From Lachnospiraceae bacterium (lineage in GTDB: Bacteria > Bacillota > Clostridia > Lachnospirales > Lachnospiraceae), in assembly GCA_017622845.1 (NCBI GenBank), contig JAGAQJ010000069.1:38848-102847 (forward strand): a stretch of 64,000 nucleotides of DNA, read 5' to 3'. Of this stretch, positions 1 through 64,000 are shown in pieces (position 1 is the first letter of the stretch; the number at the start of each line of letters is the position of its first letter). The notes beneath the pieces were generated by a model. It ran no database searches and was not told where the DNA came from. It saw only the letters and a list, made by a program, of their open reading frames with translations. The position numbers were made by a program, and so were the translations under genes.

Positions 1-242
1 ACAGCGGATTTGTGTACAGCATGCTTGATATTCCTTTGGAGCTGTATACGCCGATATTTGCGATTGCGCGTATTGTCGGCTGGAGCGCACACCGCATGGA
101 GGAACTGATTAATGTTGACAAGATTATCAGACCGGCATATAAGAGCATTGTGACTTTGAAGCCGTATCAGTCGCTTAAAGACCGTTCCACGCCGAAACTT
201 GACGGCCATGATGATAAGGTCTATCAGCTTCCGATGAATTAG
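1..242 (+). CDS. gltA: Citrate synthase, C-terminal fragment (cut by window start)
   Basis: The open frame enters from the left edge (codons in phase with position 3) and ends at TAG/TAA near 242. The visible ~79 residues include SGFVYSMLDIP, LYTPIFAIARIVGW and SAHRMEEL, the conserved C-terminal part of citrate synthase, which condenses oxaloacetate and acetyl-CoA in the cytoplasm. The catalytic His and Asp that lie earlier in the family are partly outside the window, so activity cannot be judged. No start codon is visible. The GTG at 12 is an internal valine codon, not a start. A strong hairpin follows 33 bases after the stop, so the gene probably ends its transcription unit. The identification rests on the C-terminal motif only, but it is a characteristic one. 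Confidence 0.85.
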   Translation, partial: SGFVYSMLDIPLELYTPIFAIARIVGWSAHRMEELINVDKIIRPAYKSIVTLKPYQSLKDRSTPKLDGHDDKVYQLPMN

Positions 243-274
243 TATAACCCGCTTTAAGGAACCTTACGTTTGAT

Positions 275-318
275 AAGGCTGGATTGTTGCTTTGGGAAAG
301 TAACAGTTCAGCCTTTTA
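275..318 (+). terminator. Intrinsic terminator of gltA, made of repeat-family sequence
   Basis: Two 19-base arms (275-293 and 297-315) pair along their whole length if three G-U pairs are allowed, around a GGG loop, and are followed by TTTT. The right arm carries GTAACAGTTCAGCC, the same core found at the ends of the repeats at 6516, 41282 and 57292. It seems to act as the gltA terminator while also being the left end of the compound repeat. Confidence 0.7.
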
Positions 319-654
319 TGCATTCGTATCCGGACGAAAGCGGCAGATAGTATCCCTCCGGCTGCCATTGGTTCCGAATGGGAATTTCCTAACACGATGA
401 ATCAAGGCTTTCTAATGAGGACGGAGCCGGCTCGAGTCGGCATCCATGCCTCCGTCTCGCCTAAATTTGCTTCCGTGCAAATTTACTCCTGGGTATTTAC
501 CATCGTATAAGGAAATATCACCATTCTCCACCGGGCAGCCTGCAGGATACTATCTGCCGTTTTCTGTTCATTGAAACCATAAAGCTGGACAGTTGTCAGT
601 ACACAGAAGGTCGGCAGTCTTGATTAAAATAATCCATAAGGCTGAACTGCTGCC
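300..654 (+). repeat. Compound palindromic repeat element, copy 1 (non-coding)
   Basis: The left end GTAACAGTTCAGCCTT (300-315) and the right end AAGGCTGAACTGC (638-650) are inverted repeats. Inside lies a ~250-base module A (330-580), bounded by its own inverted repeats (CGGCAGATAGTATCC near 341 and GGATACTATCTGCCG near 545). A shorter module B remnant follows (about 587-617). Module A contains nested hairpins: AAATTTGC/GCAAATTT near 465-485, GACGGAG/CTCCGTC near 420-456, and a long imperfect stem joining about 376-400 with 503-525. The reverse complement of 41532-41779 aligns with module A over its full length with only scattered differences, including the loops. No ORF of significance is present. 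This looks like a MITE-like or structured-RNA repeat. Confidence 0.8.
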
Positions 655-684
655 TTGAGAAAGAAGAAATTTCAAAAAATATAT

Positions 685-713
685 TGCATTTTGTAAATGA
701 TGGTGGTAAACTA
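685..713 (+). promoter_or_regulatory. Probable sigma-A promoter of the rimP-nusA-infB operon
   Basis: TTGCAT (685-690), a 17-base spacer and TAAACT (708-713), in an AT-rich stretch just after the repeat. The predicted transcript starts near 720, some 20 bases before the hairpin at 741, giving a leader of about 120 nt before rimP. Confidence 0.55.
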
Positions 714-740
714 AATACAGTTAAATGAATGCTAGATGAT

Positions 741-775
741 AAAGAGTGGACTTGCGAGTCCACTCTTTTGTTCAT
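741..775 (+). terminator. Leader terminator/attenuator upstream of rimP
   Basis: A perfect 12-bp stem (AAAGAGTGGACT, loop TGCG, then its complement to 768) is followed by TTTTGTT. It lies between the predicted promoter and rimP, so a transcript must read through it to express the operon. In Bacillus subtilis the orthologous ylxS-nusA operon is known to be autoregulated by NusA-stimulated termination in its leader. The position here suggests the same control, but that is inference. Confidence 0.65.
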
Positions 776-840
776 GACAACAGAAAGTCCGCGATGCGTG
801 CTTTTATGTGTATGGAAAGCGTATGATATGAGGTGAATGA

Positions 841-1317
841 ATGGCAAAAAAAGATTCATATGAAGAACGTGCAGAAGCGCTGCTGGAGCCTGTTGCGGCG
901 GCAAACGGCTGCGAAATTTACGATGTGGAGTATGTGAAAGAAGGGGGTGACTGGTATCTGAGAGCTTATATTGATAAGCCTGACGGTGTCAATATTGTTG
1001 ACTGCGAGAATGTCAGCCGTGCTTTTTCCGATAAGCTGGATGAGGAGGATTTTATCCCTGATGCCTATATTCTTGAGGTATCAAGTCCAGGGCTTGGCAG
1101 GGCGCTCAAAAAGGACAGACACCTTGAAAAGAGCCTTGGCGATGAAGTTGAGGTAAAAACCTATAAGCCGATTGAGCGGCAGAAAGAATTTATCGGTATC
1201 CTGAAAGCATATGATAAGGATACTGTCACCATAGAAATAGAAAACGGTTCAGAGACAAAGGATATGGTCTTTGCCAAATCTGATATAGCCATTATCAGGT
1301 TAACACTGGATTTTTAA
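841..1317 (+). CDS. rimP: Ribosome maturation factor RimP
   Basis: This 158-residue protein has the RimP (YlxS/DUF150) layout. The N-terminal alpha/beta domain includes the CEIYDVEYVKEG strand region and DCENVSRAFSDKLD. The family signature YILEVSSPGLGR lies near residues 78-89, and an SH3-like C-terminal domain follows. RimP helps assemble the 30S subunit. The length is normal for the family. The ATG at 841 follows a GAGGTGA-type ribosome binding site (about 831-836). It is the first gene of the classical rimP-nusA-rnpM-rplGA-infB-rbfA cluster, 21 bases upstream of nusA. Expression probably depends on read-through of the hairpin at 741-775. The identification is secure from both motif and context. 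Confidence 0.95.
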   Translation: MAKKDSYEERAEALLEPVAAANGCEIYDVEYVKEGGDWYLRAYIDKPDGVNIVDCENVSRAFSDKLDEEDFIPDAYILEVSSPGLGRALKKDRHLEKSLGDEVEVKTYKPIERQKEFIGILKAYDKDTVTIEIENGSETKDMVFAKSDIAIIRLTLDF

Positions 1318-1338
1318 CTTTAGGAGGGTAAAGGAAAA

Positions 1339-2577
1339 ATGAATAAGGAATTAATGGAAGCGCTTAATATTCTTGAGAAGGAGAAGGAAATCAGCAAGGA
1401 GACTCTCTTTGAGGCGATTGAAAATTCCCTTCTGACCGCCTGCAGGAATCACTTTGGAAAGGCTGATAACATCACGGTGCAGATTGACAGAGATACTTGT
1501 GATTTCCTTGTATACGCCACAAAGGATATCGTTGCAACGCCGGAGGAGGTTGAGGATGAGGTTACCCAGATTTGCATTGATGATGCTGTTCAAATCTCAA
1601 AAAGTTCAGTGATTGGCGGTACGGTTAATGTAGAGATTAAGTCAAAAGAATTTGGGCGTATCGCCACGCAGAATGCTAAAAACGTGATTCTGCAGAAAAT
1701 CCGCGAAGAGGAGCGTAGTGTCGTTTATAATCAGTTCTATGAGAAAGAGAAAGACGTTGTTACCGGCATTGTGCAGCGTTATATGGGAAGAAATATCAGT
1801 ATTAACCTTGGCAAGGCGGATGCCGTGTTAAATGAGGCGGAGCAGGTAAAGGGCGAGGAGTTCAAACCGACAGAGCGCATCAAGGTATATATTCTGGAAG
1901 TAAAAAATACGCCCAAGGGGCCAAGAATCCTTGTCAGCAGAACGCATCCGGAACTGGTAAAGAGGCTTTTTGAGGCTGAGGTGACAGAGATTAAGGACGG
2001 AACGGTAGAGATTATGAGCATTGCCCGTGAAGCGGGAAGCCGTACAAAGCTTGCAGTGAGAACGAATAATCCAAACGTTGATGCAGTCGGCGCATGTGTC
2101 GGCATGAACGGAGCCAGGGTCAATGCGATTGTTGAGGAGCTGCGCGGTGAGAAGATAGACATTGTGAACTGGGATGAGAATCCGGGCAACTTTATCCAGA
2201 ATGCGTTGTCTCCTGCCAAGATTGTAGCGGTGTTTGCCGATCCGGATGAAAAGACTGCCAAGGTTGTTGTTCCGGATTATCAGCTTTCTCTTGCTATTGG
2301 TAAGGAAGGACAGAATGCAAGACTTGCAGCCAGACTGACCGGCTACAAGATTGATATTAAGTCCGAGACGCAGGCAAAGGACGCTGAAGGCTTCCGTTAT
2401 GAGGACTATCTGTATGATGAGGACGGAGATGTCTACTACGAGGAGGAATACGAGGAAGGCGAGTATGACGAGTCTGAGGAGGCAGCAGAGGAAGACTCCG
2501 TGGAGATTTCAGAGGAGGCAGCAGAGGAAGGCTCCGTGGAGATTTCAGAGGAAGCAGCAGAGGAGACTGAGGAGTAA
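1339..2577 (+). CDS. nusA: Transcription termination/antitermination factor NusA
   Basis: This 412-residue protein binds RNA polymerase and nascent RNA and modulates pausing and termination. Its order is N-terminal RNAP-binding domain (about 1-125, starting NKELMEALNILEKEK), S1 domain (about 130-200, with VVTGIVQR) and two KH domains (about 205-350, including CVGMNGARVNAIVEELRGEKIDI and AIGKEGQNARLAARLTGYKIDI; GxxG loops visible). An unusually acidic tail (about 352-412) is rich in Glu, Asp and Tyr and ends in a 12-residue tandem repeat. Bacillus NusA is shorter and lacks such a tail. AGGAGGGTAAAGGAAAA precedes the ATG. The stop codon directly abuts the ATG of rnpM, which points to translational coupling. 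Autoregulation through the leader hairpin is plausible. Confidence 0.95.
   Translation: MNKELMEALNILEKEKEISKETLFEAIENSLLTACRNHFGKADNITVQIDRDTCDFLVYATKDIVATPEEVEDEVTQICIDDAVQISKSSVIGGTVNVEIKSKEFGRIATQNAKNVILQKIREEERSVVYNQFYEKEKDVVTGIVQRYMGRNISINLGKADAVLNEAEQVKGEEFKPTERIKVYILEVKNTPKGPRILVSRTHPELVKRLFEAEVTEIKDGTVEIMSIAREAGSRTKLAVRTNNPNVDAVGACVGMNGARVNAIVEELRGEKIDIVNWDENPGNFIQNALSPAKIVAVFADPDEKTAKVVVPDYQLSLAIGKEGQNARLAARLTGYKIDIKSETQAKDAEGFRYEDYLYDEDGDVYYEEEYEEGEYDESEEAAEEDSVEISEEAAEEGSVEISEEAAEETEE
2473..2568 (+). repeat. 36-bp tandem repeat encoding the acidic tail of NusA
   Basis: Two nearly identical 36-base units (2473-2508 and 2509-2544) and a partial third encode S-EEAAEE-(D/G)SVEI repeats. 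The unit length is a multiple of three, so copy-number changes would keep the frame and only alter the length of the acidic tail. Confidence 0.8.
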
Positions 2578-2844
2578 ATGGCAAAAAAGGTTCCGTTAAG
2601 ACAATGTATCGGCTGCGGTGAGATGAAAGGCAAAAAGGAAATGCTGAGAATCCTCCGCACAGAGGAGGAAGGCATTATACTGGATGCTACCGGCAGGAAA
2701 AACGGCAGAGGAGCATACATATGCCCAAATCTTGAATGCATGAAAAAGGCAAGAAAGTCAAAAGGACTGGAGAGGGCATTTAAGATGAGTGTGCCGGAGG
2801 AAGTTTACGACAGTCTGACAAAGGAGATAGAGTTATTTGAATAA
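2578..2844 (+). CDS. rnpM: RNase P modulator RnpM (YlxR family)
   Basis: This 88-residue protein belongs to the YlxR/DUF448 family. RCIGC-type sequence at the N terminus (RQCIGCGEMKGKKEMLRI) and GRGAYICPNLECMKKA in the middle are the family hallmarks, and the whole protein is basic, as expected for an RNA binder. The Bacillus homologue was reported to bind and modulate RNase P. That is family knowledge and cannot be shown here. The ATG is immediately after the nusA stop with no separate ribosome binding site except purine-rich sequence inside the nusA tail, so it is likely coupled to nusA. It overlaps rplGA by 8 bases. Position and motif agree. Confidence 0.92.
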   Translation: MAKKVPLRQCIGCGEMKGKKEMLRILRTEEEGIILDATGRKNGRGAYICPNLECMKKARKSKGLERAFKMSVPEEVYDSLTKEIELFE

Positions 2845-3163
2845 AATATATTCCATGTTAGGGCTTGCAACGAAGGCAGGCAAGGTAGCAAGTGGAGAAT
2901 TTGCAACTGACAAAAGCGTGAAATGCGGCAAAGCATGGCTTGTTATTGTGTCAGAGGATGCATCAGATAATACGAAGAAGATGTTTTCCAATATGTGTGA
3001 GTTTTACGGGGTTCCGAGATATTTTTACGGGACGAAGGAAGAGCTTGGACATGCGATTGGAAAGGCTATGCGTTCATCTCTTGCAATTACAGATGAAAAC
3101 TTCGCAAAATCATTAATAAAGCATCTGGAACAATCTGTTAAGCGTGAGGGTGAGGAGGAGTAA
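2837..3163 (+). CDS. rplGA: L7Ae-family RNA-binding protein YlxQ/RplGA
   Basis: A 108-residue L7Ae/L30e/S12e/Gadd45-fold protein. The sequence [20 protein letters not shown] at the N terminus matches the family, and the rest holds the alternating alpha/beta pattern with the [18 protein letters not shown] helix region. In Firmicutes it sits between rnpM and infB and is a kink-turn RNA binder of uncertain role. Translation starts at TTG (2837), supported by AAGGAG at 2821-2826 inside the end of rnpM; no ATG in frame would retain the conserved N terminus. It ends two bases before the infB start codon. Confidence 0.88.
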
Positions 3164-3164
3164 T

Positions 3165-6107
3165 ATGGCGAAAATAAAAGTGTATGAGCTTGCACAGGAG
3201 ATTGGCGTTAAAAGCGCAGATATCCTTGCATTATTAAAAAATAAAGGTATAGAGGTAAAAAGCCACATGAGTGTATTAGAAGACGGACAGGTAGAAGATG
3301 TAAAAAAAGCCTATCAGGCGCCTGCCAAGTCAGAAGAGGCACCTAAGACAACAGAGAAAACCGAGGCATCAAAGGAAACAAAGGCGCCTGCCAAGACTGG
3401 CGAGGGAACAGTTAAGAAAAAGAAGAGTATCATATTTGTGAGCAATCCTCACAATTCCAAGATGCCCGGAGGAGCGCAGATACCAAGAAAGCCTGCACAC
3501 ACAGAGAAAAAGGCTTCAGCGCCGGCTAAAGCAGCAGTAGAGAAGGCAGTGGAACCGGTAAAGGCAGAACCGGAAGTAAAGAAGCCGGCAGCTGCGGAGG
3601 AAACAAAGCCTGTACAGACAGTTGAGCGCGTTGAAGAAGCGGTACAGAAAACAGCAGAAAAGCCTGTACAGAAAACAGAGGCAAGGGCAGCGGCTCCGAC
3701 CAAGGCAGAGGAACCTGCAAAAGCAGAGAAAACGGTAAAAACAGAGGCATTGAAGGCGGAGAGCGCTGTGAAGACAGAAACACAGAGACCAGTGCAGAGA
3801 AGCTATGACGGTCAGCGCCGGGACAACCGGAATGATAACCGCAGCGACAATCAGCGCCGGGACAGCCGCAACGATAACCGCAGCGACAACCAGCGCCGGG
3901 ACAGCCGCAACGATAACCGCAGCGACAATCAGCGCCGGGACAGCCGGAATGATAACCGCAGCGACAACCAGCGCCGCAATAATCATGAGAATCGAAATGA
4001 CGGCCAGCGTCGGGACGGACAAAGAAGCTTTGAACGCCGCGACGGACAGGGAGCAAGACCGGGACAGGGATTTAACGGAGGTCGCGACAACGACAGGGGC
4101 CGCGACGGAAGAGGCGGCTTTGGCGGCAAGAATAACAATAAGAATGGCGGCTTCGTGCCGGAAAGCCCGATTAAGGATGCCGAGAAGCACAGAGACGAGG
4201 AGAAGCGCCGTATCAGTCAGGAGAAGGATAAGAAAAACCGTAAGGACCTCATGTATGAAGAGGATGAGGACGGCATGAAGAACATCAAGGGAAAAAATAA
4301 GCCCGGTAAGTTCATCAAGCCAGAGAAGAAGCCTGTTGAAGCTGTTGAGGAACAGATTAAGGTCATCACGCTTCCTGAGACGCTCACGATTAAGGAGCTT
4401 GCAGAGAAGATGAAGATACAGCCGTCTGTAATCGTGAAAAAGCTGTTCTTACAGGGACAGATTGTGACAGTAAATCAGGAAATTACCTATGAGACTGCAG
4501 AGAATATTGCGATTGAATATGATATTATCTGTGAGCAGGAGGTCAAGGTTGATGTAATTGAGGAGCTTCTCAAGGAGGAGGAAGAAAATCCTGAGGATAT
4601 GGTTCCCAGATCGCCTGTTATCTGCGTAATGGGTCATGTAGACCATGGTAAGACATCACTTCTTGATGCGATCAGAAAGACAAATGTAACAGATAAAGAG
4701 GCCGGCGGCATCACGCAGCACATCGGTGCATATACGGTAAATATTAACGAACAGAAAATTACCTTCCTTGACACGCCGGGGCATGAGGCATTTACGGCAA
4801 TGCGTATGCGCGGTGCAAATTCTACGGATATCGCAATTCTTGTTGTTGCGGCGGATGATGGTGTAATGCCCCAGACCGTGGAGGCAATCAACCATGCAAA
4901 AGCGGCAGGCATTGAAATTATTGTTGCAGTCAATAAGATTGATAAGCCGGGAGCAAATATTGAGCGCGTAAAGCAGGAGCTTACCGAGTATGGTCTTATC
5001 GCAGAGGATTGGGGCGGAAGCACTGTATTCGTTCCTGTATCAGCTAAGAGCGGCGAGGGCATTGAGCAGCTTCTTGAAATGATTCTGCTGACAGCCGAGG
5101 TGCTAGAGCTGAAAGCGAATCCGAACAGACGTGCGAGAGGACTCGTGATTGAGGCAGAGCTTGATAAAGGTCGCGGACCTGTTGCAACCATTCTTGTACA
5201 GAAGGGTACCTTAAAGGTTGGAGATTTTGTATCAGCAGGTGCGGCAAGCGGTAAGGTGCGTGCAATGGTAGACGACAAGGGCAGACGCGTGAAGGAGGCT
5301 GGACCTTCTACTCCGGTAGAGATTCTTGGCCTTGGCGATGTGCCGAATGCCGGAGAAATCTTTATTGCACATGAAAATGATAAAGAGGCAAAATATTATG
5401 CGGAAACCTTTGTAGCCCAGAATAAAGAGAAGCTTCTTGAAGATACTAAGGCTAAGATGTCTCTTGACGACTTGTTCTCACAGATTCAGGCAGGCAGCCT
5501 CAAAGAGCTGAATCTTATCATCAAAGCTGACGTACAAGGCAGCGTAGAGGCTGTAAAGCAGAGTCTTATGAAGCTTTCTAACGAGGAAGTCGTTGTGAAG
5601 TGCATTCACGGCGGTGTCGGCGCTATCAATGAATCTGACGTGATTCTTGCCTCCGCTTCAAAGGCTATCATTATCGGCTTTAATGTACGTCCTGATGCGC
5701 AGGCTAAGGCTACGGCAGAGCGCGAGGGCGTGGATGTAAGATTATACAAGGTTATCTATCAGGCAATTGAAGATATTGAGGCAGCAATGAAGGGTATGCT
5801 TGATCCGGTATTTGAGGAGAAGGTTATCGGTCATGCTGAGGTCCGTCAGATATTCAAGGCGTCTGCCGTAGGAAATATTGCAGGCTCCTATGTTCTTGAC
5901 GGTGTGTTCCAGAGAGGCTGTAAGGTGCGCATTACGCGTGAGGGCGAGCAGATTTATGAAGGAGAGCTGGCGTCCCTTAAGCGATTTAAAGACGATGTCA
6001 AGGAGGTCAAGGCAGGATTTGAGTGCGGACTTGTATTTGAAGGCTTTGACAGCATGCAGGAGCTTGACATTGTAGAGGCATATATCATGGTGGAGGTACC
6101 GAGATAA
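3165..6107 (+). CDS. infB: Translation initiation factor IF-2
   Basis: A 980-residue IF-2, long for the family because of its N-terminal region. The ATG at 3165 is preferred over a GTG/ATG frame opening at 3144 because TGAGGAGGAG ends just upstream and the protein then begins with the usual [14 protein letters not shown]. Residues 1-50 form the first IF2_N module. About 50-400 is low complexity: Ala/Lys/Glu/Pro-rich, then Arg/Asp/Asn-rich with a 13-residue tandem repeat (about 217-268), then Gly/Arg-rich. A second IF2_N module lies at about 405-455. The GTPase domain (GHVDHGKT at about 490, [12 protein letters not shown]) and the C-terminal domains that bind initiator tRNA follow. IF-2 joins fMet-tRNA and the 50S subunit at initiation. 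The stop abuts the rbfA ATG. Confidence 0.96.
3813..3968 (+). repeat. 39-bp tandem repeat in the disordered region of infB
   Basis: Four successive 39-base units start at 3813, 3852, 3891 and 3930, with a partial fifth at 3969. They encode [13 protein letters not shown]-like repeats. The copies differ by only a few bases, suggesting recent expansion. The unit is a multiple of three, so gain or loss keeps the frame. The units are directly adjacent without spacers, so this is not a CRISPR array. Confidence 0.9.
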
Positions 6108-6512
6108 ATGAGAAAGAACAGCGTTAAAAATACCCGTGTGAACGGGGAAGTTCATCGTGTTCTTGCAGAGATTATCAGAAGTGAGATTAAGGACCCGAGG
6201 ATTAATCCGATGACCTCGGTGGTTGCTGTAGAGGTGGCGCCTGATCTGAAAACCTGTAAAGCGTGGATTAGCGTCCTTGGCAATGAGGACTCGCAGCAGG
6301 ATACACTGGCAGGTCTGAAAAGCGCCGAGGGTTATATCAGAAGTCTTCTGGCGAAAAAGATTAATCTGAGAAATACGCCGGAGCTTCGGTTTATCCTTGA
6401 TCAGTCCATTGCTTATGGCGTGTCGATGTCCAAAAAGATTGATGACATCAATCGTGCAGACGATGAAAGACACGTGGACGGCATTGGAAGCGGCGAGAAC
6501 TTAGACGAATGA
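6108..6512 (+). CDS. rbfA: 30S ribosome-binding factor RbfA
   Basis: A 134-residue RbfA with the KH-like fold. Visible family features are RVNGEVHRVLAEIIRSEIKDPRI at the N terminus, VVAVEVAPDLKTCKAWISV in the middle and RNTPELRFILDQSIAYGVSMSKKID near residues 85-109, where the conserved RxxPxLxFxxD segment lies. RbfA acts in late maturation of 16S rRNA and the 30S subunit. It starts at the ATG that abuts the infB stop and is translationally coupled to it. It is the last gene before a repeat hairpin (6516-6567) and an intrinsic terminator (6589-6627), so it probably ends the rimP operon transcript. Confidence 0.94.
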   Translation: MRKNSVKNTRVNGEVHRVLAEIIRSEIKDPRINPMTSVVAVEVAPDLKTCKAWISVLGNEDSQQDTLAGLKSAEGYIRSLLAKKINLRNTPELRFILDQSIAYGVSMSKKIDDINRADDERHVDGIGSGENLDE

Positions 6513-6515
6513 AAA

Positions 6516-6567
6516 GCAACAGTTCAGCCTGAGTCCTGCAACAGGAAGCCGGAGGCTGAACTGTTAC
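6516..6567 (+). repeat. Minimal copy of the GTAACAGTTCAGCC repeat (hairpin)
   Basis: GCAACAGTTCAGCCT and AGGCTGAACTGTTAC form a perfect 13-bp stem (6518-6530 with 6553-6565). The loop contains a second small hairpin, TCCTG-CAA-CAGGA (6534-6546). Both ends equal the two ends of the compound repeats at 300-654 and 41282-41812, as though all interior sequence had been lost. It starts four bases after the rbfA stop. Confidence 0.75.
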
Positions 6568-6588
6568 AATGAAAAAGATAAAAAAGAT

Positions 6589-6627
6589 AAGTATCTGGGA
6601 AAGATTTGACTTCCCAGATACTTTTGT
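6589..6627 (+). terminator. Intrinsic terminator after rbfA
   Basis: A perfect 13-bp stem (AAGTATCTGGGAA at 6589-6601 with its complement at 6611-6623), a 9-base loop and a T-rich tail (TTGTGT). It ends the rimP-rbfA operon. Confidence 0.8.
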
Positions 6628-6637
6628 GTATGATGTA

Positions 6638-6703
6638 CACAGATATAGTATAGGAAGAAGCAAAGGGAACTTCTGATAAGTATGGTATTATACTATATCT
6701 GTG
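6638..6703. other. Unexplained 15-bp perfect inverted repeat between rbfA and nrnA
   Basis: CACAGATATAGTATA (6638-6652) is perfectly complementary to 6689-6703. The 36-base loop holds a smaller AGAAG/CTTCT stem. There is no T-run after either arm, so it does not look like a terminator. It lies about 95 bases before nrnA and after the rbfA terminator. It could be the structured 5' end of the nrnA transcript, a protein binding site or a decayed repeat. Nothing in the sequence decides among these. Confidence 0.5.
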
Positions 6704-6797
6704 GAAATGGGCAGATGAAACTGCAGGAGTTTGAAATAAAATTGGCAGGGATTCCTTAGGGGCTGCTGCCGGGAGTTTTTATAAGGGTAGTGATAAA

Positions 6798-7772
6798 ATG
6801 GAAAAGATTCAGTTATTAGAAGAATGTAAGGAAGCAGAAAATATTGTGATTTCAGGTCATATCAGACCGGATGGAGACTGTATCGGCTCATGTATGGCGA
6901 TGTATCTGTATCTGCAGAAGGCTTTGCCGCAGGCAAAGATTAAAGTATGTCTGGAACAGCCTGCTGATATTTTCGGATGTATCAAAGACATTGACAAAAT
7001 TGACAGCACTTTCACCGTAGAGGGGGAGATTGACGTATTTATCGCACTGGACTGTGAGAAGTCAAGGCTTGGCAGTGCAGAGGAATTGTTTGCAAGCGCC
7101 GGGAAGCGTATCAATATTGACCACCATGTCAGCAACGAAAGAGGCTGTGGTGATGTGAATTATGTGATACCGGGCATCAGTTCAACATCAGAGCTTGTGT
7201 ATGATTTGATTGAGAAGAGATATATGGATGAGGAGATTGCCAAGGCAATTTACATAGGAATCGTGCACGATACAGGAATATTCAAATATTCCAATACCTC
7301 TCCGAAAACTTTGCGGATTGCGGCAGAGCTGATTGAATACGGCTTTGATTTTCCGACAATTATTGATGAGACTTTTTATGAAAAGACATATACCCAGAAT
7401 CAGCTTTTGGGAAGGGCGCTTCTTGAGAGTATCATGTTTATGAACGGGAAATGTATTGTCAGCGTCATCAATAAAAAGACGCTTGATTTTTATAATGCCA
7501 AAACAGAGGATTTAGAGGGGATTGTCAACCAGCTCCGTATCATCAAAGGCGTGGAGTGTGCAATTTTCATGTATGAGACAGGGAATCTTGAGTACAAGGT
7601 AAGCCTTCGTTCCTGCAAGTATGTCGATGTGAGCAAGGTCGCGGCTTATTTTGGCGGCGGCGGTCATGTGAGAGCCGCAGGCTGCAGCATGAACGGAACC
7701 TTTTATGATGTAATCAACAACATCTCAGGGCAGATAGAGCTGCAGATGAAGGAATATAAGGAAAAAGACTAA
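6798..7772 (+). CDS. nrnA: DHH/DHHA1 phosphoesterase, NrnA-type nanoRNase/pAp phosphatase
   Basis: A 324-residue cytoplasmic DHH-family enzyme. The metal-binding motifs are present in order: SGHIRPDGDCIGS (about 21-33), an Asp in IALDCEKSRLGS, NIDHHVSN (about 110-117, the DHH signature) and, in the C-terminal DHHA1 domain, YFGGGGHVRAAGCS. NrnA enzymes degrade very short oligoribonucleotides and dephosphorylate pAp. A c-di-AMP/pApA phosphodiesterase role is a possible alternative within the family. It precedes truB with a 14-base gap, the usual order in Clostridia (rbfA-nrnA-truB-ribF). The ATG at 6798 follows only a weak GGGTAGTG ribosome binding site. Family confident, substrate less so. Confidence 0.88.
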   Translation: MEKIQLLEECKEAENIVISGHIRPDGDCIGSCMAMYLYLQKALPQAKIKVCLEQPADIFGCIKDIDKIDSTFTVEGEIDVFIALDCEKSRLGSAEELFASAGKRINIDHHVSNERGCGDVNYVIPGISSTSELVYDLIEKRYMDEEIAKAIYIGIVHDTGIFKYSNTSPKTLRIAAELIEYGFDFPTIIDETFYEKTYTQNQLLGRALLESIMFMNGKCIVSVINKKTLDFYNAKTEDLEGIVNQLRIIKGVECAIFMYETGNLEYKVSLRSCKYVDVSKVAAYFGGGGHVRAAGCSMNGTFYDVINNISGQIELQMKEYKEKD

Positions 7773-7786
7773 ATGGCGGTGGAACG

Positions 7787-8692
7787 TTGATTAATGGTAT
7801 CATGAACATTTATAAGGAGGCTGGCTTTACGTCGCATGATGTAGTGGCGAAGCTCCGCGGAATTGTAAAACAGAAGAAAATCGGACATACCGGAACACTG
7901 GACCCTGACGCTGTCGGGGTTCTTCCCGTGTGCTTTGGCAATGCGACGAAGCTGTGTGATCTGATGACTGACAAGACAAAAGAATACGAAGCGCTGATGC
8001 GTCTTGGCGTGACAACAGACACACAGGATATGAGCGGCAGAATCCTTACACAGCATGAGGTTCATGCAGGCGAGGCAGAAGCTGAGGCCGCAATAATGCA
8101 TTTTGTGGGCGGATATGAGCAGATTCCGCCCATGTACTCGGCACTCAAGGTAAACGGGAAAAAGCTCTATGAACTTGCAAGGGAAGGCAGGGAGGTAGAG
8201 CGGCAGCCGAGGCATGTAGATATTTCGTTTATAAGGATTGTTGATATAGCGCTGCCGGAGGTAAGGTTTGTCGTGGGCTGCTCTAAGGGAACCTACATCA
8301 GAACCTTATGTGCAGATATCGGTGAGCGGCTTGGATGCGGCGCAGCTATGGCTGCTTTGAAACGCACAAGAGTGGGCGGCTTTCGGATTGAGGATGCGAT
8401 TCCCCTCTCAAAAGTGGAGGAGCTGGCTGCCGCAGGCGAATTGGAACATTATCTGACTGCACCTGACAGTATTTTTATGGAGTATGAGGGAGCATCTGTG
8501 AAGCCGGAAGCTGAGAGCGCGCTTTTGAATGGAAATAAGCTGTATATCAGACAGCTTGACTTTGACAATAACACATTTTTTAAGGATGGGGAAATGCTTC
8601 GCGTGTACAACGGCAAAGGGGAGTTTCAGGCAGTTTATGCCTTTGTCAAAAACGAGGGCGTCTTCAAGCCTTATAAAATGTTTTTGGGATAG
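7787..8692 (+). CDS. truB: tRNA pseudouridine-55 synthase TruB
   Basis: A 301-residue TruB, which makes pseudouridine 55 in the T-loop of tRNAs. GHTGTLDPDAVGVLPVC (about 38-54) contains the catalytic Asp. Other family motifs are TKEYEALMRLGVTTDTQD, PPMYSALKVNGKKLYELAREG and GTYIRTLCADIGERLGCGA. A C-terminal PUA-like segment follows. The TTG at 7787 is chosen because it gives the conserved INGIMNIYKEAGFTSHDV start with GGCGGTGG upstream. The ATG at 7802 would remove those residues. It lies between nrnA (14-base gap) and ribF (7-base gap), so the three are probably co-transcribed. Confidence 0.94.
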   Translation: MINGIMNIYKEAGFTSHDVVAKLRGIVKQKKIGHTGTLDPDAVGVLPVCFGNATKLCDLMTDKTKEYEALMRLGVTTDTQDMSGRILTQHEVHAGEAEAEAAIMHFVGGYEQIPPMYSALKVNGKKLYELAREGREVERQPRHVDISFIRIVDIALPEVRFVVGCSKGTYIRTLCADIGERLGCGAAMAALKRTRVGGFRIEDAIPLSKVEELAAAGELEHYLTAPDSIFMEYEGASVKPEAESALLNGNKLYIRQLDFDNNTFFKDGEMLRVYNGKGEFQAVYAFVKNEGVFKPYKMFLG

Positions 8693-8699
8693 GTAGAAA

Positions 8700-9647
8700 A
8701 TGAAAATAATAGAAAATACGACAGAATTTTATATTGAGGAAGAAACTGCTGTGGCAATCGGGAAATTTGACGGCTTTCACAGAGGTCACCAGAAGCTTTT
8801 GGCGTATTTGAAAAAGCAGCAGGAACAGGGATTGAAATCCGTAGTATTCACCTTTGTGCCGTCTCCGGCTGCATTTTTCTGCAAAGAAGCTGTCAGAGAG
8901 CTTTCGACAACAGCGGAAAAACGCAGAATTTTTGAAAATGCAGGGATTGACTACCTGATTGAATATCCGTTTTATCAGGAAATTGCGGATATGGAGCCGG
9001 AAACCTTTATCAAAGAGGTACTGGTGGAACGAATCAATGCAAGGTGCGTTGTTGCGGGTGATGATGTGTCCTACGGAAAGAGAGGCGCAGGAGACTGTAA
9101 GCTGCTTTTGGAGAAAGCAGGCGAGCACGGATATCAGGTTATTATTATTGATAAGGTGCTGTGCGAAGGGAGAGAAGTAAGCTCTACCTATGTCCGTGAG
9201 GAGGTACGGAAGGGAAATATGGAGCTGGCGGCACGCCTGTTAGGAACACCTTACCATGTGGGAGGAGAAATCATACATGGCAGAAGGCTCGGACGGACAA
9301 TCGGCATGCCTACTGTCAATCTGCTTCCGCCTGCGGAGAAGCTGCTTCCGCCCAAGGGCGTGTATTATTCGTATGCATATCTGCACAGCAGGAACGGAGA
9401 CAAGCCGTATGACGGCTTGCGGCTTGCTGCCATTACCAATATCGGGACGAAGCCTACAGTGGACAGCCGCTTGGTGATGGGAGTGGAAACCTATCTCTAT
9501 GATTTTGACAGCGACGTGTACGGCGATGAGATGGAGGTGTACCTGCTGAAATATAAAAGACCGGAGATGCGGTTTGACGGAGTGGAGTCATTAAAGGCGC
9601 AGATGGCGGCTGACATTGCAGCAGGAAGGGTGTATCACGGTCTGTAA
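8700..9647 (+). CDS. ribF: Bifunctional riboflavin kinase/FMN adenylyltransferase
   Basis: A 315-residue RibF that converts riboflavin to FMN and then FAD. The N-terminal nucleotidyltransferase domain shows GKFDGFHRGHQKLL (HxGH-type motif, about 20-33) and GDDVSYGKRGAGD. The C-terminal flavokinase domain shows GRTIGMPTVNLLPP (about 198-211) with the GxPTxN motif, then AITNIGTKPTV and VETYLYDFD. Length is normal. Seven bases separate it from truB. In Bacillus this gene is directly followed by rpsO and pnp. Here an NlpC/P60 protein with its own promoter has been placed in between. Confidence 0.94.
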   Translation: MKIIENTTEFYIEEETAVAIGKFDGFHRGHQKLLAYLKKQQEQGLKSVVFTFVPSPAAFFCKEAVRELSTTAEKRRIFENAGIDYLIEYPFYQEIADMEPETFIKEVLVERINARCVVAGDDVSYGKRGAGDCKLLLEKAGEHGYQVIIIDKVLCEGREVSSTYVREEVRKGNMELAARLLGTPYHVGGEIIHGRRLGRTIGMPTVNLLPPAEKLLPPKGVYYSYAYLHSRNGDKPYDGLRLAAITNIGTKPTVDSRLVMGVETYLYDFDSDVYGDEMEVYLLKYKRPEMRFDGVESLKAQMAADIAAGRVYHGL

Positions 9648-9707
9648 GCCTGCAGTATTCTGCATGCCAAACTGCTGCCGGAAATATTTGGAAAATGGGG
9701 AAGAAGG

Positions 9708-9736
9708 TTGACATATCGAGGTTCCGATGTTATATT
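9708..9736 (+). promoter_or_regulatory. Strong sigma-A promoter of the NlpC/P60 gene
   Basis: TTGACA (9708-9713), a 17-base spacer and TATATT (9731-9736). Predicted start near 9743, leaving an unusually long 5' leader of about 130 nt before the ATG at 9872. No known riboswitch was recognised in that leader. Confidence 0.75.
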
Positions 9737-9871
9737 AATTCTGTAATTTATATGTAACAAAGTTGTAATAATATATGCCTGCAGTATGCGGTATATACAG
9801 CAGTGATTGTAACCATTCGGAGAGCAGCAGGGTGCAGGAGGGTTACTGAAAGTAGGAATTGGATTAGTGTT

Positions 9872-11107
9872 ATGAAAAGGATAAACAGATTAAAATACAC
9901 GGGAGGAATTGCAGGGATAGGGCTTGCCGTAGTACTGCTTGGAAGCGGTGCTTATGCCAATACGCGCCAAAATGAAGCGCAGGATGAGCTTGAGGTTGTC
10001 ACGCTTGATTTATCGGAAAGCTCCGGTCAGGAAGAAGGAATGACTTCCGGGGCGGATTTGGAGCTGTCAGCAGGGGCAGGACTGGTGCTGGAGGAAATCG
10101 ACGATGAGGTTGAAAGGAGCATCAGCAGCAGGGAGCTGTCAGCAGGGGCAGGACTGGTATTAGAGGAGATTGGCGAGGAGATTCAAAGCGATATTGACAG
10201 CAATGCGCCGGCGGCAGAGAATATAGAAGCAGGCGGGCCTGAGGAAGCGGCTGCAGAGCCGCAGACGTATTGGGGATACACTAATCTCGGTATCGCTCAT
10301 GTGGACAACCATCTGAATATCAGGCAAGAACCGAATGAGAACGGCAAATTGATTGGTAAGCTTCCAAAGGATGCTGCCTGCGAGATTCTTTCCATTGATG
10401 ACAAAGGATGGGCGCATATTAAATCAGGAAAAGTAGACGGCTATTGCAGCACGGAATTTCTGTATATGGGTGAGGAAGCCGTTGCAAGAGGGAAAGAAGC
10501 CGCTTCTATGATTGCGGTGGTGAATACACAGACGCTTAAGGTCAGAGAGGAGCCGAATACGGATTCTGTTGTAATCACTTTGATACCGCAGGAGGAGGAG
10601 CTTGAGGTTGTCGAAATCATGGATAACGGATGGGTGAAGTTCCTGCTTGATGATGAGGAAGCTTATGTCTCGGGAGAATTCGTGGATGTGGAGGAACGGC
10701 TTGAGAAGGCTGTGACGCTTACAGAGCTATTATACGGTCAGGGTGTTTCTGACGTGCGTGTCGACCTTGTACAGTATGCGAAGCAGTTTGTCGGCAATCC
10801 GTACGTTTGGGGCGGAACAAGCCTTACAAACGGTGCAGACTGTTCGGGCTTTACGCTTAGTATCTACAAAAAGTATGGAGTAAGCCTTCCGCATCATGCT
10901 GCTTCACAGGCACAGCTTGGCACAAAGGTCGACTATTCCCAGGTACAGCCGGGTGATTTGATATTTTACGCGAAAAACGGCAGCATCAACCATGTGGCAA
11001 TCTATATAGGCGGCGGTCAGGTAATCCATGCATCAAGCCCTAAGACGGGTATCAAGATTTCCAGCATGAATTATCGTACGCCTGCATGCGCAAGGCGCTA
11101 TCTGTAG
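9872..11107 (+). CDS. Secreted SH3b-SH3b-NlpC/P60 cell-wall hydrolase
   Basis: A 411-residue exported peptidoglycan endopeptidase. Residues 1-28 form a signal peptide (basic MKRINRLK, hydrophobic core, cleavage near AYA). About 30-140 is an acidic linker with a duplicated ELSAGAGLVLEEI segment (DNA repeats at about 10063 and 10132). Two bacterial SH3 domains follow (about 144-200 and 220-275; LNIRQEPN and LKVREEPN motifs). The catalytic NlpC/P60 domain is at about 295-411, with the Cys in GADCSGF, the His in INHVAIYIG and VIHASS. It likely cuts stem peptides in the wall. ATG 9872 is chosen because it gives the signal peptide. Its ribosome binding site is weak, since AGGAGG at 9837 is too far away. 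Confidence 0.9.
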   Translation: MKRINRLKYTGGIAGIGLAVVLLGSGAYANTRQNEAQDELEVVTLDLSESSGQEEGMTSGADLELSAGAGLVLEEIDDEVERSISSRELSAGAGLVLEEIGEEIQSDIDSNAPAAENIEAGGPEEAAAEPQTYWGYTNLGIAHVDNHLNIRQEPNENGKLIGKLPKDAACEILSIDDKGWAHIKSGKVDGYCSTEFLYMGEEAVARGKEAASMIAVVNTQTLKVREEPNTDSVVITLIPQEEELEVVEIMDNGWVKFLLDDEEAYVSGEFVDVEERLEKAVTLTELLYGQGVSDVRVDLVQYAKQFVGNPYVWGGTSLTNGADCSGFTLSIYKKYGVSLPHHAASQAQLGTKVDYSQVQPGDLIFYAKNGSINHVAIYIGGGQVIHASSPKTGIKISSMNYRTPACARRYL

Positions 11108-11140
11108 TGAATGCCCGGAGCGCGAAAAGCAAAAATGTAG

Positions 11141-11169
11141 TTGCATAATTTAATTTGGTGTGCTATACT
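11141..11169 (+). promoter_or_regulatory. Sigma-A promoter of rpsO
   Basis: TTGCAT (11141-11146), a 17-base spacer and TATACT (11164-11169), in the 180-base gap before rpsO. The predicted start is near 11176, at the 5' base of the leader hairpins. Confidence 0.7.
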
Positions 11170-11174
11170 GTCTA

Positions 11175-11280
11175 AGTGTGCTGTGATTATCACAGAGCAC
11201 GTCAGGAATAGCCGGTGCCCAGTGTCGGGACGCTCCGACCCAGACTTGGCATGCGGCGGTTAAGTTTATAAAATGGAGGA
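11175..11280 (+). promoter_or_regulatory. Structured leader of rpsO, probable S15 autoregulatory element
   Basis: The leader contains a GTGCTGTGA/TCACAGAGCAC hairpin (11178-11200) and then a branched GC-rich structure: GCCGGTGCCC, GTCGGG/CCGAC around 11224-11240, ACTTGGC and GCGGCGG. Ribosomal protein S15 controls its own mRNA through leader structures in several bacterial groups, and this one spans the region right up to the ribosome binding site. The assignment comes from position and structure. I did not match it to a specific published S15 motif. Confidence 0.5.
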
Positions 11281-11287
11281 TTTTACA

Positions 11288-11554
11288 ATGATTTCTAAGG
11301 AAAAGAAACAGGCAATTATCAAAGAGTATGGCAGAAAAGAAGGCGATACAGGTTCGCCGGAGGTACAGATTGCTATTTTAACAGCGAGAATTCAGGAGTT
11401 GACTGAGCATTTAAAGAATAATCAGAAGGATCATCATTCAAGACGCGGTCTTTTAAAGATGGTTGGTCAGAGACGTGGTCTGCTTGACTACTTAAAGAAG
11501 ACGGACATTGACGGATATCGTGCTCTGATTGAGAAGCTTGGTATCAGAAAGTAA
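11288..11554 (+). CDS. rpsO: 30S ribosomal protein S15
   Basis: An 88-residue S15, the standard length. It shows the family sequence [26 protein letters not shown] at the N terminus, then [25 protein letters not shown] and [12 protein letters not shown], containing the conserved His-His/Asp and Arg residues that contact 16S rRNA helices. The ATG at 11288 is used with GGAGG at 11275-11279. An upstream in-frame ATG at 11273 overlaps that ribosome binding site and adds non-conserved residues. It has its own promoter and a structured leader, and an intrinsic terminator 22 bases after the stop, so it is probably monocistronic, unlike Bacillus where pnp often follows closely. Confidence 0.97.
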
Positions 11555-11576
11555 TTTTTGAATACTTATGCAGTGG

Positions 11577-11606
11577 AAGGGGCGGAAACTTATCCGCTCC
11601 TTTTGT
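11577..11606 (+). terminator. Intrinsic terminator after rpsO
   Basis: AAGGGGCGGA (11577-11586) pairs with TCCGCTCCTT (11593-11602) with one G-T, a 6-base loop and a TTTTGT tail. Confidence 0.7.
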
Positions 11607-12012
11607 GCACATGAGCCTGAAAGAAAAAGCGAGGGACAAGCTGCAGCAGCTTGGCACAGCGGCAGGATAAGCCCGTTTGACTACAGGAACGGTATTGAGC
11701 ACTGCATCTTAGATGATTGGATAGAAGTTTGGCTCGAGACCGCTGAAAAGTTTATGAAAGCATCAGCATGATTTCTGGTGATGAGATTTTATGACAATAT
11801 TTCATAATTTTTTCAGTAGTTTCGGCGCTTCTTATCTGACAGTGCTCATCCATGATATTCCGGTATGGTACTGGCGCTGCGCATGCTCTTAAAGCAGAAA
11901 AATGCAGTAACGGAAATCAAAGCACTCCTGTTACCGGAACGGAGTGAACAGTAACATCAAAGCAGCATGATTAACAAGAAGGGTCTATAAGACCAAAGAA
12001 AAGGAGATTTGT
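11607..12012 (+). other. 406-base intergenic stretch before pnp, no gene recognised
   Basis: No convincing coding region is seen. A 67-codon open frame (11568-11771) overlaps the rpsO terminator and has no family features. A small palindrome TTATGA-CAATATT-TCATAA (11789-11807) is followed by six T. GGTCT-ATA-AGACC lies at about 11976-11988. AAGGAGA just before 12013 is the pnp ribosome binding site. The stretch presumably carries the pnp promoter and leader, but no good -35/-10 pair was found. Confidence 0.4.
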
Positions 12013-14139
12013 ATGGATTACATGACATTCAGTGAAAAGAAGGATAAGTCCTATAAGGCATACAGTATGGAGCTTGCAGGACGGACATTGACAATTGATA
12101 TCGGAAGAGTAGCAGCACAGGCAAACGGTGCGGCGCTGATGCATTACGGCGATACGACTGTGCTTTGTACGGCAACAGCATCAGACAAGCCGAGAGACGG
12201 CATTGATTTCTTCCCTTTGTCTGTTGAATATGAGGAGAAGCTTTATGCCGTAGGTAAGATTCCGGGAGGATTTAACAAGAGAGAGGGTAAGGCAAGTGAG
12301 AATGCCATACTTACAAGCCGTGTTATCGACAGACCTATGCGTCCGTTATTTCCGAAGGATTACAGAAATGATGTTACCTTGAACAATATGGTAATGAGTG
12401 TTGATCCGGAATGCCGTCCTGAGCTGGTGGCAATGATTGGTTCCGCAGTTGTTACTTCCATTTCTGATATTCCATTTGATGGTCCGTGTGCAACCACACA
12501 GATGGGACTTGTTGATGGCGAGTTTGTGGTAAACCCGAACCAGGAGCAGTGGAAGAACGGTGATTTACAGCTTACGGTTGCTTCTACAAGCCAGAAGGTT
12601 ATCATGATTGAAGCAGGCGCAAATGAGGTGCCTGAGGATAAGATGATTGAGGCGATTTATAAGTGCCATGAGATTAACCAGACAATTATTGCATTTATTA
12701 ATCAGATAGTGGCAGAGGCGGGCAAGCCGAAGCATGCATATACAAGCTGTGCGATTCCTGAGGAAATGTTTGCAAAGATAAAGGAAATCGTTCCTCCCGA
12801 GGAGATGGAGGTCGCTGTATTTACTGATGAGAAGCAGGTAAGAGAGGAAAACATCAGAAAGATTACCGAGAAGCTGGAGGAGGCATTTGCAGACAATGAA
12901 GAATGGCTTGCAATCCTTGGCGAGGCAATCTATCAGTATCAGAAGAAGACTGTGCGCAAGATGATTTTGAAAGACCACAAGCGTCCTGACGGTCGTGCCA
13001 TCACACAGATTCGTCCTCTTGCAGCAGAGGTTGATATTATTCCGAGAGTGCATGGCTCTGCAATGTTTACACGCGGACAGACTCAGATTTGCACGGTTAC
13101 GACGCTTGCACCGTTGTCGGAGGTTCAGAAGATTGACGGACTTGACGAGAACGAGACGGCCAAGAGATATATGCATCATTACAATTTCCCTTCCTATTCT
13201 GTTGGAGAGACAAAGCCTTCAAGAGGACCGGGACGTCGTGAGATAGGACATGGTGCATTAGCTGAGAAGGCACTCGTACCTGTGATTCCTTCTGAGGAAG
13301 AATTTCCATATGCAATCCGTACGGTATCAGAGACCTTTGAGTCAAACGGTTCAACATCACAGGGTTCCATCTGTGCTTCTACCATGTCGCTGATGGCAGC
13401 AGGCGTACCGATTAAGAAGCCGGTAGCAGGTATTTCCTGCGGTCTTGTAACAGGTGAGACGGATGACGATTATATCGTATTGACAGATATTCAGGGTCTT
13501 GAGGACTTCTTTGGCGATATGGATTTCAAGGTTGCAGGTACAAGAGACGGTATCACAGCCATTCAGATGGATATCAAGATTCATGGTCTGACAAGACCGA
13601 TTGTTGAGGAGGCGATTGCAAAGACAAGAGATGCCAGAATGTATATCCTGAATGAGATTATGATTCCCTGCATCGCTCAGCCAAGACCAACGGTTGGCGA
13701 GTATGCTCCTAAGATTATCCAGCTTCAGATTAATCCTGAGAAGATTGGCGATGTGGTAGGTCAGAGAGGCAAGACCATTAACGCAATCATTGACCAGACC
13801 GGTGTAAAGATAGATATCACGGATGACGGCTTTGTAAGCATCTGCGGAACCGATAAAGCGATGATGGACAAGGCTTGTGAGATGATTAAGATTATCACAA
13901 CTGATTTTGAGGAAGGTCAGATATTCAAGGGGAAGGTAGTGAGCATCAAAGAATTTGGTGCATTTCTCGAGTTTGCTCCCGGAAAAGAGGGAATGGTTCA
14001 TATTTCTAAGATTTCCAAGGAGAGAATCAACCGTGTGGAGGACGTACTTACACTTGGTGATGTTGTTACTGTCGTATGCCTTGGAAGGGACAAGATGGGA
14101 CGCATCAGTTTCTCTATGAAAGATGTGGCACAAAAGTAA
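12013..14139 (+). CDS. pnp: Polyribonucleotide nucleotidyltransferase (PNPase)
   Basis: A 708-residue PNPase, a 3'-to-5' phosphorolytic exoribonuclease and part of the mRNA decay machinery. Two RNase PH domains (about 15-230 and 320-555) flank an all-alpha linker. FNKREGKASENAILTSRVIDRPMRPLF and PSRGPGRREIGHGALAEKAL are characteristic. A KH domain (GQRGKTINAIIDQTG, about 580-595) and an S1 domain (GKVVSIKEFGAFLEFAPGKEGMVHIS, about 640-665) follow. The C terminus is the usual length. ATG 12013 has AAGGAGA upstream. It lies 458 bases from rpsO and is followed by a strong terminator, so it is transcribed alone. Confidence 0.97.
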   Translation: MDYMTFSEKKDKSYKAYSMELAGRTLTIDIGRVAAQANGAALMHYGDTTVLCTATASDKPRDGIDFFPLSVEYEEKLYAVGKIPGGFNKREGKASENAILTSRVIDRPMRPLFPKDYRNDVTLNNMVMSVDPECRPELVAMIGSAVVTSISDIPFDGPCATTQMGLVDGEFVVNPNQEQWKNGDLQLTVASTSQKVIMIEAGANEVPEDKMIEAIYKCHEINQTIIAFINQIVAEAGKPKHAYTSCAIPEEMFAKIKEIVPPEEMEVAVFTDEKQVREENIRKITEKLEEAFADNEEWLAILGEAIYQYQKKTVRKMILKDHKRPDGRAITQIRPLAAEVDIIPRVHGSAMFTRGQTQICTVTTLAPLSEVQKIDGLDENETAKRYMHHYNFPSYSVGETKPSRGPGRREIGHGALAEKALVPVIPSEEEFPYAIRTVSETFESNGSTSQGSICASTMSLMAAGVPIKKPVAGISCGLVTGETDDDYIVLTDIQGLEDFFGDMDFKVAGTRDGITAIQMDIKIHGLTRPIVEEAIAKTRDARMYILNEIMIPCIAQPRPTVGEYAPKIIQLQINPEKIGDVVGQRGKTINAIIDQTGVKIDITDDGFVSICGTDKAMMDKACEMIKIITTDFEEGQIFKGKVVSIKEFGAFLEFAPGKEGMVHISKISKERINRVEDVLTLGDVVTVVCLGRDKMGRISFSMKDVAQK

Positions 14140-14246
14140 TGTGCTGTCGGATAAACAAAAAGTATTTTACAATGGCAGCGTCAGTGCGCAAGGGACATAA
14201 GAACACTGCGAAATTATGACTTGCGCTGTATTAGTGAAAATCAGAA

Positions 14247-14287
14247 AATGCTATACAATAGTTCATCAATTGTATAGCATTTTTTTT
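14247..14287 (+). terminator. Strong intrinsic terminator after pnp
   Basis: A 13-bp perfect stem (AATGCTATACAAT at 14247-14259 with 14269-14281), a 9-base loop and eight T. It separates the pnp unit from the sporulation operon. Confidence 0.9.
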
Positions 14288-14314
14288 ATTCTTTCTGAGT
14301 TTTTATTGTTATCT

Positions 14315-14344
14315 ATTCATAATTTTGCTTTCAGCACATATATT
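14315..14344 (+). promoter_or_regulatory. Candidate sigma-E-type promoter of the spoIIIA operon
   Basis: CATATATT (14337-14344) resembles the Bacillus sigma-E -10 consensus (CATACAnT) and a CATAATT-like block (14319-14325) sits about 11-14 bases upstream, where an ATATT-like -35 is expected. spoIIIA is sigma-E dependent in Bacillus. The match is loose. Confidence 0.35.
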
Positions 14345-14372
14345 GAGATATGGACAAAGGGAGGAGGAAGGT

Positions 14373-15314
14373 ATGATGTCAGAGTGCGGCAGAATCCTGC
14401 AGTTTTTTCCGCAGCAATTAAGAGAGAGCTGGGAGAAATGCAGACTGGATTTTGAAAGGATACAGGAAATCAGGCTGCGCGTCAACCAACCGGTGAGAGT
14501 GCTGTCTGCAAAGGAACATATACTTCCTATGATTTATGATGAGAGAGATATGGAGGAAATATTCCGATACCTGTGCCATGACTCCGTGTATGCATATGAG
14601 GAGGAGCGAAAGCAGGGATACATCATGATGGATGGGGGGCACAGGATTGGAATTACCGGCGAATTGACAGCGGCGGAGAATGGACGCTTTATTGCAAAAT
14701 ACATACGCTATATGAATATCCGGATTGCGCATGAGCATAAAAACATAGCCAAAGGTCTGATGCGTTATCTGTACCGCGCAGAAGAAAAAACGCCGCTTAG
14801 CGTGCTGATTATCTCGCCGCCGGGGATTGGCAAGACAACCCTGCTTCGGGATATGATACGTCTGCTGTCTGACGGCATGGAGGGCTATGAGGGGTGCAAT
14901 GTGGGCGTTGTTGATGAGCGGGGAGAGATTGCAGGCGCATACAGGGGGAGCGCCACGCTTGACTGTGGGGAGAGAACAGATATTATCACAGGAGGAGATA
15001 AGCGGCAGGGAATTTCGATATTGGTCCGAACATTTTCGCCCAGGGTAGTAGCGATTGATGAGATCGGCAGACAGGAAGATGCGGAGGCAATCTTTCATGC
15101 AGGAGTGAGCGGATGCAGCATATTGGCAACAGCGCATGGAAACTCGTTGGAGGATATCCGCTCTAAGGGTGAGATGGAAAGAATACTCCGCTTAAAGCTG
15201 ATTGAACGGTTTATTGTATTGTCTATGGACGAAAAAATGGACAGGTATTTTGAAATTTATGACAGAGAGGGGAATAAATTATGTGGCAGAAGCTTATTGC
15301 AGGTGCCTGCGTGA
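14373..15314 (+). CDS. spoIIIAA: Stage III sporulation protein AA (ATPase)
   Basis: A 313-residue secretion-type ATPase. Walker A ISPPGIGKTTLLRD lies at about 149-162. VVDERGEIAG and VAIDEIGRQEDAEAI (Walker B region) and a C-terminal helicase-like part complete the R3H-less AAA/VirB11-like fold. It powers or assembles the SpoIIIA-SpoIIQ channel that links mother cell and forespore. ATG 14373 is selected because GGAGGAGGAAGG lies just upstream. An earlier in-frame ATG at 14325 lacks a binding site and lies in the likely promoter. It overlaps spoIIIAB by 34 bases and heads a complete AA-AH operon. Confidence 0.95.
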   Translation: MMSECGRILQFFPQQLRESWEKCRLDFERIQEIRLRVNQPVRVLSAKEHILPMIYDERDMEEIFRYLCHDSVYAYEEERKQGYIMMDGGHRIGITGELTAAENGRFIAKYIRYMNIRIAHEHKNIAKGLMRYLYRAEEKTPLSVLIISPPGIGKTTLLRDMIRLLSDGMEGYEGCNVGVVDERGEIAGAYRGSATLDCGERTDIITGGDKRQGISILVRTFSPRVVAIDEIGRQEDAEAIFHAGVSGCSILATAHGNSLEDIRSKGEMERILRLKLIERFIVLSMDEKMDRYFEIYDREGNKLCGRSLLQVPA

Positions 15315-15802
15315 TGACAGGAGCGCTTGGTTTTGGCTGGTCGCTCTGCAGGGAGATGAGCTGTGAGATACAGCATTTAAAGCAGCAGAAGCAGATGCTC
15401 TTATATATGATAGGAGAGATTACATATCTTCACCGGCCTATGGAGGAAATCTTTGATATCATTTCAGAAAAAATCACTGCGCCTTATGACAGCTTTTTAA
15501 AGGAATTGTCACGAAAACTGAAAGAGCGCGATGGAAGGTCGCTGATTCATCTGTGGCAGGAGACGCTGAACCGGATAAGGCTTGAGACGGATATTTCAGA
15601 GAAGGGCCTATGCTATCTTGAAAAAATGGGAAACTGCTTTGCGTGCGAGGGCGATCAATTGCAGATAGGCACGCTTGAACTTTTTGAGCTGGAGCTTGAC
15701 AGCGAGATAGACAGGCTTACGGCAAAAAAGGAAGAGAACAGCAGGCTGATTCAGGCGCTCAGCACACTCACGGGAATTTTATGCATTGTGTTATTTTTAT
15801 AA
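15281..15802 (+). CDS. spoIIIAB: Stage III sporulation protein AB
   Basis: A 173-residue protein with an N-terminal membrane helix (about 4-21), a long helical soluble part (EIQHLKQQKQMLLYMIGEITYLHRPMEEIF and onward) and a C-terminal membrane helix (about 158-173). The architecture resembles GspF/T2SS inner-membrane platform proteins, as described for SpoIIIAB. It is made in the mother cell and acts in the channel complex with AA. The ATG has GAGAGGGG upstream and lies inside the spoIIIAA end, implying translational coupling. Length (about 170) is typical. Identification is by sequence pattern and operon position. Confidence 0.93.
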   Translation: MWQKLIAGACVMTGALGFGWSLCREMSCEIQHLKQQKQMLLYMIGEITYLHRPMEEIFDIISEKITAPYDSFLKELSRKLKERDGRSLIHLWQETLNRIRLETDISEKGLCYLEKMGNCFACEGDQLQIGTLELFELELDSEIDRLTAKKEENSRLIQALSTLTGILCIVLFL

Positions 15803-15820
15803 CGACAAAAAGATAGAGAA

Positions 15821-16027
15821 ATGGGGATGAAGATGGAAGTCAGTCTGATATTTAAGATAGCAGCAGTTGGCATATTGATAACGATATTGGGACAGGTACT
15901 AAAGCATAGCGGAAGGGAAGAACATGCGTTTCTTATCAGTCTTGCCGGACTGGTGCTGGTACTTTCATGGATTGTCCCTTATATCTATCAGCTCTTTGAG
16001 ATGATACAGGATTTATTTGCACTGTGA
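15821..16027 (+). CDS. spoIIIAC: Stage III sporulation protein AC
   Basis: A 68-residue membrane protein with two hydrophobic helices (about 7-24 and 35-56) separated by the short polar KHSGREEH loop. FKIAAVGILITILGQVLKHSG matches the family. It is a small integral subunit of the SpoIIIA complex in the mother-cell membrane around the forespore. Three in-frame ATGs occur at 15821, 15827 and 15833. The third has the best upstream GGGG spacing, so the real protein may be 64 residues. The gene lies 18 bases after spoIIIAB and 13 before spoIIIAD. Confidence 0.92.
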   Translation: MGMKMEVSLIFKIAAVGILITILGQVLKHSGREEHAFLISLAGLVLVLSWIVPYIYQLFEMIQDLFAL

Positions 16028-16040
16028 GAGGAGGGGAAGC

Positions 16041-16421
16041 ATGCTTCAGGTTTGCGTGCTTGCAGCAGCAGGGGTATTTGCAGCGCTGATTATAAAAAAA
16101 GACAAGCCGGAATTTGCAGCGTTAATCATTCTGCTGGTAAGCTTTCTGATTGCCATAAGAGTGCTTGCCATACTTGAGAATGCATTGCTTGAGATAGAGA
16201 GCTGGCAGGAGCTGATTGGAGAAAATATGAACTATATGACGCTTCTGTTTAAGCTGATCGGTATTACTTATATTTGTGATTTTGCAGCAAATCTGTGCAA
16301 GGATTCCGGTTATTCGTCACTGAGTAACCATATAGAGATTTTTGGAAAGGTTGCAATCATGGCAGCAGGCTTTCCGGTAATAAGAATGATGATAGATATG
16401 CTTGAGGGAATGATGCGATGA
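16041..16421 (+). CDS. spoIIIAD: Stage III sporulation protein AD
   Basis: A 126-residue polytopic membrane protein with about four hydrophobic stretches (2-18, 26-48, 64-86 and 100-118). LQVCVLAAAGVFAALIIKKDKPEFAALI is characteristic, and the gene follows spoIIIAC as expected. ATG 16041 has GAGGAGGGG directly upstream. An in-frame start 24 bases earlier overlaps the AC stop and is unlikely. Its last four bases (ATGA) contain the spoIIIAE start, so translation is coupled. Its exact biochemical role in the channel is not known. Confidence 0.92.
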   Translation: MLQVCVLAAAGVFAALIIKKDKPEFAALIILLVSFLIAIRVLAILENALLEIESWQELIGENMNYMTLLFKLIGITYICDFAANLCKDSGYSSLSNHIEIFGKVAIMAAGFPVIRMMIDMLEGMMR

Positions 16422-17491
16422 GTCAGGAAATAAGCCTTTGGCAGGAGTTGGATATCCTTCCGGATTTGGACGTTTTGGACAGATTGTTAAGGGACCTTCT
16501 GCCCGGAAAGAATACAAGCTCAATGGATTTTATTGAGGACGTATTAAAGGGAAACTGGGTACTGGAGCCGGATTTGTTTTGGAGGTATCTTGTCAGTACC
16601 GTGTCAGGTGTGCTGGAGGGCTGGAAGCAGCTTTTCATATCGATTCTGGTGCTGTTTATACTGGCAGCCCTTGTCAGCAATCTGATGTCGGCTTTTAAAA
16701 ATGAAGGGGCCGCAAAGGCAGCAAGAACCTTTTTCATTATCTGCCAGCTTGTTGTGCTGATCAATGCATTTGGAGAGGTTCTCGAAATCGTTGACAGTAC
16801 CATGGCTCAAATGATTGAGTTTTTAAAACTGATGATTCCGGCATATATGATTTGTATTGCAGCGGCAGGGTCAGGACTTTCGGCACTGATTTTTTATAAG
16901 CTCCTCTTGGGATTTTTGTGTTTAATAGAAGGGATTGTGGCAGCATCACTCACTCCTGTTGTGGAAGGATATGTACTGCTCGGCGTGGTGGAGAGCATAT
17001 GGGGCGAGGAGCGTTTTAAGGGAATTATGGAACTGATTAAAAAAGCGATACAGTGGTTTTTGAAAACAATCATCGTGGTGATGTCAGGAAGCAGCATCCT
17101 GCAGGTAATCATAACGCCGGTTGTCGATAAGGCAAACAATGCCGTACTGCAGAAGACAGCCGGAGCGATTCCAGGGATAGGCGATATTGTTGAGTCGGTA
17201 TCGAGCGTGACGCTTGCGTCCGCGATTGCAGTAAAGAACAGTCTCGGCGTATTGATATTAGTGGTGCTTGTACTGCTGATAGCGGCGCCTGTTATTAAGT
17301 CCTTTATGATTCTGTTTGTTATTAAGGTAAGCGGCGCGCTCGGCGGATTATGCGGCGAGAAACAGATGACAAAATGTGTGGAATATATATCTGATGCAGG
17401 ATTTATGCTGCTCAAGATTCTGATTACAGTGACTACACTATTTTTTGTGACAATTGCGGCAGTCACAAATGCAACAAGCAGCGGACTGTAA
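16418..17491 (+). CDS. spoIIIAE: Stage III sporulation protein AE
   Basis: A 357-residue membrane protein with about eight hydrophobic segments, including FISILVLFILAALVSNLM, AYMICIAAAGSGLSALIF and GVLILVVLVLLIAAPVI. It shows family motifs such as GWKQLFISI, GIVAASLTPVVEGY and AIPGIGDIVESVSSVTLASA. It is thought to form the large membrane component of the feeding-tube channel. The start ATG overlaps the AD stop (ATGA). The N terminus (SQEISLWQELDILPDLD) is polar, and the first membrane segment begins only near residue 65. Bacillus SpoIIIAE instead has an N-terminal signal peptide and is longer. No alternative upstream start was found. Confidence 0.93.
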   Translation: MSQEISLWQELDILPDLDVLDRLLRDLLPGKNTSSMDFIEDVLKGNWVLEPDLFWRYLVSTVSGVLEGWKQLFISILVLFILAALVSNLMSAFKNEGAAKAARTFFIICQLVVLINAFGEVLEIVDSTMAQMIEFLKLMIPAYMICIAAAGSGLSALIFYKLLLGFLCLIEGIVAASLTPVVEGYVLLGVVESIWGEERFKGIMELIKKAIQWFLKTIIVVMSGSSILQVIITPVVDKANNAVLQKTAGAIPGIGDIVESVSSVTLASAIAVKNSLGVLILVVLVLLIAAPVIKSFMILFVIKVSGALGGLCGEKQMTKCVEYISDAGFMLLKILITVTTLFFVTIAAVTNATSSGL

Positions 17492-17541
17492 AGGATATTA
17501 AATAAATAACATACAATATTTAATCGGCAAGGGGTGAAACG

Positions 17542-17931
17542 ATGGAGGCTTTAGCTGTTGAAGTCAGGAGGCTGGTATATACTGTCATATGCTTTCAATG
17601 TCTGCTGCAGCTTACGGAGGGCAGTGCGTATCAGAAATATTTGAAGCTTTTTTCTTATCTGCTCACAATGTACATCTGCTGTAATGTGATATTTTCCTTT
17701 GCAGGGCAGGTTGAGAGCAGCTTTAGCGAAGCTGACAAGCTGTATGCGGGATGGGAGAAAGAGTGGAGGGCGATGACAGAGACAGAGCGTATTTACGAAG
17801 GCGGTGTTTCCTATGAAGAAAAGCTGTGGGACGATAAAATCATGAACGAAGCATATAGTGAATATAACAGCAGGAAGGAGAGTGCAGAAGATGCAGGAAA
17901 AGATTATGGGCATACTGAGGAAGATGATTAA
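17542..17931 (+). CDS. spoIIIAF: Stage III sporulation protein AF
   Basis: A 129-residue protein with two N-terminal membrane helices (about 10-26 and 36-55; VYTVICFQCLLQLTEG and LFSYLLTMYICCNVIFSF) and a short acidic cytoplasmic or intermembrane tail. Bacillus SpoIIIAF is distinctly longer, with a ring-building-like domain. Here that part is reduced to about 70 residues, so assignment relies on the membrane pattern and on the position between AE and AG. ATG 17542 has AGGGGTGAAACG upstream. The 3' end overlaps the spoIIIAG start by 41 bases. Confidence 0.85.
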   Translation: MEALAVEVRRLVYTVICFQCLLQLTEGSAYQKYLKLFSYLLTMYICCNVIFSFAGQVESSFSEADKLYAGWEKEWRAMTETERIYEGGVSYEEKLWDDKIMNEAYSEYNSRKESAEDAGKDYGHTEEDD

Positions 17932-18502
17932 CGGCGGCAGACCGCCCAAGGAAACGATGCTCATCATTTTTCTGAGCGGAATTTTGATTTTTGTCATCCT
18001 GCTGCCGACAGGAAAAGAAAACAGCAGCTATCAAAACAGGAAGAATCAGGACAGTAAAACATCAGCAGCTTCCGGCAGCGCGTCTGATACGGAGTACGCA
18101 ACGGCTGTGGGCGCGGAGGAGGCAGGTATTGATGAATACCGCAAGGGACTTGAGCGTGAGCTTGAGGATTTCCTGTCCAGCGTGGCAGGCGTGGGAGAGG
18201 TCAAGGTACTTATCTATATGAAGAATTCACAGGAGTATATTGTGGAAAAGAATACGCCTACGACAAGCAGCGTGAACGGAGACAGCAGTGATTTGACAAG
18301 AGATGAGACTACGGTGTATACGGTAAACGGAAACGGTGACGAGGTGCCGTTTGTCTCGCAGACAAAAAGTCCTGAAATTGACGGGGTGGTTGTGGCTGCC
18401 AAGGGAGCCTCCAATGAGACAGTTCGTGTGCAGATTGTCAGACTGGTGATGGCGCTTTATGGTGTAGAGGCAAATAAAGTAGAGGTTTTTGCAATGGGAT
18501 AA
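17891..18502 (+). CDS. spoIIIAG: Stage III sporulation protein AG
   Basis: A 203-residue single-pass protein. It has a short cytoplasmic N terminus, a membrane helix at about 25-40 (MLIIFLSGILIFVILL), a polar Ser/Asn-rich linker and a C-terminal ring-building domain (about 85-203) with LEDFLSSVAGVGEVKVLIYM and VVVAAKGASNETVRVQIVRLVMALYG. It resembles the large periplasmic ring of the SpoIIIA channel. ATG 17891 is chosen since AGGAAGGAG ends ten bases before it. An in-frame GTG at 17858 lacks a ribosome binding site. It overlaps spoIIIAF. Confidence 0.93.
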   Translation: MQEKIMGILRKMINGGRPPKETMLIIFLSGILIFVILLPTGKENSSYQNRKNQDSKTSAASGSASDTEYATAVGAEEAGIDEYRKGLERELEDFLSSVAGVGEVKVLIYMKNSQEYIVEKNTPTTSSVNGDSSDLTRDETTVYTVNGNGDEVPFVSQTKSPEIDGVVVAAKGASNETVRVQIVRLVMALYGVEANKVEVFAMG

Positions 18503-18587
18503 AAAATTGTAAGTCGTGAGTCTATTCGCAGGGTGTGCTGAATATGATAGAAGTAGCAAAGAGAAGCAATAGGAAGGATATGGTTTG

Positions 18588-19427
18588 GTGAAAAAAATAT
18601 TAAGAAAGAACCAGATTATGATTACGGCACTGGCAGTCATGATTGCAGTAGCAGGGTATCTGAACTTTGCCGGTACCAAGATTGGAGAGGAAGATTTTAT
18701 ATCTGTCGATGGAAGCAGCAGCGAGCTTACATATGAGATATCTGATGAGGATATGTATGCCATATCGCTCAGAGAAGATACTGAAGGAACCATTACGGAT
18801 TACTCGGAGTATGCGGCTGCAGCAGGAACGGATGGAGACATCATGAGTCTTGACACAGATGATGCGGCGATTACGGAAAATTATCTGAACAGCGACATGG
18901 ATACCGGTTTAGATAGCCCGGCTGTCACATCAGACACTTCGGCAGGCATGTCGTCGGCATTACAGGCAGCAGAGGATACGGACGGAGCGCTTGCCTCCAA
19001 CACAGATGAGACAGGAGCTAATGTCATCGAACAGGAAATTCCGGGAGAGGCTGTGTTTACAAGCGCATCAGGCGTTTCAACGCTTGCAGGAGCAAAGCTT
19101 TTAAAGGAACAGACCAGAGCGCAGAATAAGCAATCTCTCATGGAAATCATCAACAGCGAGGATTTGACAGAGGAGGCAAAAAAGGAAGCTGTCAACAGTA
19201 TGATTTCGCTTACGGAAACTGCCCAGAAGGAGTCGGATGCGCAGATGCTTCTTGAGGCAAAGGGCTTTACACAGGCTGTGGTAAGCATCAGCGGCGATTC
19301 GGCAGATGTTATGGTGGAGGCAGCAAGCCTTACCGAGGCACAAACTGCTCAGATTATAGACATTGTACAGAGAAAAACGGAGATTGCGGCGGAAAATATC
19401 ATCATAACGGTATCCGGCGCAGAATAA
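18588..19427 (+). CDS. spoIIIAH: Stage III sporulation protein AH
   Basis: A 279-residue single-pass protein, the mother-cell partner of SpoIIQ in the channel. It has an N-terminal helix (about 9-27, IMITALAVMIAVAGYLNF), a long acidic Ser/Thr/Asp-rich linker (about 30-170) and a C-terminal YscJ/FliF-like ring domain (about 185-279) with EAKGFTQAVVSISGDSADVMVE. The start is GTG 18588 giving MKKILRKNQ. A TTG at 18585 is also possible, and AGGAAGG lies 7-10 bases upstream. The linker is longer than in Bacillus. This is the last gene of the operon. A CTGTCCGCACC/GGTGTGGACAG stem at 19512-19566 lies downstream but has no T-run. Confidence 0.93.
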   Translation: MKKILRKNQIMITALAVMIAVAGYLNFAGTKIGEEDFISVDGSSSELTYEISDEDMYAISLREDTEGTITDYSEYAAAAGTDGDIMSLDTDDAAITENYLNSDMDTGLDSPAVTSDTSAGMSSALQAAEDTDGALASNTDETGANVIEQEIPGEAVFTSASGVSTLAGAKLLKEQTRAQNKQSLMEIINSEDLTEEAKKEAVNSMISLTETAQKESDAQMLLEAKGFTQAVVSISGDSADVMVEAASLTEAQTAQIIDIVQRKTEIAAENIIITVSGAE

Positions 19428-19633
19428 GGATTAGTGTTCACTCCCGGTCAGAGTAGAGGGAATTGTGCGCCAAAATGCTTGCCCTTTTGCATTTTGTGTG
19501 CATAAAGGTTGCTGTCCGCACCAAAAATATGTAACAAACTTCAAAATGTAATCGGGGTGTGGACAGTAACGAATAAAGATGTGGAATTAACGGAATAAAT
19601 GTGATATAATGTGCACGAAAGCAATGAGCAGTG

Positions 19634-19734
19634 CCGTTTGTTGTCTGTCAAAATGGGTGCTTGCAGACGTTTTTGACAGACAACAAACGGATAGGGCGAA
19701 GCCCGTGAACGAGGAAATGCGAAGCATTTTCGAG
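19634..19734. other. Large inverted repeat with trailing mini-hairpins before deoB
   Basis: The gap between spoIIIAH and deoB (19428-19858) is rich in structure. A 20-bp perfect stem joins 19634-19653 to 19671-19690 over a 17-base loop. It is followed by GGGC-GAA-GCCC (19694-19704) and AAATGC-GAA-GCATTT (19715-19729), both of the very stable GCGAAGC mini-hairpin type. Neither strand has a T-run after the large stem. The sequence TGATATAAT, an extended -10 promoter element, occurs three times across the gap (ending at 19610, 19760 and 19823). A CAAAATGC/GCATTTTG hairpin lies at 19471-19496. Confidence 0.6.
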
Positions 19735-19814
19735 TGTCACTGCGAAGTTCATGATATAATGAGCCTTGCGGACACCGACATAAGGCGAAAAAAACATGGA
19801 GACGTCAGTCGACA

Positions 19815-19823
19815 TGATATAAT
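19815..19823 (+). promoter_or_regulatory. Extended -10 promoter element of deoB
   Basis: TGATATAAT places a perfect TATAAT at 19818-19823 with a TGn extension, 35 bases before the deoB ATG. No good -35 is visible at 17 bases, which is acceptable for an extended -10 promoter. Identical elements lie at 19602-19610 and 19752-19760. Confidence 0.5.
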
Positions 19824-19858
19824 AATTGGAAATACGAATTTTACAGAAAGGGTCACTT

Positions 19859-21043
19859 ATGAAGAGAGTATTTTTGATTGTCTTAGACAGTTTTGGAATC
19901 GGTGAGATGGAGGACGCGGAAGCCTATGGAGATAAGGGAACCAATACCATAGGCTCCGTTTCAACGAGCGATTATTTTTACGTACCGAACCTCAAAAAGC
20001 TGGGACTTTTTAATATTGAAGGCGTTCATTGTAAAAACCAGGAGAAGACAGAGGCTCCGCTTGCGGCAATTGCAAGAATGAAGGAGGCTTCGAGAGGAAA
20101 AGACACAACCATAGGACATTGGGAAATCGCAGGCATAATATCGGAAAATCCCCTGCCGACCTATCCAAACGGATTCCCGAAGGCGGTACTTGATGAGTTT
20201 ACAAGGCTGACCGGAAGGGGGGTACTCTGCAACAAGCCTTACTCAGGAACAGAGGTCATCCGAGATTACGGCGATGAGCATGTAAAGACCGGAGATTTGA
20301 TAGTATACACATCAGCGGACAGCGTATTTCAGATTGCTGCCCATGAGGAGGTTGTACCATTAGAGACATTGTATGACTACTGCAGAAAAGCAAGAGCCAT
20401 GCTGCAGGGAGAACACGGCGTAGGGCGCGTGATAGCACGGCCGTTTACAGGTGGGTCCGGAAATTATACCAGAACTGCGCATCGCCATGATTACTCGCTG
20501 CTGCCGCCGCGTACAACCATGCTTGACCAGCTCAAGGAAGCAGGGAAAGATGTGATTGCAGTCGGCAAAATTTATGATATTTTTGCAGGCAAGGGTATCA
20601 CGGAGTTTGTGTATACCAGTGGAAATGCAGAGGGAATCGAGCGTACCATCGAATATCTGGATAAAGATTTTGAAGGTCTTTGCTTTATCAATCTTGTTGA
20701 CTATGATATGCTGTATGGACACCGCAGAGATATCGACGGTTATGCCAAGGCGATGACTTATTTTGATGAAAAGCTTCCTGAAATCATAGGAAAGCTTCGG
20801 GAAGACGATGTGCTGATGATTACGGCTGACCATGGCTGTGATCCGGCATATACGGCGACAACAGACCATACAAGAGAGTATACGCCGTTTCTGATGTATG
20901 GTAAAAAGATAGAACCGGTAAATTACGGTACCAGAGAGACTTTTTCCGATATTGCGGCTACGGTGCTTGATTATTTCGGCGTGGACAAGCAGGTGTCCGG
21001 CACTAGTGTGCTGCCATCTGGTAATTATGGTAAAGAGTGCTGA
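19859..21043 (+). CDS. deoB: Phosphopentomutase
   Basis: A 394-residue enzyme of the alkaline-phosphatase superfamily that interconverts ribose-1-phosphate and ribose-5-phosphate, and the deoxy forms, in nucleoside salvage. Metal-binding and catalytic motifs are present: LDSFGIGEMEDA (about 8-19), DTTIGHWEIAG (about 82-92, with the phosphorylated Thr), FINLVDYDMLYGHRRD, TADHGCDPAYTATTDHTREYTP. ATG 19859 follows GAAAGGG. An earlier in-frame ATG (19826) sits inside the promoter region. It is the first gene after the spoIIIA operon, where Bacillus has accBC. Confidence 0.96.
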   Translation: MKRVFLIVLDSFGIGEMEDAEAYGDKGTNTIGSVSTSDYFYVPNLKKLGLFNIEGVHCKNQEKTEAPLAAIARMKEASRGKDTTIGHWEIAGIISENPLPTYPNGFPKAVLDEFTRLTGRGVLCNKPYSGTEVIRDYGDEHVKTGDLIVYTSADSVFQIAAHEEVVPLETLYDYCRKARAMLQGEHGVGRVIARPFTGGSGNYTRTAHRHDYSLLPPRTTMLDQLKEAGKDVIAVGKIYDIFAGKGITEFVYTSGNAEGIERTIEYLDKDFEGLCFINLVDYDMLYGHRRDIDGYAKAMTYFDEKLPEIIGKLREDDVLMITADHGCDPAYTATTDHTREYTPFLMYGKKIEPVNYGTRETFSDIAATVLDYFGVDKQVSGTSVLPSGNYGKEC

Positions 21044-21121
21044 TTACCATAAATTACAAGTGGTCAGTACACTGGCATGTATAATACAGGTGTTAATAAT
21101 GAATGGACGGAGGATACACAA

Positions 21122-22717
21122 GTGAGTAATATTGCAGAGGAAATTAATAAGAGGAGAACTTTTGCCATTATATCGCATCCCGATGCTGGTAAGACGACCC
21201 TGACTGAGAAATTTTTGCTATATGGAGGAGCCATCAATCTTGCCGGAAGCGTAAAGGGCAAGGCAACTGCAAGGCATGCGGTTTCTGACTGGATGGAGAT
21301 AGAAAAGGAGAGAGGTATCTCTGTTACGTCCTCCGTTCTGCAGTTCAACTATGACGGTTACTGTATCAATATCCTTGATACGCCGGGACATCAGGATTTC
21401 TCGGAGGATACTTATCGAACATTGATGGCGGCGGATTCGGCAGTTATGGTAATAGATGCGTCAAAGGGTGTTGAGGCACAGACAAGAAAGCTTTTCAAGG
21501 TCTGCGGCATGAGAGGAATCCCCATTTTTACCTTTATCAACAAGATGGACAGAGATGCCAATGATACCTTTGAGCTCCTTGATGAGATTGAGAAAGAGCT
21601 TGGAATTGCCACTTGTCCGGTCAACTGGCCGATTGGTTCAGGAAAGCGTTTTAAGGGAGTATATGACAGACATGATAACCATGTGCTGACTTTTTCCGAT
21701 ACGCAGAAGGGCACCAGAGAAGGAGAGACAACAGTAATACCAATGGACGACGAGGCGCAATTGCTTTCCAATATCGGTGAGGAAGCGCTTTCTGTTCTTC
21801 GCGATGAGATTGAGCTTCTTGACGGTGCGAGTGCAGAGTTTGACATTGAGGAGGTAAGAAAAGGAAAGCTTACTCCTGTATTTTTTGGCTCGGCGCTTAC
21901 GAATTTCGGTGTGGAGGTATTTTTGCAGAACTTCCTGAAAATGGCGACAACGCCGCTTCCGAGAATCTCCCAGGGCGAAAGCATCGACCCTGTAAATAAT
22001 GGTTTTTCAGCTTTTGTGTTTAAAATACAGGCGAATATGAACAAGGCACACCGCGACCGGGTAGCCTTTATGCGAATCTGCTCAGGCAAATTCGATGCAA
22101 GCCAGGAGGTGAAGCATGTTCAGGGCGGCAAGGTGATGAGGCTTTCACAGCCGCAGCAGATTATGGCGGATGAGAGAAAAATTTTAAGCGAGGCATATGC
22201 AGGTGACATTATCGGCGTATTTGATCCAGGCATTTTCTCCATCGGCGACACGGTATGTGCACCTAAGGACAATATCTGCTATGAAGGCATACCCACCTTT
22301 GCACCGGAGCATTTTGCAAGAGTACGTCAGATTGACACGATGAAACGAAAGCAGTTTATCAAGGGCGTCAATCAGATTGCACAGGAGGGTGCGATTCAGA
22401 TTTTTCAGGAATTTAATACCGGTATGGAGGAAATCATTGTAGGCGTTGTCGGCGTGCTGCAGTTTGATGTCTTAAAATACCGTCTGGAAAATGAGTATAA
22501 TGTTGAAATTAAGCTTGAGCCGCTTCCGTATGAGTATATCCGATGGATAGAGAACAAGGACGAGATTGATTTGAACAAGCTTTCAGGAACCTCCGATATG
22601 AAGAAAATACAAGACCTCAAGGGAAATCCGCTGCTTCTGTTTATCAATCAGTGGAGCATTGGCATGACAATCGACAGAAACAAAGGTCTTGTGCTTTCGG
22701 AGTTCGGCAGGAATTAG
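21122..22717 (+). CDS. prfC: Peptide chain release factor 3
   Basis: A 531-residue translational GTPase that recycles RF1/RF2 after peptide release. GTP-binding motifs are SHPDAGKTTLTEK (about 18-30), DTPGHQDFSEDTYRTL and INKMDRD. RF3-specific features include DWMEIEKERGISVTSSV and the C-terminal domain with GVVGVLQFDVLKYRLENEYNVE. GTG 21122 is taken as start because GGAGG sits eight bases upstream and the next residues SNIAEEINKRRTFAIISHPDAGKT match the family. The 79-base gap after deoB contains GTCAGTACAC, a 10-mer also present near 594 and 60499. RF3 is not universal in Clostridia. Confidence 0.95.
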   Translation: MSNIAEEINKRRTFAIISHPDAGKTTLTEKFLLYGGAINLAGSVKGKATARHAVSDWMEIEKERGISVTSSVLQFNYDGYCINILDTPGHQDFSEDTYRTLMAADSAVMVIDASKGVEAQTRKLFKVCGMRGIPIFTFINKMDRDANDTFELLDEIEKELGIATCPVNWPIGSGKRFKGVYDRHDNHVLTFSDTQKGTREGETTVIPMDDEAQLLSNIGEEALSVLRDEIELLDGASAEFDIEEVRKGKLTPVFFGSALTNFGVEVFLQNFLKMATTPLPRISQGESIDPVNNGFSAFVFKIQANMNKAHRDRVAFMRICSGKFDASQEVKHVQGGKVMRLSQPQQIMADERKILSEAYAGDIIGVFDPGIFSIGDTVCAPKDNICYEGIPTFAPEHFARVRQIDTMKRKQFIKGVNQIAQEGAIQIFQEFNTGMEEIIVGVVGVLQFDVLKYRLENEYNVEIKLEPLPYEYIRWIENKDEIDLNKLSGTSDMKKIQDLKGNPLLLFINQWSIGMTIDRNKGLVLSEFGRN

Positions 22718-22729
22718 TATGAAATAAAT

Positions 22730-23971
22730 ATGGAGTATAAATGGCAGTTGATGAGAAAAAAAGCAGCATTAGGGATAATTCTGCTGTGCGGCGCGGCAAT
22801 GCTGGCACAGGGCTGCTCCGATATGGAGGAGTTCCGGAATTATATACAGGAGGAAACGCACACATATGAGCCGGAGATGCCAAAGCTTGAGGAGACAAGT
22901 ACGGAGCCTCTGACGCAGGGACAGCAGGAGGAAGAGGAGGGACAGCACAGTGGGGAGGTATCTGCGCTTTATTATGCATATCATTGCCTTGATGAAGAAA
23001 AGCAGAAGCTTTACCTTGAAATGCTTGATGCAATGACCGGCATGGAGAGCGATGTGCGCCTTTCAACTGTGGACAAGTCGGTTCTGGAGCAGGTATTTTC
23101 CTGTGTGATGAATGATCATCCGGAGCTGTTTTACGTGGAAGGATATCAATATACGGAGTATACCTTTGGCAGTACAACAACAAGTATTACTTTTAGCGGG
23201 ACTTACTCTATGACAAAGGAACAAGTGCAGCAGACAGGCGCATTGATTGATCAGAAAATCGAGGAATGCTTTCGCCAGATGCCGGAGGAAGAGGATGAGT
23301 ACGGCACAGTGAAGTATTTATACGAGTGGCTGATCAACCAAACGGAGTATGACAAGAATGTGGAGAATAATCAAAATATCTGCTCTGTATTTCTGCAGGG
23401 AAGGAGTGTGTGTCAGGGCTATGCCAAGGCAATGCAGTATATGCTTCAAAGGGCGCAGATACAATGCCTGGTTGTCACAGGCTTTACAAACGGCGAGCGG
23501 CATGGCTGGAATCTGGTACGTGTAAATGGGGCGTATTACTATCTTGATCCGACATGGGGAGATGCTTCTTATGCCTCCGGTACGGCAGACGGAGCGGCAG
23601 AAGGCTTTTTCCCGTCAATTAATTATGATTATTTTCTGGTGACGACAGACGAGCTGACAAGGACACATTCCTTTGAGATGGTCGTAGAGCTTCCGCAGTG
23701 TACTGAAATCAAAGATAATTATTTCGTGCGCGAGGGCTTGTATTTTGAAAGCTATGATGAAGACCGTCTTGCGCTTATTTTTGGCAGTGAGGCAGCGCAT
23801 GCGGCAGGGTACGTGACATTAAAGTGCAGCAGCAGCGAGTGTTATGCCCGGATGGTGCAAAATCTGATAGAAGAACAGAAGATATTTCAGTACATAACCA
23901 GGCAAGGCTCCAGTATCGCGTACACTTCCAATGAAAAGCAGCGCACAATCAGCTTTTGGAATATATATTAG
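22730..23971 (+). CDS. Transglutaminase-like lipoprotein
   Basis: A protein of up to 413 residues. The N terminus has a lipoprotein signal (hydrophobic LGIILLCGAAML, then AQGC as the lipobox Cys). About 35-75 is an acidic linker. The C-terminal half carries a transglutaminase-like papain fold with the triad in GRSVCQGYAKAMQYM (Cys), GERHGWNLVRVNG (His) and YYLDPTWGD (Asp). The partner is unknown. Related Clostridial proteins are thought to be surface proteases or cross-linkers. The start is uncertain: ATG 22730 or the second ATG at 22751, which gives the more typical MRKKAALGI signal. It lies 12 bases after prfC. No terminator is evident, though a promoter for the next gene follows. Confidence 0.82.
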   Translation: MEYKWQLMRKKAALGIILLCGAAMLAQGCSDMEEFRNYIQEETHTYEPEMPKLEETSTEPLTQGQQEEEEGQHSGEVSALYYAYHCLDEEKQKLYLEMLDAMTGMESDVRLSTVDKSVLEQVFSCVMNDHPELFYVEGYQYTEYTFGSTTTSITFSGTYSMTKEQVQQTGALIDQKIEECFRQMPEEEDEYGTVKYLYEWLINQTEYDKNVENNQNICSVFLQGRSVCQGYAKAMQYMLQRAQIQCLVVTGFTNGERHGWNLVRVNGAYYYLDPTWGDASYASGTADGAAEGFFPSINYDYFLVTTDELTRTHSFEMVVELPQCTEIKDNYFVREGLYFESYDEDRLALIFGSEAAHAAGYVTLKCSSSECYARMVQNLIEEQKIFQYITRQGSSIAYTSNEKQRTISFWNIY

Positions 23972-24021
23972 TTTCTTTGGAAAAATATAAATGGAAACAG
24001 CAATACGCCAAACTTTATGCT

Positions 24022-24049
24022 TTGCAAAGCTTAAGTGTTTTGATATAAT
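24022..24049 (+). promoter_or_regulatory. Sigma-A promoter of the gls24-nusB-xseA... operon
   Basis: TTGCAA (24022-24027), a 16-base spacer and an extended TGATATAAT whose TATAAT is at 24044-24049. A small GCAACTA/TAGTTGC hairpin (24060-24086) lies at the very start of the predicted transcript. Confidence 0.65.
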
Positions 24050-24119
24050 GGAAAAAAGTGCAACTATGAAGGAACTCAGTAGTTGCGAAGATTATCAGGA
24101 ACATACAGGAGGTTAAGCC

Positions 24120-24503
24120 ATGGAAAAGGAAATGGAAAAAGGCAGCTACATGATTGATAACGAAGAATTTGGTACAGTAAAGATTGCAAATGATGTTGTA
24201 GCCATGATTGCGGGACTTGCAGCAACCGAGGTAGAGGGCGTAAGCGCTATGGTCGGAAATATTCCCAATGAGCTGATGGGCAAGGTTGGCATGAAGAAGC
24301 AGACAAAGGGCGTTAAGATTGACATTCTTGACGGCAATGTATCCGTAGAGCTTGCAGTTACGTTAGAATACGGCTTCAACATTCCGACCACCTGCAATAA
24401 GGTACAGGAGAAGGTAAAGAACGCGATTGAGACAATGACAGGCTTTACGGTTTCTGATGTCAATATCAGAATTGTAGGCATTCAAATGGCAGAAAGCAAA
24501 TAA
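24120..24503 (+). CDS. Asp23/Gls24 family envelope-stress protein (YqhY-like)
   Basis: A 127-residue Asp23/Gls24 (DUF322) protein. The signature is GTVKIANDVVAMIAGLAATEVEGVSAM near residues 17-43, then VSVELAVTLEYGFNIPTTCNKVQEKVKNAIETMTGF. In Firmicutes this gene (yqhY) lies just before nusB and its loss in Bacillus disturbs acetyl-CoA carboxylase regulation. Its biochemical role is not settled. ATG 24120 has AGGAGG eight bases upstream. It opens the operon that continues with nusB (20-base gap) and probably runs through recN. Confidence 0.9.
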   Translation: MEKEMEKGSYMIDNEEFGTVKIANDVVAMIAGLAATEVEGVSAMVGNIPNELMGKVGMKKQTKGVKIDILDGNVSVELAVTLEYGFNIPTTCNKVQEKVKNAIETMTGFTVSDVNIRIVGIQMAESK

Positions 24504-24523
24504 ACAAATTAAGGAAAAGACAA

Positions 24524-24931
24524 ATGAGCAGACGAGAGCTTAGAGAACAGATATTCAAATTCATATTCAGGATTGAATTTAATGAGAAGGAAGAAATGCC
24601 GGAACAGGAGCAGCTTTTCTTTGAAAGCTTCGAGATGGAAGAGCAGCAGATTAAGGACGAGGACGCAGAATATATTTCAGCCAAAAGCAATAAGATTATA
24701 GAAAAAATCGATGAGATTGACGAGATGATTAACAAGCAGGCAAAGGGCTGGACTACGCAGAGAATGGGAAAAGTAGACCTTACGATTCTCAGGCTTGCAG
24801 TGTATGAAATCGTCTTTGATGAGGATGTGCCTACAGGCGTTGCAATCAATGAGGCAGTCGAGCTTGCCAAGAGATTCGGTCAGGAGGAGTCTTCAGGCTT
24901 TGTCAATGGAGTGCTTGCAAAGTTTGCATAG
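24524..24931 (+). CDS. nusB: Transcription antitermination factor NusB
   Basis: A 135-residue all-helical NusB. SRRELREQIFKFIFRIEF at the N terminus is basic, as needed for boxA RNA binding. RMGKVDLTILRLAVYEIVFDEDVPTGVAINEAVELAKRFGQEESSGFVNGVLA near the C terminus is the family core. With NusE/S10 it promotes processive rRNA transcription. The start ATG lies 20 bases downstream of the gls24-like gene with AAGGAAAAG upstream. folD, which separates nusB and xseA in Bacillus, is absent. xseA starts 37 bases later. Confidence 0.94.
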   Translation: MSRRELREQIFKFIFRIEFNEKEEMPEQEQLFFESFEMEEQQIKDEDAEYISAKSNKIIEKIDEIDEMINKQAKGWTTQRMGKVDLTILRLAVYEIVFDEDVPTGVAINEAVELAKRFGQEESSGFVNGVLAKFA

Positions 24932-24968
24932 AAGCCCTCCCCATAGATAAAGATATGGAGGCATCGTT

Positions 24969-26195
24969 GTGAAGCAGAACGTGTATACAGTTGCTCAGGT
25001 TAACTCTTATATTAAGAACATGTTTACGCAGGATTATATGCTGCGCTCGATTTTTGTGAAAGGAGAGATAAGCAACTGCAAATATCATTCATCTGGTCAT
25101 ATTTATTTTACATTAAAGGACGAAAAAGGAATCATAGCCTGCGTAATGTTTGCCGGCAGCCGCACCGGACTTTCTTTCAGACTGGAAGAAGGGCAGATGG
25201 TAGTGGTTGGCGGTACGATTGACGTATATGAAAGAGATGGAAAATACCAGCTTTATGCCAAACAGATAACGCTTGACGGAGCCGGTCTTTTGTACGAGAA
25301 ATTTGACCGCATGAAGCGTGAGCTGGAAGAAATGGGAATGTTTGCTCCCGAGTATAAGCAGCCTGTTCCCAAATATATCAGGACATTGGGCGTTGTCACG
25401 GCGCCAACGGGCGCGGCAGTGCGCGATATCATTAATATTGCGACAAGGAGAAATCCGTATATACAGATTATTTTATATCCTGCAATTGTGCAGGGAGATC
25501 AGGCGGCAGAGAGCATAGTGAACGGTATTCATGCCTTGGAGCAGCTTGGCGTTGATGTGATGATTGTCGGGCGCGGCGGCGGCTCTATCGAAGATTTGTG
25601 GGCATTTAATGAGGAAGCAGTGGCACAGGCGGTGTTTGACTGCAGTGTGCCGGTTATATCGGCGGTAGGACATGAGACGGATACGACAATTATTGATTTT
25701 GTGGCAGATTTGAGGGCACCGACACCCTCCGCGGCAGCAGAGCTTGCAGTATATGATTTTGAACAATTTATGGAGAAGCTTGCAATCTACAGCTCGACGT
25801 TAGAGCATGGACTGCAGGTACAGCTTCAGAGACAGAAAAACAGGCTTGAGAATCTGAAGCTAAAGGTAAAATATCTAAGTCCCGCAAATCAGATACAGCA
25901 AAAACGTACTTATTGTATGGATTTGGAGGGAAGAATCACTAATCTTATGAATAATGCTCTGACGCAGCAAAAGCATAAAATGGCGCTGTATGCGGAGAAG
26001 CTAAAGGGTTTGTCTCCGCTTGAAAAGCTCAGCCAGGGCTATGCCTATGTGGAGGATGGGGACCACAAGGTCATCAATGATGTGAACCGCGTAAAGACAG
26101 ATGATTTGGTGATGATTTACGTGAAAAACGGCACGATACAGGCAAGAGCCGAGAAGGTCAGGGAGGTTAAGTATGGCGAAGGAGCTGACACTTGA
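24969..26195 (+). CDS. xseA: Exodeoxyribonuclease VII large subunit
   Basis: A 408-residue XseA. It has an N-terminal OB-fold (VYTVAQVNSYIKNMF, FVKGEISNCKYHSSGHIYFTLKD), then the catalytic domain with LGVVTAPTGAAVRDI, VGRGGGSIEDLWAFNEEAVA and SAVGHETDTTIIDFVADLRAPTPSAAAEL, and a C-terminal coiled-coil region for XseB binding (about 260-350). Exonuclease VII degrades single-stranded DNA. The start is GTG 24969, eight bases after GGAGG. The stop overlaps the xseB start by 23 bases. Length is slightly short of Bacillus (448) but all motifs are present. Confidence 0.95.
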   Translation: MKQNVYTVAQVNSYIKNMFTQDYMLRSIFVKGEISNCKYHSSGHIYFTLKDEKGIIACVMFAGSRTGLSFRLEEGQMVVVGGTIDVYERDGKYQLYAKQITLDGAGLLYEKFDRMKRELEEMGMFAPEYKQPVPKYIRTLGVVTAPTGAAVRDIINIATRRNPYIQIILYPAIVQGDQAAESIVNGIHALEQLGVDVMIVGRGGGSIEDLWAFNEEAVAQAVFDCSVPVISAVGHETDTTIIDFVADLRAPTPSAAAELAVYDFEQFMEKLAIYSSTLEHGLQVQLQRQKNRLENLKLKVKYLSPANQIQQKRTYCMDLEGRITNLMNNALTQQKHKMALYAEKLKGLSPLEKLSQGYAYVEDGDHKVINDVNRVKTDDLVMIYVKNGTIQARAEKVREVKYGEGADT

Positions 26196-26379
26196 GCAGA
26201 CATTTGAGAGGCTCGAGGATACGATAGGAAAGCTGGAGCAGGAGGATATTTCGTTAGAGGAATCCTTTAAACTGTATAAAGAGGGCATGAAACTTATCAA
26301 ATCCTGCAATGACAGGATTGACAAGGTGGAGAAGGAAGTCCTCAAATTAAATGGGGATGGTGAACTGGATGAGTTTTGA
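26173..26379 (+). CDS. xseB: Exodeoxyribonuclease VII small subunit
   Basis: A 68-residue XseB that binds the large subunit in multiple copies. The sequence LTLEQTFERLEDTIGKLEQEDISLEESFKLYKEGMKLIKSC is the two-helix family signature. Length is normal. ATG 26173 lies within the end of xseA with AGGGAGG upstream, so translation is coupled. The last 11 bases overlap the ispA start. Confidence 0.95.
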   Translation: MAKELTLEQTFERLEDTIGKLEQEDISLEESFKLYKEGMKLIKSCNDRIDKVEKEVLKLNGDGELDEF

Positions 26380-27274
26380 ACAGGTATTGAATGATAAAGT
26401 AAAAGAGACAGAGAACGTGATTGGCGCATACCTTCCCAAGGAGCAGGGATGGGCAAAAACAGTTATGGAAGCGATGAACTACAGTGTCAATGCAGGCGGT
26501 AAACGGCTTCGCCCTATGCTGATGGCGGAAACTTACAAGCTTTTCGGCGGCAGGGAGAAGGTCATCGAACCATTTATGGCAGCAATTGAAATGATACATA
26601 CCTATTCTCTTGTGCATGACGATTTACCGGCAATGGATAATGACGAATACCGCAGAGGCAGAAAAACGACATGGGTAGTGTACGGCGACGCCATGGCAGT
26701 GCTTGCAGGAGACGGTCTTTTGAATTTTGCGTTTGAGACGGCGCTAAAGTCCTTTGAAATGCCTGCCTGTGATGCTGCAAGAAAGGCGAGAGCGCTTTCC
26801 ATACTCGCAAACAAGGCAGGAATATATGGTATGATAGGCGGTCAGACTGCTGACATTGAGGCGGAAAATCTCGGCAGTCAGGTAACGCAGGAGCACCTGC
26901 TTTTTATCCACGAGCATAAGACAGCAGCGCTTATCCAGGCAGCCATGATGGTCGGAGCAGTGCTTGCAGGTGCGGACGATGCGCAGGTAGAGCTGGTAGA
27001 AAAGGCAGCTTATGAGATTGGCATTGCATTTCAGATACAGGACGATATCCTTGATGTGACAAGCACGCTTGAGACGCTTGGAAAGCCCGTCGGAAGCGAT
27101 GCCAAAAATAATAAGACAACCTATGTGACGCTGCGCGGACTGGAAGAAGCCATGCAGGAACAGAAGGATATGTCGAATCATGCGGTAGCGCTTTTAAAAT
27201 CCTTGGAGGAGAAGGGCTTTCAAAATTCTTTCTTGATAGAACTGATAGAAAGTCTTATCACGCGCATCAGGTAG
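26369..27274 (+). CDS. ispA: Farnesyl/geranyl diphosphate synthase family polyprenyl synthetase
   Basis: A 301-residue all-helical prenyltransferase. The first Asp-rich motif is in HDDLPAMDNDEYRRGR (about 85-100) and the second in FQIQDDILDVTSTLE (about 225-240). GGKRLRPMLMAETY and KTAALIQAAMMVGAVLAG are further family motifs. It elongates DMAPP with IPP to C15 or similar chains for undecaprenyl and quinone precursors. Chain length cannot be read with certainty from sequence. ATG 26369 (MSFEQVLND) is preferred over ATG 26351, which lacks a binding site. It is 48 bases before dxs, which supplies the same pathway. Confidence 0.93.
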   Translation: MSFEQVLNDKVKETENVIGAYLPKEQGWAKTVMEAMNYSVNAGGKRLRPMLMAETYKLFGGREKVIEPFMAAIEMIHTYSLVHDDLPAMDNDEYRRGRKTTWVVYGDAMAVLAGDGLLNFAFETALKSFEMPACDAARKARALSILANKAGIYGMIGGQTADIEAENLGSQVTQEHLLFIHEHKTAALIQAAMMVGAVLAGADDAQVELVEKAAYEIGIAFQIQDDILDVTSTLETLGKPVGSDAKNNKTTYVTLRGLEEAMQEQKDMSNHAVALLKSLEEKGFQNSFLIELIESLITRIR

Positions 27275-27322
27275 CCTGTATAGGGACGGCTTGCTTTGGA
27301 ACAGGCTGCAAGGAGGTTTCTT

Positions 27323-29179
27323 ATGATATTAGAGACGATAGAAAAAGAAAATGATATAAAAAATGTAGCGCCGGAGAATTGGAATCTGCTGGCTGAGGAG
27401 ATCAGAGAATTTCTGATTAACAAAATCAGTGTGACAGGAGGACATCTCGGCTCTAACCTGGGTGCGGTGGAGCTTACGATGGCGCTGCATCTGAGCCTGA
27501 ACCTGCCGCAGGATAAGATTGTATGGGATGTGGGACATCAGTCATACACACATAAGCTGTTGACCGGCAGGAGAGCCGGCTTTGAAAATCTGCGAAAATA
27601 TGGCGGAATGAGCGGATTTCCCAAGAGAAAGGAGAGCAATTGCGACTGTTTTGATACAGGACACAGCTCGACCTCCATATCGGCAGGACTGGGCCTGGTA
27701 AAAGCAAGAGACCTTAGAAACGAGGACCACACGATTGTCTCTGTAATCGGGGACGGCTCCCTCACAGGCGGAATGGCATACGAGGCGTTAAATAATGCTG
27801 CGCGTATCAAGAGGAATTTTATTATTGTATTAAATGACAATAATATGTCCATCTCGGAAAATGTAGGCGGAATGTCAAAGTACCTGAATAATATCAGGAC
27901 AGCGGACAAGTATCTTGACATGAAAGAGGGAATCTATAACTCCCTGATGGAATCAAAGCTTGGAGAACCGATTGTCTCAAGCATCAGAAAGGCGAAAAGC
28001 TCGGTAAAGCAGCTTGTAATTCCGGGAATGTTCTTTGAGGACATGGGGATTACTTATCTGGGACCTGTAGACGGCCACAATATCAATGCCATGCTCAAGG
28101 TATTTCGGGAGGCAAAGCGCTGCAAGTCGGCAGTGCTTGTACATGTTATCACACAAAAGGGAAAGGGATTTGCACCTGCCGAGAAGCACCCTGCAAGATT
28201 CCATGGTGCGGAGCCGTTTGACGTTAAGACAGGACTTCCGCTCATACCCAAGACAAAATCCAATTACACGGATGTATTTTCTACGGTTATGTGTAAGCTG
28301 GGGGACCGGTATGATGACATCGTGGCAATTACGGCAGCAATGCCTGACGGCACCGGCTTGAAACGGTTTAAGAATATGTATCCGGAGCGTTTCTTTGATG
28401 TCGGCATTGCTGAGGAGCATGCAGTAACCTTTGCAGCGGGCCTGGCAGCAGGCGGCATGCGTCCGGTGGTGGCGATTTATTCCTCCTTTTTGCAGAGAGC
28501 TTATGACCAGATACTGCATGATGTCTGTATACAGAATCTTCCCGTGGTATTTGCCATCGACAGGGCAGGACTGGTCGGAAGTGACGGCGAGACGCATCAG
28601 GGAATCTTTGACCTGTCTTATCTGTCCTCAATACCGAATATGCATATTATGGCGCCGAAGAATAAGTGGGAGCTGTCAGATATGATGAAATTTGCCATAG
28701 ATTTTCATGGTCCGATAGCGATTCGCTATCCAAGGGGCGAGGCTTATGACGGGCTTCGGGAGTACCGTGCGCCGATAAGCTTTGGAGAGGCAGAATGGAT
28801 ATATCAGGAGAAGACGATTGCGCTTGTGGCAGTGGGAAGCATGGTGAAGACAGCGCTCACTGTTCGGGAGGAATTGATTCAAAAGGGCTTTGCATGCAGC
28901 GTGATTAATGCCCGGTTTGTGAAACCTATTGATACACAGATACTTGACGAGGCGGCAAAAACGCACAGACTTATCGTGACAATGGAAGAAAATGTCGCAA
29001 GCGGAGGTTTTGGAGAGAAGGTAAGAGATTATCTTGACCGGCATTGTCCCGATGTAAAGCTGCTGAATATCCATATACCGGATGAGTATGTGGAGCATGG
29101 AAATGTAGATATCCTGCGCCGCGAGGTAGGCATTGATGCCGGGACAATCGGACAGAAGGTACTGGCGCTTATGCGATAA
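27323..29179 (+). CDS. dxs: 1-Deoxy-D-xylulose-5-phosphate synthase
   Basis: A 618-residue thiamine-diphosphate enzyme that makes DXP from pyruvate and glyceraldehyde-3-phosphate, the first step of the MEP isoprenoid route. DVGHQSYTHKLLTGR, the TPP motif GDGSLTGGMAYEALNNA with the downstream NDNNMSIS, the central transketolase domain (EEHAVTFAAGLA, FLQRAYDQILHDV, RAGLVGSDGETHQG) and the C-terminal domain (TMEENVASGGFGEKV) are all in order. ATG 27323 has AAGGAGG seven bases upstream. An earlier in-frame TTG at 27296 is ignored. It is in the conserved ispA-dxs-tlyA order. Confidence 0.96.
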   Translation: MILETIEKENDIKNVAPENWNLLAEEIREFLINKISVTGGHLGSNLGAVELTMALHLSLNLPQDKIVWDVGHQSYTHKLLTGRRAGFENLRKYGGMSGFPKRKESNCDCFDTGHSSTSISAGLGLVKARDLRNEDHTIVSVIGDGSLTGGMAYEALNNAARIKRNFIIVLNDNNMSISENVGGMSKYLNNIRTADKYLDMKEGIYNSLMESKLGEPIVSSIRKAKSSVKQLVIPGMFFEDMGITYLGPVDGHNINAMLKVFREAKRCKSAVLVHVITQKGKGFAPAEKHPARFHGAEPFDVKTGLPLIPKTKSNYTDVFSTVMCKLGDRYDDIVAITAAMPDGTGLKRFKNMYPERFFDVGIAEEHAVTFAAGLAAGGMRPVVAIYSSFLQRAYDQILHDVCIQNLPVVFAIDRAGLVGSDGETHQGIFDLSYLSSIPNMHIMAPKNKWELSDMMKFAIDFHGPIAIRYPRGEAYDGLREYRAPISFGEAEWIYQEKTIALVAVGSMVKTALTVREELIQKGFACSVINARFVKPIDTQILDEAAKTHRLIVTMEENVASGGFGEKVRDYLDRHCPDVKLLNIHIPDEYVEHGNVDILRREVGIDAGTIGQKVLALMR

Positions 29180-29237
29180 CAATAGAAAGGGCTGCAGCTG
29201 TAAGAAAGGCAAAATGCTGCAATAGGTTCAGCGGAAT

Positions 29238-30068
29238 ATGAAGGAACGCTTAGATGTACTGTTAGTAAAACAAGGACTTGCCGAGTCGCGGGAGAAGGCA
29301 AAAGCAGTGATTATGGCAGGCAGTGTGTATGTCAATGACCAGAAGGAGGATAAGGCAGGAGCCATGTTTGATGAGACAAAGGTGCTGCTGGAGGTCAGGG
29401 GAAATACGCTCAAATATGTGAGCCGCGGAGGTTTAAAGCTGGAGAAGGCAGTGGACGAGTTCGGTGTGGAGCTTGACGGCAAGGTGTGTATGGATATCGG
29501 CGCATCAACAGGAGGATTCACGGACTGCATGCTGCAGAACGGAGCTGCAAAGGTATATTCGGTAGATGCGGGACATGGGCAGCTTGCATGGAAGCTTAGG
29601 AATGATGAGCGTGTTGTCTGCATGGAAAAGACGAATTTCAGATATATGGTTCGTGAGGATATTGCAGATGACCTTGATTTTGCGTCTGTTGACGTATCGT
29701 TTATCTCGCTTGATAAGATTCTCGGACCTGCTTACAATTTGTTAAAGCCAAACGCGCAGATGGTATGCCTGATTAAGCCGCAGTTTGAGGCAGGCAGGGA
29801 AAAGGTCGGCAAAAAGGGGGTCGTTCGGGACCCGGCAGTGCACAAAGAAGTGATAGAAAAGGTATTTGCCTTTACGCTTGCAAAAGGATTTCGGATTCTG
29901 CATCTGGCATTTTCTCCCATAAGGGGACCGGAAGGAAATATTGAATACTTAATGCATATATATAAATCGGAGCCTGTTTCGGAAGACTTTAATCCAGAGC
30001 TTTTTGTGCAGGAAACTTATAGGGATTTGATTTACGAAACAGTGGAAAAGGCACATGAAACGCTGTGA
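29238..30068 (+). CDS. tlyA: TlyA-family rRNA (2'-O-) methyltransferase / hemolysin-like protein
   Basis: A 276-residue protein with an N-terminal S4 RNA-binding domain (RLDVLLVKQGLAESREKAKAVIMAGSVYV, about 3-31) and a C-terminal FtsJ-type SAM methyltransferase (DIGASTGGFTDCMLQNGA at about 87-104, then VDAGHGQLAWKLR and DVSFISLDKIL). Mycobacterial TlyA methylates 16S and 23S rRNA. The Firmicutes YqxC branch is less studied, so the substrate is inferred. It follows dxs by 58 bases and precedes nadK by 33, as is common in Clostridia. Confidence 0.9.
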   Translation: MKERLDVLLVKQGLAESREKAKAVIMAGSVYVNDQKEDKAGAMFDETKVLLEVRGNTLKYVSRGGLKLEKAVDEFGVELDGKVCMDIGASTGGFTDCMLQNGAAKVYSVDAGHGQLAWKLRNDERVVCMEKTNFRYMVREDIADDLDFASVDVSFISLDKILGPAYNLLKPNAQMVCLIKPQFEAGREKVGKKGVVRDPAVHKEVIEKVFAFTLAKGFRILHLAFSPIRGPEGNIEYLMHIYKSEPVSEDFNPELFVQETYRDLIYETVEKAHETL

Positions 30069-30101
30069 AAGGCAAGAGATACTACGTATACAGGAGCATC
30101 A

Positions 30102-30914
30102 ATGAGAAATTTTTATATTTATACAAATCATACAAAGGACGGAAACGGAGAGACCACGCGGTATATACGCGATTATCTGAACCGGAGGGGCTGTATATGC
30201 AGTGAGCAGGTCAATGACAAGGTAGAAGGAATCATTGTGCTTGGCGGTGACGGCACGATGCTCAGGGCAGCGAGAGAATATGTATCCTGTCATATACCAA
30301 TGATTGGAGTAAATCTCGGGACGCTCGGATATCTTGCAGAGGTTGAAAAAGAAGATATCGAGCCGGCTCTTGACAGTCTGATTGCCGATCAATATGATAT
30401 TGAGACACGTATGATGCTGAGCGGCATCCCTGTGATTGCAGGTGTGAGCACAAGTCCGCAGACAGCGTTAAATGATATTGTCATCAATCGAAAGGGCGCA
30501 CTGCATGTCATCAATTTTAATATTTATGTCAACGGACGATTGTTAAGCACATACAGTGCAGACGGTATGATTATATCAACGCCGACAGGCTCTACTGCCT
30601 ACAACCTTTCCGCGGGAGGACCGATTGTCGAGCCGCGTGCAAGGCTGATTATGATGACGCCAGTCTGTTCTCATACGCTGGTGAACAACAGAACCATCAT
30701 TCTTGCAGAGGACGACGTGATTGACATAGAGATTGGCGCATATAAGCAGGGTGAGGAGCAGGAGGTGGATGCAAGCTTTGACGGAAGATGTCCCGTCAGC
30801 CTCAATGAGGGGGATAAGATTCGTATTATTCGCTCTGATAAAGTTACTAAAATTATGAAATTGAGCGAGGTAAGCTTTTTGGATACTTTACATAAAAAGA
30901 TGAGTTTTTTATAG
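30102..30914 (+). CDS. nadK: NAD kinase
   Basis: A 270-residue ATP-NAD kinase that makes NADP. Family motifs: IVLGGDGTMLRAAR (about 45-58; GGDGT is the ATP site), GVNLGTLGYLAEVE, and TPTGSTAYNLSAGGPIV (about 165-181) in the C-terminal domain. The N-terminal Rossmann-like part is short, as usual for Firmicutes. ATG 30102 has CAGGAGCATCA upstream. In Bacillus the equivalent position between tlyA and argR has no nadK; in Clostridia this insertion is customary. Confidence 0.95.
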   Translation: MRNFYIYTNHTKDGNGETTRYIRDYLNRRGCICSEQVNDKVEGIIVLGGDGTMLRAAREYVSCHIPMIGVNLGTLGYLAEVEKEDIEPALDSLIADQYDIETRMMLSGIPVIAGVSTSPQTALNDIVINRKGALHVINFNIYVNGRLLSTYSADGMIISTPTGSTAYNLSAGGPIVEPRARLIMMTPVCSHTLVNNRTIILAEDDVIDIEIGAYKQGEEQEVDASFDGRCPVSLNEGDKIRIIRSDKVTKIMKLSEVSFLDTLHKKMSFL

Positions 30915-30944
30915 GGCTTCAGGAATGTGAAAGGCATGGCGCAG

Positions 30945-31397
30945 ATGAAAAGAGAGAGACATGAGGTAGTAGTAGAGCTGATTCATAAATATGATATTGA
31001 AACACAGGAAGAGCTTGCTGCATATCTTCGTGCAGAGGGCTTTGACGTGACACAGGCAACTGTATCAAGGGATATCAGAGAACTGAATTTGTCCAAAATT
31101 TCAGCAGGAAACGGCAGGCAGAAATACATTATACTCCAAAATGAGGATACCAGGCTTGGCGACAAGTATATACGTGTCTTGCGGGACGGCTTCGTATCAA
31201 TGAGCATGGCTCAGAATATATTGGTAGTCAAGACCGTGCAGGGAATGGCGATGGCGGTCGCGGCAGCAATTGATGCCATGAAGTTTCCGGAAATTGTAGG
31301 ATGCATTGCGGGAGATGACACGATTTTTGCTGCTGTAAAGTCGGTTGAGGACACAAAAATCGTGATGGAAAAGCTTGATAAGATTATAAAGGGTTAG
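30945..31397 (+). CDS. argR: Arginine repressor ArgR/AhrC
   Basis: A 150-residue ArgR. The N-terminal winged helix has KRERHEVVVELIHKYDIETQEELAAYL and the recognition region DVTQATVSRDIRELNLSKI. The C-terminal oligomerisation and arginine-binding domain holds NILVVKTVQGMAMAVAAAIDAMKFPEIVGCIAGDDTIF with the conserved GDD-type Asp pair. It represses arginine biosynthesis and may activate catabolism when bound to arginine. Three starts are possible (GTG 30927, ATG 30936, ATG 30945). The last is chosen because it gives the family-typical start and length. The gene lies between nadK and recN, as expected. Confidence 0.93.
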   Translation: MKRERHEVVVELIHKYDIETQEELAAYLRAEGFDVTQATVSRDIRELNLSKISAGNGRQKYIILQNEDTRLGDKYIRVLRDGFVSMSMAQNILVVKTVQGMAMAVAAAIDAMKFPEIVGCIAGDDTIFAAVKSVEDTKIVMEKLDKIIKG

Positions 31398-31474
31398 GAC
31401 TGAACTGACAGCAATGGACAAGCTGATGCAATGCAAAGCTTGATAGATGATAAAGGGTTAGGTATAAATACAAT

Positions 31475-33157
31475 ATGTTAGTGAGCTTACATGTAAAAAA
31501 TCTGGCTTTGATCGAAGAGACAGAGGTAAATTTAAGTGAAGGACTCAATATCCTTAGCGGAGAAACAGGAGCCGGAAAATCTATTATTATCGGCTCGATT
31601 AATCTTGCCCTTGGGGCAAGAGCTGACAAGGATATGATCAGGACAGGTGCAGATTACGCGCTTGTAGAGCTGGTTTTTCAGGTGACAGATGATGAGATGC
31701 TGCAGGAAATCAAGGCACTTGATATTCCTGTTGAGGAGGATGGCGTTATCATTATCCAGAGAAAAATACAGCCGAACAGAAATCTGTTTAAAATATGCGG
31801 AGAGACTGTAGCAGCAAAGCAGGTCAAGGCGCTTTCGGAGCTTTTGATAGATATTCACGGACAGCATGAGCACCAGTCGCTTCTCTATAAGAAAAACCAT
31901 ATGGAGATTCTTGATTCCTTTGCAGGAGAGGAGCTTGCGGCAATTAAGGATAAGCTTAGAGAAAAATACCGCGAATATGCACTTCTGGGAAAAGAGCTTG
32001 CTGAGCTTAATGTTGATGATGAGACAAAGGTGCGTGAGCTGTCGCTTGCCGAGTTTGAGTACAAGGAAATTGAAGATGCAGGACTAACAGAAGGTGAGGA
32101 CGATGAGCTTGAGGGCAGCTATCGCAGAATGGCAAACAGCAGACAGATTGTCGAGGCGGCGGCAAGAGCATATCAGCTTACCGGAAATAGTGACAGTCCG
32201 GCATCAGATGCAGTCGGTCATGCAGTGAGAGATTTGCGGAGCGTTGAGGTCTATGATGACAAGGCGCGTGAGCTTGCTGATGAGCTTGAGAATATTGATG
32301 CACTGTTAAATGATTTTAACCGCAGCATTGCTGAATACTTGTCAGACATGGAGTTTGATGAGGAGCTGTTTGCGCAGACACAGGAGCGGCTCAATGTGTT
32401 AAACCGTTTAAAGCTCAAATACGGCGGCAGCATACAGGCAGCTTTAACGTATCAGAGTGCGCTTGCGGAAAAGATTGAGAAGCTGAATAATGCGGACGCT
32501 TACAAGGCACAGCTTGAGGAAAGGCTTGCACATGCAGAGAAGGAGCTGGAGGCACTCTGCCGGAAAGCGTCAAAAGTGCGCTCCAAGGAGGCAGTGAAGC
32601 TTGCAAAGGATATGGTGGCAGCGCTTACGGACCTCAATTTCCTGGATGTGAAGTTTGAGATACAGGTGTGCAGGAAAGAAGAAATGACTGCAAACGGCTT
32701 TGATGATGTGGAGTTTGTGATTTCAACCAACCCCGGGGAACCGTTAAAGAGCCTTGGAAATGTGGCAAGCGGCGGCGAACTGTCACGCATTATGCTGGCA
32801 ATCAAGACGGTGCTTGCATCAAGAGACAGGATTCCTACCATGATTTTTGATGAGATTGATACCGGCATCAGCGGAAAGACTGCATGGAAGGTTTCGGAAA
32901 AGCTTGGTGCGCTGTCAAGGAGCCACCAGATCATCTGCATCACACATTTACCACAGATTGCTGCTATGGCGGACAGCCATTACAAGATTTCCAAGCAGGC
33001 AGTGGACAATAAGACAATGACAGATATCACACGGCTCTCAGAAGCAGAGACAATTGATGAGCTTGCAAGAATGCTTGGAAGTGATGAGATTACGGATACA
33101 GTAAGGGAAAATGCAAAGGAGCTGCTCAAAACAGCAGACGGAAAAAAGAAAAAATAA
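31475..33157 (+). CDS. recN: DNA repair protein RecN
   Basis: A 560-residue SMC-like ATPase for double-strand-break repair. Walker A is in SGETGAGKSIIIGSINLALG (about 28-47). A long coiled-coil region (about 150-370) joins the two halves. The ABC signature lies in ASGGELSRIMLAIK (about 430-443) and Walker B in TMIFDEIDTGISGK (about 455-468). The start at ATG 31475 lies 77 bases after argR with a weak GGGTTAGG site. In Bacillus and many Clostridia spoIVB and spo0A follow directly. Here an unrelated block of about 6.8 kb lies between recN and spoIVB. Confidence 0.96.
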   Translation: MLVSLHVKNLALIEETEVNLSEGLNILSGETGAGKSIIIGSINLALGARADKDMIRTGADYALVELVFQVTDDEMLQEIKALDIPVEEDGVIIIQRKIQPNRNLFKICGETVAAKQVKALSELLIDIHGQHEHQSLLYKKNHMEILDSFAGEELAAIKDKLREKYREYALLGKELAELNVDDETKVRELSLAEFEYKEIEDAGLTEGEDDELEGSYRRMANSRQIVEAAARAYQLTGNSDSPASDAVGHAVRDLRSVEVYDDKARELADELENIDALLNDFNRSIAEYLSDMEFDEELFAQTQERLNVLNRLKLKYGGSIQAALTYQSALAEKIEKLNNADAYKAQLEERLAHAEKELEALCRKASKVRSKEAVKLAKDMVAALTDLNFLDVKFEIQVCRKEEMTANGFDDVEFVISTNPGEPLKSLGNVASGGELSRIMLAIKTVLASRDRIPTMIFDEIDTGISGKTAWKVSEKLGALSRSHQIICITHLPQIAAMADSHYKISKQAVDNKTMTDITRLSEAETIDELARMLGSDEITDTVRENAKELLKTADGKKKK

Positions 33158-33200
33158 TAGTGAAATCATTCCTGCATAACCGGAAAATTTCAAATAATTG

Positions 33201-33228
33201 TTGCAATTGACTGAAAGTATAGTATACT
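33201..33228 (+). promoter_or_regulatory. Probable promoter of the PocR-domain gene
   Basis: TTGCAA (33201-33206), a 16-base spacer and TATACT (33223-33228), 50 bases before the ATG at 33278. It implies the gene is transcribed apart from recN. Confidence 0.6.
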
Positions 33229-33277
33229 AAAAATGTAGTATTACATATAAAGTGAATTTTCTATTGGGAGAGTGGAT

Positions 33278-34054
33278 ATGGAATTAAAAGATTTTATGGA
33301 TTTAAAAAAGCTGCAGCAGATACAGAACTGCTTTTCAGACGCTACGGGACTTGCAGCGATTACAGTGGACAGAAATGGAAATTACCTTACGGAAGGAAGC
33401 AGTTTTACGGATTTCTGCATGAAGTATACACGCGGCTCCGCTGAGGGAAACAGACGTTGTGTTCGGTGCGACAATGAATGTTCAGGGACATATTTCTGTC
33501 ATGCAGGCTTGATGGATTTTTCGGTTGATATTGTCGTAGACGGGGAGAAGGTCGGTGCCATGATTGGCGGACAAGTCCTTCCGGACCAGCCGGATGAGGA
33601 GGCTTTCAGGAAAACTGCAAATGAGCTTGGCATTGATCCGGAGAAATATATACAGGCATTGGCAAAGGTTCCTGTCAGTTCGGAAAAAAAGATTCGCGCA
33701 GCGGCGTCTTTGCTGGAGATAATCGTCAATCAGCTTGTAAATCTGGAATACTTTAAGTTTAACAATCAGAAAAGACTTGAGGTTGTTAAGGGCGATATTG
33801 AGAAATCAGGAAATCTGATTCAGCAGATTAACGAAAATACAGGTCATCTGAAGGGGATTGCAAAGAAACAGACGATTCTTTCGCTGAATGCCACAATTGA
33901 GGCAGCAAGAAGCGGTGAGGCAGGCGTAGGCTTTGCTGTTGTAGCAAAGAGCATGCAGGATTTGTCGGGGCAGTCGGCAGGAATCTATAATGATATTGAA
34001 AATTCGGTTTCTGAGATTACAGGGCTGATTAAGTCAATGATTTCAGTATTTTAA
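33278..34054 (+). CDS. Cytosolic PocR-domain / methyl-accepting signalling protein
   Basis: A 258-residue soluble protein with no membrane segment. Residues about 5-155 form a PocR ligand-sensing domain: DLKKLQQIQNCFSDATGLAAITVD, the Cys-rich RRCVRCDNECSGTYFC and HAGLMDFSVDI. About 160-258 is a short methyl-accepting chemotaxis signalling hairpin centred on LSLNATIEAARSGEAGVGFAVVAKSMQDLS. The long coiled-coil arms of normal receptors are missing, so it would contact CheA/CheW only through the tip, or act otherwise. PocR domains are known to bind small diols or hydrocarbon-like ligands. The ligand here is unknown. ATG 33278 follows GGGAG by seven bases. It has its own promoter and a terminator shared with the convergent gene. 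Confidence 0.85.
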   Translation: MELKDFMDLKKLQQIQNCFSDATGLAAITVDRNGNYLTEGSSFTDFCMKYTRGSAEGNRRCVRCDNECSGTYFCHAGLMDFSVDIVVDGEKVGAMIGGQVLPDQPDEEAFRKTANELGIDPEKYIQALAKVPVSSEKKIRAAASLLEIIVNQLVNLEYFKFNNQKRLEVVKGDIEKSGNLIQQINENTGHLKGIAKKQTILSLNATIEAARSGEAGVGFAVVAKSMQDLSGQSAGIYNDIENSVSEITGLIKSMISVF

Positions 34055-34060
34055 GATCAT

Positions 34061-34095
34061 AAAAAATGCGGTCGTTTTGAAACGGCCGCATTTTT
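34061..34095. terminator. Bidirectional terminator between convergent genes
   Basis: AAAAATGCGGTCGTTT (34062-34077) pairs with 34080-34095 with one G-T, a TGA loop, A-run on one side and T-run on the other. It can serve both the PocR gene (+) and the secreted protein gene (-). Confidence 0.85.
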
Positions 34096-34125
34096 ATGCA
34101 CAAATGCATGCTTTCTTTACCTGCT

Positions 34126-34824
34126 TTAGAAGCCCTCGATTGAGAAATGGACTGCATTGACAGGAACATTAAATTCGCTGTGGTATATTCTGCCCTTTGA
34201 AAGCGTACTGCCATACAGATGTACCTTGGAAAGCACATTTCCCGCTGCATCATAGAAATAACCATAGCAGCCCCATTTGTTATAGTCTCTGTCATTGTAT
34301 GCGGCACACTGGTATTGAAGGTTTAAGGTATACTTGTAGTCATTGAAATCCGCATAGGTAAAATCATAGGGTACGAATTCATAGCTGATGAGCCTGCAGT
34401 AATTATCACGGTTTGTACCGAGTCTTTCCGGGATATCCATTGTGATGCAGGAAGCGTTAACGGTTAAGTAAGCCACAACTGCCGGATTGTCAAGATGGTA
34501 TACGGCAACGACTGTGGAGCCGCTTTTGCCGTAAGCTACCTGAAATGCAGCGACATTGGAAGCATATGCAACCGGAGTTACGGCTGCCACCTCCGGGTCC
34601 GCCACGACATATGCAAGTCTGGAAGCGTCAAGACCGTCAGGAAGGACGGCAGTAAAGGTATCGGAACCTCCTTCTGTGAGTGTGATACTGTCTGTAGAAA
34701 GAATCACGCCATTTCCGATGCTTTCCTTTGCGGAAACAGACAATGCAGGTGATACAGCTGCGGCAGACAAGGTTATGGCGCCTGCCAGCATGAAACAGAT
34801 TATTTTTTTGACTTTTGCTTTCAT
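34126..34824 (-). CDS. Secreted protein of unknown function with Ig-like region
   Basis: A 232-residue protein I do not recognise by family. It has a clear signal peptide (KAKVKKIICFMLAGAITLSAAAVSPALSVSA, cleavage near residue 32). Residues about 38-125 read as a beta-rich Ig-like/BIG2-type module (ILSTDSITLTEGGSDTFTAVLP, then VAAFQVAYGKSGSTVVAVYHL). About 130-232 is a second, aromatic-rich domain (DYNKWGCYGYFYDAAGNVLSKVHLYG) with no motif I can name. GAGGAGA precedes the ATG on the minus strand. It is one of only four minus-strand genes and is convergent with the PocR gene. Location outside the cell is inferred from the signal peptide, with no wall anchor seen. Confidence 0.75.
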   Translation of the reverse strand: MKAKVKKIICFMLAGAITLSAAAVSPALSVSAKESIGNGVILSTDSITLTEGGSDTFTAVLPDGLDASRLAYVVADPEVAAVTPVAYASNVAAFQVAYGKSGSTVVAVYHLDNPAVVAYLTVNASCITMDIPERLGTNRDNYCRLISYEFVPYDFTYADFNDYKYTLNLQYQCAAYNDRDYNKWGCYGYFYDAAGNVLSKVHLYGSTLSKGRIYHSEFNVPVNAVHFSIEGF

Positions 34825-35158
34825 GTATTCTCTCCTCGTACAATAAATATTAATTGTGATTTGTATATCTTCTATATTATTAAAAACAGACTAAAATAAC
34901 AAGTATGTGTCGGAAAAGTTTATATTTATTTAAAAAAATTGAAAAGCTGCATTCCAAAATCTAAAAGTTCAATTAATTAATGCCTGATGTACTTTTATTA
35001 TAAACAAAATTCATATAAAATAGCAGATGGATAAAATTACATGCTTACGGCAGCTGTTTCGCCATGCAGGGAAAATGCATCATGAAACAATTTTGGGCGG
35101 TTCATGCCGCATAACGGAACAGATGCCTGTTGTGAAAGCGTTTAGGAGAGGAAGCAAT
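34825..35158. other. AT-rich divergent intergenic region
   Basis: This 334-base stretch must hold the promoters of the secreted protein (minus) and of the RND pair (plus). A weak minus-strand pair, TTGTTA-17-TAATAT around 34874-34903, could serve the former. TATAAA at 35014-35019 may be part of the latter. No repeat, RNA or ORF is convincing. The open frame entering at 35027 is only an upstream extension of the lipoprotein gene. Confidence 0.4.
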
Positions 35159-36643
35159 ATGAAAAACAGACAAAAAAAGCTGGCAATACTTTTATGTGTG
35201 GCAATAACGGCATCAGCTCTTGGAGGATGCGGACAGACAGCTGTCGAGGAGACAGTTGAGGATGTGGCTGTTGTGGAAGCAGCGAATCCTGAGATTGGGA
35301 GCCTTAAGCTCAGCAGTAATTTCATTGCTACGATTAATCCGGATGAATCCGTATACGTGATACCAAAAACCACCAGTGAGGTACTTGAGGTCACAGTTGA
35401 GGCAGGCGATGTCGTACAGGCGGGTGATGTGCTGGCGGTGCTGGACGATACGATGGCGCAGATTTCCATGAAGTCAGCACAGATTACTCTGGACAATGCA
35501 CAGAGGGCGTATAATCTTTCTTATGGGGAAGGCGCATCAACTTTGAATGACATGCAGACAGACAGCACGCTTACACAGGCAGAGGATGGTGTCAGCAAGC
35601 TTCAGGAGCAGTATGTTGACGCGATGGATGCACTTGAGAAGGCAAAGAGTGACTTGAAGGACGAAGAAGCGAATCTGGAGGATTTGAAAAAGGAGTATGA
35701 TTTCCATGATGATGTGAGTGAAATCAAGGATTATGCAGATACTTTTGACAAGAATAATCCAAAGGAAGCAGTAGAATATGCAGCAGTAATGGAGAGATAC
35801 CAGCTGGCGGCTGCAGAGGTGACAGCATCCGAGAAGGCAATAGAAGGATATAAAACGGCTATTGATTCGTACGAGGAAGCGATAGAGACGATTCAGGATA
35901 ACATTGACAGTACATATAATTCCTATAGTCAGGCAGTTACTTCGACAAATATTAGTAATGGAGAGATGCGTGAGGAACAAAAGCAGGTATCTCAAAACAG
36001 CATCTCGGCAGCAGAGCTCGGTATTGAACAGGCACAGGAAAGTCTTGAGGCGTATACAATTACAGCGCCTATTTCCGGAGTTGTGGAGACAGTCAACGTA
36101 AAGACACATGATTTTGCCACATCAAGTAATCCGGCATTTGTTATCTCCAATAAAGATACAATGGTCGCGACCTATTATGTCAGCGAGGATGTTAGAAATA
36201 CATTTTCGATAGGACAGAGCATTACGCTGGAAAAGGATGACAGGGTATATGACGGCGAAGTGATAGAGATTGGCAACACAGTTGATGCGACGACCGGACT
36301 GTTCAAAATCAAGGCAGCGATAAAGGGCGATACCTCAAGCCTGCTTTCCGGAACAAAAGCTACGGTAACAACAGATACTTACCACGAGAACGATGCGGTC
36401 ATTATACCCTATGATTCTGTTTATTATGATGGAACACAGGCATATGTTTATATTGTTGCTGACGGCAAAGCGAAAAAAACAAATATTACGACCGGTCTGT
36501 ATGATACGGAAAACATCGTTGTGACAGAAGGACTGACCGGCAGTGAAACGGTTATTACAACATGGTCTGCGCAGCTCCGGGACGGTGTTGAGGTTTCGAT
36601 ACGGGAAAATAATGCAGATGCAGAAAACACTACACAGGAATAG
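35159..36643 (+). CDS. RND efflux membrane-fusion/adaptor lipoprotein
   Basis: A 494-residue HlyD/AcrA-type adaptor. It has a lipoprotein signal (KNRQKKLAILLCVAITASALGGC, Cys near 23). A biotinyl-lipoyl half motif is in VIPKTTSEVLEVTVEAGDVVQAGDVLAVLD (about 60-90), followed by a long coiled-coil hairpin (about 100-290; heptad-rich DALEKAKSDLKDEEANLEDLKKEYD). The second lipoyl half is ITAPISGVVETVNVKTHDF, and beta-barrel and membrane-proximal parts follow. It links the RND pump, encoded 13 bases downstream, to the cell surface. A Gram-positive cell has no outer-membrane channel, so it probably works with the pump alone. ATG 35159 has TAGGAGAGGAAG upstream. Substrate unknown. Confidence 0.88.
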   Translation: MKNRQKKLAILLCVAITASALGGCGQTAVEETVEDVAVVEAANPEIGSLKLSSNFIATINPDESVYVIPKTTSEVLEVTVEAGDVVQAGDVLAVLDDTMAQISMKSAQITLDNAQRAYNLSYGEGASTLNDMQTDSTLTQAEDGVSKLQEQYVDAMDALEKAKSDLKDEEANLEDLKKEYDFHDDVSEIKDYADTFDKNNPKEAVEYAAVMERYQLAAAEVTASEKAIEGYKTAIDSYEEAIETIQDNIDSTYNSYSQAVTSTNISNGEMREEQKQVSQNSISAAELGIEQAQESLEAYTITAPISGVVETVNVKTHDFATSSNPAFVISNKDTMVATYYVSEDVRNTFSIGQSITLEKDDRVYDGEVIEIGNTVDATTGLFKIKAAIKGDTSSLLSGTKATVTTDTYHENDAVIIPYDSVYYDGTQAYVYIVADGKAKKTNITTGLYDTENIVVTEGLTGSETVITTWSAQLRDGVEVSIRENNADAENTTQE

Positions 36644-36656
36644 GAGGGCATAACGG

Positions 36657-39600
36657 ATGAGTTCCTTAACTAAGCTGGCCCTGAAAAGGCCTGTTTCAGC
36701 ACTTTTGATAGTGCTTGCACTGTTTGTATTCGGTATCAGCTCTGTCTTCGGCTTTAAGATGGAGCTGACGCCGGACATGGAAATGCCCATGCTGTTTGTC
36801 ATGACGATTTATCAGGGAGGCGACCCTGAGACAACAGAGGAGCTGGTAACGAAGGTCATAGAAGACTCCGGCAAGACCTTATCCGGTGTAGATTCCGTAA
36901 CCTCACAGACAACAGAGAATCTCTCGCTTGTTATGTTTTCCTATGAATATGGAACAGACATTGACGAGGCGTATGCCGATCTCAGAAGTGCCATTGATAC
37001 CGTATCGCTGACGCTTCCGGAGGATGCACAGGACCCTGTTATCATTGAGATGAACATGAACGCAGTGGATATGATGACACTGTCTGTCACTGCATCAGGA
37101 GATACGGATGTACTGGCATTTGTAGAAGACGAGCTGGTGCCTGAACTGGAACGATTATCAGATATAGCGCAGATTACAATATCAGGCGGTGAGGAGGATT
37201 ATATCAAAATAGAGCTTCACCGCGATAAGATGCAGCAGTATGGCGTGACCATGTCTAATATTAAGACCTATATCACTACGACAGACTTTACGATTCCTGT
37301 CGGAAGTGTTGAACAGGGAGCGCAGGACATCAGTGCATCTGCTTCCTCAAAGCCTGAGAACCTGCTTGATCTGCAGAATATTCCTATCATAACTTCGAGA
37401 GGAACGACAATAACGCTTTCTGACATTGCGACAGTTTCCATGGCATCTAAGCCGAATGACAGTATCAGCCGGTATAACGGGCAGGACAGCATCAGCGTCG
37501 GCATAGCAAAGGTGCAGAGTGAAGGTACGGTAGATGTATCAAATCATGTAAAAGAACTCATTGAACGGGTATCACAGCAAAACTCTGCCATACAGATATC
37601 AGTGGCATATGACGCAGCCGACAGCATTAAATCCTCATTAAGCTCTGTAGCGCAGACGCTTGTGCTGGGTGTAGTGTTCTCCATGCTCGTTTTATTTATT
37701 TTCTTCGGAGATTTTAAGGCAAGCCTTATCGTCGGAAGCTCTATGCCGATATCACTTCTTGCCACACTCATTTTTATGAGCTTTGCTGGATTTTCTCTTA
37801 ATGTTGTCACAATGGGTGCGCTTGTTATTGCAATTGGTATGATGGTTGACTCATCAATCGTAGTGCTTGAGAGCTGTTTTAGAATGAAGGATGAACGACC
37901 TGACTTTAAGGATGCCGCACTTACAGGTACCAAGGTGGTAGCTTCTTCTGTTTCGGCGTCAACATTGACAACTATTGTTGTATACCTCCCTCTTGCAACT
38001 ATGAAGGGGCTTGCAGGACAGCTGTTCTCACAGTTGGGGTATACCATTATATTTGCCATGCTGTCGTCGCTTATCGTTGCCATCACGTTAATTCCGATTT
38101 TCTTCTGGAAGTACAGACCTAAGGAGAAGAAGGATACGTTGGCAAATAAGGCTTTAGCAAAAATTGGAAACGGCTACAAAAAGCTGCTGGGTCATATTAT
38201 GTTAAAGAAAAAGACAGTTTTGACAGTTTCCGTGGCGCTTTTGATTTTGGCATTTGTGCTTGCAGGACAGCTTGATATGGAGCTGATGTCCGCGACAGGT
38301 CTTGATAATGTGAGTATTTCTATCGAGCAGAGATCGGGCACAAGACTTGAGGTAATGGATGAAAATATTCAGTTTATTGAACGGATGGTGATGGAAGACC
38401 CTGATTTTGAGGGCTGCAATCTGACAATCAGCGGCTCTTCCGCAACGATTACGGCATATCCGGCGTCAGACACCGATAAGAGTATCAATGAACTGGTAGA
38501 TGAATACAACCGGAAATTAAAAGATCAGACGAATATGAGCGTTATCGTGTCCGCGGCCGGAAGCGGCATGTCGTCAATGATGAGTGTCACATCAAGCACA
38601 GAAGTTGACTTAAGCGGCGAAAATATAGAGGACTTAAAGACTGCGGCAAGGCATGTTGAAGCGATTATGATAGATACTCCCGGAGTTATCAAAACCTCAA
38701 GCAATATTACATCAGATGCCTCACAGGCTAAAATACAGATTGACCCGTTAAAATGTATGAATGTGGGACTGACGGCTGTACAGGTGGCAAGCGAGATGTA
38801 CAATGCCGGAAGCGGTGTCGAGGTTATGGATATGACAATCGGAACAGAAGAATATTCTGTAAAAATGGAATATCCGGATGGCACTTACTCTGATATGAAT
38901 AAGCTTTTAAGCCTGGAAATTGCGACGCCTATGGGCAGCACTATTACTGTCGGCGATGTGGCAGAGGTTGTTTATACTGATGTACCGAACACGCTGACAC
39001 GGCAGGATGGGAAGTACGAGGTGTCAATCACTGCATACACGACAGATGATGCAAAATTCACCGCTCAAAACGCGATTGTTGAGGCAGTAACACAGGCGGA
39101 GGAACAGGGAGTATTTCCGGAGGGTGTCAGCCAGACACAAAGCATGATGAATGAGATGATTACGGAGGAATTTACTGCAATCGGAAAGGCGATTATCACA
39201 GCGATCTTCCTGATTTTCCTTGTGATGGCGATGCAGTTCGAATCCCCGACGTTCTCCCTGATGGTTATGATGAGTATTCCATTCAGTTTAATCGGTTCGT
39301 TTTTCCTGCTGTTTATATCAGGGCAGACGCTCAACATGACTTCGCTGATGGGTGTGCTGATGCTGGTCGGTATCGTAGTAAATAATGGTATTTTGTATGT
39401 AGATACCACCAATCAGCTCAAGGAGACAATGCCGTTAAATGATGCACTGATGGAGAGCGGACGGCTGCGTTTAAGACCAATCCTTATGACGACGCTGACA
39501 ACGATTTTGTCAATGGTGCCTATGCTGTTTGCCCAAAATGAAAATGCATCAATGATGAAGGGAATGTCCATGATTATTATCGGAGGTCTGGTTACCTCTA

Positions 39601-39743
39601 CATTGTTGATATTACTGCTTCTTCCAAGCTTTTATCTGCTGATGAGCAAGCAGGGAAGGAAAGAGGCAAAAGAGAGGAAAAAGCAGAAACGTCAGAAAAA
39701 ACTTGCTGCCAAAAACCGTTCAAAAGATGAAAACAAAAAGTAA
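36657..39743 (+). CDS. RND-family efflux transporter (AcrB/HAE-like)
   Basis: A 1028-residue pump with twelve expected membrane helices and two large extracytoplasmic loops. SSLTKLALKRPVSALLIVLALFVFG is the typical start. GALVIAIGMMVDSSIVVLES carries the RND helix-4 motif with the proton-relay Asp. FLIFLVMAMQFESPTF and LMLVGIVVNNGILYVDTTNQL represent helices 9-11, and RLRPILMTTLTTILSMVPML is the second-half motif. The C terminus has a strongly basic 35-residue tail (KQGRKEAKERKKQKRQ). It is driven by protons or sodium and exports drugs, lipids or peptides. The family alone does not decide which. It is co-transcribed with the adaptor. The pair lies in the block separating recN from spoIVB. Confidence 0.93.
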   Translation: MSSLTKLALKRPVSALLIVLALFVFGISSVFGFKMELTPDMEMPMLFVMTIYQGGDPETTEELVTKVIEDSGKTLSGVDSVTSQTTENLSLVMFSYEYGTDIDEAYADLRSAIDTVSLTLPEDAQDPVIIEMNMNAVDMMTLSVTASGDTDVLAFVEDELVPELERLSDIAQITISGGEEDYIKIELHRDKMQQYGVTMSNIKTYITTTDFTIPVGSVEQGAQDISASASSKPENLLDLQNIPIITSRGTTITLSDIATVSMASKPNDSISRYNGQDSISVGIAKVQSEGTVDVSNHVKELIERVSQQNSAIQISVAYDAADSIKSSLSSVAQTLVLGVVFSMLVLFIFFGDFKASLIVGSSMPISLLATLIFMSFAGFSLNVVTMGALVIAIGMMVDSSIVVLESCFRMKDERPDFKDAALTGTKVVASSVSASTLTTIVVYLPLATMKGLAGQLFSQLGYTIIFAMLSSLIVAITLIPIFFWKYRPKEKKDTLANKALAKIGNGYKKLLGHIMLKKKTVLTVSVALLILAFVLAGQLDMELMSATGLDNVSISIEQRSGTRLEVMDENIQFIERMVMEDPDFEGCNLTISGSSATITAYPASDTDKSINELVDEYNRKLKDQTNMSVIVSAAGSGMSSMMSVTSSTEVDLSGENIEDLKTAARHVEAIMIDTPGVIKTSSNITSDASQAKIQIDPLKCMNVGLTAVQVASEMYNAGSGVEVMDMTIGTEEYSVKMEYPDGTYSDMNKLLSLEIATPMGSTITVGDVAEVVYTDVPNTLTRQDGKYEVSITAYTTDDAKFTAQNAIVEAVTQAEEQGVFPEGVSQTQSMMNEMITEEFTAIGKAIITAIFLIFLVMAMQFESPTFSLMVMMSIPFSLIGSFFLLFISGQTLNMTSLMGVLMLVGIVVNNGILYVDTTNQLKETMPLNDALMESGRLRLRPILMTTLTTILSMVPMLFAQNENASMMKGMSMIIIGGLVTSTLLILLLLPSFYLLMSKQGRKEAKERKKQKRQKKLAAKNRSKDENKK

Positions 39744-39968
39744 CGAATAAAAATAACAAAAAACTGCGCTTTCATTTTAGCTGAAAAGTGTAACAGTTCG
39801 GGCGGATATGAACCGCTGCGAAAAAGTTTCACGCGAAAAATGGAAGCGCCGTTTATTTTGTAAAAAAGTCCATATACTACGGTTAATCAGGCGGCAATTC
39901 TGCTTCTGAATGGGTGATGAAGCAGAAAGCTGTTGATAGGAAAACTAAGTTTGTAAGGTAGTGAGTGG

Positions 39969-41243
39969 ATGAAAACAAAAAAGGTGAGATACGCTGCAAT
40001 GAGCAGACGGTTAAGATATGTGCTGTTTTTATATATTTTTCTTGGGTTTGCCATAGGATTATTTTTCTGGGCAACGTATGCATATTATCAAAGCACAGTG
40101 CCCAGCACCATAAGCATTAAGGCAGGTACCAGCGAGGAAATCAATCTGCGTGTTCCTGCGTCCGGTGTGATAAGCACCGATGCCGATACCGTTCTGGCAT
40201 TAAACCAGCCATTGACAATTGTAGCAGGTGAGAACATCAGTTCGTATCAGATGAGTTTAAAGCTTTTTGGCGTGCTTCCTCTTAAAAATGTCGATATACA
40301 GGTAATTGAAAATACAAGTCTGACACCTGTGGGAAAACCAATCGGCATCTATGTGAAAACACAGGGCGTGCTTGTGGTGGATACCGGCAGCTTTGTGGGA
40401 GAAGACGGTGATAAGTGCGCACCCTCTGAATACAAGCTGCAATCAGGAGATTATCTTACGGCGATGAATGGCATTGCAATCAATGATAAGAAGCAGATTA
40501 AGGAATATATCGAAAATGGAAACGGCGAAGAGATTATTTTTCAGGTCTCAAGAAAAGAAGAGCTGATTCAGGTAAAAATAAAACCAGAGGCGGATGAAAA
40601 TAATGTCTATAAAATGGGAGCATGGCTTCGCGACAGTGCACAGGGCATCGGAACAATGACCTATCTGGACAGCCAAAACCGATTTGGAGCGCTGGGACAT
40701 GGCATTAATGATATGGATACAGGAGAGCTGTTAAAGCTCGGAACCGGACTGTTGTACCACACGGAAATTGTAGCCGTCAAACGGGGAGAAAAAGGCAGTC
40801 CGGGTGAACTTACGGGGGTAATTGAGTATAAGCCGGATCAGGTATCGGGAATCATTGTGGACAACACAGTGCAGGGAATTTACGGCGTGGCAAACGCAGA
40901 ACTTTTAAGTGAATATACACAGGGAAGCCAGTCAATTCCGATTGCCTTAAAGCAGGAGGTGACAACAGGTGCAGCACAGATATTATGCTCGATTAACGGT
41001 GAGGTAAAGTATTATGATGTTGAGATTACCAGGCTTACGCCAGGGAATGAAGCTGTGAACCGACAGATATCGCTGATGGTTACCGACCCGGAGCTGCTGG
41101 CGCTTACCGGGGGAATCGTGCAGGGAATGAGCGGCGCGCCCATTGTTCAAAATGGAAAGTTTGTAGGAGCAGTGACACATGTGCTGGTTCAGGACAGTAC
41201 AAAAGGCTATGGAATCTTTATCGAGGATATGCTCGGACATTGA
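39969..41243 (+). CDS. spoIVB: SpoIVB sporulation signalling protease
   Basis: A 424-residue S55-family serine protease. It has an N-terminal membrane helix (about 17-38, YVLFLYIFLGFAIGLFFW) and a PDZ domain (about 140-200, with SGDYLTAMNGIAINDKKQIKEYIE). The peptidase domain includes GIGTMTYLDSQNRFGALGHGIND (catalytic His) and GGIVQGMSGAPIVQNGKFVGAVTHV (catalytic Ser in GMSGAP). Made in the forespore, it cuts SpoIVFA in Bacillus to activate pro-sigma-K processing. A CATATACT block at 39871-39878 could be a sporulation -10 element (weak). recN lies 6.8 kb upstream and no spo0A follows, unlike the usual recN-spoIVB-spo0A order. Confidence 0.94.
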   Translation: MKTKKVRYAAMSRRLRYVLFLYIFLGFAIGLFFWATYAYYQSTVPSTISIKAGTSEEINLRVPASGVISTDADTVLALNQPLTIVAGENISSYQMSLKLFGVLPLKNVDIQVIENTSLTPVGKPIGIYVKTQGVLVVDTGSFVGEDGDKCAPSEYKLQSGDYLTAMNGIAINDKKQIKEYIENGNGEEIIFQVSRKEELIQVKIKPEADENNVYKMGAWLRDSAQGIGTMTYLDSQNRFGALGHGINDMDTGELLKLGTGLLYHTEIVAVKRGEKGSPGELTGVIEYKPDQVSGIIVDNTVQGIYGVANAELLSEYTQGSQSIPIALKQEVTTGAAQILCSINGEVKYYDVEITRLTPGNEAVNRQISLMVTDPELLALTGGIVQGMSGAPIVQNGKFVGAVTHVLVQDSTKGYGIFIEDMLGH

Positions 41244-41281
41244 TTGTGATAAGACTCAACTATGATGAGATTCCTGTGTTG

Positions 41282-41812
41282 ATACAGTTCAGCCATGCAG
41301 TTTATTTCAAACAGGACGAAGGACAGCGGTCATATACCTTGACAGGCAGTTGGGCTACGAATGCGAATTTTCTAATGGGTGATGTCAAGCCTTCTCTGCC
41401 AGCCTGTCCCGGCATATGACTGCCGTCCTTCTGTGTATGGATAACTGTATAATATCCATTTAAGTTTTCGTGGTGTTCACAGTTTCAGGTTTTTAATACA
41501 ACAAAGCCTGTTTATTATCGTTCACAATTTTATGATTTCAATGAGCAGAAAACGGCAGATAGTATCCCGTAGACTGCCCGGCGAAGAATGGTGATATTTC
41601 CTTATACGATGATAAATATACAGGAGTAAATTTGCATGGAGGCAAATTTAGGCGAGACGGAGGCATGGATGCCGACTCGAGCCGGCTCCGTCCTCATTAG
41701 AAAACCTTCCTCATCGTATTAGGAAATTCCCATTCGTAACCACGCAGTTATAGGGATACTATCTGCCGTTTTCGTCCGGTTGTCAATAAATATATGAAGG
41801 CTTAACTGTTAC
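41282..41812 (-). repeat. Compound palindromic repeat element, copy 2 (inverted relative to copy 1)
   Basis: On the minus strand the order is GGTAACAGTTAAGCCTT (41797-41813), module A (41779-41532), a 78-base spacer, module B (41453-41284) and a GGCTGAACTGTATC end (41294-41281). This is the same order as copy 1 at 300-654. Module A aligns over its whole ~250 bases with copy 1. Module B is longer here and has its own imperfect inverted ends GAAGGACAGCGGTCATAT (about 41315) and ATATGACTGCCGTCCTTC (about 41417). The 721-base gap between spoIVB and potA (41244-41964) consists mostly of this element. No ORF inside it looks real. Confidence 0.8.
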
Positions 41813-41964
41813 CATGCATCTGCAATCAAATGATAAATCAGTAGAAATTATGTCGGGTATATGATACACTACAAAGTGATGTATTATGTATGGATTTACA
41901 GTCGCTATGAGAATACTGAGTGGTTACAGATTACATTATTTTGAATGCATGAGGAGGACGAACG

Positions 41965-43413
41965 TTGAGCAAAGATACCATAAGAGACAATATTATAGAG
42001 CTAAAGCACATCAGCCGTACTTTTGATGACGGATTTCGGGTGGTTGAGGATTTTAACCTTACGATACAGAGGGGAGAGTTTGTTACATTTTTAGGACCAT
42101 CCGGATGTGGAAAAACCACGACACTTCGCATGATTGCAGGCTTTGACAAGCCCACTGAGGGAGAGCTTTTATTAAACGGTGAGGATATCAGAGACCTGCC
42201 TCCCAATAAACGTCCTATTAATACTGTATTTCAGAGATATGCACTTTTTCCGCATTTGAATGTATTTGATAATATTGCATTCGGATTGAAATTAAAGAAG
42301 CTTCCGAAAGCAGAAATCATAAAAAAAGTGAAAAAAGCATTGGAAATGGTAGACCTTGAGGATTTTGAGGAGAGAAGGATACAGACACTCTCCGGCGGTC
42401 AGCAGCAGCGTATTGCCATTGCGAGAGCGCTGGTCAATGAACCTGAAATTCTGCTTCTGGACGAGCCGCTGGGCGCCCTTGACCTCAAGATGAGAAAGGA
42501 AATGCAGCTTGAGCTGAAGAGCATGCACGAAAAGCTTGGAATAACATTTATCTATGTCACACATGACCAGGAGGAAGCGCTTACCATGTCTGACAAGATT
42601 GTCGTGATGTCAGAAGGTAAGATTCAGCAGATCGGAACACCGGAGGACATCTATAACGAACCCAAAAATGCATTTGTCGCAGACTTTATCGGAGAGAGTA
42701 ATATTTTCAGCGGTATCATGACAGGAAAGTGCAGAGTACGGTTCTGCGGCGCGGAATTTGAATGCGTAGATGATGTGGAGCATGGCACGATGATTGATGC
42801 TGTGGTAAGACCTGAGGATGTTACGATTACAGCTCCCGATCAGGGCATTATCAAAGGAAGGGTAACATCTGTTATTTTTAAGGGAGTACATTATGAAATT
42901 GCAGTGCAGTCGGGCAAAAATGAAATTGTAGTGCAGTCTACCAGAAAAGCAGAGGTCAATGCCGTGGTAGGTCTGTATATCGAGCCGGAGGGAATCCATA
43001 TCATGATAGCCGAGGATACCATAAACCGTATCGAATCGGGCGTAGACAAGGATTACAGGCTTTATTTCTTAAACGGAGAGCTTAACTGCGATATGACCGC
43101 ACTGATACCCGGAACCGCTTATAACACAGACGGCGCATTGGTTGATGCGCATGGTGATGTGATAGAGCCTGACCGCATCAAGGTGATTGTGTCCGTAAAG
43201 CCGGAGGATATCACGATGAGTGATGATAAAGAGGCAGGCATGCTCAGAGGGCATATTATCAATCTGATTTATAAGGGAGACCACTACAGCTACGTTGTGC
43301 GTACAGAAGAGGACGAGGATTTCATTGTTGATGATGAATATCTGTGGAATATGGATGACTATGTAAGCCTTGTAATACCAAAGGACAAGTTCAATTACAC
43401 GCTGAAAAAATAA
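41965..43413 (+). CDS. potA: Spermidine/putrescine ABC transporter ATP-binding protein PotA, with doubled C-terminal domain
   Basis: A 482-residue ABC ATPase, over 100 residues longer than usual PotA. The nucleotide-binding domain holds Walker A FLGPSGCGKTTTLR (about 42-55), signature LSGGQQQRIAIARAL and Walker B ILLLDEPLGALDLKMR. The C-terminal part carries two similar TOBE-type segments: DAVVRPEDVTIT followed by GIIKGRVTSVIFKGVHYEIAVQ (about 275-320), and IVSVKPEDITMS followed by GMLRGHIINLIYKGDHYSYVV (about 410-455). TTG 41965 is the start, seven bases after GAGGAGG. It energises polyamine uptake with PotBCD. The permease follows 13 bases later. Substrate (putrescine versus spermidine) is not decided by the sequence. 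Confidence 0.93.
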   Translation: MSKDTIRDNIIELKHISRTFDDGFRVVEDFNLTIQRGEFVTFLGPSGCGKTTTLRMIAGFDKPTEGELLLNGEDIRDLPPNKRPINTVFQRYALFPHLNVFDNIAFGLKLKKLPKAEIIKKVKKALEMVDLEDFEERRIQTLSGGQQQRIAIARALVNEPEILLLDEPLGALDLKMRKEMQLELKSMHEKLGITFIYVTHDQEEALTMSDKIVVMSEGKIQQIGTPEDIYNEPKNAFVADFIGESNIFSGIMTGKCRVRFCGAEFECVDDVEHGTMIDAVVRPEDVTITAPDQGIIKGRVTSVIFKGVHYEIAVQSGKNEIVVQSTRKAEVNAVVGLYIEPEGIHIMIAEDTINRIESGVDKDYRLYFLNGELNCDMTALIPGTAYNTDGALVDAHGDVIEPDRIKVIVSVKPEDITMSDDKEAGMLRGHIINLIYKGDHYSYVVRTEEDEDFIVDDEYLWNMDDYVSLVIPKDKFNYTLKK

Positions 43414-43426
43414 AAGGAGAGGACAA

Positions 43427-44230
43427 ATGAGTAAATTTCGTTTCCAAAGGGCACAGCTTTGCATACCCTATGGTGTTTTTCTGGTGTGCTTTGTGCTGGC
43501 ACCTTTAATTGTAATTATCTACTATGCATTTACAAATGGAGAAGGACAGTTTACGCTTGAGAATCTGACAGGATTTTTCACAAGTCCCAATACGATTGGC
43601 ACGCTTTTTTACAGCTTCGGTATTGCCGTCGTTACCACCTGCGTTTGTCTGATGCTGGCATATCCGATTGCTTATATTCTTGCAAGAAGCCGTTTTCGGC
43701 ATAAATCTGTGATTCTGATGGTGTTTGTCATGCCGATGTGGATTAACTTTACGCTTAGAATTACGGCGCTTAAGGAGATTCTTACTGTTATAGAAGGAAA
43801 CCTTTCATTTCATCCGTTTTTGAATACGATTATCGGTATGACCTATGATTTTCTTCCATTTATGATACTGCCGATTTATACGACGCTGCTCAAGCTTGAC
43901 AACAGTCTTTTGGAAGCTGCCTCAGACCTTGGAGCAGATGCCGTCCGAACCTTCTTAAGAGTGACACTGCCGTTGTCCGTTCCGGGTATTATAAGCGGTA
44001 TTGTGATGGTGTTTTTGCCGTCTATGACGAACTATGTCGTGCTGGATATGCTTTATAACAGCACATACATTATGGGCAGCTTGATTGGCGCGTACTTTAG
44101 TTCTTATGATTGGCACAATGGCTCTATGATTGCGTTAATACTGCTTATCATCATACTTGTGTTTACCTTATTCACGAACCGCTATGCAGATGAGGATGCA
44201 GGCAGCAGCAGAGGAGGTGTGCTTCGATGA
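43427..44230 (+). CDS. potB: Spermidine/putrescine ABC transporter permease PotB
   Basis: A 267-residue inner-membrane permease with six predicted helices. The first is around IPYGVFLVCFVLAPLIVIIYYAF (about 13-35). The EAA loop that contacts PotA is in LEAASDLGADAVRTFLRVTLPLSVPGIISGIVMVF (about 165-199). ATG 43427 follows AAGGAGAGG. Its last four bases overlap the potC start (ATGA), so the two permease genes are translationally coupled. The family is clear, and assignment as PotB rather than PotC follows from gene order. Confidence 0.93.
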   Translation: MSKFRFQRAQLCIPYGVFLVCFVLAPLIVIIYYAFTNGEGQFTLENLTGFFTSPNTIGTLFYSFGIAVVTTCVCLMLAYPIAYILARSRFRHKSVILMVFVMPMWINFTLRITALKEILTVIEGNLSFHPFLNTIIGMTYDFLPFMILPIYTTLLKLDNSLLEAASDLGADAVRTFLRVTLPLSVPGIISGIVMVFLPSMTNYVVLDMLYNSTYIMGSLIGAYFSSYDWHNGSMIALILLIIILVFTLFTNRYADEDAGSSRGGVLR

Positions 44231-45045
44231 CAAAAAAGCTTGTCAGTACCGTATTTCTCGGATTAATGATTGTGCTGCTGTATTTGCCGATTTTCATATT
44301 GGCAGTGTACAGCTTTACGGATTCAGCCAATATCGGGGCAATCCATGGATTTTCCCTGCAGAATTATGTGACATTGTTCACGAAACCGGAGCTTCGGGAA
44401 ATGATAGCCGGAACACTGCTTCTTGCAGTCGGTTCTGCGGCTATCGCGACAATCCTCGGCACACTGGGCGCTGTGGGTGTCTTTTATTCAGGGCGTTTTG
44501 GAAATATGGTGGTCGGTTCGCTCAATCAGGTGCCTGTTGTGAATGCAGAGGTCGTGACAGCATTTTCTCTTTGCATCCTTCTGATTGGTGCATGTGGTGT
44601 GGATAAGAGCAGCTTCATTTCTTTATTGATAGGTCATGTGGTTTTGGAATCGCCTTTTGTATATTTGTCGGTGACGCCAAAGCTGAAGCAGATGGATAAC
44701 AGTCTGTATGAGGCAGCGCTCGACTTGGGAGCGTCTCCGTCGGTAGCGCTTCGAAGTGTCGTACTTCCGCAGATTCTGCCAGGGGTGATATCCGGCTTTG
44801 CGCTGGCGGTCACTTTGTCGCTTGATGATTATTTTATCACAAGCTACACAAAGCCTGCGACCTTCGACACCATCAGCACCTATGTTGTAAATGCGACGAG
44901 AGGCTCCCAGACTGAGATAAAGACAGCGCTTTGGGCGCTTTCGACCATTATTTTCGTGGTAGTCGTACTTATGGTAATCTTAATGAATGTGACAGGAAAT
45001 AGAAACGAGAAGAAGGCAGGTGCAGGAAATGAAAAAGAAATGTAG
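44227..45045 (+). CDS. potC: Spermidine/putrescine ABC transporter permease PotC
   Basis: A 272-residue permease with six predicted helices, starting TKKLVSTVFLGLMIVLLYLPIFILAVYSFTDS. The EAA loop is YEAALDLGASPSVALRSVVLPQILPGVISGFALAVTLSLDDYFIT, a PotC-type sequence in which the SLDDYFIT helix is typical. ATG 44227 overlaps the potB stop, and GAGGAGG lies upstream inside potB. The last 17 bases overlap potD. It forms the transmembrane pore with PotB. Confidence 0.94.
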   Translation: MTKKLVSTVFLGLMIVLLYLPIFILAVYSFTDSANIGAIHGFSLQNYVTLFTKPELREMIAGTLLLAVGSAAIATILGTLGAVGVFYSGRFGNMVVGSLNQVPVVNAEVVTAFSLCILLIGACGVDKSSFISLLIGHVVLESPFVYLSVTPKLKQMDNSLYEAALDLGASPSVALRSVVLPQILPGVISGFALAVTLSLDDYFITSYTKPATFDTISTYVVNATRGSQTEIKTALWALSTIIFVVVVLMVILMNVTGNRNEKKAGAGNEKEM

Positions 45046-46522
45046 TACAGCGCTTGGACTTGCTGCGGCAGCTTTGCCGATGGCGTGTGCTCTTTGTGGG
45101 CAGACCGTATCTGCAAGCGATGCTCCCATCACGCTGAGGGTGTGCAACTGGGAGGAGTATATGGACCTTGGAGAGTGGGAAGAGTCAGAAGCCATCGAAC
45201 TTGAAAACGGCAATGTGATTTTGGGAGAAAAGCCGCTGTACGAGGATTTTGAGGATTGGTATCTGGAGACTTATGGAAGAGAAGTACATGTGGAATATTC
45301 CTGCTTTGGTACGAACGAGGACCTTTATAATCAGCTGAATATGGGAGATACATATGATTTGGTATGCCCTTCCGAGTATATGATTATGAAACTGATAGCG
45401 GAAGACAGGCTTGTACCGTATTCCGACAGCTTTTATAACAAGGGTGATGAAAATAACTTTTATGTCAATAATGTGTCGCCTTACATCTATGAAACACTTG
45501 CAGAAAATGAGATAAACGGTGAGAGCTGGGGAAAATACGCTGCCGGATATATGTGGGGAATCACAGGCGTTTTATACAATCCGGAATTTGTGACCGGGCA
45601 GGAGGCAGCGACATGGAAAATATTTGAAAATCCGAAGTTTAACCGGCAGGTAACGCTGAAGGATAATGTGCGCGATTCGTATTTTGCGGCGCTTGGAATC
45701 TTAAAGGCTGATGAGCTGACAGACGAGAGTTTTATCAGTGCAGCAGATTATCATGAGCAGCTTGCAGATGTGATGAATGATGTGAGTCCGGACACGATTG
45801 CCGAGGCACAGAGCTTATTAAATGCTTTGATGGATAATGTGTATTCTCTTGAGACGGACAGCGGAAAAGCTGATATGATAACGGGCAAGATTGTAGCAAA
45901 TTATCAGTGGTCGGGAGATGCAGTGTATGCCATGGATCAAGCGGACGAAGACGGCTTTGAGCTAAGATTTGCAGTACCTAAGGAGAGCACGAACCTTTGG
46001 TTTGACGGCTGGGTGATGCTCAAAAGCGGTATTGACGGCGATGCGGACAGACAGCATGCGGCGGAGGCATTTGTAAACTATGTATCCAGAACGGACAGCG
46101 CTGTCAGAAATATGTACTATATCGGTTACACCTCTGCCATTGCCGGAAACGAAAATGACGATACGATATATGAATATATCAAAGCATGTTACGGCGCCGA
46201 CGAGGATGCGGAGCAGACAGTAGGCTATCCGCTTGGCTATTTTTTCAGCGGAAATAATGAAGACGAAAAGTATATGCTGATAACTGCTGCCGGTCAGGAG
46301 GGCAGACAGCTTTATTCCCAGTATCCGTCACAGGAGGTCATGGACAGAACGGCAATTATGCGGTATTTTGATGCAGACGCAAACAAGGCAATCAATCAGA
46401 TGTGGATTAATGTCAGATGCTTTGATATCAATGATGTGCCAGTGGGAGTCTGGGTGGCGATATTGGCAGTGCTGCTTGTGGTATTGGGAGTCAATACACG
46501 GAAGCGGTGGATTTCATTTTGA
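45029..46522 (+). CDS. potD: Polyamine-binding protein PotD with a C-terminal membrane anchor
   Basis: A 497-residue extracytoplasmic solute-binding protein. The N terminus (KKKCSTALGLAAAALPMACALCGQTVSAS) is a signal peptide with a type I-like site near SAS and no convincing lipobox. The binding domain includes VCNWEEYMDLGEWEE and later YDLVCPSEYMIMKLIAEDRLVPY, and WFDGWVMLKSG. At the end, VPVGVWVAILAVLLVVLGV (about 470-488) followed by NTRKRW is a membrane helix and basic stop. The protein would therefore be tethered by its C terminus rather than by an N-terminal lipid. It is longer than typical PotD (about 350). ATG 45029 overlaps potC. Confidence 0.9.
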   Translation: MKKKCSTALGLAAAALPMACALCGQTVSASDAPITLRVCNWEEYMDLGEWEESEAIELENGNVILGEKPLYEDFEDWYLETYGREVHVEYSCFGTNEDLYNQLNMGDTYDLVCPSEYMIMKLIAEDRLVPYSDSFYNKGDENNFYVNNVSPYIYETLAENEINGESWGKYAAGYMWGITGVLYNPEFVTGQEAATWKIFENPKFNRQVTLKDNVRDSYFAALGILKADELTDESFISAADYHEQLADVMNDVSPDTIAEAQSLLNALMDNVYSLETDSGKADMITGKIVANYQWSGDAVYAMDQADEDGFELRFAVPKESTNLWFDGWVMLKSGIDGDADRQHAAEAFVNYVSRTDSAVRNMYYIGYTSAIAGNENDDTIYEYIKACYGADEDAEQTVGYPLGYFFSGNNEDEKYMLITAAGQEGRQLYSQYPSQEVMDRTAIMRYFDADANKAINQMWINVRCFDINDVPVGVWVAILAVLLVVLGVNTRKRWISF

Positions 46523-46526
46523 GCTG

Positions 46527-46556
46527 TGGACAAGTACGGTTCTTTCATGTTATAAT
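46527..46556 (+). promoter_or_regulatory. Promoter of lepA
   Basis: TGGACA (46527-46532), an 18-base spacer and a perfect TATAAT (46551-46556) with a TG extension at 46548-46549. The transcript would begin near 46563, 30 bases before lepA. Confidence 0.65.
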
Positions 46557-46593
46557 CATATGAATTGTAAGTTCATCTGTTTGGAGGAAGAAA

Positions 46594-48411
46594 ATGTCAA
46601 AGATAGACCAGAGTAGAATCAGAAATTTCTGCATTGTAGCGCATATCGACCATGGGAAATCTACACTTGCAGACAGAATTATAGAAAAGACAGGACTGCT
46701 GACAAGCCGCGAGATGCAGGATCAGATTCTTGATAATATGGAGCTTGAGAGAGAGCGAGGCATAACAATTAAGGCACAGACAGTCCGTACTGTGTACAAG
46801 GCACAGGATGGAAACGAGTATATCTTTAATCTCATTGATACACCGGGACATGTAGATTTTAACTATGAGGTAAGCCGCGCATTGGCAGCATGTGACGGAG
46901 CGATTCTTGTGGTAGACGCTGCACAGGGGATTGAAGCGCAGACGCTTGCAAACGTGTATCTGGCGCTTGACCACGACTTGGACGTATTCCCTGTCATCAA
47001 TAAAATAGACCTTCCGAGTGCACGTCCTGACTGGGTAAAAAATGAGATTGAGGATGTCATCGGTATTGAGGCACAGGACGCACCCCTGATATCTGCCAAA
47101 AACGGTGTCGGCATTGAGGAGGTGCTTGAGGCGATTGTCCGCAAGATTCCTGCTCCGAAGGGAAGCATCGACAATCCGCTGCAGGCGCTTATCTTTGATT
47201 CTGTTTATGATTCTTATAAGGGCGTGATTGTATTCTGCCGTATCATGGAAGGTAAGGTATCGAAGGGTACAAAGATTAAAATGATGGCTACGGGCGCTAC
47301 AGCCGATGTTGTTGAGGTCGGATATTTTGGCGCAGGTCAGTTTATTCCTTGTGATGAACTGTCAGCCGGTATGGTAGGCTATCTGACTGCTTCCATCAAA
47401 AATGTAAAGGATACGGCAGTCGGTGATACCGTGACAGATGCGGAGAATCCATGCAGCGAGCCGCTACCCGGATATAAAAAAGTACAGTCAATGGTATACT
47501 GCGGACTTTATCCTGCTGATGGTGCAAAGTATCCGGATTTAAGAGATGCTCTTGAGAAGCTGCAGTTAAATGATGCGTCACTTTTCTATGAGCCGGAAAC
47601 TTCTGTAGCGTTGGGCTTTGGCTTCCGATGCGGATTTTTGGGATTGTTGCATCTTGAAATCATACAGGAGCGTTTGGAGAGAGAGTATAATCTTGACCTT
47701 GTGACAACAGCTCCGGGTGTTATCTATAAGGTTCATAAGACAAACGGCGAAATCATCGAGCTGACGAATCCCTCTAACCTGCCGGACCCATCGGAGATTG
47801 ACTACATGGAGGAGCCGATTGTCAATGCAGAAATCATGGTTACTACAGAGTTTATAGGGTCTATCATGGAGCTTTGCCAGGAAAGGCGCGGACGTTATCT
47901 GGGCATGGAGTATGTTGAGGAAACAAGAGCGCTGTTAAAATATGAGCTTCCGTTAAATGAGATTATTTATGATTTCTTTGATGCGTTGAAATCACGTTCG
48001 CGGGGTTATGCTTCCTTTGACTATGATATCAAGGGATATGAGCAGTCCGAGCTTGTGAAGCTGGATATTCTTATCAATAAAGAGGAAGTGGATGCGCTGT
48101 CATTTATTGTGCATAAGCAGTCAGCTTATGAGCGCGGCAGAAAGATGTGCGAGAAGCTCAAGGACGAGATACCGCGTCATCTTTTTGAAATACCGATTCA
48201 GGCGGCTGTCGGAGGCAAGGTGATTGCCAGAGAGACAGTGAAAGCGATGCGGAAAGATGTACTCGCCAAGTGCTACGGCGGTGATATTACGCGTAAAAAG
48301 AAGCTTCTTGAGAAACAGAAGGAAGGTAAGAAGCGCATGAGACAGATTGGTAATGTCGAGATACCGCAGAAGGCGTTTATGTCAGTATTGAAGCTTGACA
48401 ACGACAGGTAA
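46594..48411 (+). CDS. lepA: Elongation factor 4 (LepA)
   Basis: A 605-residue translational GTPase of standard length. GTPase motifs are [14 protein letters not shown] (about 14-27), [14 protein letters not shown] and NKIDLPSA. LepA-specific features are [24 protein letters not shown] and the C-terminal domain ending [16 protein letters not shown], which includes [32 protein letters not shown]. It acts on stalled or maturing ribosomes. ATG 46594 has GGAGGAAGAAA upstream and a promoter of its own. hemW follows, as in most Firmicutes (lepA-hemW). Confidence 0.97.
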
Positions 48412-48463
48412 GAAACGGAATGCAGAGTCAGAGTGGGAAGGAATGAAAACGGAGGGATGTGTG

Positions 48464-49744
48464 ATGGATTCGCTTGGCGTGTATGTTCACATCCCTTTTT
48501 GTGTGCAGAAATGCGTGTACTGTGATTTTCTGTCCGGACCTGCCACAAGACAGAGACATCAGGAGTATGTGGAGGCACTCAAAAGGGAGATTGAAAGGGA
48601 GTCAGCAGAATATGCGGAATTTGAAGTCAAAACAATATTTTTTGGCGGCGGTACCCCTTCCATACTGGAGGCAGAAGAGATAGGGGGAATCCTTGACTGT
48701 ATCAGGGAACACTACAGACTTGACCCAAACGCGGAGATTTCAATGGAACTGAATCCTAAAACGGCAGCAGGCGATAAGCTTACAGAGCTTCGAAAAGCAG
48801 GAATCAACCGGCTGAGTATCGGGCTGCAGTCCGCGGATAATGCAGAATTAAAGCTGCTTGGCAGGATTCATACCTATGAGGATTTCTGCCGGACTTATTA
48901 TCAGGCAAGGGAAGCAGGCTTCCGAAATATCAATATAGACCTGATGTCAGGTCTTCCGGGACAGCATATGGAAAGCTGGGTGCAGACACTTAAAAATGTG
49001 CTGGCTTTACAGCCCGAACACATATCGGCATACAGCCTCATCATTGAAGAAGGAACACGGCTGTATGACAGACTGGACGAATATCCTCCCATACCCGATG
49101 AAGAAGAGGACAGGCAGATGTATCAGGAGACAAAACGGATACTGGCGGAATATGGATATAGCCGTTATGAAATATCTAATTATGCGAAAAAAGGGTACGA
49201 GTGCCGGCATAATATGATTTATTGGCAGCGGGGAGTGGAGCATATCGCAGATTATGTCGGATTCGGACTCGGCGCCGCTTCGACAGTAAAAAAGAAACGC
49301 TGGAGAAATACCAGTGATATGGAGCAGTATCTGCATGCGTTTTGTCCTGAGAAACATTTTGGGCGAAGAGAACCAGGGCAGCAAGACAGTCAGAGATTGT
49401 CTGCCGCAGAAAAGAACAGAAAAGAGGATATCGGATTTCAGCCTCAGAGCAACAGAAATCTGAGCAAAGAAGAAAGCGGAAAACAGACTATAAAAGAGGA
49501 TGTTGAGGAACTTTCGATAAATGACTGTATGGCGGAATATATGTTTCTAGGACTGCGTATGATGTGCGGCGTGTCTAAGGCGGAATTTGCAGAAAGCTTC
49601 AGCAAAAGCATGGACGAGGTGTATGGAGCGGTTCTGCATCAGTGGATAGAACAGGGCATGCTTATACAGGAAGGCGGCTCTATCAGGCTGACGGATGCAG
49701 GCATAGATGTCAGCAATGTGGTGCTTGCGGAATTTCTGTTATAA
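48464..49744 (+). CDS. hemW: HemW-type radical SAM protein (heme chaperone)
   Basis: A 426-residue radical SAM protein. The cluster motif is in PFCVQKCVYCDF (CxxxCxxC, about 12-23). FFGGGTPSIL, ELNPKTAAGDKLTELRKAGINRLSIGLQS and YEISNYAKKGYECRHNMIYWQ are family motifs, and HemW, not HemN, is indicated by the lepA neighbour. It is a heme-binding protein, long annotated as coproporphyrinogen oxidase. A polar insert of about 49 residues (about 298-346, rich in Gln, Lys, Glu, Ser) interrupts the C-terminal part compared with the usual ~380-residue form. ATG 48464 is chosen for GGAGGG seven bases upstream. The frame opening at 48395 overlaps lepA. Confidence 0.9.
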   Translation: MDSLGVYVHIPFCVQKCVYCDFLSGPATRQRHQEYVEALKREIERESAEYAEFEVKTIFFGGGTPSILEAEEIGGILDCIREHYRLDPNAEISMELNPKTAAGDKLTELRKAGINRLSIGLQSADNAELKLLGRIHTYEDFCRTYYQAREAGFRNINIDLMSGLPGQHMESWVQTLKNVLALQPEHISAYSLIIEEGTRLYDRLDEYPPIPDEEEDRQMYQETKRILAEYGYSRYEISNYAKKGYECRHNMIYWQRGVEHIADYVGFGLGAASTVKKKRWRNTSDMEQYLHAFCPEKHFGRREPGQQDSQRLSAAEKNRKEDIGFQPQSNRNLSKEESGKQTIKEDVEELSINDCMAEYMFLGLRMMCGVSKAEFAESFSKSMDEVYGAVLHQWIEQGMLIQEGGSIRLTDAGIDVSNVVLAEFLL

Positions 49745-49779
49745 ATTATCAATTAAAATGCTATAGTTATCTTATGGGA

Positions 49780-49847
49780 TACCCTCAGTTTACAAGAGTG
49801 CACACGGTCAGGACAGAGTAAATTTTCTCCCCTGTAAACTGAGGGTA
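49780..49847. promoter_or_regulatory. 15-bp perfect inverted repeat in the csoR leader
   Basis: TACCCTCAGTTTACA (49780-49794) pairs perfectly with 49833-49847 across a 38-base loop. No T-run follows on either strand. A weak promoter, TTATAA-17-TATAGT (49739-49767), would start transcription near 49774, so the hairpin would form the 5' end of the regulator mRNA, 27 bases before its ATG. It may be an operator or an RNA element. Confidence 0.55.
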
Positions 49848-49874
49848 AAATACATCAAAAATTGGAGGAGACAG

Positions 49875-50210
49875 ATGAACAGCAGTGAACAGACAGATAC
49901 ACAGATGCATGAACAGATGCATGAATCAGGGATTGAACACACGCACACACATACGCATACGGAGACTAAGGCGGTGCTTAACCGCATGTCTAAAATTATC
50001 GGTCATATGGAATCTATCAAAACAATGGTTGAAAACGGAAGAGACTGCAGCGAGGTGTTAATCCAGCTTGCAGCAGTGAAGTCAGCAATCGGCGGTGTGA
50101 GCAGAGTAATACTCAAGGACCATATTGATCACTGCATCATTGATGCAGTGAAGGAGAATGATACAGAATCCATTGAAGAGCTGAAAAAGGCAATTGATAA
50201 ATTTTTATAA
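49875..50210 (+). CDS. CsoR/RcnR-family metal-sensing repressor with His-rich N terminus
   Basis: A 111-residue DUF156 four-helix repressor. The N-terminal 30 residues are His-rich (HTHTHTHTE at 22-30), and the helical core follows: KAVLNRMSKIIGHMESIKTM, RDCSEVLIQLAAVKSAIGGV, ILKDHIDHCI. Candidate ligands are His26, Cys58, His83 and Cys87. The 32/25/4 spacing matches published InrS (H21/C53/H78/C82), a nickel sensor. RcnR has His in the last position and copper CsoR uses only Cys-His-Cys. It converges on the CbiMQO nickel/cobalt transporter, overlapping cbiO by six bases tail to tail. ATG 49875 has GGAGGAG upstream. Copper or persulfide sensing is the alternative. Confidence 0.85.
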   Translation: MNSSEQTDTQMHEQMHESGIEHTHTHTHTETKAVLNRMSKIIGHMESIKTMVENGRDCSEVLIQLAAVKSAIGGVSRVILKDHIDHCIIDAVKENDTESIEELKKAIDKFL

Positions 50211-50912
50211 AAAGTTTGCCTCCAGAAGCTCCTGATTGCCAAGAATTTCACAAGCCGGACCGTCAGCGATAAGTTCTCCGTGAGAGAGCAGCAGGACGCG
50301 GCTGCAGGTACCCAGTATGAAATCCAAATCATGAGAAGCAATCAGCTTTGTCTGCGGCAGTTCATTCAAAATATGAATCAGGTTTCGGCGGTTTTTAGGG
50401 TCGAGGGCTGCGGAAGGCTCATCCATAAGGAGGATATCGGGAGTCAGGGAGAGAATTCCGGCGATGGCAGCAAGCTTTTTCTCTCCGCCCGAAAGCTTAT
50501 AGATTTGTTTTTGTCTCAGGTCGGATATATGAACCTGATTTAACGCAGCAGTCACACGCTGGTCAACTTCAGACTCTGTCAGACCATAATTTCTTGGCGC
50601 GAATGCCACGTCTTCATACACCGTTGTCATGAAAAGCTGATTGTTGGAATCCTGAAATACATACCCTGTCTTCTGCCTGACCAGAGGCAGATTTTTTTTG
50701 CTGAGCGGTATCCCTGCCATGCTGATAATGCCCTGATAGGAAAGCTCTAAGCCGACAAGCAGCTTTAACAGAGAAGATTTTCCGGCACCGTTTGCACCGA
50801 CAAGACCGATTGCTTCTCCGCTGCCGGCATGGAAACTGATATTCTTTAAAACCGGAATGTTTTTTTCATATTCAAATGAAAGCTCATGAACTTCTATCAT
50901 AACCTGCGGCAT
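50205..50912 (-). CDS. cbiO: Nickel/cobalt ECF transporter ATPase CbiO
   Basis: A 235-residue ABC ATPase of the energy-coupling-factor group. Walker A is GANGAGKSSLLKLL (about 38-51), the Q-loop region GYVFQDSNNQLF, the signature KLSGGEKKLAAIAGIL and Walker B ILLMDEPSAALDP. EVHELSFEYEKNIPVLKNISF opens the protein. It powers uptake with CbiQ and CbiM, encoded upstream. It is slightly short, ending at LEANFL. The gap to cbiQ is 77 bases with no terminator. It is one of two halves of a tail-to-tail arrangement with the CsoR-family gene. Confidence 0.92.
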   Translation of the reverse strand: MPQVMIEVHELSFEYEKNIPVLKNISFHAGSGEAIGLVGANGAGKSSLLKLLVGLELSYQGIISMAGIPLSKKNLPLVRQKTGYVFQDSNNQLFMTTVYEDVAFAPRNYGLTESEVDQRVTAALNQVHISDLRQKQIYKLSGGEKKLAAIAGILSLTPDILLMDEPSAALDPKNRRNLIHILNELPQTKLIASHDLDFILGTCSRVLLLSHGELIADGPACEILGNQELLEANFL

Positions 50913-50989
50913 AAGATAACCTCCGATAAAAATGTGCGGTTTGCAGCAAGTGCAGACCGCTATACTGAACTGTAATGAATAGCACTCAT

Positions 50990-51793
50990 CTAAGAGACAA
51001 AAAAGCTGCCAATCAATTCAAATACGGGAAACCTCCGGAATATAAATAAAACGCATATCCAGATAATCAGATATGCAAAATCGATTCCTGACATTTTCTG
51101 TCCGCTTCCATAATAAAATTCACCACGATAACCTCTAAGACACATACTCTGATAAAGTTCGTCTGCCCTGTCCATGCTTCGAAGCAGAAGCTGTCCTGCA
51201 AGAGAGCCCCACGCCTTAAAATGCACGCCTTTTTGATTCGGGGCGCGGAGTAAATATGCATTCATCATATGGTCAGCCTCAGACAAAAGCACGGAAATAT
51301 AGCGGTATATTAAAAGAACCTGTGTGACGAATAGTTTGGGAAGCCGAAGCAGCCGAAGCGCATAGCAGATTTCCTCAATCGTTGTGGTGGCTATGAGTAA
51401 ATAGGCGGAGAGTACGGTTAAGATACCCTTCAGCATCAATGTGCACATAGAAAGCATGCCGGAGGTAATCGTTATGCCGCCCAGTCTGCCGACAGGCTCC
51501 GTGTCAAAGACAGGATTCAGCAGACCGACCATGCATACAACAGGGAGTACCACATGCAGTCTGCAGAGGGCATCCTTCAGCGAAATTTCCCCAAGCTCAA
51601 ACAACAGGTACGGATAAATCATCATACCCATAAGCCCGATAAGATGATACCTGTCAAATGAGACAACCAGAATCATATAAAAGACAGTAACGCATAATTT
51701 AACAAGTGGGTGAAGTCTGTTTATCCGCTTGCTGCGCCTTGCCATTTCATCAATTGTCCGGATATTGTGTAATGTGTTGTTAAGCTTACTCAT
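50990..51793 (-). CDS. cbiQ: Nickel/cobalt ECF transporter transmembrane protein CbiQ
   Basis: A 267-residue T component with about five helices (LVKLCVTVFYMILVVSF, LIGLMGMMIYPYLLF, VLPVVCMVGLL, GILTVLSAYLLIATTT and the C-terminal FAYLIIWICVLFIF). It carries the cytoplasmic coupling motif region FKAWGSLAGQLLLRSMDRADELYQSMCLRGYRGEF, which contains the two Ala-Arg-Gly-type coupling helices. ATG at 51793 (minus) is chosen because AGGAAG lies just upstream. The longer frame to 51856 would overlap cbiM further and lacks a site. Its first bases overlap the cbiM stop by eight bases. Confidence 0.92.
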   Translation of the reverse strand: MSKLNNTLHNIRTIDEMARRSKRINRLHPLVKLCVTVFYMILVVSFDRYHLIGLMGMMIYPYLLFELGEISLKDALCRLHVVLPVVCMVGLLNPVFDTEPVGRLGGITITSGMLSMCTLMLKGILTVLSAYLLIATTTIEEICYALRLLRLPKLFVTQVLLIYRYISVLLSEADHMMNAYLLRAPNQKGVHFKAWGSLAGQLLLRSMDRADELYQSMCLRGYRGEFYYGSGQKMSGIDFAYLIIWICVLFIFRRFPVFELIGSFFVS

Positions 51794-52805
51794 TGAACTT
51801 CCTGTGTTTTCCTTTAAAAAATTGAAACAGCCGGCAGCAGACCATGCAGAAGGCAATTACGATAACAGCCCCCGCAATCCCTGAAAAAGATGTGCCTGCC
51901 AGGCTGTCAGAGCCTTTGAACGCATAATCAGGAAGCAGCGCTGTGGTCTCCTGAATCGCAGCGGCAGTATCATAAGCAGAACCGGCAGCCTCCAGCTCGG
52001 CAGAGCCGGTAATGCGTTCCAGCGACCATTCAAGACCGTCTGGAAATGCGGAAGCGAATAAAGACAGGATTCCTCCGACGGCAGCCGTCAAAATGACAAG
52101 GATGCCAAGTGTTTTGGAAAGGCTGAGCCTTGCTGTCTTTTCTTTTGAGCTGCAGGCAGTACCTCCGATACCCCATAACAGCTCCGGTCTTGCTTCGTAT
52201 ACAAAGCATAACACGGCAGCGGTGATTAGTCCTTCAACAAAACCAATCGCAAGATGTATAGGCTGCATTGCTGCAGCAAACACTGTAAAGGGAAGGGCAG
52301 TGACCCCGGAGGCAAGTGTTTCCAGCGTAACGGAGAAAGCGCCTATCTGAAGGGTAAGCATACATCCGGCGATTGATGCAAGGACAATTTTCTTTTTGGA
52401 AGCGCCGTTTCTCATCATCGGCTTCCATAGCAGCAGGGAACCAATAAAACAGCCGTAAAATGCCATGTTCCACACATTGCAGCCAAGGGCAAGCAGACCG
52501 CCGTCGGCAAATAACAGGCATTGGATCAGAAGCACTCCAATCATTGCAAGAAATCCCGCGTAAGGACCAAGAACTGCAGAAAGAAGCAGGCCTCCGCACA
52601 GATGTCCTGAGGAGCCTGTGCCGGGAATCGTGAAATTAATCATCTGAGCAGCAAATACAAAGGCGCCCATGACACCCATAACGGGTATCTTTTTCGCATC
52701 GTCTTCCATGCGCACCTTTCTGATTGAGTATGCTGTGGCCGCTCCGGCGCATACATACATGGTGGCGGCAACAGCCGGAGACACCAAAGCATCTGCCATA
52801 TGCAT
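51786..52805 (-). CDS. cbiM: Nickel/cobalt ECF substrate-binding protein, CbiM fused to a PDGLE/CbiN-like domain
   Basis: A 339-residue membrane protein. The N terminus HMADALVSPAVAATMYV carries the Met1-His2 used in the metal site of CbiM/NikM. GTGSSGHLCGGLLLSAVLGPYAGFLAMIGVLLIQCLLFADGGLLALGCNVWNMAFYG is the family core (about 65-120). The C-terminal ~120 residues contain FASAFPDGLEWSLERITG and two helices, equivalent to the PDGLE (PF13190) / CbiN subunit, so M and N functions are fused. Specificity for Ni or Co cannot be read with certainty. The NikMN-type fusion favours nickel. AGGAGG precedes the ATG. A CCCCCATGGGGG palindrome lies 106 bases upstream. Confidence 0.92.
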   Translation of the reverse strand: MHMADALVSPAVAATMYVCAGAATAYSIRKVRMEDDAKKIPVMGVMGAFVFAAQMINFTIPGTGSSGHLCGGLLLSAVLGPYAGFLAMIGVLLIQCLLFADGGLLALGCNVWNMAFYGCFIGSLLLWKPMMRNGASKKKIVLASIAGCMLTLQIGAFSVTLETLASGVTALPFTVFAAAMQPIHLAIGFVEGLITAAVLCFVYEARPELLWGIGGTACSSKEKTARLSLSKTLGILVILTAAVGGILSLFASAFPDGLEWSLERITGSAELEAAGSAYDTAAAIQETTALLPDYAFKGSDSLAGTSFSGIAGAVIVIAFCMVCCRLFQFFKGKHRKFNE

Positions 52806-52906
52806 AAATCATTCCTCCTAAGCATCAGTGCACAGGGAGCACATTTTGCCCTGTACATTGACGGTGTTATTTAATGATAAAAGCTTAACAAAATATAAAA
52901 ATTACC

Positions 52907-52926
52907 ACAAGCCCCCATGGGGGTTG
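52907..52926. promoter_or_regulatory. C-tract/G-tract palindrome upstream of cbiM, candidate CsoR/RcnR operator
   Basis: A perfect 12-base palindrome, CCCCCATGGGGG (52912-52923), lies in an otherwise AT-rich region upstream of the cbiMQO promoter region. CsoR/RcnR/InrS-family repressors are known to bind sites with a run of C followed by a run of G. The gene for such a regulator is at the far end of the same locus. No other copy of this palindrome was noticed in the window. Confidence 0.55.
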
Positions 52927-53076
52927 CTTTTTAGAATGTATGTAAGAGTTGCAGTTGATTAAAAAATCAAAATTTGTTAGTATTGGTAGTGTATAAAAAT
53001 TTTACGTTGATTGTAACTGTGAAGGTACGGAACAGTTACGGTTCATTACAATTGAGAAAGGTCAGGTAATAAAAAT

Positions 53077-53511
53077 ATGGCACAAGCGCAGGGAAGCGTT
53101 ATTATGTACTATGTACAGGACGAAAAGAAAAAGATACAGTTGGAGGTTTTGTGTATGAGCATGTCGATACCGGCAAAGCAGCTCAAGCCGTCAGATTTAA
53201 ACGAACAAGTCGGAAAGCTTGCCGGTATTAAAGGAATTGCACCGGCTGCATTGTCACAGGCAGAGAAAGCGCCGGCACTATTTTGTATGCCGGAAATCAT
53301 TATTTTTTCCGGAGTAGCGGATAAAAAACTGGACGAATTTCTGCGTTCTTATAAAAATTTAGGACTCACACCGACGAAGCTTAAGGCAGTGACGACCCCC
53401 AGAAACATAAGCTGGACCTTGTATCAGCTCGTTAAGGAGCTGATGTCCGAGAGAGAGAAGATCGAAGGGACTGCAAAAAGGCTTTCCGATGCAAAGAAGG
53501 AAAGAACGTGA
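53077..53511 (+). CDS. DUF3783-domain protein
   Basis: A 144-residue cytoplasmic protein. The C-terminal half (PEIIIFSGVADKKLDEFLRSYKNLGLTPTKLKAVTTPRNISWTLYQLVKELMSER, about 70-127) matches the DUF3783 pattern found mainly in Clostridia, whose function is unknown. The N-terminal half (VQDEKKKIQLEVLCMSMSIPAK) is also typical of these proteins. It starts at ATG 53077 with GGTCAGGTAA upstream. The stop (53511) lies 17 bases before the ATG of the ThyX-like gene. No metal-binding or catalytic motif is evident. Confidence 0.75.
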   Translation: MAQAQGSVIMYYVQDEKKKIQLEVLCMSMSIPAKQLKPSDLNEQVGKLAGIKGIAPAALSQAEKAPALFCMPEIIIFSGVADKKLDEFLRSYKNLGLTPTKLKAVTTPRNISWTLYQLVKELMSEREKIEGTAKRLSDAKKERT

Positions 53512-53528
53512 AAACAGGAGGAAAAGCG

Positions 53529-54086
53529 ATGCATATCGATCATTTTAAGCATGAGGATAACTGGCAGGATATCAAGGATTCTACCATGAACACAATCGGC
53601 AAGACAACAGGAAAATATCCGGATACAGAGTGGAAACGAAGGCTGATTATGTCAGAACATTCACCGATTCGGCGCATGAAGTTTTACTGGCGCTGGAAGG
53701 ACTTGAAGTCATGGGTCAGCGTGCATATGGTAAGGCATAAGATTGGCATTGAACACTGGGTGTCAACACAGCGAAGCGACAGAACAGGCATAAATCGTGA
53801 TGAACTGCCGCAGGGCGCTTTGGTCAGCCACGCCTGTGAAGCGGATGCGCAGGCACTCATCAACATCAGCCGCAAACGTCTGTGCAACTGCGCAAGCCCG
53901 GAGACAAGAGAGGCATGGCAGCTTGTGAAGGATGAGATTGCAAAGACGGAGCCTGAGCTTGCAAGCTGTATGGTAAAGGAATGCATTTACAGAGGCTTCT
54001 GTCCGGAAATGTTCTCCTGCGGATACCATAAAACAGAAGAGTATCAGGAGGAGCTTGCCGCATACAGAAGGGGAATTAATGAGTAA
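53529..54086 (+). CDS. ThyX-like (Thy1 superfamily) protein, divergent
   Basis: A 185-residue protein with features of FAD-dependent thymidylate synthase. MVRHKIGIEHWVSTQRSDR (68-86) resembles the ThyX motif RHRxxSxNxxSxRY: Arg69, His70, Lys71, then Ser79 at the same spacing as the second Ser. Before it, SEHSPIRRMKFYWRWKDLKSWVSVH echoes the usual ExxxF/H helix. After it, SPETREAWQLVKDEIAKTEPELASCMVKECIYRGFCPEM matches the usual R...R..CG/CPE tail of ThyX. The first Arg-His-Lys and the Tyr differ from the consensus. It could be a paralogue with another nucleotide-related role. ATG 53529 has AGGAGG seven bases upstream. It is downstream of the DUF3783 gene. Confidence 0.6.
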   Translation: MHIDHFKHEDNWQDIKDSTMNTIGKTTGKYPDTEWKRRLIMSEHSPIRRMKFYWRWKDLKSWVSVHMVRHKIGIEHWVSTQRSDRTGINRDELPQGALVSHACEADAQALINISRKRLCNCASPETREAWQLVKDEIAKTEPELASCMVKECIYRGFCPEMFSCGYHKTEEYQEELAAYRRGINE

Positions 54087-54269
54087 CCCCGGCTCTTTCA
54101 TTGAATACGAAAATCACTGCATTCACGCAGAAATCATTGAACGGAACTGATTTATGCAGTAAGATATTCCTGAACCCATACAGACACATTGATATTATTG
54201 TCAATGAAAATGGGTGTTTCGTAAATTTGCGCAAACAAATTTTGGCGATGGAAGAAAGGAGGAGACAGC

Positions 54270-54716
54270 ATGAATACAATGATTTGGCTGGCGGCTATGA
54301 TTATACTGATCATAATCGAAATTGTGACAGTAGGACTGACAACCATCTGGTTTGCAATCGGTGCATTGGTGGCGATTATCGTTTCGATGCTCGGAGGCGG
54401 ACTGATGCTTCAGTTAGCAGTATTCTTACTGGTATCGCTTGGCATGTTGATTTTCACAAGACCTTTCGCGGTGAAGTACATAAATTCTAACCGCACGAGG
54501 ACAAATTATGAGGGTGTTATCGGTAAGGTCGTCCGAATCACACAGGATGTTGATAACATTGCCGGAAAAGGCTGTGCTGTGGTAAATGGTCAGGAATGGA
54601 CAGTGAGAACTGTTGATGAAGGAAGCAAGATCGCAGCAGGAAGTCTGGCGAAGGTAGTTGATATCAAGGGTGTAAAACTAATTGTTGAAAAATATGAGGA
54701 GGAGACAACAATATGA
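54270..54716 (+). CDS. NfeD-family membrane protein
   Basis: A 148-residue protein with two or three N-terminal membrane helices (about 2-24, 27-44 and 48-66; MIWLAAMIILIIIEIVTVGLTTIWFAIGALVAIIV) and a C-terminal OB-fold domain (about 78-146; GVIGKVVRITQDVDNIAGKGCAVVNGQEWTVRTVDEG). This is the short NfeD form. NfeD and SPFH proteins are commonly encoded side by side and act together in membrane organisation or quality control. ATG 54270 has GAAAGGAGGAGAC upstream. Its stop overlaps the SPFH gene start (ATGA). The 183 bases before it hold nothing recognisable. Confidence 0.9.
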   Translation: MNTMIWLAAMIILIIIEIVTVGLTTIWFAIGALVAIIVSMLGGGLMLQLAVFLLVSLGMLIFTRPFAVKYINSNRTRTNYEGVIGKVVRITQDVDNIAGKGCAVVNGQEWTVRTVDEGSKIAAGSLAKVVDIKGVKLIVEKYEEETTI

Positions 54717-55627
54717 TAGGAATTTTATTAGCAATATTATTTATTATTATCTTGATTCTGGCAGCGAATGTACGTATCGTTCCGCAGGCGTCGGCGTATG
54801 TTATTGAGCGGCTCGGCGGATATGACACGACATGGGGAGTAGGGCTTCATTTCAAGATTCCTTTTCTTGACAGGGTCGCAAAAAAGGTCAACTTAAAAGA
54901 GCAGGTAGTAGATTTCCCGCCGCAGCCTGTTATCACAAAGGATAACGTTACGATGCAGATTGACACGGTCGTATTCTTCCAGATTACAGACCCTAAGATG
55001 TTTGCATACGGTGTGGATAATCCGATTATGGCAATCGAAAAGCTGACAGCTACAACACTTCGAAATATCATCGGTGAGATGGAGCTTGACCAGACATTGA
55101 CATCGAGAGAAATCATCAACACAAATATGCGTTCTGCGCTTGATGTTGCAACAGACCCCTGGGGTATCAAGGTAAACCGTGTCGAGTTGAAAAATATTAT
55201 TCCGCCTGAGGCAATCCGGAATGCGATGGAGAAGCAGATGAAAGCTGAGCGTGAGAGACGTGAGGCAATTCTTCGTGCAGAAGGTGAGAAGAAGTCCACA
55301 ATCCTTGTGGCAGAAGGTCAGAAGGAGTCCGCAATTCTTGAAGCGGAGGCTGAGAAGCAGGCTGCAATTCTTCGTGCGGAGGCTGAGAAGGAAAGAAGAA
55401 TCAGAGAGGCAGAAGGTCAGGCTGAGGCAATCCGCGTTGTGCAGATGGCAAATGCAGAGGGTATCAAGTACCTGAAGGACGCAGGAGCAGATGAAGCAGT
55501 CCTTACGATTAAGAAGCTCGAAGCATTTGAGAAGGCTTCCAACGGCAATGCTACCAAGATTATTATCCCGTCAGAAATTCAAGGTGTAGCCGGACTTGCC
55601 AAATCCGTTGGCGAGATATTAAAATAA
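54713..55627 (+). CDS. SPFH/band 7 (slipin-like, QmcA/YbbK-type) protein
   Basis: A 304-residue membrane-associated scaffold. N-terminal helix (about 2-20, IGILLAILFIIILILAANV), then the SPFH domain (VPQASAYVIERLGGYDTTWGVGLHFKIPF to GEMELDQTLTSREIINTNMRSALD). A C-terminal coiled coil (about 180-255) has repeated EAEKQAAILRAEAEKERR-like heptads, and a final helix follows. It oligomerises into rings in the membrane. The adjacent NfeD gene forms the usual pair. The tag sequence of the coiled coil is repetitive, so that part could be prone to recombination. Translationally coupled to nfeD. Confidence 0.93.
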   Translation: MIGILLAILFIIILILAANVRIVPQASAYVIERLGGYDTTWGVGLHFKIPFLDRVAKKVNLKEQVVDFPPQPVITKDNVTMQIDTVVFFQITDPKMFAYGVDNPIMAIEKLTATTLRNIIGEMELDQTLTSREIINTNMRSALDVATDPWGIKVNRVELKNIIPPEAIRNAMEKQMKAERERREAILRAEGEKKSTILVAEGQKESAILEAEAEKQAAILRAEAEKERRIREAEGQAEAIRVVQMANAEGIKYLKDAGADEAVLTIKKLEAFEKASNGNATKIIIPSEIQGVAGLAKSVGEILK

Positions 55628-55692
55628 CCTGAGAGCATTTAGAGATAATTGAATAAAGAGAGTTTTTTGAAAAAATGAGGAGGACAACGGAC

Positions 55693-56421
55693 ATGACAAG
55701 GATAATGATACTCGAAGACAGTAAGGACTGTTTAAAGGCACTTACTGCTATGGCAGAGAGGGTATCTGACAGAGTGTGCGCTGTGCCTGTAAACAGTCTG
55801 GAGGAGGCAAGAGCTGCGCTTTGCAAAGCGCAGCAGCCCTTTCAGGCTTTTTTGCTTGACATTAATCTGAACATTGATGATACTGACGATATTTCAGGGA
55901 TTACCTTTGCGCGCGAGGTGCGCATGAAAAGAGAGTATGCATTTACGCCGATTGTGATGATTACTTCGCTTGCCAATATGGAACTGACCGCGTACAGAGA
56001 ACTTCACTGCTACCAGTATCTTGTAAAGCCCTACAATGAACAGGATATTGAAACGCTGGTCGGAAAGCTGCTGTTTTTGTCACAGCAGGGAGAGACAAGA
56101 GAGGATTTTGTAATGGTGAAAAAAGACGGTGTTAATTATAAATTATTCTGTAAGGATATCGTCTGCGTCAAGGCGGTTCCAAGGGGCGTTAGTTTTGTGC
56201 TGGTAAAGGAGGAAATGAAGGTTCCGTATCTTTCGATCAAGCAGCTTCTTGATAAGCTTCCAAAGGAAAAATTCCTGCAGGTGCACCGTATGTGTGTTGT
56301 GAATCAGGATTATATAGATTATGTGGACACCGTAAACGGATTGGTCAGTTTGAAGAACGGCGGCCGCACGGAGATTGGTGTCACATATAAGAATGAAATG
56401 AAAAAAAGATTGAACATATAA
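55693..56421 (+). CDS. LytTR-family response regulator
   Basis: A 242-residue two-component regulator. The receiver domain (about 1-120) has acidic residues in RIMILEDSKD, the phosphorylation Asp in FLLDINLN (about 53), and the Lys in YLVKPYNEQD (about 106). The LytTR DNA-binding domain (about 135-242) has DGVNYKLFCKDIVCVKA, IKQLLDKLPKEKFLQVHRMCVVNQDYIDYVDTVNG and IGVTYKNEMKKRLNI. It is of the AgrA/ComE type. ATG 55693 is chosen since GAGGAGG lies nine bases upstream; ATG 55675 precedes that site. The histidine kinase follows after 13 bases. Confidence 0.92.
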   Translation: MTRIMILEDSKDCLKALTAMAERVSDRVCAVPVNSLEEARAALCKAQQPFQAFLLDINLNIDDTDDISGITFAREVRMKREYAFTPIVMITSLANMELTAYRELHCYQYLVKPYNEQDIETLVGKLLFLSQQGETREDFVMVKKDGVNYKLFCKDIVCVKAVPRGVSFVLVKEEMKVPYLSIKQLLDKLPKEKFLQVHRMCVVNQDYIDYVDTVNGLVSLKNGGRTEIGVTYKNEMKKRLNI

Positions 56422-56434
56422 GGAGAAATATAAA

Positions 56435-57283
56435 ATGGCTGAGCTTGGCAGAAAATTTTTATACAGAATATTTTGCGTGCTTGCGTTGATTGTTACATTA
56501 TATCTGCTGGTGGATTTATATCTGAGTCATACGCTTGATGTTAAAGTGATGGTGCTGTTCGGCATTATTTTTTCCGTTATCCTGTTTGGGCTGCTTGACT
56601 GGGGGCGCAATTATGCGGCTTTGAGACGTCAGGAGCAGGAGCTGATGGTCTACAAGCTGTACATAAAGCCTATGGAAGAACTTACGAAGGATATCAGGGC
56701 ACGCCAGCATGAATTTGACAATCATATGAATGCCATATTAAATATGCATGTGACAATTCATGATTATGATGAGCTGGTAAAGGCACAATCAGCTTATTGT
56801 AAAGATATTTATGAGGATAAATCCCGCTGCAGCCCGACGCTTTTGAGGATATCCGACAAGATTCTTGCAGGCTTTTTATACAGCAAGATTATCAGCGCTC
56901 CGGGATATATTGATATTGACATACAGGTGTTAAATCAGGAAATAGTGACACTCGTTTCAGAACATGCACTTGTGGATATTATCGGGACGCTTACGGATAA
57001 CGCTTTTGAGGCGGCGACGCCGGAGCGCAATAAGGTGGAAATGGTGCTGGATGCAAGAGAGGACAAGCTGATATTTATGATAAAAAATCAGGTGGAGCAG
57101 CTTACGATGGGAGAGATATCCCACTTTTTTGAGAAGGGATTTACTACAAAAGGAAATCGTGAGGGCAGAGGTTTAGGGCTTTATCAGGCAAATCAGATTG
57201 CAAAGCGCCATAACGGGGAGATTGCAGTGGAGCTGCTGGAGCGGGAGGGCGGACAGGAAATCTGTTTTCGGGTGGAGATTTAA
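56435..57283 (+). CDS. GHKL-family sensor histidine kinase (short, two membrane helices)
   Basis: A 282-residue kinase with only two N-terminal membrane helices (about 11-30 and 37-55), unlike the six or seven of AgrC. A linker helix leads to the phosphoacceptor region RARQHEFDNHMNAI (His near 92). The GHKL catalytic core has the N box LTDNAFEAATP and the G box NREGRGLGLYQANQIAKRHNG. It phosphorylates the LytTR regulator encoded just upstream. No extracellular domain and no AgrD-like peptide gene is present nearby, so the stimulus is unknown. It might sense the membrane or a partner such as the SPFH protein, but that is conjecture. It is followed by a solo repeat end at 57292. Confidence 0.9.
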   Translation: MAELGRKFLYRIFCVLALIVTLYLLVDLYLSHTLDVKVMVLFGIIFSVILFGLLDWGRNYAALRRQEQELMVYKLYIKPMEELTKDIRARQHEFDNHMNAILNMHVTIHDYDELVKAQSAYCKDIYEDKSRCSPTLLRISDKILAGFLYSKIISAPGYIDIDIQVLNQEIVTLVSEHALVDIIGTLTDNAFEAATPERNKVEMVLDAREDKLIFMIKNQVEQLTMGEISHFFEKGFTTKGNREGRGLGLYQANQIAKRHNGEIAVELLEREGGQEICFRVEI

Positions 57284-57291
57284 ACTCCCGC

Positions 57292-57332
57292 CCTTCGTCC
57301 TGCTTGAAATAAACTGTAAGTCTGAACTGTTG
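57292..57332 (+). repeat. Solo end of the compound repeat (module B end)
   Basis: CCTTCGTCCTG, TTGAAATAAACTG and CTGAACTGT occur here in the same order and spacing as in the reverse complement of 41284-41317 (copy 2), with only a handful of substitutions. The rest of the element is missing. It starts nine bases after the histidine kinase stop. Confidence 0.7.
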
Positions 57333-57434
57333 CTTAAAAGATAATAAATTTTGAAAAAAAGAGTGCTTTTTTGTTAAATATTGGTTATACTGTAAGAGCT
57401 ATGAAACATCAGGCAGGAGAGGAGGCACACAGAC

Positions 57435-58163
57435 GTGTTGGAGTTAAAAAACATTTCCTATCATGTTGATGAGGGGAATGGAAAGGATATATTAAATCAC
57501 ATTAATTTAAAAATAGATGACAGATTTACGGCGATTACAGGACCAAACGGCGGAGGAAAATCTACGCTTGCCAAGATGATTGCAGGCATTATACAGCCTA
57601 CAGAAGGGCAGATATTGTTTGAAGGGCAGGATATTACTCAAATGTCCATTACAGACCGGGCAAATCTCGGTATCAGCTTTGCATTTCAGCAGCCGGTCCG
57701 TTTTAAGGGAATCACGGTGCTTGATTTAATCAGGCTGGCAGCAGGAGAGAAGCTGAGTGCGGAGGGTGCCTGCAAATATCTTTCCGAGGTAGGGCTTTGT
57801 GCCAGAGATTATATCAACCGTGAAGTGAATGCAAGTCTATCAGGCGGCGAGCTGAAACGAATCGAAATTGCTACAGTGATTGCAAGAGGCAGGAAGCTTT
57901 CTGTGTTTGATGAGCCGGAGGCAGGAATTGACCTTTGGAGCTTCCAGAATCTAATCAAGGTATTCGAGAAGATGCACAAGGAGACACAGGGTAATATTGT
58001 GATCATTTCCCATCAGGAGCGTATCCTTGATATTGCGGATAAGATTGTAGTCATCGCAAACGGCGAGATACAGAATGTGGGGACAAAAGAGGAAATATTG
58101 CCGAATCTGTTAAATGGCAATCTTGAGTGCAGACATAATGCAGGAGGATGTATCCATGGATGA
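57435..58163 (+). CDS. sufC: SufC-like ATPase of the minimal SUF (SMS) system
   Basis: A 242-residue ABC ATPase. Walker A is ITGPNGGGKSTLAK (about 35-48), the signature ASLSGGELKRIEIATVIARG (about 135-154) and Walker B LSVFDEPEAGIDLW. It is shorter and differs from classical SufC (GEKKRNEILQ and DETDSGLD), as expected for the SMS type. With SufB/D it forms the scaffold for Fe-S cluster assembly. GTG 57435 follows GGAGG by nine bases. The stop overlaps the next gene by eight bases. Confidence 0.85.
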   Translation: MLELKNISYHVDEGNGKDILNHINLKIDDRFTAITGPNGGGKSTLAKMIAGIIQPTEGQILFEGQDITQMSITDRANLGISFAFQQPVRFKGITVLDLIRLAAGEKLSAEGACKYLSEVGLCARDYINREVNASLSGGELKRIEIATVIARGRKLSVFDEPEAGIDLWSFQNLIKVFEKMHKETQGNIVIISHQERILDIADKIVVIANGEIQNVGTKEEILPNLLNGNLECRHNAGGCIHG

Positions 58164-59073
58164 GATTCAGAAAACATTACTGATGCAGGTTGCTGATTTG
58201 CACGAGGTGCCTGCAGGAGCTTACAATATTCGTTCAAACGGTGAATCGGCAGGAAGACGCTCGACAGAGCATATTGAGATCGTGCCCAAGGAGGACAAGC
58301 CGGGAATTGATATCTTTATTAAACCGGGAACGAAAAAGGAAAGCGTGCATATTCCGGTGCTGATGACACAGACAGGTCTTAAGGAGCTGGTGTACAACGA
58401 TTTTCATATCGGAGAGGACTGTGATGTCACAATCGTAGCAGGATGCGGTATTCATAACGGCGGTGACAAGACAAGTGAACATAGCGGCATTCATTCCTTT
58501 TTTATAGGCAGAAATGCAAAAGTAAAATATGTGGAGAAGCATTATGGTTCCGGTGATGGAACAGGTGAGCGTGTCATGAATCCTGAGACGATTGTCAATA
58601 TGGACGAGGGAAGCTATATGGAGATGGATACAGTCCAGATTAAAGGCGTGGACTCCACAGAAAGAGTGACAAGGGCAAAGCTTGGAAAGGGCGCGCAGCT
58701 TGTCATAAAAGAAAAGCTTATGACACATGGAAAACAGAAGGCAACGACGAATTTTTACGTGGATTTGGACGGAGAGGATTCAAGCACAAATGTGATTTCG
58801 CGTTCCGTAGCAAAGGATACATCGGAGCAGACCTTTTATTCTCACATTAACGGCAACAACAAGTGTGCAGGGCATTCCGAGTGTGACGCTATCATTATGG
58901 ATAATGCGGTCGTGCGTGCAATTCCTGAGATTACTGCAAACAATATTGATGCAAGCTTAATTCATGAGGCTGCTATCGGTAAAATAGCAGGGGAACAGCT
59001 TATCAAGCTGATGACACTGGGATTGACAGAGGCACAGGCGGAGGAGCAGATTGTAAACGGATTTTTGAAATAG
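58156..59073 (+). CDS. SufB/SufD-like scaffold subunit of the minimal SUF (SMS) system
   Basis: A 305-residue SufBD-family beta-helix protein, short for SufB. GKGAQLVIKEKLMTHGKQKATTNFYVDLDGEDSSTNVISRSVAKD and AIPEITANNIDASLIHEAAIGKIAGEQLIKLMTLGLTEAQAEEQIVNGFL (the C-terminal SufBD signature, with the conserved HEA and the QL helix) are clear. No separate sufD, sufS, sufU or sufA is nearby, which fits the described two-gene SMS arrangement of SufC plus a SufB-like protein. ATG 58156 has AGGAGG upstream and overlaps sufC. The cysteine ligand seen in full SufB was not located with certainty; HNGG and CGIH are nearby candidates. Confidence 0.82.
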   Translation: MDEIQKTLLMQVADLHEVPAGAYNIRSNGESAGRRSTEHIEIVPKEDKPGIDIFIKPGTKKESVHIPVLMTQTGLKELVYNDFHIGEDCDVTIVAGCGIHNGGDKTSEHSGIHSFFIGRNAKVKYVEKHYGSGDGTGERVMNPETIVNMDEGSYMEMDTVQIKGVDSTERVTRAKLGKGAQLVIKEKLMTHGKQKATTNFYVDLDGEDSSTNVISRSVAKDTSEQTFYSHINGNNKCAGHSECDAIIMDNAVVRAIPEITANNIDASLIHEAAIGKIAGEQLIKLMTLGLTEAQAEEQIVNGFLK

Positions 59074-59098
59074 TTTTGTTTGTTGGAGGGAAAAGAAA

Positions 59099-60451
59099 AT
59101 GGCAGCGACAAAGGACATGACAGAAGGGTCCCCAATGAAATTAATCCTGGGTTTTTCAGTACCTTTGTTATTTGGTTATTTATTTCAACAGCTTTATAAT
59201 GTTGTAGATACGATGATAGTGGGACGTTTTTTGGGAGTGGATGCGCTTGCGGCAGTCGGCGCGACAGGCTCCGTCAATTTCCTGATTATCGGGTTCTGCA
59301 ATGGTGTATGCAGCGGCTTTGCCCTTCCGGTTGCACACCGCTTTGGAGCAAAGGATTACAAGAGCCTTAGAAAGCTGTGGGCAAACAGTATATGGTTTTC
59401 TGCTGTTTTTGCCATTGTAATGACCACGGTGACAGTAGTATTGTGTCGTTGGATATTGCGGGTTATGCAGACACCGGAAAATATCATGGAATATTCTTAT
59501 CAGTACATTCTTGTTATTTTTCTGGGTATTCCGGCAACATACCTTTTCAATCTGACTTCCGGTATGATACGTACATTGGGCAATTCCAGAGTGCCGCTGG
59601 TGGTTTTGGTTATTTCATCTGTGCTGAATGTTGTGATGGATTTGGTGTTTATTTTGAATTTTCATATGGGGGTATCAGGAGCAGCGCTTGCAACGGTACT
59701 TTCCCAGCTGATTGCAGGTATCATCTGTGTGATATATATTGTGAAAAAAGTCACAATACTGCATCTTGAAGCAGGTGAATGGAAGCCGCATAAAAGAGAG
59801 CTGATGGAGCTGTTTAATGCAGGTGTTCCGATGGGGCTTCAATATTCCATTACCGCAGTCGGAAGCGTTATTCTCCAGACAGCGGTTAATACGCTTGGTT
59901 CGGCAGCAGTAGCCAGCGTTACAGCAGCATCTAAAATCAGTATGTTTATCGTGTGCCCGTTTGACTCCATGGGAGCGACCATGGCAACCTACGGTGGTCA
60001 GAATGCAGGCGGATATAAGCTTGACCGCTTACATAAGGGATTGGGAAGCTGTGTGATATTGGGAGCCGTTTATTCTGTGATAGCGCTTGGAATCATTCAG
60101 CTGTTTGGCTCGTCACTTCTGCAGCTATTCGTTGACGCAGGTGAGACAGAAATACTGAAAGATGCACACCAGTTCTTACTGATGAATGGATTGTTCTATT
60201 TTCCGCTTGCTCTGGTAAATATTGTCCGGTTCATGATTCAGGGAATGGGATTTGGCGCATTTGCTATTTTGGCAGGTGTGCTGGAGATGGCAGCAAGAAC
60301 CTTAATTGGCATCGTGTTTGTGCCGATGTTTGGCTTTACAGCAGCGTGCTTTGCAAGTCCGCTTGCGTGGATTTTCGCAGATGCTTTTTTGATTCCGGCG
60401 TATTTTAGTGTCTGGAGGAAGATGAAGCGGCAGTTGGAAAAAAGCGTGTAG
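59099..60451 (+). CDS. MATE-family multidrug/toxin efflux transporter
   Basis: A 450-residue transporter with twelve expected helices in two six-helix bundles. MKLILGFSVPLLFGYLFQQLYNVVDTMIVGRFLGVDALAAVGATGSV (about 13-59) is the MATE N-terminal signature. FNAGVPMGLQYSITAVGSVILQTAVNTLGSAAVASVTAASKI begins the second bundle. It exports cationic compounds with Na+ or H+ coupling. Substrate cannot be predicted. ATG 59099 follows GGAGGGAAAAGAAA, 25 bases after the SMS gene. The 229 bases after it contain GTCAGTACAC (60499) but no terminator that I trust. Confidence 0.92.
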   Translation: MAATKDMTEGSPMKLILGFSVPLLFGYLFQQLYNVVDTMIVGRFLGVDALAAVGATGSVNFLIIGFCNGVCSGFALPVAHRFGAKDYKSLRKLWANSIWFSAVFAIVMTTVTVVLCRWILRVMQTPENIMEYSYQYILVIFLGIPATYLFNLTSGMIRTLGNSRVPLVVLVISSVLNVVMDLVFILNFHMGVSGAALATVLSQLIAGIICVIYIVKKVTILHLEAGEWKPHKRELMELFNAGVPMGLQYSITAVGSVILQTAVNTLGSAAVASVTAASKISMFIVCPFDSMGATMATYGGQNAGGYKLDRLHKGLGSCVILGAVYSVIALGIIQLFGSSLLQLFVDAGETEILKDAHQFLLMNGLFYFPLALVNIVRFMIQGMGFGAFAILAGVLEMAARTLIGIVFVPMFGFTAACFASPLAWIFADAFLIPAYFSVWRKMKRQLEKSV

Positions 60452-60680
60452 CTGTTCAGCACAGAATCATGCTATTTGCAACTAACATCGGAGATGAGCG
60501 TGTCAGTACACTAGTTTGGAGTGCGTCAGGCATCAAGCCAAACAAAAGAAATAAAATAACTTGTGCGAAACGGGCTGGTGTAGTGGCACATTCCTGTATG
60601 TTCTAAATAAGCAGTTATGAAAATAGGAGTGTGCATTACAGAATGTCCGATTAAGATAAAACAATAAGGAGGAAATGTAC

Positions 60681-61223
60681 ATGGAAGCGTTACAATGCAT
60701 TGAAACAAGAAGAAGTGTCAGAAAATTTAAAGAGGAGGCAGTCAGCCATGAAGTAATGGAGGCGATTGTAAAAGAAGCGTCCTTCGCGCCGTCATGGAAA
60801 AACTCACAGGTCGTAAGATATGTGGTAGTAGAGAATCCGGAGCTTAAGTCTAAAATTGCAAATGAGGCAGTATTAGGCTTTACATACAACACAGGTACGA
60901 TTGAAAAGGCAGCAGCGCTTGTTGTCGTTTCCATGATTCATGGCAGAAGCGGCTTCGAAAAGGATGGTTCTTATACAACCAGTAAGGAGGACCGTTGGGA
61001 AATGTTTGATGCCGGCATCGCGACGCAGACCTTTTGCCTTGCAGCACATGAAAAGGGAGTAGGTTCCGTGATTATGGGCATCTTTGATGAGGATAAGGTT
61101 GCAGAGCTTGTTTCCCTTGAGGAGGGAAGGAAGGTTGCAGCACTGATTGCAGTAGGGTATCCGGACGAAGAACCGGCACTGCCAAAGAGAAAAGAAGTAT
61201 CAGAGTTAGTAAGATTTATGTAA
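60681..61223 (+). CDS. Nitroreductase-family protein
   Basis: A 180-residue flavin-dependent oxidoreductase of the nitroreductase (NfsA/FRP-like) fold. CIETRRSVRKFKEEAVSHEVMEAIVKEASFAPSWKNSQVVRYVVVEN is the FMN-binding N-terminal pattern (Arg-Arg-Ser then PSxxNxQ). AALIAVGYPDEEPALPKRKEVSELVRF is the C terminus with the GYP motif. It reduces nitro or quinone compounds with NAD(P)H. ATG 60681 is chosen because AAGGAGG lies eight bases upstream; ATG 60675 would be too close. The gene is monocistronic, ending at the terminator at 61232. Confidence 0.88.
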   Translation: MEALQCIETRRSVRKFKEEAVSHEVMEAIVKEASFAPSWKNSQVVRYVVVENPELKSKIANEAVLGFTYNTGTIEKAAALVVVSMIHGRSGFEKDGSYTTSKEDRWEMFDAGIATQTFCLAAHEKGVGSVIMGIFDEDKVAELVSLEEGRKVAALIAVGYPDEEPALPKRKEVSELVRFM

Positions 61224-61231
61224 GGAAGCAG

Positions 61232-61268
61232 ACTCCGCCAGCGGCGTAAAGCTGCATGGCGGAGTTTT
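61232..61268 (+). terminator. Intrinsic terminator after the nitroreductase gene
   Basis: ACTCCGCCA (61232-61240) pairs perfectly with 61257-61265, with a 16-base loop, then TTTT. Confidence 0.8.
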
Positions 61269-61306
61269 GAAAATGAATTCTGCTCCAAAAATTTTAAAAT
61301 TATTTA

Positions 61307-61335
61307 TTGACAGATTCAAATAAAGTGATTATTAT
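61307..61335 (+). promoter_or_regulatory. Sigma-A promoter of the trp T-box transcript
   Basis: TTGACA (61307-61312), a 17-base spacer and TATTAT (61330-61335), just upstream of the T-box leader. Confidence 0.75.
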
Positions 61336-61359
61336 AAATTTATAAATAAGTTTTCATAA

Positions 61360-61652
61360 AGAATAAAACTGGTGACCAAGAGGAGTACATGTTTTGAGGA
61401 GACTCACAGAGAGCTGCAGATGGTGGGATTGCAGCAGTTGATAAGATGTGGAATGGACTTGGGAAGGTGGGAGCAAAGAGTTGTTTTACACAGCTTTAGT
61501 AATGCCCAACGGGATTTCCGCCCGTTATCAAGGGAAAGCGCATGATGGTGCGTGTGTAAAGAGGGTATATTTTTATATGCCAAATTAGGTGGTACCGCAG
61601 AAGTTTCAGAGCTTTTGTCCTAGTAGAGATATTAGGACAAAAGCTTTTTTTA
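61360..61652 (+). promoter_or_regulatory. T-box riboswitch (tRNA-Trp sensing) upstream of trpE
   Basis: The leader carries a Stem I with the AGAGAGC element (61408-61414) and the distal ATGGTGGGA loop, and the T-box sequence AGGTGGTACCGC (61587-61598). A large intrinsic terminator follows, with a stem of AGCTTTTGTCCTA (61610-61622) and 61633-61645, then seven T. The likely specifier codon is TGG (61449-61451), before GAC and TTGGG, consistent with tryptophan and with trpEG downstream. When tRNA-Trp is uncharged its acceptor end pairs with the TGGT of the T-box and the antiterminator forms. The specifier assignment is by inspection, without folding. Confidence 0.88.
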
Positions 61653-61735
61653 ATGCATAGACCATGACGTACACAAGCACCCAAAGGAAGATGCTGGCAG
61701 AGCTGATGACAGATAAGTATAAGGAGGATGGGATT

Positions 61736-63190
61736 ATGATTAAGCCGACATATGAGCAGGCAAAGCAGTACGAGAAGGATTACACGTACATTCCGGTATG
61801 CAAGGAGATTTTGGCGGACGATATTACGCCGATTCTGATGCTTCGAAAGCTTGCAGCACTTGACGAGCAGTATTTTTTACTGGAAAGTGTGGAGGGAGGA
61901 AGTCTTGGCAGATATTCTTTTTTGGGCTATCATCCAAAGCTCTCTGTTTCCTGCAAAGGGGGAATTACGAAGGTAAAGGAAAATGGCATGGTGCGAATCG
62001 TTCCGGGAAAGCCGAAGGAAGCCCTGCAGTCGATTCTGGAAGCATACCGTTCTCCGCAGATAGAGGGACTTCCTACATTTACAGGCGGTCTGGTCGGATA
62101 TTTTGCATATGAGATGATACAGTATGCAGAGCCAAAGCTTAAGATAAAACAGAGTGATGTCAATGACTGTGAGCTGATGATGTTTGACAAATTAATCGCA
62201 TTCGACCAGCTTCATCATAAACTGTGTTTCATAACAAATGCAAAAGCAGAACAAGGCGAGGCAGGCTACAGGAAGGCAGTAGAAGAACTGGAAGCATTTG
62301 TAGAGACAATCAGAATCACAGACCCGATACCATACGAAAAGCCGATACCTGCGCCGAAGTTTACCTGCAACCTTTCAAAAGAGGAATACTGTAAGATGGT
62401 CGAAAAGACAAAGTATTATATCAAGGAAGGAGACATTTTTCAGGGAGTCATCTCAAGACGCTTTGAAGCGGATTATGACGGAAGCCTGCTGAATGCTTAC
62501 AGAGTGCTTAGAACGACGAACCCGTCGCCTTATATGTATTACATGCAGATAAAAGATATGCAGATAGCAGGAACCTCGCCGGAGACTATGGTAAAGCTTA
62601 CGAACGGAAAGCTTATGACCTTTCCGGTTGCAGGAACCAGAAAGTGCGGTAAGGACAGGGCAGAAGATATGGCACTTGAGCAGGAGCTTCTGGCAGACAA
62701 AAAGGAATGCGCGGAGCACAATATGCTGGTGGATTTAGCCAGAAATGACATTGGAAGAATTGCTGAATACGGCAGCGTAAAGGTGGAAGACTACATGGCA
62801 ATCCATAGATTTTCAAAGGTAATGCACATCGCAAGCACTGTTACGGGAACCTTGGCTAAAGGCAAGACCTGTGCAGATACCGTTGAAGCTCTGCTGCCGG
62901 CAGGAACACTTTCCGGAGCGCCCAAATTCAGGGCATGTGAGATTATCGATGAGCTTGAGCCTGTGCCGAGAGGGGTATATGGAGGAGCGATTGGATATCT
63001 GGACTTTAGCGGAAATTTAGATGTGTGTATTGCCATCAGGACAGCAGTCAAAAAAGGCAAAAAAGTATATGTGCAGGCAGGAGCCGGAATTGTGGCGGAT
63101 TCTGTGCCGGAAAGCGAATATCAGGAATGTGCAAACAAAGCAGGGGCCGTGATTGAGGCAATCCGGCTGACAGAAGAAATTTGCGGATAA
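61736..63190 (+). CDS. trpE: Anthranilate synthase component I
   Basis: A 484-residue chorismate-utilising enzyme. The N-terminal feedback site is in YFLLESVEGGSLGRYSFLG (about 48-66, LLES motif), which points to tryptophan inhibition. The catalytic core includes FQGVISRRFEADYDG, MQIAGTSPETMVKLTNGKLMTFPVAGTRKCG, GTLSGAPKFRACEIIDELEPVPRGVYGGAIGYLDFSGN. With TrpG it makes anthranilate from chorismate and glutamine. ATG 61736 is chosen because AAGGAGG sits eight bases upstream. An in-frame opening at 61664 lies in the leader. The T-box controls it. PabB is the alternative, but the Trp T-box and adjacent trpG argue against it. Confidence 0.95.
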   Translation: MIKPTYEQAKQYEKDYTYIPVCKEILADDITPILMLRKLAALDEQYFLLESVEGGSLGRYSFLGYHPKLSVSCKGGITKVKENGMVRIVPGKPKEALQSILEAYRSPQIEGLPTFTGGLVGYFAYEMIQYAEPKLKIKQSDVNDCELMMFDKLIAFDQLHHKLCFITNAKAEQGEAGYRKAVEELEAFVETIRITDPIPYEKPIPAPKFTCNLSKEEYCKMVEKTKYYIKEGDIFQGVISRRFEADYDGSLLNAYRVLRTTNPSPYMYYMQIKDMQIAGTSPETMVKLTNGKLMTFPVAGTRKCGKDRAEDMALEQELLADKKECAEHNMLVDLARNDIGRIAEYGSVKVEDYMAIHRFSKVMHIASTVTGTLAKGKTCADTVEALLPAGTLSGAPKFRACEIIDELEPVPRGVYGGAIGYLDFSGNLDVCIAIRTAVKKGKKVYVQAGAGIVADSVPESEYQECANKAGAVIEAIRLTEEICG

Positions 63191-63201
63191 GAGGTGGAGA
63201 T

Positions 63202-63786
63202 ATGATATTGTTGATTGATAATTATGACAGCTTTTCTTTTAATCTGGTTCAAGTAATCGGAGAGTTGATTGACGGTAAGGAGGAGCTGAAGGCAGTCCGA
63301 AATGATGCACTTACAGTCGAGGAAATCATGACAATGAATCCTTCGCATATCGTACTTTCACCGGGACCGGGGAAGCCTGCAGATGCGGGCGTATGCGAGG
63401 CGCTGATAAAAGAAGCAAACGGAAAGATTCCGCTGCTGGGTGTATGTCTGGGACATCAGGCGATTTGCGAGGCGCTTGGCGGAAAGATTACATATGCGCC
63501 GGAGCTGATGCATGGCAAGCAGAGCAGAGTAAGGGTGAATAACGAAAGCCTGATGTTCAAGGGACTTCCCGAGGAGCTTGAGGTAGCAAGATATCATTCC
63601 CTTGTGGCAGCCAGGGACATGATACCGGAGCAGCTTGAGGTTACTGCTGTGGACGAAAAGGGTGAGGTGATGGCAGTACAGCATAAAACCAATCCTGTCT
63701 ACGGACTGCAGTTTCATCCGGAATCCATTATGACACCTCTTGGAAAAGAGATGGTGCGCAATTTCCTGAATTGCGGACAGAAATGA
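63202..63786 (+). CDS. trpG: Anthranilate synthase component II (glutamine amidotransferase)
   Basis: A 194-residue class I glutamine amidotransferase that feeds ammonia to TrpE. ILLIDNYDSFSFNLVQ is the start, SPGPGKP the oxyanion region, LLGVCLGHQAI the nucleophile Cys (about 79), and LQFHPESIMT the catalytic His-Glu. In some bacteria the same subunit also serves PabB. ATG 63202 follows GAGGTGGAG, 11 bases after trpE. The usual trpD does not follow within the 214 bases left in the window, so trpEG may stand apart from the rest of the pathway. Confidence 0.94.
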   Translation: MILLIDNYDSFSFNLVQVIGELIDGKEELKAVRNDALTVEEIMTMNPSHIVLSPGPGKPADAGVCEALIKEANGKIPLLGVCLGHQAICEALGGKITYAPELMHGKQSRVRVNNESLMFKGLPEELEVARYHSLVAARDMIPEQLEVTAVDEKGEVMAVQHKTNPVYGLQFHPESIMTPLGKEMVRNFLNCGQK

Positions 63787-64000
63787 CATCTGTGTCATAA
63801 ATGGTAAGCAATAGAAATGAAATAATTTAGGGACATTTCAAGTAAAAAATGTTTTAAAGTAACTATAAATGAGCAAATTTAAAAAACTGCACAATGCGTC
63901 TATGCAATTAAAGCTAGGACTTCCTCAAAAAGAACGTGCTTTGCCCCGCACTGGTAAATGAAACGGAGCCGTTCTTCGTGGATATGGCTATAAATATAAG
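63787..64000. other. Right-edge sequence without a recognised gene
   Basis: After trpG there is a small ATGACA/TGTCAT hairpin (63784-63799) without T-run, then AT-rich sequence. An AGAACG...CGTTCT inverted repeat lies at about 63930-63975. No ORF or family was recognised. Confidence 0.3.

What the first reader, a model, noticed from the sequence alone, without database searches (positions are those of the whole stretch)
300..654. Two copies of a compound, highly folded non-coding repeat, 41 kb apart and in opposite orientation
Copy 1 (300-654) and copy 2 (41282-41812, minus) have the same order: a GTAACAGTT(C/A)AGCC end, a ~250-base module A, a module B and a GGCTGAACTG end. Module A keeps its loops as well as its stems, so it is not just a palindrome. 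It has its own inverted ends (CGGCAGATAGTATCC / GGATACTATCTGCCG) and nested hairpins. The pattern suggests a MITE-like mobile element with conserved RNA structure, or a structured RNA spread as a repeat. Copies differ in length: copy 1 has lost much of module B, and copy 2 has a 78-base spacer. No transposase is encoded nearby.
Basis: seen in the sequence. Interest (0 to 1): 0.7.

Follow-up and report, generated by a model that had tools for sequence, protein, structure and literature searches.

The report
Transposon-like repeats carrying a structured RNA
Two repeats in this gut bacterium's DNA are worn copies of a small jumping element that carries a known but unexplained folded RNA, whose two loops look like docking sites for the regulator protein CsrA.

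Summary
Module B is the remains of a second, divergent TwoAYGGAY RNA. Intact elements here are 550-652 bp twins with ends GTAACAGTTCAGCC/GGCTGAACTGTTAC. The genome has at least 102 RNA matches and 419 end-like matches (control 28). Eight-bp target duplications (15 of 34 elements) and uninterrupted sister loci show transposition: it is a MITE. The mover is unproven. IS66 fits best: 8-bp duplications, GTAA tips, and a sister-species element with a decayed IS66 gene and tips alike in 10 of 11 bases; but no IS66 gene was found in this genome.

The RNA fold is strongly supported: 36 of 38 pairs show compensatory changes in 49 distant copies. All 170 copies folded cap long hairpins. The family is multicopy in all 14 genomes counted. 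Both loops usually keep GGA in a CA(N)GGANG context, the CsrA/RsmE recognition loop. Gardner and Eldai (2015) already proposed CsrA binding. New here are the mobility, the copy number and the co-occurrence with CsrA (49 of 51 positive genomes, 236 of 347 others), though FliW is as frequent in the positives. Transcription and binding are inferred.

The parts
300..653 (-). Copy 1: MITE, deletion derivative of the twin element (RNA-sense strand given)
   Evidence: TIR at 300-313 and 640-653; alignment to four intact twin elements; locus uninterrupted in 9 of 33 relatives compared
369..533 (-). TwoAYGGAY RNA core (RF01731) of copy 1
   Evidence: 96.5 bits; 131.7 bits with own model, which was built with this copy in it
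341..559 (-). Long hairpin capped by the RNA core (CGGCAGATAGTATCC ... GGATACTATCTGCCG)
   Evidence: 329-580 folds at -113.6 kcal/mol, z -8.0
600..639 (.). Remnant of module B (flanks of the lost second, divergent TwoAYGGAY)
   Evidence: alignment
277..290 (.). Decayed right end of an adjacent older element (GGCTGGATTGTTGC)
   Evidence: found at 3 mismatches or fewer to the TIR
41281..41812 (+). Copy 2: MITE, second deletion derivative (RNA-sense strand given)
   Evidence: TIR at 41281-41294 and 41799-41812
41579..41742 (+). TwoAYGGAY RNA core (RF01731) of copy 2
   Evidence: 105.2 bits; 128.8 bits with own model, which was built with this copy in it
41543..41781 (+). Long hairpin capped by the RNA core of copy 2
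   Evidence: -107.4 kcal/mol, z -9.25
41311..41440 (-). Module B of copy 2: internally deleted second TwoAYGGAY hairpin
   Evidence: remnant 41352-41401 minus, 11.4 bits, E 2.1
6516..6567 (.). 52-bp mini-element with the same ends, no RNA, and a perfect 8-bp duplication AATGAAAA
57283..57333 (.). Solo end: module B flank plus right TIR

Best explanation
The two copies are decayed members of a non-autonomous DNA transposon (a MITE) with 14-bp inverted ends and 8-bp target duplications. Shown: copies, ends, duplications, an empty site at the copy 1 locus. Inferred: a transposase acting in trans, most likely of IS66 type. The intact element carries two divergently oriented TwoAYGGAY RNAs, each a long hairpin ending in a fork of two short hairpins with CA(N)GGANG loops (shown). 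I think the RNA, when transcribed, is bound by the CsrA dimer through its two GGA loops and so acts as one of many dispersed CsrA decoys or binding sites (inferred; the binding was first proposed by Gardner and Eldai, PMC4333381). In this lineage the RNA became joined to a MITE system whose ends are frequent in other species of the genus that lack the RNA (shown by counts; the direction of capture is inferred).
For: Copies: 102 matches, 101 over the cut-off, from 150 of 187 candidates scored. They form 85 clusters, 17 of them head-to-head pairs; 25 of 85 clusters lie within 400 bp of a contig end, so pairs are undercounted. Ends: 419 matches at 2 mismatches or fewer against 28 for the reversed pattern. 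Duplication: 165 of 272 letters equal against 81.3 in shuffles, z 10.6, the best of 63 offset and length settings tried; 15 of 34 elements match at 6 or more of 8, shuffled mean 0.75 and maximum 5 in 2000. Empty site: 9 of 33 loci compared have 1-6 bases where the window has 418. Short elements with the same ends, three of them and one with perfect duplications. Mover: an element in a sister genome with 39-of-40 inverted ends, tips alike in 10 of 11 bases and a decayed IS66 gene inside. RNA: covariation. G-U exceeds A-C 28:12 and 47:9, which points to this strand acting as RNA. Loops: GGA in 49 of 49 aligned distant RNAs in both loops; loop 2 in 31 of 31 and loop 1 in 23 of 31 genus and window RNAs. 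Within this genome the A, G, G and A of the loops depart in 0-2% of 85 aligned copies while the two N positions depart in 2-50%. CsrA: 49 of 51 positive genomes against 236 of 347 others, p 4e-6; by genus about 39 of 41 against 157 of 226, p 2e-4. ANGGAN loop as CsrA/RsmE target: PMC7652899, PMC3791407 (passages read).
Against: FliW occurs in 48 of 51 positive genomes, so the CsrA link may only reflect flagellar lineages; the FliW background was not measured. 17 of the 51 positives are below Rfam's cut-off (of the 34 over it, 33 have CsrA), and one search scored at most 6 candidates per genome, so some 'negatives' may be positive. This genome has no FliW match and one divergent 60-aa CsrA. Within the 60 relatives 12 of 12 against 39 of 48 gives p 0.18, and more CsrA paralogs in positive sisters (means 3.0 and 1.5) gives p 0.12. 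Hairpin 1 has lost GGA in 8 of 31 genus and window RNAs. Of 31 single RNAs between tandem genes 22 lie opposite to the genes, so read-through would mostly give the wrong strand. No promoter stands out. A cruder ungapped count gave more A-C than G-U in this genome (61 to 20) and in the distant set (13 to 9), and fewer in the sister set (1 to 5). The loops were ascertained with a model that itself scores AYGGAY. Neither window copy keeps a clean duplication (4 of 8 each, from the rows). The sister IS66-like element shows no 8-bp duplication.
Confidence: 0.55

Rival explanations
1. The hairpins matter as DNA: a palindromic selfish repeat, REP-like, whose folded single strand and loops are recognised by a transposase or another DNA-binding protein. 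The RNA fold is a by-product, and near-perfect arms are kept by quasi-palindrome correction.
For: All 170 folded copies have 15 or more pairs joining their flanks; the family is multicopy, 9-55 matches per genome in the 14 positive genomes counted; wobble pairs are rare, 28 of 1168 cells and 47 of 1672 cells; no promoter or common gene orientation stands out.
Against: G-U exceeds A-C by 47 to 9 in the distant set, which DNA-level pairing would not favour. The same GGA loop appears twice and matches an RNA-protein motif. In this genome mobility is explained by the TIR system, which also moves elements without the RNA.
Confidence: 0.23
2. The element is an IS66-type MITE and the RNA has no role beyond hitchhiking.
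For: 8-bp duplication and GTAA tips; IS66 has 8-bp duplications and ends beginning GTAAGCG (PMC11946415 passage); one sister-genome locus, L134, has a 1560-bp element with 39-of-40 inverted ends, tips GTTACAGTTCA (10 of 11 to the MITE tip) and an IS66 transposase fragment of 24.3 bits, cut-off 23.1; such a pair of tips is expected in 0.01 of the 30 loci after shuffling. Many elements with the MITE ends lack the RNA.
Against: No PF03050 match in this genome. Only 1 of 30 IS66 loci from relatives shows such a pair, its ends differ from the MITE's after base 11, and it has no 8-bp duplication. The RNA is conserved far outside this MITE.
Confidence: 0.15
3. The RNA is cis-regulatory, as Rfam's type label says: a leader or 3' element of neighbouring genes.
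For: Rfam 15 types RF01731 as Cis-reg.
Against: Weinberg et al. 2010 mark it 'n', probably not cis-regulatory (PMC2864571, table passage). Of 60 of the 85 clusters with enough flank, 40 lie between tandem genes, 11 divergent, 8 convergent, 1 undetermined; of 31 single RNAs between tandem genes only 9 share their strand (crude ORF calling).
Confidence: 0.07

Closest known systems
TwoAYGGAY RNA, Rfam RF01731
   Same: Sequence, fold and both loops; both window copies are well above the gathering score
   Different: Rfam's model covers only the tip of a longer hairpin; the twin arrangement, the TIRs, the copy number and the mobility were not in the passages read
CsrA/RsmA-binding sRNAs (CsrB, RsmY, RsmZ)
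   Same: GGA in hairpin loops of CA(N)GGANG form, in pairs, as expected for a dimeric protein
   Different: Two sites per RNA instead of many; dispersed over the genome in about ten to a hundred copies; no expression or binding shown
IS66-family insertion sequences
   Same: GTAA tips and 8-bp duplications; a decayed IS66-like element of a sister genome shares 10 of the first 11 end bases
   Different: MITE ends read GTAACAG, the published IS66 ends GTAAGCG; no IS66 transposase found in the genome
REP/BIME and other bacterial palindromic repeats (recalled, no call)
   Same: Dispersed intergenic palindromes, often paired
   Different: Much longer hairpin with a conserved two-loop fork; no RAYT transposase was searched for

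Membership tests
TwoAYGGAY RNA (RF01731) | Score above the Rfam gathering cut-off of 43 bits | tested here: met
   96.5 and 105.2 bits
TwoAYGGAY RNA (RF01731) | Two hairpins with AYGGAY loops and covarying stems | tested here: met
   Two AYGGA loops in each window copy; the last loop base is not Y in loop 1 (ATGGAG, ACGGAA); compensatory changes in 29 of 38 pairs
MITE | Short, terminal inverted repeats, no transposase gene inside | tested here: met
   354 and 532 bp, 14-bp ends; no ORF of 100 aa or more lies within either copy
MITE | Target-site duplications of fixed length | tested here: met
   8 bp in the family, 15 of 34 at 6 or more of 8; the two window copies themselves 4 of 8
MITE | Many copies in one genome | tested here: met
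   102 RNA matches; 419 end matches, control 28
IS66-derived MITE | Ends matching those of an IS66 element of the same or a related genome | tested here: inconclusive
   0 IS66 in this genome; 1 of 30 loci of relatives has ends alike in 10 of 11 tip bases around a decayed IS66 gene, but not beyond
CsrA-binding RNA | ANGGA or AGGA in hairpin loops closed by C-G | tested here: met
   exceptions: 8 of 31 loop 1 in genus RNAs without GGA, a few loops not closed by C-G
CsrA-binding RNA | CsrA encoded in the same genome | tested here: met
   One divergent CsrA in this genome; 49 of 51 positive genomes
CsrA-binding RNA | Transcribed and bound by CsrA | not testable with these tools
   Needs RNA-seq and a binding assay

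The most novel reading that the evidence does not exclude
TwoAYGGAY is a mobile, genome-wide CsrA decoy of Clostridia: about ten to a hundred dispersed hairpins per genome, each holding one CsrA dimer, form a distributed sponge whose dose changes by transposition. In this lineage it was taken up by a MITE. It would be a CsrA antagonist outside Gammaproteobacteria and a regulatory RNA spread by transposition.
Probability: 0.22. Interest if true: 0.85.

Novelty: new variant of a known kind. Interest (0 to 1): 0.6.

Why it matters
A 2010 orphan RNA with no tested function in the papers read turns out to be a multicopy cap of long hairpins in Clostridia, and in one gut species part of a transposing element. 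This makes the 2015 CsrA proposal directly testable: the hosts nearly always carry csrA, the loop motif is strongly kept, and copy number differs widely between sister species. It also warns that the 'Cis-reg' label may mislead annotation.

Tried and rejected
Transposase: IS66 was the lead from the 8-bp duplication and GTAA tips. PF03050 gave nothing in the genome. In relatives it gave 12 of 36 genomes. TIR pairs 0.9-3.7 kb apart (L148, L149, L166, L208) enclosed ordinary genes, named by eye from their ORFs: HAD phosphatase, ABC transporters, RlmN, a hydrolase and others. Other transposase families were not searched.

Terminator or promoter role: one terminator-like and no promoter-like site near copy 1, two promoter-like and no terminator-like sites near copy 2, none clearly beyond shuffles.

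Phage or plasmid carriage: no match of the copy 2 core in phages or of copy 2 in plasmids; an exact 24-base core pattern had no match in genome contigs or viral contigs (near records may be left out there).

Strand test: a first ungapped count of wobble pairs ran past the helix ends and was replaced by alignment-based counts; both are reported.

Rows dropped: one search used 85 of 102 copies (13 type A cores shorter than 155 nt and 4 untyped left out). One search folded 170 of 181 (11 with short flanks). One search used the 34 of 85 clusters with both ends found. One search used 60 of 85 clusters. One search compared 33 of the 80 loci; 22 of the 33 align on both sides of the gap. One search matched 49 of 50 distant loci, one at E 0.46 and six only in part.

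Not in print: 'TwoAYGGAY' is in 7 papers of the library, 5 listed; passages were read in 4 of them, PMC7657543 was seen only in the listing. Searches joining CsrA, MITE and sponge (195 papers, 12 listed) and MITE, riboswitch and structured RNA (538 papers, 12 listed) showed nothing on point in the listed titles.

Full report
Observation. Both copies exist as described. Rfam identifies module A as TwoAYGGAY, RF01731, on the minus strand at 369-533 and the plus strand at 41579-41742. Single-strand folding gives long hairpins at z -8.0 and -9.3.

Extent in the genome. The window's genome has 102 matches to the family (150 of 187 candidates scored, so a lower bound). I fetched and laid out all of them. 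They fall into 85 clusters, 17 of them head-to-head pairs. Two outer-stem types exist: type A (CGGCAGATAGTATCC...) in 57, type B (CAGAAGG..GGCAG..) in 41, and 4 unassigned. Intact elements are twins: left end, type B RNA on one strand, centre, type A RNA on the other, right end; the ten twins with both ends found measure 550-652 bp. The window copies align to four of them as deletion derivatives.

Mobility. The end GTAACAGTTCAGCC occurs 419 times at up to 2 mismatches against 28 for the reversed control. Of 34 elements with both ends recognised, flanking sequence agrees over 8 bp just outside the GTAA/TTAC tips (z 10.6, best of 63 settings); 7 are perfect and 15 match at 6 or more, against 0.75 expected. 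At the copy 1 locus, 9 of 33 loci compared (of 80 found through RimP) run from the upstream gene to the rimP leader with 1-6 bases between, where the window has 418; 13 others that align on both sides have 12-683 bases there, and 11 do not align on the upstream side. The window insert also contains a decayed end at 277-290, so it is probably a nest of two elements. Shorter elements with the same ends and no RNA carry duplications, three perfect and one. This is a MITE by direct evidence.

The mover. No IS66 transposase was found in this genome. Among 30 IS66 loci from relatives one, L134, holds a 1560-bp element (326-1885) with inverted ends identical in 39 of 40 bases, tips GTTACAGTTCA alike in 10 of 11 bases to the MITE tips, and a fragment of an IS66 transposase over Pfam's cut-off. 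Its ends differ from the MITE's further in, and it lacks an 8-bp duplication. With the 8-bp duplications this makes an IS66-type mover the likeliest, not proven.

The RNA and the MITE are separable. In the genus the ends are abundant in species without RNA matches (97, 86 and 65 ends in G016, G032 and G033). Among the 11 RNA-positive sister species, ten have at most 8 ends and one, G009, has 28. Of 29 sister-species RNAs and 50 distant RNAs none has such an end within 80 nt, against 62 of 102 here. Elsewhere the RNA is often multicopy too: 35 of 51 positive genomes show two or more matches although at most 6 candidates were scored in each, and 14 positive genomes recounted have 9-55 (chosen mostly among those with several). 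It sits as the cap of a long hairpin in 29 of 29 sister copies and 49 of 49 folded distant copies. What spreads it there was not determined.

Structure. On 31 sequences (29 from sister species and the two window copies) 29 of 38 pairs show changes on both sides, with 94.0% of cells paired against 67.0% in shuffles and 33-46% when slid. On 49 of 50 distant loci found by a model built from the first set, 36 of 38 pairs do, and 92.9% of cells are paired (this alignment is fitted to the model). Wobble pairs exceed the mirror-image A-C mismatches 28 to 12 and 47 to 9, favouring function as RNA of this strand. A cruder count disagreed for this genome and the distant set. Wobble is nevertheless rare (28 of 1168 and 47 of 1672 cells), which leaves room for a DNA-level role.

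Function. Both loops keep GGA in 49 of 49 aligned distant RNAs; in genus and window RNAs loop 2 keeps it in 31 of 31 and loop 1 in 23 of 31. The form CA(N)GGANG is the CsrA/RsmE recognition loop (PMC7652899 and PMC3791407, passages). Gardner and Eldai proposed in 2015 that TwoAYGGAY binds CsrA (PMC4333381, passages). I add three things. First, within this genome 79 of 85 aligned copies keep two motifs, and variation in the loops falls on the N positions. Second, RNA-positive genomes of the phylum nearly always have CsrA, 49 of 51 against 236 of 347; of the 34 positives over Rfam's cut-off, 33 do. Third, the RNA is mobile and in high copy. Against this, FliW is just as frequent in the positive genomes (48 of 51), the host here has one divergent CsrA beside a flagellin-like ORF and no FliW match, and single RNAs lie mostly opposite to surrounding genes (22 of 31). 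Transcription is unshown. I hold CsrA binding at roughly even odds and the mobile-sponge reading at about one in five.

Verdict. Mobility and RNA structure are shown. The family is known, and the CsrA idea is published but reported there as awaiting validation. The combination of a structured orphan RNA, twin arrangement, MITE ends and about a hundred copies was not seen in the papers searched here.

Noticed in passing
window 6516-6567: A 52-bp element with the same ends, 3 bases after the ORF that ends at 6512, flanked by a perfect 8-bp duplication AATGAAAA; it carries no RNA.
   Followed up: partly
window 57283-57333: A solo end: module B flank plus right TIR, without the rest of the element.
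   Followed up: no
window 738-769: The leader before rimP holds a hairpin (GAGTGGACTTGCGAGTCCACTC followed by Ts) that is nearly identical in several other Lachnospiraceae; perhaps an attenuator of the rimP operon.
   Followed up: no
window 61363-61625: T-box leader RF00230 at 113.6 bits, upstream of the ORF at 61664.
   Followed up: no
L163:1008-3571: The genome's only CsrA match is a divergent 60-aa protein just upstream of a 719-aa flagellin-like ORF, and FliW was not found; sister species have up to 8 CsrA matches.
   Followed up: partly
L150, L151, L152, L154, L156: Further MITEs of 135-151 bp share the same 14-bp ends but have other interiors without TwoAYGGAY.
   Followed up: partly
L134:326-1885: A 1560-bp element of a sister genome with 39-of-40 inverted ends starting GTTACAGTTCA and a decayed IS66 transposase gene; a possible relative of the mover.
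   Followed up: partly
L237:2133-2255: A relative has its own short element with these ends in the same gap upstream of rimP, an independent insertion just after the upstream gene's stop codon.
   Followed up: no
G000 contig ends: 25 of 85 RNA clusters lie within 400 bp of a contig end, so this repeat probably broke the assembly.
   Followed up: no
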